Positions 1 to 34,453 of a DNA stretch of 34,453 nucleotides are shown here, piece by piece (position 1 is the stretch's first letter; every line of letters starts with the position of its first letter). This DNA is from a virus. A model generated the notes under the pieces. It was not told where the DNA came from. It saw nothing but the letters and a program-made list of their open reading frames with translations, and did not search any database. The stretch covers positions 1-34,453 of IMG/VR virus record IMGVR_UViG_3300042371_000154, one strand, 5' to 3'. Made by a program: the position numbers and the translations under genes.

Positions 1-127
1 CCAGAAGGACGGCCTGTGCCGCTGATCTTCTTTTCCGGCGTGGATGACGCCTTGCGATTTGTGACTTTCAAATTGGTCTCCAACTTGGCCACCGCAAAGG
101 CGAACTTTACGGGATCGGTGATTGAGG
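1..127. repeat. Left copy of 127-bp terminal direct repeat (circular-assembly overlap)
   Basis: These 127 bases are identical to 34327-34453. The repeat starts and stops in the middle of the scaffolding gene, and joining the ends restores one uninterrupted reading frame. An exact 127-bp overlap is what a de Bruijn assembler leaves when it closes a circle with k=127, so I read it as an assembly overlap and not a biological terminal repeat. Confidence 0.95.
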
Positions 128-749
128 CAAGTTCCTTCGCTTTCTTTGGGTTCTTGCCCAGAGCATAAACGAGCAACGCGGGGTTCTCCGCACCTTGCAC
201 GATCATCCCCTGCTGCATGACGCTTAGGGTGTCCTGAACAACTTCTTCTGCGAAGTCATAGTCCCTGACCTTCAAATCTGCCTTCGCAGAATGATACCCT
301 TCCAGCTTCTTCTCCCATCCCTTCTGAACAGCTTCCTGTTCAGCCCGGACGGATAGTTGCCTATCGTCATGCTGGCGCTTCTTTTCATACCACGCCGCAA
401 GTGCCGTTTCATATCGCTCGGTGTCGTAGTCAACCGAATCTAACGTGGGCTTCTGGCCTAGTGGCTGTTGCGCGGGTTGTGTCCGCTGCTCCAGCTGCTG
501 CACCTTCTGCTCAAGTTCCTTCGCTCGACGCTTTTCCTCACGATACTGCTTGCGAAGATCACGCACCCAGCCGGGAGCGCTAACTTCCTTTTCGTCTTCG
601 GGGTCAGGCGATTCCCCATTTATGCTGACAACAACATCGTCTTCTTCAGTCTCGGCCTCAGTGTCGATTTCTTCCTCTTCAGGTTCTTCGACTTCCGGCT
701 CCTCAACTTCATCTAGATCGTCGTCAAATTCTGCCTTATCTTCGTCCAT
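1..749 (-). CDS. Scaffolding protein, N-terminal part (continues across the contig join)
   Basis: Starts at ATG 749 and runs leftward off position 1. It continues in frame at 34326 and stops at 34227, giving 282 residues on the circle. Residues 1-55 are extremely acidic. Residues about 63-95 (WVRDLRKQYREEKRRAKELE and on) are charged and predicted coiled coil, and the C-terminus is small and lysine/arginine-rich. Acidic N-terminus, helical middle and basic C-terminal coat-binding tail is the usual pattern of P22 gp8-type scaffolds (303 residues in P22). It lies between portal and coat, the scaffold position. Scaffold directs procapsid assembly and then leaves the shell. The sequence is too divergent to recognise by itself, so the call rests on composition, length and synteny. 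Confidence 0.85.
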   Translation of the reverse strand, partial: MDEDKAEFDDDLDEVEEPEVEEPEEEEIDTEAETEEDDVVVSINGESPDPEDEKEVSAPGWVRDLRKQYREEKRRAKELEQKVQQLEQRTQPAQQPLGQKPTLDSVDYDTERYETALAAWYEKKRQHDDRQLSVRAEQEAVQKGWEKKLEGYHSAKADLKVRDYDFAEEVVQDTLSVMQQGMIVQGAENPALLVYALGKNPKKAKELASITDPVKFAFAVAKLETNLKVTNRKASSTPEKKISGTGRPS

Positions 750-774
750 TCGATCCTCATACAATTCTCACCCA

Positions 775-2853
775 TTAGAATGTGCGGCTGGGCGGTTGCC
801 GCATTCCGGGCGATACCACTTCTTGAAGTGCCTTCGCCGTGTTCAATACGCTGTCGCGCTCTTTCTGCTGGATGCCAGAAAGCACTTCAACGGTCTTGGC
901 TTTGGTCTCTTCAGCCCGTGCCAAGGTGTATGCTGTGTTGGCCTGCGCCTGACCTGCTTTGGCCTGCGCTTCCATTGCCGCTGCTTGCAGATACTGCGCC
1001 TGCGGATCGGGCGCTTGCTGCGACTGCGCCTGTTGCAGTTCCTCCAACAATGCCTGCTGTTCTTCTGCGGTTGGCTTAACAACGCCCATCTTGATCAGGC
1101 GGTTGCGGAAGAAGTCACGAACATCAGAGATGCCTTCGCCTTCCATGTTCAACATCGCCATCGAGCCAAGCACCTGCTGCGTCTCTGGATCGGTTGCAAG
1201 TTGCATCATGCCCATCAGCGACCGAACAGTGGCAGCGCGTCTGGATTCAGATGATGGGCCGACCTCAACCGCAACGTCAAACTTAGCTTTGCTCAGGTCG
1301 TTCTCATATTCAACCGCGCCAGTGTCTGGGTTCAGCACAGGCTTGGCCAGTTCAACTGTGGACATCTGCCCTTGCGATCCGATGCCCTTTAGCTTGCGGC
1401 CCGACTCAACCATCACATCGCGTGACATCGACAGCCAGATTTCGCCGCAACGCTTGATAGCCTTCGCCATGTTCGACATGTAGATGTAGGTCTGCATGTC
1501 GATCTTGCTCTGGATCAACTCCACAGCCTTGCCAGAGATGTTGGAAACCATCTGCTCGCCAGCCTGCTGGTTGCCCAACAGATCGCTGATGTCTTGCTCG
1601 GTGATCTGCAACAGGCCAGCCAGTGCGGGCGGGATCTGCGGCGGCTTGGTGTATGCCACCGGGCCAGCCAACGCTTCGTTGCCGTTCGCATCCGTCATCG
1701 TGTTGATCAGCAGATAAGGATAGTTCTTCAGGTTGTCCTCGGCCCACATCACTTCATAGCCAGCGACTTGCTCGGCTGCAAAGATCGGCTTTTCGGTCGT
1801 GGACAGCGCAGAGATTTCGCCCAACTTGGATAGCTGCATGTTCTTGAGGCGCTGCGCATCTTTGGCCATGCGAACGTGACCCATGCAGCGCTCGATGTTG
1901 TCGATATACCAGCGCTTGCCATAGACAGGCACAATCGGGATTTCAGTGCCAGCGATGTAGCCGCTGTCTTCCAGAATACCGTTGCCGCTCATAATATACT
2001 TATGCACCTTGCGGCGCTTCACGCGCTTCTGGCGCACCTCGACCTGACCCGTGGCCGTTAGCATATTCTCAAGTTCTGGATCGTCAGCGAAGTCTTTCTC
2101 GCTATAGCGGGTTTCTTCGCCGTCGATAGATTGGAACGTGCGGATCAGTTCCGATGCTTCCTCAACGCGGAAAACCTCTGCCACGAACACCATGTCAGGT
2201 GTTGACCAGTCAAATTCGTTCTGGTGGATTTCGTGCGGCCATGTGTCGGGGTCATCGTTCCAAGCGGCCTTATACGAATCCCGCGTCATCGAGGTCAGGA
2301 CGAAGCACACCTTGGCGTCAGACTTGTCTTGGCGCTTGGCGTCTAGATCAAAGAAAACGGTTGTGTCAGCATCATAGATCGGTTCGATCCGAATGCGCTG
2401 GTTTTCGTTTTCTTCGTCATATTCGTCTTCGTATTCAGTGCGCAGGCGGAATGCACCAAAGCCACCGCCCACCGCTTCCTCAAAGGCGTTGTCATAGGCT
2501 TCGTCAGCACCGCTGTCCTGCTCATCTGCACGGAATAGCATGTCGCAGGTATCGGCCAACTTATCGTCTGATGTGCCGTCTTTAGACACAAAATCGACCG
2601 TGATGCGATTGTTTCGATACTCGTTGATGATCCGCATCACCGACAGGTGGATCTTGTTCACCTCAAAGCGCGGCTTGTTGTTGAACTGCTCTGCAAGGTT
2701 GCCTTCCCACTGCGCCCCGGCAATGGAATAAAAACGGCGATCCTCAAGGCATTGCAGACGGCCTTCACGCATGGCGCTTTGAATGTCGTCGAACTCTTGC
2801 AGCGCATCCTGATGCACTGTTGCAAGGCGTTCGCTTCTGGTCATTCTTGCCAC
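775..2853 (-). CDS. Portal protein, P22-type
   Basis: The dodecameric head-tail connector through which DNA is packaged and ejected. At about 690 residues it is close to P22 gp1 (725). The N-terminal core is rich in aromatic and charged residues and carries a run resembling P22-like portals (RRFYSIAGAQWEGNLAEQF). The last ~100 residues are an Ala/Gln/Glu-rich helix, as in the P22 portal barrel. It directly follows the large terminase. The frame is open up to a TTG at 2910, with an ATG at 2883. I prefer GTG 2853 because GAGGA sits six bases upstream and because a TATAAT promoter at 2882-2887 would start the message between 2883 and 2853. The ATG at 2883 has no Shine-Dalgarno. The family call is firm and the exact start is not. 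Confidence 0.93.
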   Translation of the reverse strand: MARMTRSERLATVHQDALQEFDDIQSAMREGRLQCLEDRRFYSIAGAQWEGNLAEQFNNKPRFEVNKIHLSVMRIINEYRNNRITVDFVSKDGTSDDKLADTCDMLFRADEQDSGADEAYDNAFEEAVGGGFGAFRLRTEYEDEYDEENENQRIRIEPIYDADTTVFFDLDAKRQDKSDAKVCFVLTSMTRDSYKAAWNDDPDTWPHEIHQNEFDWSTPDMVFVAEVFRVEEASELIRTFQSIDGEETRYSEKDFADDPELENMLTATGQVEVRQKRVKRRKVHKYIMSGNGILEDSGYIAGTEIPIVPVYGKRWYIDNIERCMGHVRMAKDAQRLKNMQLSKLGEISALSTTEKPIFAAEQVAGYEVMWAEDNLKNYPYLLINTMTDANGNEALAGPVAYTKPPQIPPALAGLLQITEQDISDLLGNQQAGEQMVSNISGKAVELIQSKIDMQTYIYMSNMAKAIKRCGEIWLSMSRDVMVESGRKLKGIGSQGQMSTVELAKPVLNPDTGAVEYENDLSKAKFDVAVEVGPSSESRRAATVRSLMGMMQLATDPETQQVLGSMAMLNMEGEGISDVRDFFRNRLIKMGVVKPTAEEQQALLEELQQAQSQQAPDPQAQYLQAAAMEAQAKAGQAQANTAYTLARAEETKAKTVEVLSGIQQKERDSVLNTAKALQEVVSPGMRQPPSRTF

Positions 2854-2881
2854 GGCAGTTCCTCGCAATTCATTTCGCGCC

Positions 2882-2910
2882 ATTATAGGCGCTTTTGGCG
2901 GATAAAACAA
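2882..2910 (-). promoter_or_regulatory. Candidate promoter for portal-scaffold-coat genes
   Basis: On the minus strand TTGTTT (2905-2910) is followed by exactly 17 bases and a perfect TATAAT (2882-2887). The -10 box is enclosed by the inverted repeat GCGCC/GGCGC (2877-2881 and 2888-2892), so a dimeric regulator could sit on it. It lies between the terL stop and the proposed GTG start of portal. The -35 matches only TTG of the consensus. Seen by eye; no transcript evidence. Confidence 0.5.
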
Positions 2911-4137
2911 TCACCTTGCCATAGGCATCATAGTGACCACTGGCCGGGCCTTTGGCTTCTGCTGGACGTTAGCCCGCCGCGCACCTTCCAGAGCATAGCG
3001 CACCGCGTCGATCACATGGTTGTCGCGGTCATCCAGCACTGGCAGGATCTTGCCCGTCATCTGATCGGTCTTGAAACTATACAGCGTCAGTTCGTCAATC
3101 GTGTGCTTGCAGCGTGGATGCACAACGATGTCAAACGACTTCAGCCATTCAATGCCTTCCTCGACAGACTTCGCTCCCTTGACGGCTGATTGTATCTTGG
3201 GGAAGCCGTTCTTGCGCATGTGGCTGATTGTCTCGGGCCGTGCGCTGTCGGCCACCATTGGCCATTTCTCAGCCTCTGGAATGGACATGAACAGCGATGG
3301 CGTGTCCACGATCTCGCAGCCGACCTGATAAGCCTCATAGTCGATATATAGCTTGCGGCCTATGATGTGGCAGCGAACGCAGACTGTCGGATCAGATGCA
3401 AAGCCCCAATCCGCACCGAAACGATGGACAGCATCCGGCGGCGCGTCGAAGTCTTCAATCACCCAGTTCTTGAACACTCTGGTTTCGCTATTGCGAACAT
3501 ACTGACCCTTCCAGACGTGCAGATATTTATCTGGATCACGTCTGAGGTCGTATTGCATCTCATCCCGTAGCACGTCTGGAAACCACGGATTGTCGGAATA
3601 GTTGACCTCGACCACGATGCTGTCGGTTGGAGCGTTGCTTCCACGAAGTAATGATTCAACGGGATCGTCCTCATAGCGTGGGTTCCAACTGAACAGCAAC
3701 TGCGAGCCGGGCTTGCGGATTGTCGGGCGCAGTAGGTCCAAAGAAAACTGGCTGATCGACTGCGCTTCTTCCACCCAAGCGATGTCAAACCCTTCAAGCG
3801 ACTTGATGCTGTCGGCTGTGTGATTCTGCATCCCTTGAAAGATGATCACGCCACCGTGCGGGCATTTGATCTCAGCCTGCTGCACCTCAAACATATGGCC
3901 CACGCCAAGTTCCTGTATCTTGTTCTCAATCAGCTTCTTGACGGATTGTTTGAGAGACTTCTGCACCTCACGCACGCAGACCACATCTGTGCGTTTCATC
4001 ACGCAGCGCTCAACGATCCATTCCGCAAAGAAGGTTGACTTGCCAGAGCCGCGCCCACCGAATGCGCCGATGTAGCGGGCGTGTTCTTTCTTGAGGATTG
4101 GAACAGCCCAGCGCGGGGTGTTGATGTTTAGGTTCAT
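2911..4137 (-). CDS. terL: Terminase large subunit (packaging ATPase/nuclease)
   Basis: Motor that translocates DNA into the procapsid and cuts it at headful. 408 residues. Walker A GGRGSGKS lies at residues 27-34, the Walker B strand with catalytic acidics FDIAWVEE at 117-124, and a coupling motif LLFSWNP at 147-153. The C-terminal RNase H-like nuclease domain begins near FGADWGF, and a late acidic motif is DDRDNHVIDAVRYAL. The architecture and length fit the Terminase_3/XtmB group. The ATG overlaps the stop of the preceding 827-residue gene by four bases, so the two are translationally coupled. Unusually, terS is not its immediate neighbour. Confidence 0.96.
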   Translation of the reverse strand: MNLNINTPRWAVPILKKEHARYIGAFGGRGSGKSTFFAEWIVERCVMKRTDVVCVREVQKSLKQSVKKLIENKIQELGVGHMFEVQQAEIKCPHGGVIIFQGMQNHTADSIKSLEGFDIAWVEEAQSISQFSLDLLRPTIRKPGSQLLFSWNPRYEDDPVESLLRGSNAPTDSIVVEVNYSDNPWFPDVLRDEMQYDLRRDPDKYLHVWKGQYVRNSETRVFKNWVIEDFDAPPDAVHRFGADWGFASDPTVCVRCHIIGRKLYIDYEAYQVGCEIVDTPSLFMSIPEAEKWPMVADSARPETISHMRKNGFPKIQSAVKGAKSVEEGIEWLKSFDIVVHPRCKHTIDELTLYSFKTDQMTGKILPVLDDRDNHVIDAVRYALEGARRANVQQKPKARPVVTMMPMAR

Positions 4138-6617
4138 TTCCCAGTGTCACGCAACGTCTGCAATCCTAAGATTTGCTCTGCTGTGAGGCCTCGGTTTTTG
4201 AGTTGCTCAGGCGTAGATCCCAATATGCCTTTTGCAGTCTCTCTTGCCCTGCTGGAGAGATTTGCTCTGTTATCAACTCCAACCTCCCCTCGATCTCCGC
4301 GTCTGACACCGGGCGTTTCTTGTTGAACAGTCTCGTTAGAGATGCGTCCAACAGATCCTTCTGTCTCTGCGACAAATCCTTGAGTTTCGGCCCGATGGCT
4401 CGGCGCACCTGCTCCACGAATGCCTGCCGCTGTTGCTGCTCTGTCTGCATTGTTTCCACTCCACCGCATGACGATAACGGGCGGCATGCCCATGCTTTCG
4501 TCCCAACCATCTGACTTCCAAGCGTCAAGAAGGTCTTTATAATCCTGCTCACCGTGATCGGCAATATACATTTCTTTGTCGAATGGCACACGTCCGACCT
4601 CTTCGAAACCAAATTCCCCATAGTATTCTGGAAGATAACCATCAGGGAAACGTTTTGACGGCACAGCAAAAGCGTCAAGAACTGTTACACCATCTTCAAT
4701 GGCTTTTGCCATCACACTTGGTGCCGCTGTTCCCTTTGCGCCGGGTGCGTTGCTAACAACGCCGACCAAAGCCTTGTCATCCGGCATCATGTCAACACCA
4801 GCCCAAGAGTAGTCAGGCTTAGAGTCTATGGCAAAGAATACATCATCGTCGCCAAGCTGATAAGCCACAAGGTCGCCTGATTTTGCTCCGGCCTTGATGT
4901 CTTTTGCGGTGTAGCTTGTCAGGGCTGGGCGATATTTGCTGTTGGTAATAGCATCAACAAATGCCTGTGGAGAGGCACCTCCAGCATTAACTGGCTGGTT
5001 TGTTGGCTTCCATTTATTTAGCATAGAGTTCGTGACAATCCGCGTATCAATCGGCGACAGGCGCATAGCAGATCCCGCCGGGAACTGATTGCTACTTGAT
5101 TGCAATAGGCGCTCGAGGTCTCCAACTTGCTTTCCTGTCACCTCTTCAACTGGAAGCGACATGTCGAATGCTCGGCGCCCACCTTCATTGAACTCTTTGC
5201 CAAAAGCATCGATGTTCTTTTCGCCCCAAAATGTTGGGAACATTTCAAAGGTTGATATGTTCTGATCAAGTGCGCCAAAGACGCGACCTCTGATGCCATA
5301 TCTATAGCTTGGGTGAACTGGTAGGCCCTCTGCCAATAAGTCGACAGGCGGCGCACTGAAATCTGGCTCAATGAACAAAAGCGTGTCACGCGGGTTTGAC
5401 CCAGCGTAACGCGGATCAACTGTTTCCTGAAGAACTCTATTTACGTTTGGCAAGCCCTGTTCTTGCATGCCCTTGCTGCCAATGATGTCAGCAATCCTGC
5501 TACGCTCTGGAAAGCTTGCGCTATTGATAAACTCTTGGAGGTTTGGGCTACCAAAGCCGGGAAAGCGCTCAAGCCTAGCCAAAGCCGGATCTCCTCCCGT
5601 TGCCGATGTTCTCACCCTTGCATCAAGTTCACCCAAAACTTCACGCGGGATGCGTTGGTCTCTGACGTATGCACCAGTTGTCTTGATTAGTGAGTTGATG
5701 AAACTGATGTTTGATTTGTGACTTGTTGGGTTCATGGCTGTAACGGCGATCAGATCCGCACCAGATCCAGCCTTCTTTGTCCCAATGCTTTTGCCTTGAA
5801 CCGCCCATGCCAATCTTGCATCTTGGCTTGACTTCAATAGTGGATAGCCCGGGCCACCCATCATTGGCTCAGGCACATCAATCCTTGATGCGTCGATGCC
5901 CGTATAATAACCGCCAGCCCGCGTTAGATCCGCGACTGTTGGAATAATTCTCGCACCTTGCAAGTCAGATGGCGTAATGCGTGGGATGCTTGCCAGTGGC
6001 GCTTCCTGCATCGCCCGCTCGGCATCCGCAAACGTCACTGGCGGTCTACCAACATCGCCAGCAATTGGGTTGCTGTATAGGGTTGGCATAGGACCGGGCT
6101 GGGTTGCGCGGTCTACGATGGTCTGACGCAGTGGCGACCATCCAAGCAAACTTTCCATCAACGCTGTCGCAGCAGGCATTGCGGCTTTATAGGCAGCGGC
6201 AGCAGGTGCTGTGACGCCTGCCACACCCGACAACATGTTACCAAGCGCGGTGACTCGATCCCATCCCGCAGTCTCTGGCGCAAGCATTTGCTGCGATGCA
6301 GACATTGACTGACCGATTGCTTCAACCGGGTTTAACATTTGGTTGAAATTCCCCAGCGTTCCCACAATGCCAGTGCCGCTTAGGATGTTTGGCTCCGGCT
6401 GCGGTGCTGGTGGATTCGCTGCAATGGCTGCACGCTCTTGCGGCGTTGTCATCTCATACGCAAAGTTGGTTGGGAATCTCGCTTCTGACTTTGGCGCGTC
6501 AGGCATCACATACCGCGCACCATAGCCTGTTTGGTAAATGGTGCGGCCCATTTCATCCTTGCCAACTGGCGTGTCTTTGGCTGGGTTTGCGCCAGTAGGT
6601 AAGTCAAAAATGCCCAT
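4134..6617 (-). CDS. Large polyvalent-type protein inserted between terS and terL
   Basis: 827 residues from ATG 6617, chosen because GAGG lies six bases upstream (the open frame extends to 6671). The N-terminal ~150 residues include an Ala/Met/Gly-rich hydrophobic stretch like those in virion ejection proteins. The middle carries a motif of the type HPSYRYGIRGRVFGALDQ, which I associate with large phage polyvalent or internal virion proteins. Near residues 600-700, LVGVVSNAPGAKGTAAPSVM followed by GYLPEYYGEFGFEEVGRVPFD resembles an acetyltransferase-like fold. The C-terminus is charged and helical. I infer a multidomain protein that may travel with the DNA and act in the new host. The domain assignments come from memory of motifs and are tentative. 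The gene is coupled to terL by an ATGA overlap. Confidence 0.7.
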   Translation of the reverse strand: MGIFDLPTGANPAKDTPVGKDEMGRTIYQTGYGARYVMPDAPKSEARFPTNFAYEMTTPQERAAIAANPPAPQPEPNILSGTGIVGTLGNFNQMLNPVEAIGQSMSASQQMLAPETAGWDRVTALGNMLSGVAGVTAPAAAAYKAAMPAATALMESLLGWSPLRQTIVDRATQPGPMPTLYSNPIAGDVGRPPVTFADAERAMQEAPLASIPRITPSDLQGARIIPTVADLTRAGGYYTGIDASRIDVPEPMMGGPGYPLLKSSQDARLAWAVQGKSIGTKKAGSGADLIAVTAMNPTSHKSNISFINSLIKTTGAYVRDQRIPREVLGELDARVRTSATGGDPALARLERFPGFGSPNLQEFINSASFPERSRIADIIGSKGMQEQGLPNVNRVLQETVDPRYAGSNPRDTLLFIEPDFSAPPVDLLAEGLPVHPSYRYGIRGRVFGALDQNISTFEMFPTFWGEKNIDAFGKEFNEGGRRAFDMSLPVEEVTGKQVGDLERLLQSSSNQFPAGSAMRLSPIDTRIVTNSMLNKWKPTNQPVNAGGASPQAFVDAITNSKYRPALTSYTAKDIKAGAKSGDLVAYQLGDDDVFFAIDSKPDYSWAGVDMMPDDKALVGVVSNAPGAKGTAAPSVMAKAIEDGVTVLDAFAVPSKRFPDGYLPEYYGEFGFEEVGRVPFDKEMYIADHGEQDYKDLLDAWKSDGWDESMGMPPVIVMRWSGNNADRAATAAGIRGAGAPSHRAETQGFVAETEGSVGRISNETVQQETPGVRRGDRGEVGVDNRANLSSRARETAKGILGSTPEQLKNRGLTAEQILGLQTLRDTGK

Positions 6618-6618
6618 G

Positions 6619-7005
6619 TCACGCCTCTGATGGATCAATGATGGTCCGCTTGATCTCGATTGGTATTGCACCGCCTGATGGCCCAGACAGTTCCTGCTTC
6701 GTCGCGTCAGAGTAGCCGTGCTTGGACAGCATCATCTTGGTGATCGAGTAATTAAAGTCGCCAGACAGGCCATTATTCAGCAACTCCCGCTCTTGCTTTT
6801 GCGCGATTGCCTTGAGGATGTCGGAAAATTCTTTGTCCTTGTCCCGCGCCCAATCATGACAGGTCTCTCGGTGAATGCCAATTTCGCAAGCCAGACCCGC
6901 AACCGATGGCACCTTGTCACCTGCTGCGATCCACCCGCCTTTAGCATAATCCCAAGCAGCCTTGATGATCTCGGGTGTGTAATCAGTTGGTCTACCAGCA
7001 GCCAT
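6619..7005 (-). CDS. terS: Terminase small subunit / DNA-packaging protein (GP3_package-like)
   Basis: 128 residues from ATG 7005, which has GAGG five bases upstream. The opening GRPTDYTPEIIKAAWDYA, the HTH segment VPSVAGLACEIGIHRETCHDW, the helical DKEFSDILKAIAQKQERELL and SKHGYSD are hallmarks of the P22 gp3-like DNA-packaging family. It recognises the packaging start (pac) and recruits the large subunit. In P22 pac lies inside gene 3, so a pac site may be inside this gene, though I cannot point to it. The next gene downstream starts two bases after its stop and uses a Shine-Dalgarno inside its 3' end. It is followed by the 827-residue gene and not by terL. Confidence 0.9.
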   Translation of the reverse strand: MAAGRPTDYTPEIIKAAWDYAKGGWIAAGDKVPSVAGLACEIGIHRETCHDWARDKDKEFSDILKAIAQKQERELLNNGLSGDFNYSITKMMLSKHGYSDATKQELSGPSGGAIPIEIKRTIIDPSEA

Positions 7006-7055
7006 GACATCCTCATCTCGACACATAGCGGTGTCGGTCGCTGCGGCATCTTACA

Positions 7056-7349
7056 TCAGTTTTGTGGTTGTTTCAATCTGGCAACCTTATCAAGCACTGA
7101 TAACCCAAATTCAGACGTTGGATCAAACCACCACAGCGGCTTTTGGCTGCGGTCTTTGTTCTCTGGGTTCCTGATGATGCTATGGACGCCTGTAGGTTCA
7201 TTACGCACCCGTGCAATGGCCCCGATGCAGGCGTTCTTGGTCATGCCAACCAGATGTGCTGCGTCCTTGTGGGTTAGGCCCACGTTCTCAACGAGGTGCA
7301 GCGCCATGAGGATTTGCTCGTCCTTCTGGCGGTCTAGCGTTCCATGCAT
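7056..7349 (-). CDS. Small HTH protein, GcrA-like signature
   Basis: 97 residues from ATG 7349. AGGGG lies seven bases upstream, which rules out the longer open frame to 7505. Residues ~10-48 form an HTH of the kind GLTHKDAAHLVGMTKNACIG. The NAxIG run at the end of the recognition helix resembles the DNA-binding domain of alphaproteobacterial GcrA (TRNAVIGK). The rest (residues ~50-97) is polar with a WWFDP motif that I do not recognise. It could be a regulator of the downstream packaging and structural genes, since it sits just before terS. DNA binding is fairly likely. GcrA kinship is suggestive only. Confidence 0.65.
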   Translation of the reverse strand: MHGTLDRQKDEQILMALHLVENVGLTHKDAAHLVGMTKNACIGAIARVRNEPTGVHSIIRNPENKDRSQKPLWWFDPTSEFGLSVLDKVARLKQPQN

Positions 7350-7615
7350 TGGATTTCCCCTGCCAGTGCCAAATATCCATTTGCATCTACATATGAATCG
7401 ACGTGATCTGGGTTGCCTTTGATGCGGGCAATTTTGAACAGCGTCATCATCATGGCAACGTCGAAGCCATTGACGGTGCATATCTCGCGCCCGTGCATCC
7501 ACCACGACCAGAGGTCTGCTACGTTGTCAAAGTTGTCTTCTGCATCCCCGTGCGTCGCATCGCGGTCTTTGGTGATGTATTGGCTTGCGGTCTGTAGGAT
7601 TTCTTCGCGGTTCAT
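7334..7615 (-). CDS. DUF6378-type phage protein
   Basis: 93 residues. The pattern DRDATHGDAEDNFDNVADLW, then DVAMMMTLFKIARIKGNPDH and VDSYVDANGYLALAGEIQ, matches the DUF6378 family common in phages. The conserved His/Asp/Glu residues on helices resemble MazG/all-alpha nucleotide pyrophosphohydrolase folds. A role in nucleotide handling is a guess. It overlaps the next gene by 16 bases and the previous gene by four, in the chain of coupled small early genes. Confidence 0.75.
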   Translation of the reverse strand: MNREEILQTASQYITKDRDATHGDAEDNFDNVADLWSWWMHGREICTVNGFDVAMMMTLFKIARIKGNPDHVDSYVDANGYLALAGEIQCMER

Positions 7616-7914
7616 TTGATGCTTTCCTTGTAGCGAATGGCTGCTGCCTTTATCCGCAAAATTGTTGCTGGGTTAGTTGAGTCTATAACCCGCTTGAAGT
7701 GCGATGAACTAAAGCCGAGCGTTCTTGCCGCTGCGGCCATTGTGGGGAAATGCACACCCTCAATGGTGACGGGTCTCTTTTTTGTTGTGCCTAGACCTAC
7801 CACGTCCATGCGCCCGCGAGCCAGTGCTGAATAGACCGCCTCTTCTGTCACATCCATCGCTGCCGCAGCTGCGCGGACTGTAGGAAATCTTTGGCCTCGA
7901 ATCTCTACAATCAT
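7612..7914 (-). CDS. Small protein with two repeated HTH (NUMOD1-like) units
   Basis: 100 residues containing an internal duplication. Residues 7-27 (GQRFPTVRAAAAAMDVTEEAV) and 53-73 (GVHFPTMAAAARTLGFSSSHF) share the F-P-T-x-x-A-A-A pattern followed by a helix-turn-helix. This resembles the NUMOD1/short HTH modules attached to homing endonucleases, here without a nuclease. Likely DNA-binding. Its Shine-Dalgarno is encoded by the last codons of the upstream gene, and the genes overlap by ATGA. Confidence 0.6.
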   Translation of the reverse strand: MIVEIRGQRFPTVRAAAAAMDVTEEAVYSALARGRMDVVGLGTTKKRPVTIEGVHFPTMAAAARTLGFSSSHFKRVIDSTNPATILRIKAAAIRYKESIK

Positions 7915-8210
7915 TCCCCACCCTCCAGTTCAGCCAGCGCGGTGCAAGCAATCCGTGCTTCGGCGTTTTGGACAATGCCTTGTTCGTGCGTTCCGATGTG
8001 CGTGTATGCTGCAATCTTCCGCAGATACTCCATTGCCTTGGCGAGTTTGTCCAACGCATCTGCGGCCTGTCCGCTTGTAGCAAGCAGTTGCAGGGTCAGT
8101 TCTTTGTTGCTCTCTTTCAAATCTTCGATGCGGTAGGCGGCTTCCCAGCAGAGTTCTTGCACCCCCTCTAAGCGGACATTATGCAGCCGCTTGATCAGAT
8201 CGTTACTCAT
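7911..8210 (-). CDS. Hypothetical small early protein, helical
   Basis: 99 residues, predicted almost entirely helical, opening MSNDLIKRLHNVRLEGVQEL and ending LAELEGGE. The N-terminus resembles the many phage proteins with heptad-like Leu/Ile spacing annotated as hypothetical. The C-terminus resembles that of the 8609-8812 protein. The final codons, GAG GGT GGG GAA TGA, double as the Shine-Dalgarno of the next gene. No function can be assigned. Confidence 0.7.
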   Translation of the reverse strand: MSNDLIKRLHNVRLEGVQELCWEAAYRIEDLKESNKELTLQLLATSGQAADALDKLAKAMEYLRKIAAYTHIGTHEQGIVQNAEARIACTALAELEGGE

Positions 8211-8395
8211 TTTTTCCCCTCAAGTTTAGCCAGCAAAGTTGGATCGCTGATGTGGTAAATCAGTTCTTCGGCGTCCAATCCCTCGGATAGCAAGTAGCGG
8301 ATAATGTCGCGGGCGGTGTGATCCTCTGTGAAGCAGGTGTAAATGATGCTTTCCTCGTCTTCGATTTCAATCGGTTTGCGACGAACTTCACTCAT
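8207..8395 (-). CDS. Hypothetical small acidic early protein
   Basis: 62 residues from ATG 8395, the third of three consecutive ATGs (8401, 8398, 8395). I choose it because GGGAG then lies six bases upstream. Residues 7-20 are acidic (IEIEDEESIIYTCF) and the C-terminus is LLAKLEGKK, whose codons supply the GAGGGG Shine-Dalgarno of the following gene. It overlaps the upstream gene by eight bases in a GATGATGATGAGTGA sequence. Unknown function. Confidence 0.65.
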   Translation of the reverse strand: MSEVRRKPIEIEDEESIIYTCFTEDHTARDIIRYLLSEGLDAEELIYHISDPTLLAKLEGKK

Positions 8396-8612
8396 CATCA
8401 TCTCCCAGTATGGCAAAGACCTTCGCCATCTCGATCAGCCACAAAGCATCTTTGCGAGACACCCCAGCCGATGACGCTACATACATATTGCCGTCCGACA
8501 TCTCGCCCAGCACCAGCACAGATTCCAAACCCTTGTCATCCGCCGCAGCCAGCACTTGGTTGACCGAAATATCAGGTTCAAATAAATTTATTACGTTGCC
8601 GCCGTCAGTCAT
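8388..8612 (-). CDS. Hypothetical early protein
   Basis: 74 residues, MTDGGNVINLFEPDISVNQV onward, ending in the acidic ILGDDDE. GGGGG lies five bases before the ATG, inside the 3' end of the upstream gene, and the two overlap by ATGA. The MTDxxxVIxLF opening is common among short phage early proteins, but I do not recognise a characterised family. It looks globular alpha/beta. Confidence 0.65.
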   Translation of the reverse strand: MTDGGNVINLFEPDISVNQVLAAADDKGLESVLVLGEMSDGNMYVASSAGVSRKDALWLIEMAKVFAILGDDDE

Positions 8613-8812
8613 TCTTTCCCCCGTAGTTCAGCCAGAAATGGCGCAATTATGTATTTGTTATAGTCTGCCATAGTTTTCAGCATTACGACTGCCTTGGCGA
8701 TGTTGGCTTCGGTTTGTGCTATGCGGTCGGCCATTTGGTCAAATGTTGGCGGATCGTAAACATCTGGGGCGCTGCGGTGCGCTTTGATGCGGTCCATAAG
8801 TGCGTCAGTCAT
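8609..8812 (-). CDS. Hypothetical small helical protein
   Basis: 67 residues from ATG 8812. GGGAG lies seven bases upstream, so I reject the longer frame to 8902. The C-terminal half (IAKAVVMLKTMADYNKYI and then LAELRGKE) aligns loosely with the C-terminus of the 7911-8210 protein, suggesting an old duplication within this gene stack. Overlaps the upstream gene by eight bases. Function unknown. Confidence 0.65.
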   Translation of the reverse strand: MTDALMDRIKAHRSAPDVYDPPTFDQMADRIAQTEANIAKAVVMLKTMADYNKYIIAPFLAELRGKE

Positions 8813-9011
8813 TCCGTGTCTCCCACAGGGTTTTAATTTTTGCTTTGAGTGCATTGCGCCGACTCTCCGGCCAGGTCGCAATGAAATCCCGTCTTGCCTC
8901 AACTGTCCTCAGTTCCATCGCGTATCGTGCAGCGCTGTCTAGGATTTCCTCATTACACGCTGCGTTATAGGCTTCCTTGCTGTCTCTGCTTTGCAAGTTG
9001 ACCTCACCCAT
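8805..9011 (-). CDS. Hypothetical small protein
   Basis: 68 residues from ATG 9011, followed by EVNLQSRDSKEAYNAACNEE and ending IKTLWETRND. Helical and charged. The start is uncertain. GTG 9044 would overlap the preceding stop as GTGA, and GTG 9029 has GAGG nine bases upstream. The body of the protein from residue ~5 onward is the same whichever is used. No family recognised. Confidence 0.6.
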   Translation of the reverse strand: MGEVNLQSRDSKEAYNAACNEEILDSAARYAMELRTVEARRDFIATWPESRRNALKAKIKTLWETRND

Positions 9012-9040
9012 TCCCACTGGATCACCCACTTGCCAGACCC

Positions 9041-9262
9041 TCACAGCTTTATTGGTTTGCGGGCGATGTAAGCAAACTTGCCCGGACCCATTCTGCGCTG
9101 GTAAAGAATGCACTTGCCTTGGTTGTAGAGTTCCAACGCATCAGCCTTGTGCTTGCCTGCGGCGTATTCACCTATGTGATATACCACCTCGTCGCCGCGC
9201 TTCATTGAGTCCAGCATGGTGTGCAGGACACCGCGCTGGTCTTTGACGATGTTATATTCCAT
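9041..9262 (-). CDS. Hypothetical small basic protein
   Basis: 73 residues from ATG 9262 (MEYNIVKDQRGVLHTMLDSM onward). A TTG at 9274 that overlaps the ssb stop is the alternative start. The VVYHIGEYAAGKHKADALEL and YQRRMGPGKFAYIARK segments, basic and aromatic, resemble small phage proteins of beta-rich fold that may bind nucleic acid. It lies directly downstream of ssb. Function unknown. Confidence 0.65.
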   Translation of the reverse strand: MEYNIVKDQRGVLHTMLDSMKRGDEVVYHIGEYAAGKHKADALELYNQGKCILYQRRMGPGKFAYIARKPIKL

Positions 9263-9270
9263 GCGCTCGC

Positions 9271-9639
9271 TCAAAATGGGATCGAGTCCTCAAGATCATC
9301 GCGGCTATTTTGCTGCGGTTCCTGTTCGCTGCGTTCCTTCGTGCCGCCCATAAACGTCAGGTCTTGCACCGAAAGCGTCAGACGGCCTTTGCCTTCGTAA
9401 ACATCCACGCCGGGGCGACCAGACACCACCAGCTTCGTACCTTTGACGATGTGGCTGCTTAGGCTGTCAGCCCGCTTGCCCCAGATGCTGCATTGCACCC
9501 AAGTGCTGTCGCGCTTCTGGCCGTTCTTGTCTTTGCCGTTGTCAATGGCGATTGAGAAGCCCAGCACGGGTTCGCCGCCCTGCGTGTTGCGCAAAACAGC
9601 GTCCTTGCCTACGTTCCCAGCGATTGTCATGGTGATCAT
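9271..9639 (-). CDS. ssb: Single-stranded DNA-binding protein
   Basis: 122 residues. The OB-fold opens MITMTIAGNVGKDAVLRNT and includes the conserved strand STWVQCSIWGKRADSL. A Gln/Ser-rich linker follows, then the acidic tip DDLEDSIPF, the SSB C-terminal motif through which host repair and replication proteins dock. Phages keep this tip when their replication depends on the host machinery, which fits the absence of phage polymerase and helicase here. Overlaps the upstream gene by ATGA. Shorter than host SSBs, as usual for phage copies. Confidence 0.95.
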   Translation of the reverse strand: MITMTIAGNVGKDAVLRNTQGGEPVLGFSIAIDNGKDKNGQKRDSTWVQCSIWGKRADSLSSHIVKGTKLVVSGRPGVDVYEGKGRLTLSVQDLTFMGGTKERSEQEPQQNSRDDLEDSIPF

Positions 9640-9851
9640 TTTGTTTCTCTCTGTTGTAGTTTAGCTTTTCCAAGTTCTTCTTGAGCATTGCAGTAATCAG
9701 CCCACACAACATCCCGCGTGGCGAATGCCTTATCTGTCAAAACTTGGGAAAACATGCGCATTGACTCAAAAATACCATCACGAGCAATTTCATAATCAGC
9801 CGCAAGTTTTGCAAAAGCGGCTTCAAGCTCTTCTATAGTTTTGGTGGTCAT
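9636..9851 (-). CDS. Hypothetical helical protein upstream of ssb
   Basis: 71 residues from ATG 9851, supported by AAGGG nine bases upstream. Predicted all-helical (TTKTIEELEAAFAKLAADYE onward) with one Trp in the middle. Its stop overlaps the ssb start, so the two are coupled. No family recognised. It may be a partner of ssb by position only. Confidence 0.65.
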   Translation of the reverse strand: MTTKTIEELEAAFAKLAADYEIARDGIFESMRMFSQVLTDKAFATRDVVWADYCNAQEELGKAKLQQRETK

Positions 9852-9922
9852 TTTGTTTTTCCCTTCGTGTTGCGGTGTTCTTGTAGACACCTTACAACAT
9901 CCACAAACGCTGGCAACAACAT
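9848..9922 (-). CDS. Possible 24-residue microprotein
   Basis: In the 94-base gap between the methyltransferase stop (9946) and the next gene, an ATG at 9922 opens a 24-residue frame beginning MLLPAFVDVVRCLQEHRN. It ends in an ATGA overlap with the gene at 9851. The amphipathic, basic character and the exact coupling overlap are in favour. The only ribosome-binding candidate, TAAGTG, is weak. It could be a leader peptide or chance. Confidence 0.3.
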   Translation of the reverse strand: MLLPAFVDVVRCLQEHRNTKGKTK

Positions 9923-9945
9923 TATTGCACTTAGCGCAAATATTT

Positions 9946-10956
9946 TCACATCACGCTTTCGACGAACGCTTGCGCTGCTTGGGCAACGATTGCATTGCCA
10001 TAACCGCGCAATCGTCCCACTCTGGCGGCAGCCCCATGAGCCAACGGGGATGTGCCGGGTTCAACTGGCCGCCACTTTCCATCGCGGCAGAAGAGCCAAT
10101 CAGCATCTCGCCAGTGGCCGTTAGTCGCGCTGGGCCGACCATCTTTGACATCTGCGTCAAGCTGGTTCCCGTCATTCCCGCTGTTATCCCAGACCCCGCT
10201 CTCTCCCCGTCCGATGCTGCTGCTGTCGGCCAACCCGATTTCTGCACCTCGAATGACAGCTTCATGCTGTGACCCGTTCCAGACGGAGCCAATCCGCTCT
10301 GCTTGCTGTCCTGCACAATTGGGGTTGTCCATCCTGCCATCCAGGCTTGCCTTGGAACTGTATCGTCCCGCAGTTGACCGCTCTGACGGTGCATCGACGT
10401 TTCCAAGTTGCCGCTGTCCTTGTGGTCCCGCGTTGTCGGCGTTGCCCAGCCGTGTTCCAACCCACCAGAGGCGCTGGCGGATATGCGGCGCACCGACGCC
10501 CGCAGCGCAGAGATCGACCGCCCCGCTGGCGTATCCCGTTTCTTCCAAGTCAGCGCATACAAGGTCGAGCCAAGCGAGGCCGTCTTTGCTTGCAACTTGC
10601 TCACCAAGGACAACGTCAGGTCGGCACTGGCTGATGAGGTGGTGGAAGGCTGGCCACAAGTGCCGCTCATCATCAAACCCTGCTCCTTTGCCTGCCGCGC
10701 TGAAAGGCTGGCACGGACATGATCCTGTCCATACAGGACGATCATCGGCCCATCCCGCTCGTCGCAGGGCGTAGGACCAGACACCAATTCCGGCGAAGAA
10801 GTGGCACTGAGTAAATCCAGCAAGTTCAGTTGGTGTGACATCTTCGATGCTCCGCTCGTCAACTACGCCATCAGCGATGTGACCCTGTTTGATTAATTCC
10901 CGCAGCCAAGCAGCGGCCTTTGGGTCATATTCGTTGTAATATGCGGCCATGCTCAT
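9946..10956 (-). CDS. DNA cytosine-5 methyltransferase
   Basis: 336 residues. Methylates cytosine C5 using S-adenosylmethionine. Motif I FFAGIG at 53-58 (cofactor), motif IV PCQPFS at 81-86 (catalytic Cys82), a motif VI variant GEQVAS at 118-123 (usually ENV), motif VIII GAPHIRQRLWWVG at 155-167 and motif X GYGNAI at 318-323. The target-recognition region (168-300) is Asn/Asp/Gly-rich with repeated motifs. No restriction partner is next to it, so it is probably a solitary enzyme protecting phage DNA or affecting regulation. Almost its whole 3' two-thirds is shared with a second open frame (9951-10841). The start overlaps the upstream stop. Confidence 0.9.
   Translation of the reverse strand: MSMAAYYNEYDPKAAAWLRELIKQGHIADGVVDERSIEDVTPTELAGFTQCHFFAGIGVWSYALRRAGWADDRPVWTGSCPCQPFSAAGKGAGFDDERHLWPAFHHLISQCRPDVVLGEQVASKDGLAWLDLVCADLEETGYASGAVDLCAAGVGAPHIRQRLWWVGTRLGNADNAGPQGQRQLGNVDAPSERSTAGRYSSKASLDGRMDNPNCAGQQAERIGSVWNGSQHEAVIRGAEIGLADSSSIGRGESGVWDNSGNDGNQLDADVKDGRPSATNGHWRDADWLFCRDGKWRPVEPGTSPLAHGAAARVGRLRGYGNAIVAQAAQAFVESVM
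9951..10841 (-). CDS. Nested gene in a different frame of the methyltransferase (296 residues)
   Basis: A second long frame lies inside the methyltransferase gene. ATG 10841 has GGAG eight bases upstream. The protein carries three copies of a short motif: GWATPTTRDHKDSG (131-144), GWTTPIVQDSKQSG (170-183) and GWPTAAASDGERAG (203-216). It ends with NPAHPRWLMGLPPEWDDCA, a run I remember from many prophage proteins annotated as hypothetical or methyltransferase-associated. A separately known C-terminus in the second frame argues that both frames are translated. I cannot confirm the homologues here. It could still be a passenger frame carried along by conservation of the methyltransferase. Function unknown. 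Confidence 0.6.
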   Translation of the reverse strand: MSHQLNLLDLLSATSSPELVSGPTPCDERDGPMIVLYGQDHVRASLSARQAKEQGLMMSGTCGQPSTTSSASADLTLSLVSKLQAKTASLGSTLYALTWKKRDTPAGRSISALRASVRRISASASGGLEHGWATPTTRDHKDSGNLETSMHRQSGQLRDDTVPRQAWMAGWTTPIVQDSKQSGLAPSGTGHSMKLSFEVQKSGWPTAAASDGERAGSGITAGMTGTSLTQMSKMVGPARLTATGEMLIGSSAAMESGGQLNPAHPRWLMGLPPEWDDCAVMAMQSLPKQRKRSSKA

Positions 10957-11558
10957 TCCATCCGCTTCACGCCAAAGCCAACATCCCGCATGATTTCCGC
11001 AGCCCGGTCTGCTGTCAGCCGTTCTCTTGGTTCTGGCTTATGCTCTGCGCCGCGCTGCTTCATCTCCAGCACCCTAGACGCTGATGCTACGCCGTCCATC
11101 TCAACCCTACACCGGGCCACGATGTCGCCTTCTAGCGGGCGTTTCCGGCGGTCTGTGTTGGCATCTGACTTCCACCAGCGCACCGACCTCTCGATGGCCC
11201 ACTGAGGAAAGCCGCTTAGAGCCTGTTCCCAATCTTCGGCTTCCATCTTGCGCACGGCCTGCGGGATGTCTTTCTCGTAGTAGGGGCTGAGAAGCGCAGC
11301 GACCCTAGCTGAGATCCACACCCCAGAGGCTGATGTCATCAGTGCGCTCTGGATTCTCAGCACGGTTTCTTTCTCTGGCAACGATGTCTGCTGCAACGCT
11401 GGCAAACGCCGCAGCCATGCCAGACCCCGCTCCACCTTTTCCTCGCTGAGTGTTTCCAAATTTCCGCGCATTGCCGAGCCATGTGCGCCAAGCTGCGTCC
11501 CAATCCCTGAAACGGTTTTGCTTAGAGCGGTGGAAGTTTCCGAATCGATCTGCTTCAT
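10953..11558 (-). CDS. Replication-region protein, unknown function
   Basis: 201 residues from ATG 11558, with AGGA eight bases upstream. The start lies 254 bases inside the preceding replication gene, in another frame. The N-terminal 50 residues are helical and Ser/Thr-rich. The middle (VWISARVAALLSPYYEKD and then FPQWAIERSVRWW) is a conserved-looking helical core with paired Trp residues, and the C-terminus is basic. It occupies the slot of lambda P (helicase loader) immediately after an O-like protein, so a helicase-recruiting role is a reasonable guess from position. I see no sequence motif that proves it. A later ATG at 11342 would shorten the overlap but has no better ribosome site. Confidence 0.7.
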   Translation of the reverse strand: MKQIDSETSTALSKTVSGIGTQLGAHGSAMRGNLETLSEEKVERGLAWLRRLPALQQTSLPEKETVLRIQSALMTSASGVWISARVAALLSPYYEKDIPQAVRKMEAEDWEQALSGFPQWAIERSVRWWKSDANTDRRKRPLEGDIVARCRVEMDGVASASRVLEMKQRGAEHKPEPRERLTADRAAEIMRDVGFGVKRME

Positions 11559-12072
11559 CTTCTATTTCCTGTTGTGTGAAACCGCGGTCTAGCGCGTCTT
11601 GAACATTCTTGTCATTTGGTATCCACCCATCGGGCAGATCAATCTCAGGCTTGCGTTGCTTTTGCGCCTTCGCGCCTCTTAACTCTTCTGGTTCATTTAC
11701 AAGGTTATTATTTACAGGGTTAAGGGTAGGAAAAATTTGCACGGGGGGGGTGGAAATATTTTCCGGGGGGGTAGGAAATATTTTCCTACCATCATCTTCC
11801 GTTCGCATCTTCAAATGGTAGCTGTTGGATGTCTGCGAACCGTTGTCACGGGTGCGCTTCACCACAGAGATCAAGCCAGCTTCGGCCAGTTGATCCAAAT
11901 GCAGCCTGACGCTTCGATCCGTCATCTCGCACAATTCCGCCAGCCTCTTGTGGCTTGGGAAGCATTCGCCTGTGCTTTGGTTGTAGTGATCCGCCAGCCA
12001 ATAAAGCACAATCTTGGCGGCTGGTTTCAGCCCCACCTGCTTCATTGCTAACGCCGTCATATAGTGACTCAA
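11305..12072 (-). CDS. HTH replication initiator (lambda O-like organisation)
   Basis: 255 residues. The best start is TTG 12072, because a perfect AAGGAG lies seven bases before it. The open frame reaches a GTG at 12129 and the first ATG is 12060. Residues ~10-85 form a winged helix (VGLKPAAKIVLYWLADHYN, then CFPSHKRLAELCEMTDRSVR and LDQLAEAGLISVVKRT), the HTH_36 type found in phage replication proteins. A Pro-rich linker (KIFPTPPENISTPPVQIFPT) is encoded by tandem DNA repeats that look like origin iterons. The C-terminal part has the RFRDWDAAWRTWLGNARKFG motif frequent at the end of O-like proteins. It should bind its own gene and nucleate host replisome loading. Confidence 0.85.
   Translation of the reverse strand: MSHYMTALAMKQVGLKPAAKIVLYWLADHYNQSTGECFPSHKRLAELCEMTDRSVRLHLDQLAEAGLISVVKRTRDNGSQTSNSYHLKMRTEDDGRKIFPTPPENISTPPVQIFPTLNPVNNNLVNEPEELRGAKAQKQRKPEIDLPDGWIPNDKNVQDALDRGFTQQEIEDEADRFGNFHRSKQNRFRDWDAAWRTWLGNARKFGNTQRGKGGAGSGMAAAFASVAADIVARERNRAENPERTDDISLWGVDLS
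11729..11790. repeat. Iteron-like 22-bp tandem repeats; candidate replication origin
   Basis: Two units share the exact 13-mer GGAAATATTTTCC (11752-11764 and 11774-11786), spaced 22 bp and separated by G tracts. A degenerate third unit, GGAAAAATTTGCAC, begins at 11729. The 13-mer is nearly palindromic. A/T-rich sequence adjoins on the left (about 11681-11722). Tandem near-palindromic iterons next to an A/T-rich stretch inside the initiator gene is the organisation of the lambda origin within gene O. The G runs are 8 (11743-11750) and 7 (11765-11771) bases long. Confidence 0.55.
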
Positions 12073-12261
12073 TTTGGCACTCCTTGGGTTGTGGAGTTGC
12101 CAATCGCGGTGTAGAACCACGATCAGCACATCCTGACTATGTGCTTGCCGAAATCAGCGGTCTTCTCCCCCGCTGCGGCTTACTTAGGGCAGGTTGAACG
12201 TTTCCGCGTTCCCTGCCCACTTCTTTTTCTATACCTGATGCAACATCAGATAAAGCGTTTT
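12073..12261 (-). other. Structured 189-bp leader between DUF1064 and initiator genes
   Basis: No open frame of note. It holds a hairpin CAGCGG/CCGCTG with a nine-base loop (12155-12160 and 12170-12175). A longer hairpin has arms GGGCAGG/CCTGCCC (12187-12193 and 12212-12218) enclosing an inner stem GAACG/CGTTC (12196-12200 and 12207-12211). The perfect inverted repeat CTGATG-CAA-CATCAG lies at 12235-12249. On the plus strand the large hairpin is followed by TTCTTTTTCT, so it could stop opposing transcription. On the minus strand it would be a structured 5' leader of the initiator message. Confidence 0.5.
12228..12249 (-). promoter_or_regulatory. Operator-like palindrome beside a -10-like box
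   Basis: CTGATGTTGCATCAG (minus strand, 12235-12249) is a perfect 6+3+6 inverted repeat lying just upstream of TATAGA (12228-12233), where the spacer of a leftward promoter for the initiator would be. No good -35 is visible, so activation or weak basal firing would be needed. The half-site CTGATGCAA recurs at 12841-12849 in the regulator's own control region. Confidence 0.4.
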
Positions 12262-12618
12262 CTACGTCACGCGCAGATTTAATCCCATCGCAATGGCAAC
12301 CGCATAGCGCACCTCAAAGTCACGAGTCCAGTGGCCTTTACACTCCTCGATCACCTCAACGCCGTCTTCAACATAAGCGAAGTCCGCCGTGTATTTCATC
12401 TTGCGGCCTGTGCGCGTGTAGAGCGGGCGATGCTGGCCCATCAGTTCAAACTTGACTTGCCGGCGTAGGTTGCTGATCTCCCCTGCGCGTTCCAAAAGCT
12501 GCAATTCCATGTAGCGCTGGGCTTCTTTTTTACTCGCAAACTGGACTTCGCCAACCATCGTTTTCTTAGCGCCATACTTGTTAGCTGTCTTGCGGGCAAA
12601 GCTGGGCTGTATCTTCAT
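12262..12618 (-). CDS. DUF1064 protein, PD-(D/E)XK nuclease-like
   Basis: 118 residues. NKYGAKKTMVGEVQFASKKE is the family opening. YTADFAYVEDGVEVIEECKG contains Asp in a TADF strand and E-C-K as the ExK motif of PD-(D/E)XK nucleases, with an upstream Glu in the KKEAQRYMELQLL helix. The family is widespread in phages and is sometimes proposed to resolve branched DNA. Activity here is inferred from the fold. ATGA-type overlap with the XRE gene places it in the same transcript, just before the replication genes. Confidence 0.8.
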   Translation of the reverse strand: MKIQPSFARKTANKYGAKKTMVGEVQFASKKEAQRYMELQLLERAGEISNLRRQVKFELMGQHRPLYTRTGRKMKYTADFAYVEDGVEVIEECKGHWTRDFEVRYAVAIAMGLNLRVT

Positions 12619-12830
12619 TGCCAGCCATCCGATGAGACAGCCCGGTTGGTGGCAAATTCCACAAACTTCCTTGACAGGCGATCAGGCACAACCGAGCCCG
12701 ACAGCCAGCGCGACAACTGCGATGCGCTGACACCGAGCATCTCAGCGAAATCTTTCTTTTTCATTTTTTCGGCCTTGATGTGCTGGGCCAGAGCGATGCG
12801 TGATGTGTTTTCCATGCGTCCATCTTGCAT
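12615..12830 (-). CDS. XRE-family HTH regulator (Cro/CI-like)
   Basis: 71 residues. The HTH spans about 12-50: IALAQHIKAEKMKKKDFAEM then LGVSASQLSRWLSGSVVPD. Size and single domain suit a Cro-type repressor and not a full CI with a dimerisation/protease domain. It starts at ATG 12830, or at ATG 12815 if the five N-terminal residues are excluded, and neither has a strong Shine-Dalgarno. It stands at the divergent point between the leftward early operon and the rightward recombination operon, where such regulators normally act on both promoters. Candidate operators flank it (12235-12249 and 12825-12849). Confidence 0.85.
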   Translation of the reverse strand: MQDGRMENTSRIALAQHIKAEKMKKKDFAEMLGVSASQLSRWLSGSVVPDRLSRKFVEFATNRAVSSDGWQ

Positions 12831-12895
12831 AAAGTTGCGCCTGATGCAAATAGTTGTTTACAAGCGCAAGCAAGATCGTTAGACCGATGTTAGAC
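12825..12895. promoter_or_regulatory. Divergent control region with inverted and direct repeats
   Basis: Contains TTGCAT (12825-12830) and ATGCAA (12844-12849) as an inverted pair 13 bases apart. CCTGATGCAA (12840-12849) is identical to 12234-12243. Two direct copies of GTTAGAC lie at 12878-12884 and 12889-12895, 11 bp apart (one helical turn). This is where promoters for the regulator (leftward) and the recombination operon (rightward) should be. I could not find convincing -35/-10 pairs, so the call is operator region only. Confidence 0.5.
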
Positions 12896-12923
12896 GAACA
12901 ACGCAAGAATGGGAGAAAAGACC

Positions 12924-13148
12924 ATGCAAGCATACTACAAGGGTGAAGAAATCAAAGTTCACTTTGTCGCAGAGAGCGTCCGCACCGACTTCGGTGTGCC
13001 GGGTTCGCCTGTCTGGGAAGAAGTCGACATGAACACGATTGAAGTTGACCAACTGTTCATTCTGGACACGCCGTTCAACATCAAAGAATTGCCGCAAGCG
13101 TTGCAGGACGCCATCCTGTCTCTTTGGAATGAAGTGGAGTTTTACTAA
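12924..13148 (+). CDS. Hypothetical first gene of the recombination operon
   Basis: 74 residues from ATG 12924, with GGGAG eight bases upstream. The ATG at 12909 lacks a ribosome site. The protein (MQAYYKGEEIKVHFVAESVR onward) is acidic and beta-rich early, with a helical C-terminus, DTPFNIKELPQALQDAILSL. No characterised family recognised. As the first gene after the divergent control region it could be an early host-interaction protein. Its stop overlaps the next start as TAATG. Confidence 0.7.
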   Translation: MQAYYKGEEIKVHFVAESVRTDFGVPGSPVWEEVDMNTIEVDQLFILDTPFNIKELPQALQDAILSLWNEVEFY

Positions 13149-13240
13149 TGCGTGAGTGGATTGAAGATGCAGTTGGGGCTGTGATGCTCTTTGTCATGGG
13201 CTACGGCCTGTTCTTCTTGGGTTATGGATTGGGGTTCTGA
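13148..13240 (+). CDS. 30-residue single-pass membrane microprotein
   Basis: ATG 13148 overlaps the upstream stop (TAATG), with GGAG eight bases before it. It ends at TGA 13238-13240, one base before the ERF gene. The peptide opens MREWIEDAVGAVML, and residues ~9-30 (aliphatic/aromatic with spaced Gly, ending GLGF) form one transmembrane segment after a charged N-terminus. Tight coupling on both sides and a good ribosome site support translation. Function unknown. A membrane-acting early peptide is possible. Confidence 0.6.
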   Translation: MREWIEDAVGAVMLFVMGYGLFFLGYGLGF

Positions 13241-13241
13241 C

Positions 13242-13838
13242 ATGACCGAGCATAAAAACATCTACATGGCTTTGTGCGCTGCACAGGCTGGCATGGGCAA
13301 GGTCGTTAAAGGCGCCACCAACCCCGCGTTCAAATCGAAATACGCCGACCTTGCCGATGTGGTTTCTGTTGCTGTTCCTGCGCTGAACGAGCAAGGCATC
13401 GCAATGTTCCATATGATGGTGCGGGATGAACAGGGTGCTGTGATGCGCACGATGCTGGTTCACGGCGCCAGCGAAACCAGCGTTTCCTGCGATGTGCCGC
13501 TGATCATCAACAAGCAGGACATGCAGGGCATGAAGTCGGCCACGACCTATGCCAAGCGGATCGGCCTTGAAAGCCTGACAGGCATCGCGCCGGAAGATGA
13601 CGATGGCAACGCCGCTGCGAAAGCCGCGCCCAAGGTCGAGCCGAGCAAGCTGATCAGCAAAGAGCAATATGTGGACATGAGCGACCTGATGTTTGACACA
13701 AACACAGACGAGGCAAAGTTCTGCGCTTATTGGAAAGTTAAGCAGCTAGAAGACATGACCGAAAAGCAAGCGATCGACGCAATCGCCATGCTTACAAAAA
13801 AAGCAGCATTGGGGGTGGCAAATGGAACAGCGCAGTGA
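13242..13838 (+). CDS. erf: ERF-family single-strand annealing recombinase
   Basis: 198 residues from ATG 13242, after GGGG seven bases upstream (the frame is open from 13191). The core, NIYMALCAAQAGMGKVVKGA then NPAFKSKYADLADVVSVAVP and MKSATTYAKRIGLESLTGI, is the ERF superfamily signature (P22 Erf). An acidic/Ala linker and a small C-terminal domain follow. It anneals complementary single strands for circularisation and recombination-dependent replication, working with the exonuclease encoded next (17-base overlap). This matches a circularly permuted, headful-packaged genome that must circularise by homologous recombination. Confidence 0.92.
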   Translation: MTEHKNIYMALCAAQAGMGKVVKGATNPAFKSKYADLADVVSVAVPALNEQGIAMFHMMVRDEQGAVMRTMLVHGASETSVSCDVPLIINKQDMQGMKSATTYAKRIGLESLTGIAPEDDDGNAAAKAAPKVEPSKLISKEQYVDMSDLMFDTNTDEAKFCAYWKVKQLEDMTEKQAIDAIAMLTKKAALGVANGTAQ

Positions 13839-14436
13839 AGAATGGTTCGCAGCGCGGTTGGGGTGTGTCACAGCATCCCGCACCGCCGATGTGATGGCCA
13901 AAACAAAGTCTGGCTATGCGGCCAGCCGGGCTAACTACATGGCCCAGCTTATCACCGAGCGTCTGACACAGACCTCTGTAAAAGGCTTCACCAGCGCCGC
14001 CATGCAGCATGGCACAGATACCGAACCACAGGCCCGCATGGCCTATGAACTGATGACAGGTGAAACGGTTGCCGAGACAGGCTTTGTCCCACACCCGACC
14101 ATCGCGGGCTTTGGTGCATCACCTGACGGTCTGGTTGGATCGGATGGGCTGATCGAAATCAAATGCCCAAACTCTGCCACCCACATTGAGACGCTGCTGG
14201 ATGGCAAGGTTCCATCCCAATACATGATCCAGATGCAGGTGCAGATGATGTGCTGCGGGCGGGAATGGTGCGATTTTGTCAGCTTCGATCCGCGAATGCC
14301 CGGCGATATGAATTTCTGGATGCAACGGGTCCACGCAGATCACGCCTCACAAACAGACATCAAGGCCGAGGTGATCAAGTTCTTGGGCGATCTGGAAATG
14401 AAACTCCAGCAGCTGCGGGAGAAGTTTAATGTCTGA
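13822..14436 (+). CDS. YqaJ-family 5'-3' exonuclease (lambda Exo-like)
   Basis: 204 residues from ATG 13822, with GGGGG six bases upstream. RSEEWFAARLGCVTASR opens the YqaJ domain. Catalytic residues visible are Glu68 in GTDTEPQARMAYE, Asp102 in GASPDGLVG and Glu112/Lys114 in GLIEIKCPN, followed by the QMQVQMM helix. The enzyme resects double-stranded ends to feed the ERF annealing protein. Length and motif spacing are typical and complete. Confidence 0.95.
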   Translation: MEQRSEEWFAARLGCVTASRTADVMAKTKSGYAASRANYMAQLITERLTQTSVKGFTSAAMQHGTDTEPQARMAYELMTGETVAETGFVPHPTIAGFGASPDGLVGSDGLIEIKCPNSATHIETLLDGKVPSQYMIQMQVQMMCCGREWCDFVSFDPRMPGDMNFWMQRVHADHASQTDIKAEVIKFLGDLEMKLQQLREKFNV

Positions 14437-14605
14437 TCGAAAACTAATCATTGCGACCTATGACCGCCTTGAAGAAGAAGCGGGCGGTATATGGCACGCC
14501 TTGGCCTCGATGACGATGGACAAGGTGGCGAAGGAACTGGACATCCCACGCGATGAGGTCAGCGCGGTGATGGTCAGCCATTGGACCAATCAGGGCGCAG
14601 GCTGA
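14429..14605 (+). CDS. Small HTH-like protein
   Basis: 58 residues, MSDRKLIIATYDRLEEEAGG onward. It overlaps the exonuclease stop by eight bases and the NinB start by one (TGATG). The C-terminal half, MTMDKVAKELDIPRDEVSAV, reads as a helix-turn-helix, so DNA binding is possible. I know no named family. Overlaps on both sides support that it is translated. Confidence 0.65.
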   Translation: MSDRKLIIATYDRLEEEAGGIWHALASMTMDKVAKELDIPRDEVSAVMVSHWTNQGAG

Positions 14606-14991
14606 TGCCATACAAGGTGCGTCTTACAGGCCCGCGTCAGCGCCTCTATGCCCACCAGCTTATAGACGCTGCGCCAGACTTGGCGACCGTGACAATCGCG
14701 GGCGGTGATCGGACCTTGGAGCAAAACGACAAACTTTGGGCCATGCTGACCGATGTGGCAATGGCCCGCCCAGAAGGCCGCAGATGGACGCCTGAAACTT
14801 GGAAGTGCGCCTTTATGCACTCTCTAGGCCATCAGGTGGCATTCGCGGAAGGCTTAGATGGATCAGGTCCATTTCCGCTTGGGTTCAGATCATCAAAGCT
14901 AACCAAGCCGCAAATGTCGGATCTGATCGAAACGATTTACGAATATGGCGCCCGGCACAATGTCGAGTGGTCCGAAAAGGAGAGCAAATGA
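14605..14991 (+). CDS. ninB: NinB-family recombination protein
   Basis: 128 residues from ATG 14605. LTLEQNDKLWAML-type sequence (here RTLEQNDKLWAMLTDVA), then RRWTPETWKCAFMHSLGH and FRSSKLTKPQMSDLIETIYE, is characteristic of lambda NinB/Orf, a recombination mediator that loads on SSB-coated single strands and replaces RecFOR. Placement with ERF and the exonuclease makes a complete phage recombination module. C-terminus slightly shorter than lambda NinB. Confidence 0.9.
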   Translation: MPYKVRLTGPRQRLYAHQLIDAAPDLATVTIAGGDRTLEQNDKLWAMLTDVAMARPEGRRWTPETWKCAFMHSLGHQVAFAEGLDGSGPFPLGFRSSKLTKPQMSDLIETIYEYGARHNVEWSEKESK

Positions 14992-15248
14992 AACCAAGAC
15001 TAAACGCCACAAGGTGGCAAGCGCTCAAAGACATTGAGCAATACGGGCAAGAAGTTTTCACATCAATTCACAGCGGTATTCATGGCGCAGCACTTTACAG
15101 CCTTGAATTAGTTGGATGGGCTGAACGTGTAGACGCCCCAGACGATGGACCATTCTTTGTGATTGAAACTGTCGGCAATCATTGGCGATTGACCGATGCA
15201 GGAAAAGCCGCGCTCAAAGCCCTACCAGCAACCAAACCGAGGAACTGA
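14988..15248 (+). CDS. Winged-helix-like hypothetical protein
   Basis: 86 residues from ATG 14988, overlapping the NinB stop (ATGA), with AAGGAG upstream. The order helix-helix-wing ending NHWRLTDAGKAALKAL is the usual end of a winged helix domain, as in MarR/HTH proteins. The first half is less clear. It may bind DNA. No close family recognised. Confidence 0.65.
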   Translation: MKPRLNATRWQALKDIEQYGQEVFTSIHSGIHGAALYSLELVGWAERVDAPDDGPFFVIETVGNHWRLTDAGKAALKALPATKPRN

Positions 15249-15249
15249 C

Positions 15250-15480
15250 ATGGAAGACATCAACCAAGAACTGCTGCAAATCGTGGAACGCATCGAGGCA
15301 CAGAACGCCACCATCGCTGACGAAACCGAGGTGCGCAAAGCGATCTATGCCGAGGCGAAATCATCCGGCTTTGACGTTAAGGTGCTTCGCAAAGTCGTGG
15401 CGCTGCGAAAGAAACGCGCCGACGAAGTGGCCGAAGAAGATGCAATTGAAATGATGTATCGCGAAGCGCTGGGGATGTAA
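15250..15480 (+). CDS. GapR-like nucleoid protein (DUF2312)
   Basis: 76 residues from ATG 15250 (the frame is open from 15196). The sequence follows Caulobacter GapR closely: an N-terminal dimerising helix (LLQIVERIEAQNATI), then AIYAEAKSSGFDVKVLRKVV, ALRKKRADEVAEEDAIEM and a short tail. GapR clamps overtwisted DNA ahead of replication and transcription forks in alphaproteobacteria. A phage copy in the recombination operon could help replication or compete with the host protein. Shorter than host GapR (about 89 residues) by trimming at the N-terminus. Family call firm, role inferred. Confidence 0.9.
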   Translation: MEDINQELLQIVERIEAQNATIADETEVRKAIYAEAKSSGFDVKVLRKVVALRKKRADEVAEEDAIEMMYREALGM

Positions 15481-15482
15481 TC

Positions 15483-15674
15483 ATGCACTGGATTCTAAAG
15501 CCCTTCATGAAAACCGCAGCCTATGCTAAACTGCCGCCGCTGTATGAAGAAAAAGACCGTATTGAAGCGGCCATACAACGCGCTAAGAAGTCCAAAGCCA
15601 AAGTGTCAGACCTCTACGAAATGGCGCAGAAAAACAATGTGCAATGCTTGAAGTGGGAAAGATGGCTGACTTAG
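15483..15674 (+). CDS. Hypothetical small basic protein
   Basis: 63 residues, MHWILKPFMKTAAYAKLPPL onward. Basic, predicted helical, with an aromatic N-terminus. Starts two bases after the GapR-like stop and overlaps the nuclease gene by 13 bases. No family recognised. Confidence 0.6.
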   Translation: MHWILKPFMKTAAYAKLPPLYEEKDRIEAAIQRAKKSKAKVSDLYEMAQKNNVQCLKWERWLT

Positions 15675-15988
15675 GACAACGCGGCCCACTGGGTCAAAAG
15701 AAACCCAAGGCCGAACGTGGCACAGCCAAGGCGCGGGCGCACATTGCCCGCGTCAAACAACTGCCCTGCGTGATCTGCACTAAGCACGGGCCAAGCGATG
15801 CCCACCATGTGATCTGCGGGCGCTACGGGTCTGCTAAGGCCAGCGATATGGATGTGATACCGCTTTGCAAGGCGCACCATCAAGACGGCCCGGATGCAAT
15901 CCACAATGGCAAAAAATCGTGGGTTGAGAAATACGGCGAAGACCACAAATATTTGCCATTGGTGGATCAGTGGCTTCGTGGTATTTAA
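15662..15988 (+). CDS. HNH/DUF968-type (Ref-like) nuclease
   Basis: 108 residues from ATG 15662. GGGA lies a few bases upstream, and ATG 15644 is the alternative. The zinc/active-site pattern is C36-V-I-C39, then DAHHVICGRYG (His48, His49), then IPLCKAHHQDGPD (Cys69, His72, His73), the layout of HNH-fold phage nucleases in the DUF968/Ref group that act in recombination and repair. Last gene of the rightward operon. The DNA encoding its C-terminus (HKYLPLVDQWL) is partly duplicated 118 bp downstream. Confidence 0.85.
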   Translation: MADLGQRGPLGQKKPKAERGTAKARAHIARVKQLPCVICTKHGPSDAHHVICGRYGSAKASDMDVIPLCKAHHQDGPDAIHNGKKSWVEKYGEDHKYLPLVDQWLRGI

Positions 15989-16092
15989 ATCAGATCAGGC
16001 CCTGTGTGGGGTAGAAAAGGCAGGACACCACGGTCCATGCGCTCAGGGTGCAGATCACCCCCACAAATATTTGCCATTGGTCGAACAGTGGT
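15943..16092 (+). repeat. Duplicated 3' end of the nuclease gene between convergent operons
   Basis: A 21-bp exact direct repeat, 15943-15963 and 16061-16081, is followed by a near-identical tail (ggatcagtgg versus cgaacagtgg). The first copy encodes the nuclease C-terminus HKYLPLVDQWL. The second would encode HKYLPLVEQWLK then stop, without a gene in front. The 98 bases between copies show no gene. It looks like a scar from illegitimate recombination or replacement of a related nuclease gene. Confidence 0.8.
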
Positions 16093-16110
16093 TGAAGTAA
16101 TGCAAACGCA

Positions 16111-17250
16111 TTACCCTATTCTGTCAATTGGGTCTAATGCCCGAAGCACTAGACCGTCTACTTTATGGAAGGTCATGGATTGCAAGGCGCGTCTTCCGCC
16201 GTATCCCATGCTTGCCGCATAGGCGTCTGGCGGGCAAAAGGCGCGAAGGCTTTCATGTCGCAGTGGGCCAATGTCCTTAGCTTGATCGTGGTGGATATGG
16301 CCCGTCAGGTAATGCCGATGTCGTGTGTCTGACCAGAATGGGCAAACATCCGACAGATAAAGCGCCATCTGCTGCGGTTTGCTTTTGTCGCCGTGGTGAG
16401 CAAAAATGGCGCATTTGCCCCATTGCATCATGAACAGATCGCGGGGGTTCTTTTCAACCGTGATCCGAGGTTCGTTACGATAGCGTTCAGCTAAAGAGAA
16501 AATAAGCGTCATGATGGAATGGGGATCGTGGTTGCCGCGCAACGCGCGCACATGCACGCGACCGTGTTTCTGTAAGAGGCGCAGAATCGTCTCAGAAATG
16601 ATCTCTATGCCAACGTCGACTATCTCCCAGAACCGCCCAGCCATGTCAAGATTATGGCGTTTTGCAAAAGTCTCGCCTGTCGTGTCATCGCTGTGAAAGT
16701 AATCCCCGCCAATAATCAATATCGCTTGCTCGGCAGCAGGCGTAAGCGCCAGCACCTTGGCAAAAGCGTGCCTCATGTCTTTGGCCGCGTGGTCAAGGTC
16801 ATAATCCTGCCCGCCCGTTTCGCGGCCCCACGCCATCATCCCAACGTGGGCGTCCATCAGCGGATAGACAGCGCACAGATCGGCCATCACGCTTTCAGGG
16901 GCCACCACTGGCTCGGCAGGCACCATGCCCTCCAGCGCCTCGCGTATGCGCTCTGCAAAGGCTTCTGGCGGTTCGGCTTCGGGCCGCAGCATGAGCGAAT
17001 AGCCAATCTCGCCATCTTTCGGCGGAATCTTGGCCCATGCCAACGCGGGAACCATGCGCGTGCCAATGGCTTCCATGCCATTTTTGATCGCTGGGTCCAA
17101 ACGATAATCTGTTCGAGCATCGGGCGTCATTCCGGCGCGGTCTAGCAGGCGCTTGAAGCCGCGCTCTTCAAGGCACATTTCCCGCGCTGCTTTAGCCACG
17201 CTGCCTGTGCGCTTAAAGGCTGCAACGGCTTCTGCCTGTTTGGGCGTCAC
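16111..17250 (-). CDS. HTH-metallophosphoesterase fusion
   Basis: 379 residues. The N-terminal ~45 residues form an HTH (AVAAFKRTGSVAKAAREM). A calcineurin-like phosphoesterase follows with every metal motif: DAH (133-135), GGDYFHSDD (181-189), GNHD (239-242), FAHHGD (284-288) and GHIHH (317-321). Likely a phosphodiesterase or nuclease acting on DNA or a nucleotide. It is coupled to the outer spanin by an ATGA overlap and is the last gene of the late operon, an odd place for a DNA-metabolism enzyme. It faces the recombination operon end to end. Confidence 0.9.
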   Translation of the reverse strand: MTPKQAEAVAAFKRTGSVAKAAREMCLEERGFKRLLDRAGMTPDARTDYRLDPAIKNGMEAIGTRMVPALAWAKIPPKDGEIGYSLMLRPEAEPPEAFAERIREALEGMVPAEPVVAPESVMADLCAVYPLMDAHVGMMAWGRETGGQDYDLDHAAKDMRHAFAKVLALTPAAEQAILIIGGDYFHSDDTTGETFAKRHNLDMAGRFWEIVDVGIEIISETILRLLQKHGRVHVRALRGNHDPHSIMTLIFSLAERYRNEPRITVEKNPRDLFMMQWGKCAIFAHHGDKSKPQQMALYLSDVCPFWSDTRHRHYLTGHIHHDQAKDIGPLRHESLRAFCPPDAYAASMGYGGRRALQSMTFHKVDGLVLRALDPIDRIG

Positions 17251-17465
17251 TTGCTACACCCAGCGTCAATCTGTTGGATCAGAAACGCGCCCGTGACCAG
17301 TGATTGCGGCCCACCATCCGCAACCAGTGCCGCCGCATGGGCCGTCCTACTTTGCGCCGTGCCATCGCAGATTGCCTCACTGTTTGGAACGGTTGCGCAG
17401 CCACTCAATAGCGTCAGCGTCAGGCATATGCCCAACTGCGTCGATCTTTTTGGAAGTGTCAGCAT
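17247..17465 (-). CDS. Outer-membrane spanin lipoprotein (Rz1-like)
   Basis: 72 residues with a signal peptide and lipobox LLSGC (Cys23), so it should be lipidated and sorted to the outer membrane. The body, SEAICDGTAQSRTAHAAALV then DGGPQSLVTGAFLIQQIDAG, is the spanin-associated lipoprotein type found in alphaproteobacterial phages and prophages and is not the proline-rich coliphage Rz1. Its first 89 bases overlap the inner spanin gene in another frame, the classic Rz/Rz1 arrangement. Together they fuse the two membranes at lysis. Confidence 0.85.
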   Translation of the reverse strand: MLTLPKRSTQLGICLTLTLLSGCATVPNSEAICDGTAQSRTAHAAALVADGGPQSLVTGAFLIQQIDAGCSK

Positions 17466-17586
17466 AGCTTTGCAATTCCTCGATCTTGGCTGTTTTCAGC
17501 CCAGCCGCTCGGCCAGCGAACCAACCAGACATCACAGACAGAATTGCCGTGATGAGTTTCACCAGCGCCGTCCAAAACATTACCAT
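17377..17586 (-). CDS. Inner-membrane spanin (Rz-like)
   Basis: 69 residues. An N-terminal transmembrane segment (about 4-25, WTALVKLITAILSVMSGWFA) is followed by a periplasmic helix rich in Lys/Glu/Gln and the ending DADAIEWLRNRSKQ, a common i-spanin tail. Overlaps the o-spanin gene by 89 bases. Shorter than lambda Rz. A start at ATG 17580 is possible. Identification rests on topology, tail and overlap. Confidence 0.8.
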   Translation of the reverse strand: MVMFWTALVKLITAILSVMSGWFAGRAAGLKTAKIEELQSYADTSKKIDAVGHMPDADAIEWLRNRSKQ

Positions 17587-17858
17587 TTTTCTTTTGCTGC
17601 CCAGTAGGCAGCGCTCATCTTTCCCTTTGCGATGTTCTTGGCATGGCGAGCCATGAACGATGCCCGGCGCTTCTTGTCAGCCTCGCTCTCGCCCTTCTTG
17701 GCAGGCGATCCGCTCACACCCTGCTGGCCAAAGCGGATCGTCTTGATGGTGTCGCCTTCCTTGGCGACAACCACATGGCTTTTCGTCGGATGGCTTGGTG
17801 TGCGCTTAGGCTTGTTGTAGCCAGCCACACCCACTTTTTCCAACCGACTGTCTTTCAT
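17580..17858 (-). CDS. Conserved phage protein, lysine-rich
   Basis: 92 residues. GVAGYNKPKRTPSHPTKSHV, then GDTIKTIRFGQQGVSGSP and RRASFMARHAKNIAKGKM plus SAAYWAAKEKW, is a run I recognise from many phage genomes (DUF6321-like) without known function. Highly basic, so a DNA- or capsid-associated role is possible. It overlaps the genes on both sides. Confidence 0.75.
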   Translation of the reverse strand: MKDSRLEKVGVAGYNKPKRTPSHPTKSHVVVAKEGDTIKTIRFGQQGVSGSPAKKGESEADKKRRASFMARHAKNIAKGKMSAAYWAAKEKW

Positions 17859-18016
17859 TTCTTTTTCGCCGTCTTGGCAGGCTTTGCAGTCTTTGCAGAT
17901 GCTACAAATGCCGCCTTGGTGGGCGCACCCTTAGTGCCGGGCTTGCGCATCTTTTCGCCAGAGCCAGCCTTGATGCGTGCTTTCTTGGCCGCGATGTTTG
18001 CGTAAAGACCGTTCAT
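17855..18016 (-). CDS. Small Lys/Ala-rich phage protein
   Basis: 53 residues from ATG 18016. NGLYANIAAKKARIKAGSGE then MRKPGTKGAPTKAAF, ending in Lys/Ala repeats. The GSGEKMRKPGxKGAP core recurs in many phages next to the gene found here downstream. ATGA overlap with that gene. Net charge is strongly positive. Function unknown. Confidence 0.7.
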   Translation of the reverse strand: MNGLYANIAAKKARIKAGSGEKMRKPGTKGAPTKAAFVASAKTAKPAKTAKKK

Positions 18017-18017
18017 A

Positions 18018-18188
18018 TCAAGCAGCCTTACGTTTTGAGTAGATCGACCACGCTGCCACCACCAGCGTTGTGACGGCCCCGCCAGCCGTCATCATAGTTT
18101 CAGAGTCCACAAGCCCCTGACCAACAAGCCACCCGCCCAGAGCCGCAACCAAGGCCCGCACGATGCCAGAAATTTCCTGAGCCGTCAT
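18018..18188 (-). CDS. Putative holin
   Basis: 56 residues from ATG 18188, with GGA seven bases upstream. ATG 18200 is open but lacks a ribosome site. Two hydrophobic segments (about 7-25 and 33-50, the second AGGAVTTLVVAAWSIYS) with a short turn, and a basic tail SKRKAA. Matches small two-helix phage holins (Pam3-gp28-like as I recall). It sits between endolysin and spanins. It would permeabilise the inner membrane to release or activate the amidase. Confidence 0.75.
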   Translation of the reverse strand: MTAQEISGIVRALVAALGGWLVGQGLVDSETMMTAGGAVTTLVVAAWSIYSKRKAA

Positions 18189-18192
18189 TTTG

Positions 18193-18648
18193 CTATCCAT
18201 TCATGTTTGCAGATGATGATTTTCCGAACCAGCCCGGCACATAGAAGCCGGGGCAAGATTTACTAGCATACTGATTATGTCCACTTACCTTTGCAATTTT
18301 GTAAATGGCCATTAACCTCACGATCAGCGCGTGAAGCGCCGCGTCTTGCAGATCAGTGAAGTTGTCGCTGATCTTTCCATTCGCAACAGACCCATGACCG
18401 CCGATCAACGCAATCCCAATAGAACCAACATTGTGGTTCATTGTGTGCGCACCGACCTGTTCAATCGGTCGGCCCTTGGCAACGGTGCCATCGCGGTCGA
18501 TCAGGAAATGATAGCCAATATCTTTCCAGCCTCGATCATCAACATGCCAGCGCCGCACCTCTGCCACCTTCTCGCTGGTGGGTTTGCCCGCCATCCATTC
18601 CGCCCGCGTTGCGGTGCAGTGACAAATAATTTCGCTAATCGGTCTCAT
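18193..18648 (-). CDS. Endolysin, N-acetylmuramoyl-L-alanine amidase
   Basis: 151 residues, the size and plan of T7 lysozyme. Zinc ligands are His10 (IICHCTATR), His124 and Cys132 (GHNQYASKSCPGF), with Tyr46 (GYHFLIDRDG) and Lys130 as catalytic residues and GAHTMNHNVGSIGIALIGG as the central strand. No signal peptide, so it depends on a holin. It cleaves the amide bond between muramic acid and peptide stem. Confidence 0.93.
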   Translation of the reverse strand: MRPISEIICHCTATRAEWMAGKPTSEKVAEVRRWHVDDRGWKDIGYHFLIDRDGTVAKGRPIEQVGAHTMNHNVGSIGIALIGGHGSVANGKISDNFTDLQDAALHALIVRLMAIYKIAKVSGHNQYASKSCPGFYVPGWFGKSSSANMNG

Positions 18649-18911
18649 TGGCCGACCTTATCTTTAACGCTCATCCAAACCGCGCCGCTGATGAACAACA
18701 ATATGGCCGTTGTCAGCATCTTCACAGTTGTCGCCCAGATCGCCTTCCGCGTCTCACGCCATGACGATAGCAAGCTGCGGATCTCGTTAAGATCATCAGA
18801 TGCACTCTCATCATGCAGCCCCAAATCTTCTAGCGCTTTCTTTGCGCCGTGAACAGCCGCACGGTTCAGCATGTCTTCAAGTTCCTGCGGGGTGATCTGG
18901 ACGCTGCTCAT
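18645..18911 (-). CDS. DUF6127-type membrane protein
   Basis: 88 residues. The N-terminal half is helical and acidic (GAKKALEDLGLHDESASDDL, then EIRSLLSSWRETRKAIW). One C-terminal transmembrane helix follows (about 62-80, TVKMLTTAILLFISGAVW). This arrangement fits DUF6127 proteins that stand in phage lysis regions. It could be an accessory holin or pinholin-like protein. It overlaps the amidase start by ATGA. Confidence 0.75.
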   Translation of the reverse strand: MSSVQITPQELEDMLNRAAVHGAKKALEDLGLHDESASDDLNEIRSLLSSWRETRKAIWATTVKMLTTAILLFISGAVWMSVKDKVGQ

Positions 18912-18913
18912 GA

Positions 18914-19153
18914 TTAAATTTCATCCTCTTTGACAGTCAGGCCCATCGCAGCCAAAGCATCAAGGCCATTCATCCCGACGACAACACTGACACGCTTAGG
19001 CGTTGCTTGTATTGGGTCTGACGTTGCATAGCCCTCGATTGGCCCAGATGCGACCATATATTCAACGCCGTTGGCATCAAGCCAGATCGGTGCGTTGTCG
19101 GCCACATTGGGATCAGTGTAGCCCGGCGGGCAAGCTATGGTTGTGATTCCCAT
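18914..19153 (-). CDS. Hypothetical protein between adhesin and lysis genes
   Basis: 79 residues, MGITTIACPPGYTDPNVADN onward. Beta-rich, Pro/Gly-rich N-terminus and acidic C-terminus (GLTVKEDEI). Overlaps the LamG-like gene's stop as TGATG and ends three bases before the DUF6127 start. Possibly a small virion or adhesin-associated protein. Family not recognised. Confidence 0.65.
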   Translation of the reverse strand: MGITTIACPPGYTDPNVADNAPIWLDANGVEYMVASGPIEGYATSDPIQATPKRVSVVVGMNGLDALAAMGLTVKEDEI

Positions 19154-19968
19154 CAGTAAGCCCCTGTCTTTTCGTTTACATAAGTCTCAGCAGATGTGAT
19201 CTGATTAGTAGTTAGGTTAGGTCCAAAGCGCACGATCATGCTGTAGATGCGACCGTTGAATGGCAAAGACGCCCCTGCACGGCGACCAATGTAAAGAGGA
19301 TAGGCAAGATAGTTACCTGTGCCTTGTGTCGTAGTTACCGCAGCTTGCTGTGCAGCATTGACGCGCAAAGTGTTCGTTGGCGCTGCAATGTCTGCAATTT
19401 GAGTCACTACTGCCGTGTTTGGCGCAGCAAATGTGGCACCCGTAGTTGCTATGACAAGAGGGGCATTGCCATGAGAACATACAGACCAATACGCACCAGC
19501 GACTGCGCCATTAAAACCAGAGAATGCACATATGGACCCAGCGGTTGAAAACGCAGCTACTGAAGTCTCATAGACAACCCCTACAAGATTAGTCAGCTTC
19601 TGCAGTCCAGCAAATACTTGCACCTTATTGGTGGCGGGAGTAATCGTTCCAGTAACCATACCGTCATCCACACCGTCAAACGATAGGTATGGACGCCCCG
19701 TGCTGTCAATCTGGTAGGTAGGCCGCTGCGCCAAGGTAGCTTGGGTGGCGTGGTTGCCACGTCCTGACTTGTCTAAGATGCGCCCTACAGTCTGCCCGAC
19801 CGCTGTAACTGGCGTAGTGCCTGCACTGTCTTGAAACAGCGTGGATAGGTCAGACGGGTCAAACCAGACGCCCGGTTCCGCACCAGCAAAAATAGCTGAT
19901 GGGGTCCAATTAACGTCATCAATCACAGACTTAAAAATCTGTGAGAAAACTGAGCCTATCACAAGCAT
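19153..19968 (-). CDS. LamG/concanavalin-like domain virion protein
   Basis: 271 residues from ATG 19968, with GAGG five bases before it. Alternative starts are 19971 and beyond. After a short hydrophobic N-terminus, GVWFDPSDLSTLFQDSAGTT and DKSGRGNHATQATLAQRPTY then YLSFDGVDDGMV form the front of a LamG-like lectin domain seen in phage tail appendages. The rest is Ala/Thr-rich beta sandwich ending SAETYVNEKTGAY. It probably binds a host glycan at the tail or capsid surface. Attachment partner unknown. Confidence 0.75.
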   Translation of the reverse strand: MLVIGSVFSQIFKSVIDDVNWTPSAIFAGAEPGVWFDPSDLSTLFQDSAGTTPVTAVGQTVGRILDKSGRGNHATQATLAQRPTYQIDSTGRPYLSFDGVDDGMVTGTITPATNKVQVFAGLQKLTNLVGVVYETSVAAFSTAGSICAFSGFNGAVAGAYWSVCSHGNAPLVIATTGATFAAPNTAVVTQIADIAAPTNTLRVNAAQQAAVTTTQGTGNYLAYPLYIGRRAGASLPFNGRIYSMIVRFGPNLTTNQITSAETYVNEKTGAY

Positions 19969-19975
19969 CATTACC

Positions 19976-20269
19976 TCACAAACGATTAGGCCAAACGTCA
20001 TATCCATTGATGGATGCAACAACGGTTCCAGATGTGTAACCACCTGTCTTCACACCAACTCGATAGTAAGTCAAAATTGGGTCATACCCAGTTTCCTCTG
20101 CCGGAACTGTCCATGACTTCACATCGCGCCAGTTTGTTCCATCTTCAGAACGCTGTGCTGTTGCAGTTGCAGAAAATGTGCCACTGATTGAAATGTCAAA
20201 CCCACCAACAATTTGAATTGCTGGTGAAAACGTGTTTTGCGCGGCGGCAGATACTGATGTTCTTGGCAT
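19976..20269 (-). CDS. Small virion-type beta protein
   Basis: 97 residues. FDISISGTFSATATAQRSED then WRDVKSWTVPAEETGYDPI and YRVGVKTGGYTSGTVVASI has the strand pattern of small phage decoration or fibre proteins that repeat a GTFxATxxxQRSxDG motif. It lies in the accessory virion block. Structural role inferred. Confidence 0.65.
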   Translation of the reverse strand: MPRTSVSAAAQNTFSPAIQIVGGFDISISGTFSATATAQRSEDGTNWRDVKSWTVPAEETGYDPILTYYRVGVKTGGYTSGTVVASINGYDVWPNRL

Positions 20270-20306
20270 GTTTGCTCCTACTCGATCACTGGTTTAAAGA
20301 CAGATG

Positions 20307-20609
20307 TTATTTCCAAGGCACGCCGATGAGCGTGACAGGAGTTTTTTCGGCTTCGATTTGAGCCTTCAATTTTGCCTCTATTGATGCCTTGTCCACAGAC
20401 CCCCAAACCCAGCCCAGCACGTTGTCTTCGGTCAGATCGGCATAAGGCACGAAATTTGGTGCATCGGGATCAGGCGTGAGGCCCGTCATCCCGAAAAACG
20501 AAGCAGAATGCTCATCGCTAACAACAGTCACATTCCAGTGCGCTGTAGTCACGCCGCCGTTGCCTGCGTTGCGGTCAAGTTGGCCGATGCGCCAAGTGAT
20601 CGTTGTCAT
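20307..20609 (-). CDS. DUF7936-type phage protein
   Basis: 100 residues. WRIGQLDRNAGNGGVTTAHW, then FVPYADLTEDNVLGWVWGSV and IEAKLKAQIEAEKTP followed by GVPWK at the C-terminus, a pattern frequent in phage genomes near tail genes. Function unknown, probably tail- or fibre-associated. Coupled to the upstream gene by ATGA. A 37-base gap to the next gene shows nothing notable. Confidence 0.7.
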   Translation of the reverse strand: MTTITWRIGQLDRNAGNGGVTTAHWNVTVVSDEHSASFFGMTGLTPDPDAPNFVPYADLTEDNVLGWVWGSVDKASIEAKLKAQIEAEKTPVTLIGVPWK

Positions 20610-20752
20610 TCAGTTTCCTCCTTGCCATATGCTACCAACTCTACGCGCCAACCTACAGGGCGATTGCGATCTGCTGTCATGGCTAAGTCTGGTCGGTCTG
20701 TATGCCACTCACGCACAATTTGACCGCTATTGTTAAATAGTCTGGCTATCAT
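20606..20752 (-). CDS. 48-residue hypothetical protein
   Basis: ATG 20752 to TGA 20606, ATGA overlaps at both ends. MIARLFNNSGQIVREWHTDR onward, with a VGWRVELVAYGKEETE ending. The final codons contain AAGGAGGAAAC, an excellent ribosome site for the DUF7936 gene. Small beta-rich protein of unknown role. Confidence 0.65.
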   Translation of the reverse strand: MIARLFNNSGQIVREWHTDRPDLAMTADRNRPVGWRVELVAYGKEETE

Positions 20753-20874
20753 TCTTTTTCCTCCACAGGCTTAGCCTTGCGAATTTCGGCAACCAAAGCC
20801 TCAACTTCAGCCATCGGGCGCGTCACCAAATAGTCGTGGACAGCCTGCACAATTTCACGGGGAAGTTGAAGCAT
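20749..20874 (-). CDS. 41-residue hypothetical protein
   Basis: ATG 20874 (overlapping the tailspike stop as TAATG) to TGA 20749 (overlapping the next ATG). MLQLPREIVQAVHDYLVTRP then VEALVAEIRKAKPVEEKE, two helices. The last codons, GTG GAG GAA AAA GAA, give the next gene GAGG eight bases upstream. Unknown function. Its place after the tailspike recalls small chaperone-like tail genes, but I have no motif for that. Confidence 0.65.
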   Translation of the reverse strand: MLQLPREIVQAVHDYLVTRPMAEVEALVAEIRKAKPVEEKE

Positions 20875-22379
20875 TATGCACCTATCAAGCCATGAGAAGT
20901 TAAATCGTCTATCAACGCTTTGACGCGTTGCGCCAATTCACTAAGCGTCACTGTTGAAGTGGCAAATGTTGTGCGATCTGAAGTGCCTGTAGGCGCAGCC
21001 CAGCCTGTTTGACGATCGGCAACAACCTGTGTTCCATTTACCCTAAGAACACCAGTTGTTGTGTTGATCCCAAATCTTTCGGTCGCGCCGCTGTAGAAGC
21101 CCCAGATGTTTGCAGTTACACCCCAAGATGTTTTGATTACGCCTGTTGCTTCCATAGCAATATTTTGGGTTGAAGCAAGTCGGATAGCGTTGCTCGTAAT
21201 AGTTCCAAGTGATGTATTTAAACCAACAGTGCAAGTTCCAGAAACACGCAAACCGTTTGTAGGAGATCCCTTAACATCAAACGCAGCCCCAGTAGCTGCT
21301 GATGATGATGAAAAATCTGCAGTTGTTGTGCCTGTGACTGAGTAGCCAATCAAGAATGTTGCGTTAGAAACAGAACCACCTTGCGGACCAACCCGAACAC
21401 CGTAGCCAACTTGGCAAGTAGCCCCAGTGGGATCACCTTTTCCACCAACAACGTCGATACCAACCCTGTTCAAACTTCCAGCGACAACATCATTTGCAAA
21501 GATGTCAACTTCTATCCCGACAGTTCCACTTTTGCCAACACCAGATGTGTTGGTCTTATCCTTTGCTTCAAACACCCCACCCCAAATAGGGCCAGTTCCT
21601 GCATCGCGGTTTCCTTGACCGTAGATGGCTACATTTTCACCAGCATCAGCAGAGTTATTGAGAACAGAAGTAATCCCCCATACATAGTTGGTGACGTTCT
21701 GAGAGACAGCCGTAGTAAGTTGCAGATTGCTCGAGACAAAGCCGGGAGTCCCACCCGTATAGTTAAATGTCTTATTAAGTTGAACTTCTGCAAACTCATT
21801 AGGGCTAGTTGCGGTTTTTGCAACGAGCCGTCTATTATTAATGGCTTGTTCAACATGTCCCATAAGAGAAATTGGATTTATACCACCTGGAGCAAGTGCT
21901 TCTCCACAAATCCAAAAGTATGTATCTTCATTCGGGATCGTGCTTTTGTTATAAATTCCGCTTGGCACATAAATGGGGTTTCCCGGCCCAGCGGCCAAAG
22001 CAGCAGCTAAAAACGCAGCAGTGTCGTTTGTCACCCCATCGCCAACAGCACCAAAGTCTGAAACAGAAATATAATCTTTGGACAGACCATAGCCAACAGG
22101 ACTATAGATCACCAATGCACGGTTCTTGTCGCGCACAGTCACGGAGAACTGGCTGTTAGCGTAGATGATTGCCGGAGAGCCATTGCGCATCACATAGCCA
22201 TTGGATGTGCGCAGAGGCTGCGCTGCGGGCTGCGTCAGTGCGCTATCGTAGTAGACCGTGATCGGGTTCGTCTCTGGGTTCAGGTTTGCTGTCCCAAAAT
22301 ACAGATAGCCATTATCAAGCGGCAATCCGCTTTTGTCGGTGAAGATCGGATAGGGCGGTGCAAGCTGCGTCAGCGTCAT
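20874..22379 (-). CDS. Tailspike protein with P22-type head-binding domain
   Basis: 501 residues, with AAGGAG upstream. Residues 1-95 (PIFTDKSGLPLDNGYLYFGT, then PAIIYANSQFSVTVRDKNRA) are the P22 head-binding domain that docks the spike on the virion. Residues ~105-145 (VSDFGAVGDGVTNDTAAFLA then IYVPSGIYN) start a pectate-lyase-like beta-helix. The remainder is Thr/Ser/Gly-rich repeats with a short helical end. Shorter than P22 gp9 (667), so the helix may be small and the enzyme activity uncertain. Receptor-binding determinant of the phage. Confidence 0.88.
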   Translation of the reverse strand: MTLTQLAPPYPIFTDKSGLPLDNGYLYFGTANLNPETNPITVYYDSALTQPAAQPLRTSNGYVMRNGSPAIIYANSQFSVTVRDKNRALVIYSPVGYGLSKDYISVSDFGAVGDGVTNDTAAFLAAALAAGPGNPIYVPSGIYNKSTIPNEDTYFWICGEALAPGGINPISLMGHVEQAINNRRLVAKTATSPNEFAEVQLNKTFNYTGGTPGFVSSNLQLTTAVSQNVTNYVWGITSVLNNSADAGENVAIYGQGNRDAGTGPIWGGVFEAKDKTNTSGVGKSGTVGIEVDIFANDVVAGSLNRVGIDVVGGKGDPTGATCQVGYGVRVGPQGGSVSNATFLIGYSVTGTTTADFSSSSAATGAAFDVKGSPTNGLRVSGTCTVGLNTSLGTITSNAIRLASTQNIAMEATGVIKTSWGVTANIWGFYSGATERFGINTTTGVLRVNGTQVVADRQTGWAAPTGTSDRTTFATSTVTLSELAQRVKALIDDLTSHGLIGA

Positions 22380-22431
22380 TTATGATCTCCTTGCGTGTCA
22401 TTTAACACGAAAATGGGGTGTTTGGATAGCA

Positions 22432-24360
22432 TCATCGACGCGTTTCCGATTCGGATGCCTTCTGAGCATTTATTGCTGTGGTGAGACGCTTAAACAATTC
22501 CGCTTCTTCAGCACTTCCTGCTGCCACTTGCGGAATTTTCAAAAGAAGGTTTCTTACAGCGGCGCTTTCATATGCTCGAGCCAAGCCACCAATTGTTGCT
22601 CCGCTAACGACAGCTGCGCCTGCACCACCAAGAAGATCAGTCAATACAGCGGCGCCAATTATTGGAACAGCCTGAACACCTGTTGGTGGTGATACTGCAG
22701 CTTGGCCAGCGCGTTCTGTCATCTTGAGAGTGCGCACTAGACCCTCAACAGCTTTCAAGTCTTGCCCAGAGAAGAACACGCCAATTGGCGCGCCAAGACG
22801 CACAAGCTGGCGCTTGAACTGATCAGGACTGAGACTTTCGAACTCTCCGCCAATCTTTGTGAATGCCTCTTGGAGAATTGCTGTTCGGGCATTGCGCTTT
22901 CCATCAGCAGACAGGCCGCGATACAAAGCACGGATTTCGCTTGGCTTCGAACTGAACAGCAATGCCCTGACCGACTCAGGCGTTGCATCTCCCTTATCAA
23001 GAGCATTCCGCATCGCCCCAAGTTCAAGGTCGCCAACCATTGTCTTGAGTTGCTTGTTAGCCACTGACCATTTGTCAAAGTCCCGGCGCTGGCCGTTTGC
23101 CTTGATGAAATCACCCATGTCATCACGCAAAGGCCCATAGATGCGGCTTAACGCTTTTTCACCAGTGGAACGGATTGACGATAGTTCTGGGGATGTAAAC
23201 GCTGCGCCAATATCTTTGCGAAGCTGCTCGATGTTCGTGATCGGCTGACCGCGGGCTTCAGTGCGGACAGTGCCGTCAGGCAAAGTTACTTCCCGCGTTC
23301 CAGTGATAGCTTTCTTCCAATCCTCTAGCCTTGCAATGACAGGCTCATAAGCGCCTGAACGCAGGCCGCGCAGGCTGGCAATTTCATCATCAATTGCCTT
23401 AACCGTGCGCGTGACATCAACTGTGCCAACGTCCTTCAAACCTTCGATAACGTCTGTTTTCATGCCAGTGTATTTCGCAAGATCGGCAGATCGTTTGGCC
23501 AGAAGGTCTCGCGCCACACTTGAGATAATAGCATTGTCAGCCGCAGCCGTTTCAGCAACGCCATAGTTGCGCAGCAAGTCAACAGATGCGTCGATGCGCT
23601 CTTGCTGCTGTGCTGCCCTTGGCCCGCCCGTTCCTGCAATTGGGATCATTTCGCCAGTCCGTTGCAGCCATTTTCCAGCAAACGTAGATGGCTCTCGAAC
23701 ATCCGTTGTCATGACGCGAACGCCAGCCTGCTCTGCCTCTTTGATTGCGGCGGGTAAACCAGCTTGCGGTGCGGCCACGCCAAGACCAGCAGCACGGCCA
23801 CCAGCAAGGCCACCAGCCAGCGATGCTGCAATCTGGCCTACTGGTCCGGCACCCATCTCTGTAGCGGCCTGTGCGCCCAGCCCAGCGCCTCCACCAGCGA
23901 CAGTCTGCGCACCGGGCTGTGCGGCCATAATGTCTGCAACTGCTCGACCTGCACCTGTCATCAAGTTGGCCGCACCCCTTGCAAGGCCAGCCCCAACGCC
24001 AGCGCCTGTCATGCCTTCACCAATGGCACCAACAATGCGCTCTGTGATGCTTTCTGGTTCAGGCACGCCCGCAGATGTTAGGATGTCACGCACTTGTTGA
24101 CGCAGCGGAGCCACGTTTGGCAGCAGCGGCACAAGACCTTCTGAGCCAACAAGATAGTTTTGCGTTGCAGCCAGTGGATCGTAAAGCATGGCCGGGATGC
24201 TTGCTGCGCCCTGTGCCAAGGCACGCCCAGTCAGCCCAACCTGACGCGTTAGATCAGCCGTTAGATCAGGGCCAGATGTAACTTGAACAGCGACAGGTGG
24301 CGCATTCGCTTTAGCTGCTGCGGCTGCAATGGCATTCAGGTCAAGTGCTTCATTCGCCAT
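22432..24360 (-). CDS. Ejection (internal virion) protein, gp16-like
   Basis: 642 residues from ATG 24360, with AGAGGG six bases upstream, and 11 bases of overlap with the previous gene. Gly/Ala-rich hydrophobic stretches lie at ~110-200 (AGVGAGLARGAANLMTGAGR and similar) and near 575-600. The middle is charged and helical. It follows gp7- and gp20-like genes exactly as P22 gene 16 does (P22 gp16, 609 residues). It would be ejected ahead of DNA and help form the channel across the envelope. Assigned from composition and synteny. Confidence 0.8.
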   Translation of the reverse strand: MANEALDLNAIAAAAAKANAPPVAVQVTSGPDLTADLTRQVGLTGRALAQGAASIPAMLYDPLAATQNYLVGSEGLVPLLPNVAPLRQQVRDILTSAGVPEPESITERIVGAIGEGMTGAGVGAGLARGAANLMTGAGRAVADIMAAQPGAQTVAGGGAGLGAQAATEMGAGPVGQIAASLAGGLAGGRAAGLGVAAPQAGLPAAIKEAEQAGVRVMTTDVREPSTFAGKWLQRTGEMIPIAGTGGPRAAQQQERIDASVDLLRNYGVAETAAADNAIISSVARDLLAKRSADLAKYTGMKTDVIEGLKDVGTVDVTRTVKAIDDEIASLRGLRSGAYEPVIARLEDWKKAITGTREVTLPDGTVRTEARGQPITNIEQLRKDIGAAFTSPELSSIRSTGEKALSRIYGPLRDDMGDFIKANGQRRDFDKWSVANKQLKTMVGDLELGAMRNALDKGDATPESVRALLFSSKPSEIRALYRGLSADGKRNARTAILQEAFTKIGGEFESLSPDQFKRQLVRLGAPIGVFFSGQDLKAVEGLVRTLKMTERAGQAAVSPPTGVQAVPIIGAAVLTDLLGGAGAAVVSGATIGGLARAYESAAVRNLLLKIPQVAAGSAEEAELFKRLTTAINAQKASESETRR

Positions 24361-25660
24361 AAAGTGCCCTCTGCTCTGCGCTCATAATTCCCCACATTGC
24401 TTCAGGGGTTGTGCCATTTTTTGTTGCGGCATTAATGACTGCTTGGCTGCTCAGGAAACTTTGCGGTATTGCACCAGCCGCGCCTTCTGTAGCCGCACGC
24501 GCACCGAAAACGTTGACTGGATTAAGCCCATAGTTTTCAACAATAGCTTGATAGCTTTGCTGAACTCCCTGTTCTTGAACTCGCGCAGCATCAAGGAACT
24601 TGCGCGAAAGATTCTGAAATTCAGTGCGCTGCTCTGCACTAAGAAACTGGCCGCTTTCCACTTTTGTAGCCAGCGATTGAAGACGCCCAAGCAAGCCACC
24701 AGCATTTGCGGCAGTTGCAAATTCTGTCTCACGAACAACAGAGCCGGGATCAAGCATCTTCATGAACGATGTGACAAGAGCGATGTCGCCAGCGCCAGTA
24801 TTATCTGCGGCAGATGTCTCAATGATTGATTGGTTACGTTCGGCAGCAGTCAAATCCTCTGTGCGCTTGCTATATTCCCCACGCAGACGCGCCTCTTCGG
24901 CCACCTTATCTTTAAGAGTTAGACCACCTTCAGCATTCATTCTGTCTAACTTTATAGCTGAATCCAGAACTTCTTTAGGCAGAATGCCCCTGTTAACATC
25001 CTGTGCAAGTTTACCAAGTGGCGATGCGGCCTCTGCTGCCTTTGGCTGCGTTGCATCAAGAATGCTTTTCCAAACATCCGGCTTAATCGCATCCGCAGCC
25101 GTCATTGCAGATCCGATGCTGATTGCTGCCGCATACGGGTCCATCTCAATGATCTTGAGGTTTGCCCGGAGTTTCGCAGCTTCATCAGTGTTCCCAGAGT
25201 TATCTGCTGCTGTAATGCGCTCATTGAGCATCGTAACAGCGGCATCAGAATTTCCGCTCAACAGGCTTGTGACCAAGTTAATGCCGAATGCAGTTTGCTC
25301 TGCCCGCTTGGGTTCCGACATCGCATCAAAAGCTGTTTTGATCTCTGCTTGGTTAGCCGCATATTTGAGATTGAAGGCGTTCTGCATTTCGGGCGTCAGC
25401 GTTCCATTCGCTGCAGCATCGCGCAGAACCATCAGGTCTTGCTGATATGCCGCTGCTGCCGCCTGCTGCTGTGCTGCGGCTGCACGTTGCTCTGCCAAGG
25501 CTGTCTGCTGATCTGCGAAAGCCTGCTGCTGCATGGCCGCATTCTGCTGCTGGATTTGCATATCCTGACGCTGGGCAATGTCATTGCGCCCCATCGTGTA
25601 GCCCTTGATGGCTTCCTCAATGGGGTTCTTTACGTCGAGGATGTAGTTGATCGGTTCCAC
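24350..25660 (-). CDS. Ejection protein, gp20-like
   Basis: 436 residues starting at GTG 25660, which has GGGGGG seven bases upstream. Gln/Ala-rich coiled region at ~30-75. A C-terminal segment, DIALVTSFMKMLDPGSVVRE then TEFATAANAGG, is conserved in podophage internal proteins. Size is close to P22 gp20 (471) and it lies in the gp7-gp20-gp16 order. Forms part of the periplasmic ejection tunnel. Confidence 0.85.
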   Translation of the reverse strand: MEPINYILDVKNPIEEAIKGYTMGRNDIAQRQDMQIQQQNAAMQQQAFADQQTALAEQRAAAAQQQAAAAAYQQDLMVLRDAAANGTLTPEMQNAFNLKYAANQAEIKTAFDAMSEPKRAEQTAFGINLVTSLLSGNSDAAVTMLNERITAADNSGNTDEAAKLRANLKIIEMDPYAAAISIGSAMTAADAIKPDVWKSILDATQPKAAEAASPLGKLAQDVNRGILPKEVLDSAIKLDRMNAEGGLTLKDKVAEEARLRGEYSKRTEDLTAAERNQSIIETSAADNTGAGDIALVTSFMKMLDPGSVVRETEFATAANAGGLLGRLQSLATKVESGQFLSAEQRTEFQNLSRKFLDAARVQEQGVQQSYQAIVENYGLNPVNVFGARAATEGAAGAIPQSFLSSQAVINAATKNGTTPEAMWGIMSAEQRALYGE

Positions 25661-26341
25661 TTAGAAGCCCCCCAGCATTGCTTGATTGAATGTCAGAGGT
25701 GCTGTCGCGCCCTGTGGAGTGTAACCTTGATAAGCAGCACCGCGCCCCAAAAGGCCACCGATGCTACCGATTGCATTGCCCCAAGCCTGCCCAGATGCAA
25801 GCGTTCCACCAGCCTGTGCCGCGCCCTGCTGGGCCAGAAGGTTGGCAATGTTCGTGCCTGTCTGCATCCCAGCGGTTCCAACACCAGCCGCAGCGTTCTG
25901 ACCCATCGTTGATAGACCGCCAAGGCGATTGTATTGCTGCTCGATCAGCGACGATAGAACCTGTGGCCGGAACTGAGCCAAAGCGCCCTGAACATTCCCA
26001 CCGCGCAGGCCACCCGTAGCAGCTGCGCTTTGCAAGATACCTTGTTCGCCCTGCTGCACCAGCGCATTGAACTCTGGGCCTTGCTGCAAAGCGTTGATGG
26101 CCTTCTGCTGTGCTTCAGGGCCGCTGACGCCAATCAAAGCAGCTTGCTGACCCAGCGCGGTTGTGCCTGTGCCAACATATGGCTTCATCAGCACTTGCAG
26201 AGCGTCAAACTGGCGGCGTTGTTCATCAATGCCCTGTTGGGCAGATGCTGCCTGTTGACCCGATGCTTTCTTGGCTGCTCTAGATTGAATGACACCGCTG
26301 ACAACAGTGCTTCCGACGATGGCTGCTGCGACAAAACTCAT
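25661..26341 (-). CDS. Ejection protein, gp7-like
   Basis: 226 residues from ATG 26341. GGAGG lies nine bases upstream, and the ATGA overlap excludes the longer frame to 26410. Hydrophobic N-terminus (MSFVAAAIVGSTVVSGVIQS), then RAAKKASGQQAASAQQGIDE and RQFDALQVLMKPYVGTGTTA, the usual start of phage DNA-transfer proteins. Gln/Gly/Ala-rich rest. P22 gp7 is 229 residues. First of the three ejection proteins. Confidence 0.85.
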   Translation of the reverse strand: MSFVAAAIVGSTVVSGVIQSRAAKKASGQQAASAQQGIDEQRRQFDALQVLMKPYVGTGTTALGQQAALIGVSGPEAQQKAINALQQGPEFNALVQQGEQGILQSAAATGGLRGGNVQGALAQFRPQVLSSLIEQQYNRLGGLSTMGQNAAAGVGTAGMQTGTNIANLLAQQGAAQAGGTLASGQAWGNAIGSIGGLLGRGAAYQGYTPQGATAPLTFNQAMLGGF

Positions 26342-26886
26342 GCCACTTTTCCTCCAAGATATTCGTGAACAGCCAAGTCGATCTGGTGAATGCCCATCGT
26401 GTCTTTCCAATCTTCGCTTTTCTCAACGAACATGTCTTCCAACTTTTCAATGTCGGTTTCAGTCGTTGCATAGATATTCTGGAAGATCGTGTCCTCGATG
26501 ATGTAGGCAAACTTGCGACCGGGCTGGCCGATAAAGATGCATGGCCCCTCAATGACCTTAGCCTCGCCATTAACGATCACAGCCATCTTGCCTTTCAGCA
26601 TGATGTTTGTGTGTTCGCATTTATGAGCATGGCCCATGACATAAGTGCCAGCAGGCATGAACGATTCACGAATGTAGATGCCCGGTCCAAAGTGATGCTG
26701 AGTTGGGCAGTCCACTTGCTCATGGTTGAGCATCATGGACTCAATGCCATCCAGCATTGCGGGAACGTCTTGGATGGGCTGAACTTCACGCAACGGCTGA
26801 TCCACTTCGGATAGCGCCTGCTGGTGGGCCAATGTCTCAGCCCGCGCAGTATCGCAGATAATGGGCTTTTGGGCAAGGTTTGTCAT
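26338..26886 (-). CDS. Cupin-fold protein in the virion operon
   Basis: 182 residues. The cupin barrel runs about 65-145: IYIRESFMPAGTYVMGHAHK, then CEHTNIMLKGKMAVIVNGE and CIFIGQPGRKFAYIIEDTIF. His86, His88 and His92 give a metal site. A C-terminal acidic helix (EKLEDMFVEKSEDWKD) follows. Proteins of this kind occur beside ejection genes in many podophages, but no function is known to me. Overlaps both neighbours by ATGA. Could be structural, or an enzyme packaged with the DNA. Confidence 0.8.
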   Translation of the reverse strand: MTNLAQKPIICDTARAETLAHQQALSEVDQPLREVQPIQDVPAMLDGIESMMLNHEQVDCPTQHHFGPGIYIRESFMPAGTYVMGHAHKCEHTNIMLKGKMAVIVNGEAKVIEGPCIFIGQPGRKFAYIIEDTIFQNIYATTETDIEKLEDMFVEKSEDWKDTMGIHQIDLAVHEYLGGKVA

Positions 26887-27401
26887 GTCAACATATACCT
26901 TTGCCGAATTGCCTGCGGATCGTAGAGCGAAAGCGGATCAATTGGCTTTGGATATAGATCGGCCAAAGTCTTGGCTGGTTGGAATCCACGCGCAAAATCG
27001 CCTTGCGCTGGTGCGATTTCCATCGGCTGTGGGCTTTTTGAAACCATGCCCATGATGCGATCAACATAGGCTTGCGTCTCTGGGAATGGCGGAATGCCAC
27101 CGTATTTGCTTACATTGCCCGGCCCCGCGTTATACGCAGCAAGTGCTAGTGTTGGATCACCAAAGCGATCCAATTGTTGCTTTAAATATCGCGCACCGCC
27201 GCGAAGGTTCTGCACGGGATCGGTAGGATCAACGCCCAGATCACTTGCAGTTCCGGGCATCAACTGAGTTAGTCCAATGGCGCCCGCCGACGATGTAGCG
27301 TTGGGATCAAATGAGCTCTCAGCCTCGACCAGCCGGATGAACAGGTCAGGGTCAATGCCTTCTTCAACTGCGATCTGGCTGGCAAGGCTGCGGTAGTCCA
27401 T
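26883..27401 (-). CDS. Virion-associated lytic transglycosylase (SLT domain)
   Basis: 172 residues. Catalytic Glu28 in LVEAESSFDP, then SAGAIGLTQLMPGTASDLGV (38-57) and LALAAYNAGPGNVSKYGG, the complete soluble lytic transglycosylase motif set. No signal peptide. The tail after residue 120 is Pro-rich. Located among ejection genes and not in the lysis cassette, so it should locally open peptidoglycan for DNA entry. Confidence 0.93.
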   Translation of the reverse strand: MDYRSLASQIAVEEGIDPDLFIRLVEAESSFDPNATSSAGAIGLTQLMPGTASDLGVDPTDPVQNLRGGARYLKQQLDRFGDPTLALAAYNAGPGNVSKYGGIPPFPETQAYVDRIMGMVSKSPQPMEIAPAQGDFARGFQPAKTLADLYPKPIDPLSLYDPQAIRQRYMLT

Positions 27402-27773
27402 TTACTCGTCCTCTTCCCAAGCCTGACAGACGCGCAGGTTGTGACAGATAAAGTCGAACTTCTCGCAATAGCCTCGGCCACCTCCATCCATGTCGAACTT
27501 GTCAAGCGGGATGCTTTCCATCTTTGCCTGCATCATGGGATCGTTTTGGAAGTATTCGCAGTTGGCGCAGAGACGGCGACGAGCTTCTTTCTCGCTCATG
27601 TCCCAAGCGGCAGCGACACCCTTCCAGAACGGGCCATTAGCCGATGGTTCGACAGATGCCTTTTCCGGCCCCAGCTTCCACTCGTCGATCACGACTTGGC
27701 GGTTCTTGCGGTTCTCAGATGTCGAAACAATTTTCTGCTTCGGCAAACCAAATTCAATCATCATGTCTTCCAT
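27402..27773 (-). CDS. Cysteine-motif phage protein
   Basis: 123 residues. A C-terminal cluster RRLCANCEYF (Cys69, Cys72), GYCEKFDFICHNLRVCQAW (Cys103, Cys110, Cys116) could hold a zinc ion or an iron-sulfur cluster. The pattern recurs in podophage morphogenesis regions in my memory without function. N-terminal half polar. Start overlaps the upstream stop as TAATG. Confidence 0.75.
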   Translation of the reverse strand: MEDMMIEFGLPKQKIVSTSENRKNRQVVIDEWKLGPEKASVEPSANGPFWKGVAAAWDMSEKEARRRLCANCEYFQNDPMMQAKMESIPLDKFDMDGGGRGYCEKFDFICHNLRVCQAWEEDE

Positions 27774-28108
27774 TATGAAATCTCCCTTCCAGAAGCGCGA
27801 ATCGTCAAAGATGTTGCCGCAGAGGCAAGCGTTGATATGAACTGCCCAGCTTCCAAGACTTGGCCGACCAGTTCTGGGCAGGTGTAGGTTTCGCTTACAG
27901 CGATGGCCCGCGTCCTGATAATCAGGTTGCTATTGCCAGCCGAACCGCTGGCGTTGATAAGGTTCACCGAAAAGTTCACGCTTCCGGCAGAAGTGTTCGT
28001 CACTGTGAACTTGTCAATGATAGCCTTCACACCAGTTGCTGTATATTGCGCGGTCTGGCTGCTCTCGGCCTGCTTGGACGGTATTAGGTTGACGGGTGTT
28101 ACTGCCAT
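27773..28108 (-). CDS. Small virion-type beta protein
   Basis: 111 residues, MAVTPVNLIPSKQAESSQTA onward, then AIIDKFTVTNTSAGSVNFSV and ELVGQVLEAGQFISTLASA. All-beta, resembling small phage structural proteins of immunoglobulin-like or jelly-roll fold placed near tail genes. Possibly a capsid decoration or tail protein. Confidence 0.65.
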   Translation of the reverse strand: MAVTPVNLIPSKQAESSQTAQYTATGVKAIIDKFTVTNTSAGSVNFSVNLINASGSAGNSNLIIRTRAIAVSETYTCPELVGQVLEAGQFISTLASAATSLTIRASGREIS

Positions 28109-28117
28109 GTTGTTTCC

Positions 28118-28573
28118 TTAGACGATGCTTGTGATGAGACCGTTCACAACGGTAACTGTTTGGATGCCAGCAAGAAATGATCCAGATGCGCCAACAGTTG
28201 GAATCCAAGCCCCCAGTGTCGCATTATAAACCAAAATTGACCCATCGGCTGCACCAAATGCGCGAACGTCTTGTAGGCAATCAATTCGCTGTTCGCTTGG
28301 GACTGGCCCAGTTGCAACAAGATCAGCCGTCTCTAGCGCTGTATTTGCGCTTGTCTGTGCAGATACAGCCCCTGACAAAGCAACATCCGCTTTGTTGTCT
28401 GATGCGCCAGTGGCGTAACTGTTGTCAATAATCAACTGCGTCAGCGCGGCAATGTCGGTAGGCGTTAGGTCGTTTGCAACGATGAATAAACGCTCCAACG
28501 CCTTAATCATGGCCGGATCATCCCCGACAAGCCGGGCGATCTGGTTGCGCGTTGGGATATTTTGGTCAGCCAT
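28118..28573 (-). CDS. Structural protein in the tail-needle position
   Basis: 151 residues. PTRNQIARLVGDDPAMIKAL then ERLFIVANDLTPTDIAALTQ starts a helical segment continuing to ~100 (AQTSANTALETADLVA, coiled-coil-like). A small beta domain (GSILVYNATLGAWIPT) follows. The PTRxQxAxxxxxDPxxIKALExLF opening is frequent in phage genes right after the gp10 homologue. In P22 this slot holds gp26, the trimeric needle that plugs the tail. Needle function is inferred from position and helix content. Confidence 0.6.
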   Translation of the reverse strand: MADQNIPTRNQIARLVGDDPAMIKALERLFIVANDLTPTDIAALTQLIIDNSYATGASDNKADVALSGAVSAQTSANTALETADLVATGPVPSEQRIDCLQDVRAFGAADGSILVYNATLGAWIPTVGASGSFLAGIQTVTVVNGLITSIV

Positions 28574-29973
28574 TAGAATGCCAGCGGTTCAATCCGCGCC
28601 TCCAGTGCTGCAACCGCCACATGGGCGTCAGAGGTGCCACGGAAGCGCTGCATCCGCATATTCCGCATGTTCCCCTGCTGGAACCAGACTAGACGCTTAT
28701 TACGCTGTCCTATGGTCCCTGCGCTGATGCCCTTCTCAACGCTCCAAGTGATACCATCGACCGAATACTGCGTCCAGATCGTGGGGTCGACGCCGAATGC
28801 CGTTGAGCCTGTCAGGCTGACCAGTTCCATGTCGTGGAACAAAGCACCGTTGCCAGCGTTGTAGACAATCAGCGTGCCAAATTCCCAGCCGATGGTTTCG
28901 CCCCAGTGGGTGCTGATGTTATCGACAAGATAGCCAAATTGGGTAGTCGTGGGATGTGCCACGTTCCAGCGGTCATAGCACCAGATACACTCGGTTGCGT
29001 TCCATATGTTCTCATCCACAACTGTAGAGGAAAGCATGAACCAGACGGGCATAGACAGCACAGTTGATGCAGCGCCATCAAACACAAATGTGTGACGCGG
29101 CAGGTGAACGATCAGGTGCTGGTGCGCCCGGTCAATCTTTTCCTCGATGTAGGATATACTCAACTCGGCTTCAGTATATTCCTGCAAGACTTCTTCAATC
29201 TCGCGGGTGGAAATCTTCTGCGCGTTGCCATTGGCCCCAAGATAGATTGCTGGTGCCTCATTCCGCCCACCACCGATAAATGCAATGGCATCCATGAACA
29301 CACAGCAGGCAAAAGTTCCGACTGTGCCTTTTTGGATTTGCGCACCACTGATCCGTTGGAACGGAAAGTTAGCCGTGCCTACGTTGTCAAACACCTCGAT
29401 GGTGTGGCGGTTCAGCGCATAGATTTCGTTCCGCAGTTTTAAGATGGCTTTGATCGGATCTGGATCAGCTTCAGACGAACCATATTTCAGCGGGTTCACT
29501 GCAAACGGATTGTTCAATTCTGTGATGACAAGAAACTCTCCGTCTGTGGTCATATAGTAACCATCGACCCAAACCACATCGAGAACCGTTCCAAGGTCTG
29601 GGTCGGTCACTTGTGTCAAGGTCGTGCCATCATACATATACAGCCGCCCGCCCGATGCGATAGCCAGATAGGTGAAGCCGTAGTCAAACGTAACGCGGCC
29701 ACCTACTCCAACATCGCCAATCACGGTCACAACATTAGCCGACGAAATGGAAACCAGCTTGGTCCCCATCACGCGGTAAAGTTCGCCATTCCAGTTAATA
29801 GCGCCGCGACTAATGCCGGGGCCAGTGCCTAGTGCAACAATCCCTTCGCCGGGCCGCAGATAGCCTTTTGAGATCCCCTGCTCCTTTGGCACTGGAACCA
29901 TGTTTTTCGGATATGATGTCCGAAAGTTTGGCGATCCGTCTGCGTAGATGCCCGACAAAATTGGGATTTGCAT
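28573..29973 (-). CDS. Packaged-DNA stabilisation / tail hub protein, gp10-like
   Basis: 466 residues from ATG 29973 (GAGG six bases upstream). Length equals P22 gp10 (472). Features: an N-terminal PNFRTSYPKNMVPVPKEQGI, then LRPGEGIVALGTGPGISRGA, repeated beta blades, and a C-terminal RNKRLVWFQQGNMRNMRMQR. Gp10 closes the portal channel below gp4 and carries the needle. One-base overlap with the next gene. Confidence 0.88.
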   Translation of the reverse strand: MQIPILSGIYADGSPNFRTSYPKNMVPVPKEQGISKGYLRPGEGIVALGTGPGISRGAINWNGELYRVMGTKLVSISSANVVTVIGDVGVGGRVTFDYGFTYLAIASGGRLYMYDGTTLTQVTDPDLGTVLDVVWVDGYYMTTDGEFLVITELNNPFAVNPLKYGSSEADPDPIKAILKLRNEIYALNRHTIEVFDNVGTANFPFQRISGAQIQKGTVGTFACCVFMDAIAFIGGGRNEAPAIYLGANGNAQKISTREIEEVLQEYTEAELSISYIEEKIDRAHQHLIVHLPRHTFVFDGAASTVLSMPVWFMLSSTVVDENIWNATECIWCYDRWNVAHPTTTQFGYLVDNISTHWGETIGWEFGTLIVYNAGNGALFHDMELVSLTGSTAFGVDPTIWTQYSVDGITWSVEKGISAGTIGQRNKRLVWFQQGNMRNMRMQRFRGTSDAHVAVAALEARIEPLAF

Positions 29974-29981
29974 CAACTACC

Positions 29982-30908
29982 TCAGAAGTTGATGTTGAGT
30001 TTGAAGTATTCTAGGCGCATCAGGTTGTTTGCCGTGGCAGGCTGTGCCGTGATTGCAAACACTAGATCGGTGGTTGCATCTGCCGACACAACAACAACTG
30101 CGCCCGTAGACAGGCCATGACCGACTGATGTTGTTGCGTTGGTGATGATCGCCGATGAGCCACGGTTAACTAAGTTCTTCTGAACCGACACGCTTGCGTT
30201 GCTTGCAAGTGCTGCCGACAGAATAGACGTTCCCGCCAAAGTCATGCCAAGCGTTTTGACGGTGGCATTGTTCGTCATTGAGAACAGCGCGTCGATTTCC
30301 ATTCCGCCGCCGATGCCCATAGAAAATGCGGGGATGGTCACAGATGCCAGCGTGACAACTGTGTTTGCCACAGCAACAGTCGGAGTGCCAAGACCCAAGA
30401 CGTAGGGATAGTTGATGGTGATCTTGACGCCAGTTGTGTCAGCATCCAGCGCGGTGACAGCGTAAAGGCCATTGACGCCAGTGCCTGTTGCCCAAGTCAC
30501 ATAGACGCTTGCGCCGACAGCGATTGCCGCTGTCAAGCCATGCGCACCAGCGCTAACAAGACGAACAAGGCCAGCATCGGTTTCGTAGGTCAGCGTTGCG
30601 AATGTTGCAGCGGGTTCGACTAGACCAACACCAACAACGTTTTCGCTAACCAAACTCGGGAAACTGCGCAGCACTGGGGAAAGGCCAACGTCATATTCAA
30701 CCGTCGAATAATAGTTGGTGATCGTTGCGATGCGGTCGCCCGTGTATGGGCCAAAACTCTGGGCGCGATTGGTCAGCGCAACCAGCGTGTTGTTGACGCT
30801 CACAAACGATTGTTGATTGCCAGTGCTGCCAACACTTAGGGTCTGGCCGACCGGGATGATGACATCTGTCGCGGTAGAGACTGACGCAGGATAGATGAAC
30901 GTGGACAT
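29982..30908 (-). CDS. Virion protein, Thr/Val/Ala-rich
   Basis: 308 residues from ATG 30908 (AAGGA upstream, frame open to 30935). All-beta sequence with YETDAGLVRLVSAGAHGLTA and GMTLAGTSILSAALASNAS segments and a C-terminal NLMRLEYFKLNINF. No enzyme motif. It lies between fibre and hub genes and should be a head decoration or tail component. A TATAAT promoter candidate lies 16 bases upstream of the start. Confidence 0.65.
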   Translation of the reverse strand: MSTFIYPASVSTATDVIIPVGQTLSVGSTGNQQSFVSVNNTLVALTNRAQSFGPYTGDRIATITNYYSTVEYDVGLSPVLRSFPSLVSENVVGVGLVEPAATFATLTYETDAGLVRLVSAGAHGLTAAIAVGASVYVTWATGTGVNGLYAVTALDADTTGVKITINYPYVLGLGTPTVAVANTVVTLASVTIPAFSMGIGGGMEIDALFSMTNNATVKTLGMTLAGTSILSAALASNASVSVQKNLVNRGSSAIITNATTSVGHGLSTGAVVVVSADATTDLVFAITAQPATANNLMRLEYFKLNINF

Positions 30909-30923
30909 TTTGCTTTCCTTTAC

Positions 30924-30954
30924 ATTATATGCCACGCACTTGTGGCTGTGTCAT
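30924..30954 (-). promoter_or_regulatory. Candidate promoter for 308-residue virion gene and beyond
   Basis: Minus strand: ATGACA (30949-30954, five of six to consensus), 19-base spacer, perfect TATAAT (30924-30929). The spacer contains a hairpin GCCAC-AAGTGC-GTGGC (30931-30946). It lies in the only gap of note (47 bases) between two virion genes. The long spacer lowers confidence. Confidence 0.4.
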
Positions 30955-30955
30955 A

Positions 30956-32053
30956 TTAAGATGGCGTCACAGCGTTTGTGCCATCTGCGTCTACCCAAGT
31001 CGATGCAGCAAGCGCACCAGTTGCCACCTTGATTTTCGAGTTAGTGGTATCCCAGACCATCTTGCCAGCAGCTTTGCCAGTGGTGTTAATCGCGTTGGCA
31101 ATGGAAGCGATGGTAGCCGCTGAGACATTCTGCAAAACATCTGTTGATGTAATCGTCGGGTTTCCCGCAACGCCATCGCCATCCGCAATGCTGATGCCAG
31201 CGCCGGCAGTGATGGTTCGCACGGATGCTGTTCCAGACCCAGTGCGGGCAATCATGCCGTTTGTGGACAGACCAGCCAAAGCGCCCAGATCGGCATCGTA
31301 TGCCTGCACATCCACGCCAACCTCGGTGTCCATAGCCTGCTGCGCAGCATTCGCCGTGGCGGCAATGAATACTGCCCCACCAACTGCCCCTGCCCCTAGA
31401 TTGGTGCGGGCGTTAGCGGCTGTGGATGCCCCAGTGCCGCCATCTGCAATAGCAAGGTCTGTGATACCCGTAATCGAGCCGCCTGTAATAGCCACGCTTG
31501 CCGCAGCCTGCGTTGCAATCGTCCCGAGGCCCAAGGTCGCTCGAGCCGTTGCAGCGTCAGGATCGTTAAGCAGGGTCAGAGCAAACGCGGTCGCGCTCAG
31601 GAAGTTCTGGTTTTCGGGATACCAAGAGTTGGTAACTGCATCGTAGCGCAGAGTGAAGGCAGTGTTGGCCGCAGCGGATGTCGGCGCACCAACCACAGCA
31701 GCGCCAGACACCGAAACCGTAAGCGCCGTGATAGCTTGGGTCGTGACAACTGAAACCATTGACAGGTCTGCAACACCAGTGGGGAGAACAATCGTTCCGG
31801 CTGCAAATGCGTTGGTTGGGTTCAACACCAGCCATGTGTTCGCAGCCGTAATCGCCACCGTAAATCCCGTTGCGCTGGGAGCAGAGTATTGGCTTAGGCT
31901 GATGTCAACAGGCAGATCAATCGTGCCAGCGATGTAGTCTGACACAAGCGTCAGGGAAGCCTTTCGCGTGTCTCCGTTGTCTTGCGCCCAGACGGCTAGA
32001 AGATCGCCGCCTTGCAATGTCGAAGTTGAGGAAAGCTGATTGATGTTAGCCAT
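30956..32053 (-). CDS. Tail fibre-like protein with phage fibre repeats
   Basis: 365 residues. GGDLLAVWAQDNGDTRKASL opens a domain common in phage fibres. Residues ~160-220 hold fibre repeats (LNDPDAATARATLGLG, ITGGSITGITDLAIADGGTG, STAANARTNLGAG). The C-terminal part has VRTITAGAGISIADGDGVAG and a DTTNSKIKV closing domain. Such proteins trimerise. A second host-contact structure besides the tailspike is likely. Confidence 0.75.
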   Translation of the reverse strand: MANINQLSSTSTLQGGDLLAVWAQDNGDTRKASLTLVSDYIAGTIDLPVDISLSQYSAPSATGFTVAITAANTWLVLNPTNAFAAGTIVLPTGVADLSMVSVVTTQAITALTVSVSGAAVVGAPTSAAANTAFTLRYDAVTNSWYPENQNFLSATAFALTLLNDPDAATARATLGLGTIATQAAASVAITGGSITGITDLAIADGGTGASTAANARTNLGAGAVGGAVFIAATANAAQQAMDTEVGVDVQAYDADLGALAGLSTNGMIARTGSGTASVRTITAGAGISIADGDGVAGNPTITSTDVLQNVSAATIASIANAINTTGKAAGKMVWDTTNSKIKVATGALAASTWVDADGTNAVTPS

Positions 32054-32056
32054 GAT

Positions 32057-32542
32057 TCACTCCAGATCAAGAATGCCATCAGAGCCAACCGTCAAAGGAT
32101 CGGTAGGCTGACGCAAATAGGGGTTGTTGTAGTAGCGCCAGCCCTTGTTGCCAGCACCCGATGGAACGGTTTGATTGCCAATCTGCATTTCAATCGGCAG
32201 CGCCGACCGACCAAGCAACTGGTTGTAAGCATACTTTGCAGCGGCCTTGGTCTCTGGGCTGACGGTCTTGCCGTAGCCACTGGAGATCCGAATAGCCAAA
32301 TTCAAATACATGGCTTCCAGAGCCATGTCGGTCACGCCTGTCACTTCGTCCAGATCACTGCCGCCGGGCGACGAAGGCAGCGGATACCCGATGCGAATGC
32401 CCTTGCCGTTCCATGTCGCCATCATCATGTCCAACTGGCGAAGCGCATTGTCAAGCTGCTGCGGTTGCAGGTCGAACACATAATCGGCCATGCCAATTTC
32501 GGCAAACGCTTGGTTGACGATATCGCGCTTCGTGTATGCCAT
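32057..32542 (-). CDS. Head-completion / tail adaptor protein, gp4-like
   Basis: 161 residues from ATG 32542. GAGG lies six bases upstream, and the frame open to 32572 is rejected. AYTKRDIVNQAFAEIGMADY, then LDMMMATWNGKGIRIGYPLP and KAAAKYAYNQLL with a C-terminal YYNNPYL-type ending match P22 gp4 (166 residues), which binds under the portal and starts tail assembly. P22 gp4 also has lysozyme activity. I see no catalytic motif here, and a separate transglycosylase is encoded. Confidence 0.88.
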   Translation of the reverse strand: MAYTKRDIVNQAFAEIGMADYVFDLQPQQLDNALRQLDMMMATWNGKGIRIGYPLPSSPGGSDLDEVTGVTDMALEAMYLNLAIRISSGYGKTVSPETKAAAKYAYNQLLGRSALPIEMQIGNQTVPSGAGNKGWRYYNNPYLRQPTDPLTVGSDGILDLE

Positions 32543-32543
32543 G

Positions 32544-32720
32544 TTATTCCTCGACCTTTGGCTTGCGGCCACGCTTTGGTTTATCGCTGGCTTCAGTCGT
32601 TGTCAGCGCCCAGCCCTCGGCCACACACGCAGCAACGTCAGCTTCTTCAACAACGATATAATCAAAATCGCCACCATGAAACTTGTGCGGCCCCGGCGAT
32701 TTGTAGAGCATCACAGTCAT
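32544..32720 (-). CDS. 58-residue hypothetical protein
   Basis: ATG 32720 to TAA 32544. It overlaps the upstream gene by ATGA, and its last codons (AAG GTC GAG GAA TAA) carry the ribosome site of the gp4-like gene. MTVMLYKSPGPHKFHGGDFD then EEADVAACVAEGWALTT and a basic KPKRGRKPK tail with an AT-hook-like RGRK. This kind of short protein with a GW-containing core and Lys-rich tail is common in phage head regions. Unknown role. Confidence 0.7.
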   Translation of the reverse strand: MTVMLYKSPGPHKFHGGDFDYIVVEEADVAACVAEGWALTTTEASDKPKRGRKPKVEE

Positions 32721-32887
32721 GCCATTTTCCTCTTGGGCGCTTTTGATGGCTTGCCCGCTTTCTTTGCAGCCTTTTCAGCAGTGCTGAGAGCAATAGCAAT
32801 CGCCTGCTTGGTGGGTTTTCCGGCCTTCATCTCCGCCTTAATGTTGGAGCCGATGGTCTTGCTACTGTAACCTTTTTTAAGCGCCAT
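32717..32887 (-). CDS. Small basic phage protein (DUF6496-like)
   Basis: 56 residues, ATG 32887. KKGYSSKTIGSNIKAEMKAG then KPTKQAIAIALSTAEKAAKK is the compact basic motif repeated across many phages (DUF6496 as I recall). Thought to associate with DNA or capsid. First gene downstream of the coat terminator, so it either depends on read-through or starts a new message. Confidence 0.75.
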   Translation of the reverse strand: MALKKGYSSKTIGSNIKAEMKAGKPTKQAIAIALSTAEKAAKKAGKPSKAPKRKMA

Positions 32888-32901
32888 GTCATTCCCCTAT
32901 G

Positions 32902-32929
32902 AAAAGAGAGGGGGCCTAAACCCCCTCTC
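32902..32929 (-). terminator. Rho-independent terminator after the coat gene
   Basis: On the minus strand a perfect nine-base stem GAGAGGGGG/CCCCCTCTC with a six-base loop (32906-32929) runs straight into TTTTC (32905-32901). It lies eight bases past the coat stop. It should trim expression of the head-completion and tail genes relative to coat. The plus strand has no T run after it. Confidence 0.9.
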
Positions 32930-32937
32930 CATTGTTA

Positions 32938-34206
32938 TCAGGTCTGCGAGAACAACTGGATGCCTGCCATTTCGGGCTGCAACATCGCCACACCGAACAA
33001 AGTATCCCAACGATACTTGGTCTTCTGGGTGTTGATGTCGAACTGCTTCTGCATCACCAGTTCAACGCCCTGATCGGTCGTTGCACGCATGATGTCAGCA
33101 CCAGCATCAGTCGGGATCGCCAACGATGCCGGCAGCAACTCGATGGCATCGCGGTGCCAGAAGCAGTTCACTGCTGCAGTCACAGTGTTCAAGAAGGTGA
33201 TAGCCGCGCCGTTTGCAGGCGTTGCAGTCACGTTCTTATACTGCGCTTCCGCATCGGTCGAACCGCCATTGGAGATGATCGGCGGGCTGATCGTAACCAC
33301 ACCCGAACCACCCGAACCAGAGACGATTGCGGTGATGCGGAAGGTCTTCAGAACGCCAGTGCTTTGCTTGGTGATGTGGTGAACAGCAAAGACGTTTGCG
33401 ATGGTGAACGCATCGCCAACCTTCACCGTGCCGCCGCCAACAGCGATGGTCAGGTTCTGGTAGCGGTTGTCCACGTTTGCAACTTCACCCGTCGAAGCCG
33501 TCGAGGTGGCCTTGGGGGTGTAATACTGGTTAGCGCCGTTGACCGTCACAGTGGTGCCAGCAGCCGCCGTCAAGCGGTTTGCATAGTCCATCTTATAGGT
33601 CTGGAAGCCAGCCACTTCACCAATGTAAGCGCGACGATACGCCTCGGTCGGGATTTGGATCATGGTTTGACGCGCAGCCAAGTCAGCAGCCATGCCGTTG
33701 TAGTCGCGGGTGGACAGCGCATAGTTGCGGTCGCTCATCATCACGCCCTGCTCGTTCATCAGAGCATCAACCTCTGCAACATCGGTGAAGCCCGATGCAG
33801 CGGTGGTGCGCTTGGAAACGATAGTGCCTTGGTTCGAAGCCACAGTCAGAACGGCCACGTTGATGTCAGAAGCCAGCTTCTGAGCAGCAGCCTGACCCAG
33901 ACGGTTTTCTTGCAACTGGTCGCGCAGTTCTTTTGCGGTCAGCAGCGCCGTCGAGTGCTTCTGGTAGCCAATGGTGGCAGGCACAGCAAGCTGGGTCGAG
34001 TCTTTGAAGTTGGACGTAGCGTCCGAACCATCAAACGACTGTGCAATGTAGGGTTCGGGGCGCCAGATGGTGTCCGACGAACGCTCCATCTGTTGGCCGT
34101 TTGTGTTATACTTGGTGACCAACGACGACAAAACGAGTGCGTCGTTAAAGCCGGAGAGGATGTCTTCGAACGCTACGCGCTCTTCTTTGGAAAACGAGTT
34201 TGCCAT
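32938..34206 (-). CDS. Major capsid (coat) protein, P22 gp5-like
   Basis: 422 residues (P22 coat 430). AAGGA lies eight bases before the ATG. HK97-like core with ALVLSSLVTKYNTNGQQMER at the N-arm, RNYALSTRDYNGMAADLAAR and PTEAYRRAYIGEVAGFQTYK in the middle, and the closing KTKYRWDTLFGVAMLQPEMA typical of the P22 coat family. Preceded by scaffold, followed by a strong terminator. Confidence 0.95.
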   Translation of the reverse strand: MANSFSKEERVAFEDILSGFNDALVLSSLVTKYNTNGQQMERSSDTIWRPEPYIAQSFDGSDATSNFKDSTQLAVPATIGYQKHSTALLTAKELRDQLQENRLGQAAAQKLASDINVAVLTVASNQGTIVSKRTTAASGFTDVAEVDALMNEQGVMMSDRNYALSTRDYNGMAADLAARQTMIQIPTEAYRRAYIGEVAGFQTYKMDYANRLTAAAGTTVTVNGANQYYTPKATSTASTGEVANVDNRYQNLTIAVGGGTVKVGDAFTIANVFAVHHITKQSTGVLKTFRITAIVSGSGGSGVVTISPPIISNGGSTDAEAQYKNVTATPANGAAITFLNTVTAAVNCFWHRDAIELLPASLAIPTDAGADIMRATTDQGVELVMQKQFDINTQKTKYRWDTLFGVAMLQPEMAGIQLFSQT

Positions 34207-34226
34207 TTGGCATGTCCTTTATGGGT

Positions 34227-34453
34227 TTATGCCGATTGCTTCTGCTTCTTATACTGGGTCACTTTCGTGTAGTTTCCAGTGCGTTCAGCTTCTGCTCTCA
34301 GCCGTTCTAGGGTGCCGTCTACCGTTCCAGAAGGACGGCCTGTGCCGCTGATCTTCTTTTCCGGCGTGGATGACGCCTTGCGATTTGTGACTTTCAAATT
34401 GGTCTCCAACTTGGCCACCGCAAAGGCGAACTTTACGGGATCGGTGATTGAGG
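34227..34453 (-). CDS. Scaffolding protein, C-terminal part (gene continues from position 1)
   Basis: Continuation of the gene at 1-749. Bases 34327-34453 repeat 1-127, so the unique 3' portion is 34227-34326. It ends at TAA 34227-34229. The end of the protein is basic: TVDGTLERLRAEAERTGNYT then KVTQYKKQKQSA, a small helix-turn-helix-like coat-binding tail as in P22 gp8. 20 bases separate it from the coat start. Confidence 0.85.
   Translation of the reverse strand, partial: SITDPVKFAFAVAKLETNLKVTNRKASSTPEKKISGTGRPSGTVDGTLERLRAEAERTGNYTKVTQYKKQKQSA
34327..34453. repeat. Right copy of the 127-bp terminal direct repeat
   Basis: Identical to 1-127. See the left copy for interpretation. Trimming one copy gives a 34,326-bp circle. 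Confidence 0.95.

What the first reader, a model, noticed from the sequence alone, without database searches (positions are those of the whole stretch)
4134..6617. An 827-residue multidomain protein between terS and terL
Terminase genes are normally adjacent. Here a large protein with an Ala-rich N-terminus, polyvalent-type middle motifs and an acetyltransferase-like segment is coupled to terL. It may be an ejected effector against host defences, or part of the packaging machine.
Basis: partly seen in the sequence, partly recalled or inferred. Interest (0 to 1): 0.7.

Follow-up and report, generated by a model that had tools for sequence, protein, structure and literature searches.

The report
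Swappable cargo gene between terminase genes
A P22-like phage carries, between its two DNA-packaging genes, a swappable slot holding a two-domain protein (an uncharacterised domain plus an acetyltransferase) that related phages replace with other predicted host-attack enzymes or with nothing, which suggests a cargo protein carried in the virus particle and injected into the host.

Summary
Confirmed, with corrections. The gene is on the minus strand (ATG 6617, stop 4134, 827 aa), abuts terS and overlaps terL by ATGA. It is not packaging machinery: a contig with 98% identical TerL has terS joined directly to terL at the same ATG. In relatives the same slot holds other proteins: ART-PolyVal-like, LPD23, GNAT+ParB-like, a probable divergent domain A, or nothing. 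A TerL tree needs at least 10 gains or losses of the window's cargo type. The protein is modular: leader, carrier (76-206), a junction linker conserved at DNA level, domain A (213-498, no Pfam or clear PDB match), a GNAT-fold domain (524-724; best Z 11.5) and a tail. The A+GNAT pair recurs at 26-90% identity in unrelated phages, in late head/packaging/ejection genes wherever neighbours were annotated, once next to a T7-type internal virion protein, and in proteins carrying lysozyme or SLT domains; a related GNAT domain is fused to a MuF minor capsid protein. Best reading: a virion-borne, ejected polyvalent-type effector that acetylates a host target early in infection. Encapsidation, activity and target are inferred. 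Domain A looks weakly YTH/EVE-like by structure (Z about 6), unsupported by profiles.

The parts
4134..6617 (-). 827-aa cargo protein gene (ATG 6617, stop 4134-4136)
   Evidence: conserved under purifying selection
6393..6617 (-). N-terminal leader, residues 1-75 (one of several exchangeable leader types)
   Evidence: replaced in L003/L005/L007, L099/L102 and L011-L013
6000..6392 (-). carrier module, residues 76-206, shared ahead of different payloads
   Evidence: profile search: only in cargo-type proteins, duplicated in L017
6009..6050 (-). junction linker GRPPVTFADAERAM (residues 190-203)
   Evidence: found only in cargo ORFs; DNA identity 0.57-0.77 against 0.25-0.47 in the flanks further out
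5124..5981 (-). domain A (residues 213-498), uncharacterised alpha/beta domain
   Evidence: alignments A2/A6; AlphaFold2 pLDDT 90.5; only weak YTH/EVE-like matches
4446..5048 (-). domain B, GNAT-fold acetyltransferase (residues about 524-724)
   Evidence: model pLDDT 89.3; GNAT matches in PDB
4137..4397 (-). C-terminal tail (residues 741-827), low-confidence at its beginning in the model
   Evidence: present in close relatives
6619..7026 (-). terS (gp3-like small terminase), left border of the slot in gene order
   Evidence: PF16677 E 8.5e-24
2911..4137 (-). terL, right border of the slot in gene order, ATGA overlap with the cargo stop
   Evidence: PF04466 E 1.4e-34; junction compared

Best explanation
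The gene occupies an exchangeable cargo slot between terS and terL of a P22-like podovirus lineage. Its product is a modular polyvalent-type protein: leader plus carrier, then a domain A + GNAT payload. It is made late with the packaging genes by coupled translation, put into the virion near the ejection proteins, and enters the new host with the DNA, where the GNAT domain acetylates a host protein (a defence factor, RNA polymerase or the translation machinery are candidates) and domain A presumably recognises the target or adds a second activity. Shown: anatomy, GNAT fold, modularity, slot exchange, empty site, late-gene context. Inferred: encapsidation, ejection, acetyl transfer, target.
For: Slot exchange: among TerL at least 96.8% identical, cargo is A+GNAT, GNAT+ParB-like, probable divergent domain A, ART-like, LPD23, an unknown type, or absent; 18 state changes on the TerL tree, 10 for A+GNAT. 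Precise empty site in L095. Same A+GNAT pair in unrelated phages, with late genes at every locus whose neighbours were annotated: terL-portal (L010, L017, L036, L038), portal-coat (L041), beside a T7-type internal virion protein (L024). Fusions to SLT (L010) and phage lysozyme (L017); related GNAT domain fused to Phage_Mu_F (L087, E 1.1e-16; GNAT domain E 8e-7 on a 1e6 search space). GNAT fold: best Z 11.5, 146 residues, 3.2 A. Published pattern: phage polyvalent proteins lie near late virion genes, are often fused to MuF, and include GNATs next to ARTs (PMC5512222). Precedent for such a protein in podovirus virions: JC1 DarB-like gp69 by proteomics (PMC9144972).
Against: No proteomics for any homologue found; late location does not prove encapsidation. 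No Pfam GNAT or polyvalent domain is called in this protein; the acyl-CoA loop lacks a conserved Arg/Gln at the first motif position. Only one enzymatic domain is identified, so 'disparate activities' is not shown for this protein. The phage already has its own gp7-like and DNA-transfer ejection proteins, so a virion place for this one is assumed.
Confidence: 0.7

Rival explanations
1. A moron-type gene expressed late in the infected cell (not packaged), for example to block superinfection or help the current host stage, that merely sits in a recombination-prone slot of the late operon.
For: Patchy presence and rapid exchange are also typical of morons; no virion data.
Against: Fusions of the same payload to peptidoglycan-degrading domains and of a related GNAT domain to a MuF minor capsid protein, and a location beside an internal virion protein gene fit delivery with the particle better.
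Confidence: 0.2
2. A part of the packaging or head machinery, for example a TerS-TerL adaptor or a modifier of virion proteins.
For: Translational coupling to terL and position between the terminase genes.
Against: Relatives with TerL 98% identical have no such gene (L095) or an unrelated one; the module also sits beside quite different terminases (phrog_38) or away from the terminase genes.
Confidence: 0.05
3. An ejection-conduit protein (gp16/gp20-like) that has picked up catalytic domains and helps DNA entry itself.
For: Carrier module with raised Ala/Gly content; SLT/lysozyme fusions in relatives.
Against: Separate gp7-like and DNA-transfer proteins are present at 22432-26410; no transmembrane-like stretch; absent in relatives.
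Confidence: 0.05

Closest known systems
Polyvalent proteins of phages (Iyer et al. 2017, PMC5512222)
   Same: Large modular proteins near late virion genes; shuffled domains; GNAT, ART, ParB-like, LPD domains; MuF fusions
   Different: This protein has no described polyvalent domain; domain A is not in Pfam; the terS-terL slot with a shared carrier and junction linker was not found described in the papers searched
RimI-like GNATs of polyvalent proteins (same paper)
   Same: GNAT fold; RimI among the structural matches (Z 10.8); late-gene context
   Different: No Pfam acetyltransferase call; preceded by domain A in all complete relatives found, apart from the MuF fusions
MuF minor capsid proteins with C-terminal effector domains
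   Same: A related GNAT domain is the C-terminal part of a MuF protein (L087)
   Different: No MuF domain in the window protein
Rac, GNAT of phiKMV-like phages (PMC7552054), and AcrVA5 as cited there
   Same: Phage acetyltransferases acting on host targets (RNAP alpha cleavage; Cas12a)
   Different: Not known as parts of modular cargo proteins (own knowledge); homology to Rac was not tested here
P22 ejection proteins gp7, gp16, gp20
   Same: Proposed delivery route; same phage lineage
   Different: Separate homologues exist in this genome; no similarity detected

Membership tests
Phage polyvalent proteins | Encoded among late virion genes | tested here: met
Phage polyvalent proteins | Domains exchanged between architectures shared with other polyvalent proteins | tested here: met
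   A+GNAT on different N-termini, site-mates with LPD23 (E 3.7e-23) and ART-PolyVal (1.1e-6, just under cut-off)
Phage polyvalent proteins | Two or more domains of disparate activity in this polypeptide | tested here: inconclusive
   GNAT identified, domain A of unknown activity
Phage polyvalent proteins | Packaged in the virion and injected | not testable with these tools
   needs proteomics
GNAT superfamily | GNAT fold | tested here: met
   346 PDB chains at Z 8 or more; the 50 entries shown are nearly all GNAT-type enzymes; best Z 11.5
GNAT superfamily | Acyl-CoA loop motif (R/Q)xxGx(G/A) | tested here: inconclusive
   Alignment shows a GxxGxA-like loop, first position not R/Q in the window and variable in relatives
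GNAT superfamily | Acetyl transfer activity | not testable with these tools
   needs assay
YTH/EVE (PUA-like) base readers | Fold of domain A | tested here: inconclusive
   best Z 6.1 over 136 residues, no Foldseek hit below E 0.88
YTH/EVE (PUA-like) base readers | Sequence-profile relation to EVE | tested here: inconclusive
   hhalign against an EVE alignment: probability 1.5% or less; YTH profile not tried
Terminase complex component | Conserved with the terminase genes | tested here: not met
   absent or replaced in close relatives
P22-type ejection conduit proteins | Similarity to gp7/gp16/gp20 families | tested here: not met
   no PHROG or Pfam ejection family matched; those matches fall on proteins within 22432-26410

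The most novel reading that the evidence does not exclude
The terS-terL interval is a dedicated cargo bay with a standard carrier and a recombination linker, and its commonest payload is a two-part enzyme in which a PUA-like (YTH/EVE-type) domain A recognises a modified nucleic acid of a host defence or expression system and brings the GNAT to its target.
Probability: 0.1. Interest if true: 0.85.

Novelty: new variant of a known kind. Interest (0 to 1): 0.6.

Why it matters
If right, one defined locus in this podovirus lineage catalogues exchangeable injected effectors: whatever is found between terS and terL is a candidate, with natural empty-site controls. It also gives a defined carrier segment whose role in virion loading can be tested, and a conserved unannotated domain (A) that is regularly paired with a GNAT.

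Tried and rejected
Pfam, PHROGs, NCBIfam, PADLOC and PDB sequence searches on the protein gave nothing but a weak PHROG 2563 match. tblastn of the protein against phage and plasmid records found no full homologue in isolates; only weak GNAT matches in Streptomyces and Microbacterium phages and a weak domain A match in MW202879. Genome collection: one decayed copy on a MAG contig. An EVE relation of domain A by profile comparison was not supported. A lead to a 'structural protein' of Flavobacterium phage elemoC could not be followed to virion data. Literature searches for a gene described between terS and terL found none. Packaging-machine reading rejected on the empty site. Searches were errors (wrong coordinates or handles).

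Full report
The thing itself. The ORF lies on the minus strand, ATG 6617 to stop 4134, 827 aa. It starts one base after the terS stop and its stop overlaps the terL start as ATGA. The neighbours are P22-like: gp3-type TerS, TerL, P22-type portal, coat, gp4- and gp10-type tail proteins, a gp7-like protein and a DNA-transfer protein. Purifying selection over the core is strong (dN 0.07-0.39, dS 1.5 or more or saturated).

Modules. A search of viral contigs gave 20 loci. Residues from about 203 on are kept, while the N-terminus is replaced several times and the host ORF ranges from about 770 to 1548 aa in the nearer relatives and to 2223 aa in distant ones. With alignments as queries, the domain A + GNAT pair was found at 26-90% identity, and both domains occur together in every complete, unbroken ORF inspected apart from the MuF fusion. 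The carrier (76-206) precedes different payloads and is duplicated in L017 ahead of a second payload. A linker, GRPPVTFADAERAM, marks the junction; it was found only in cargo ORFs of the loci held, and some 45-50 bp are conserved at DNA level between flanks that are not. This looks like a homology block for module exchange; that use is inferred.

The slot. Searching with TerL and reading the gene upstream shows that contigs with TerL 77-100% identical carry at this place: domain A + GNAT (window, L002, L003, L011, L025 and others); a 490-aa protein with GNAT-like and ParB-like segments (L088; TerL 99.5%); 608-631-aa proteins with a probable divergent domain A (L089, L094, L102; hhalign probability 94%); an ART-PolyVal-like protein (L093); an LPD23 protein with an HEFQH motif (L097); GNAT with a 'ParB C-terminal domain' family match (L099); GNAT plus a segment read by eye as ART-like (L116, L118); a phrog_3170 protein (L121); unknown types (L098, L111); or nothing. 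The TerL tree needs 18 changes for 12 states, and 10 for A+GNAT, 7 of them forced by well supported branches. Labels partly rest on motif reading, and TerL itself may recombine, so the counts are approximate. In L095 (TerL 98%) terS runs into terL at the same ATG. The sampled TerL relatives under about 75% identity that could be read have a small gene of terS size, or another small gene, next to terL rather than a large cargo gene.

Context elsewhere. In unrelated phages the pair lies between terL and portal (L010, L017/L035, L036, L038), between portal and coat (L041), or beside an internal virion protein and tail fibre gene (L024). L010 carries an SLT domain, L017 a phage lysozyme domain. 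In L087 a related GNAT domain follows a Phage_Mu_F domain; Microbacterium phage UtzChips gp4, a VG15-like minor capsid protein, shows a weaker match.

Structure. The core model is confident (pLDDT 89.3, pTM 0.87). Residues 524-724 are a GNAT fold (Foldseek best E 4.8e-3, probability 1.0; aligner Z up to 11.5), with the conserved LPxYYxxFGF stretch. Domain A alone (pLDDT 90.5) has no Foldseek match in the PDB below E 0.88. The second-look aligner places YTH domains first (Z 6.1-4.8), then a 5hmC-specific endonuclease and EVE-type proteins (Z 4.0-3.6; that 2gbs and 1zce are EVE proteins is from memory). Z under 8 may mean only a common arrangement, and an EVE profile comparison gave nothing; it stays a lead.

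Mechanism. Polyvalent proteins are predicted, from domain content and late-gene context, to be packaged and injected (PMC5512222), and one large DarB-like protein was found by proteomics in a podovirus virion (PMC9144972). The present protein fits the context pattern, so the most likely mechanism is delivery with the genome and acetylation of a host target. Phage GNATs with host targets are known: Rac (PMC7552054) and AcrVA5 as cited there. No step after translation is shown here.

Noticed in passing
window 9946-10956 and 9951-10862 (-): A Dcm-type methyltransferase ORF contains a second 303-aa ORF in another frame of the same strand whose translation reads like a real protein; a possible overlapping gene.
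   Followed up: no
L087 6086-7255: A GNAT domain related to domain B is fused to the C-terminus of a Phage_Mu_F minor capsid protein.
   Followed up: yes
L017 4729-9375: 1548-aa protein with a lysozyme domain, two copies of the carrier module and two payloads, the second reading like an ART by eye.
   Followed up: partly
L042 about 3200-5083: A frameshifted, decayed copy of the module on a Pirellulaceae MAG contig.
   Followed up: partly
L117 1180-1692: Cargo ORF cut short at about 160 aa between terS and terL.
   Followed up: no
L121 3862-5361; C-termini of L039 and L082: A further domain matching phrog_3170 in L121 and L039 (read by eye in L082), with a conserved H-x-x-FGH stretch, recurs as cargo and after the A+GNAT pair.
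   Followed up: no
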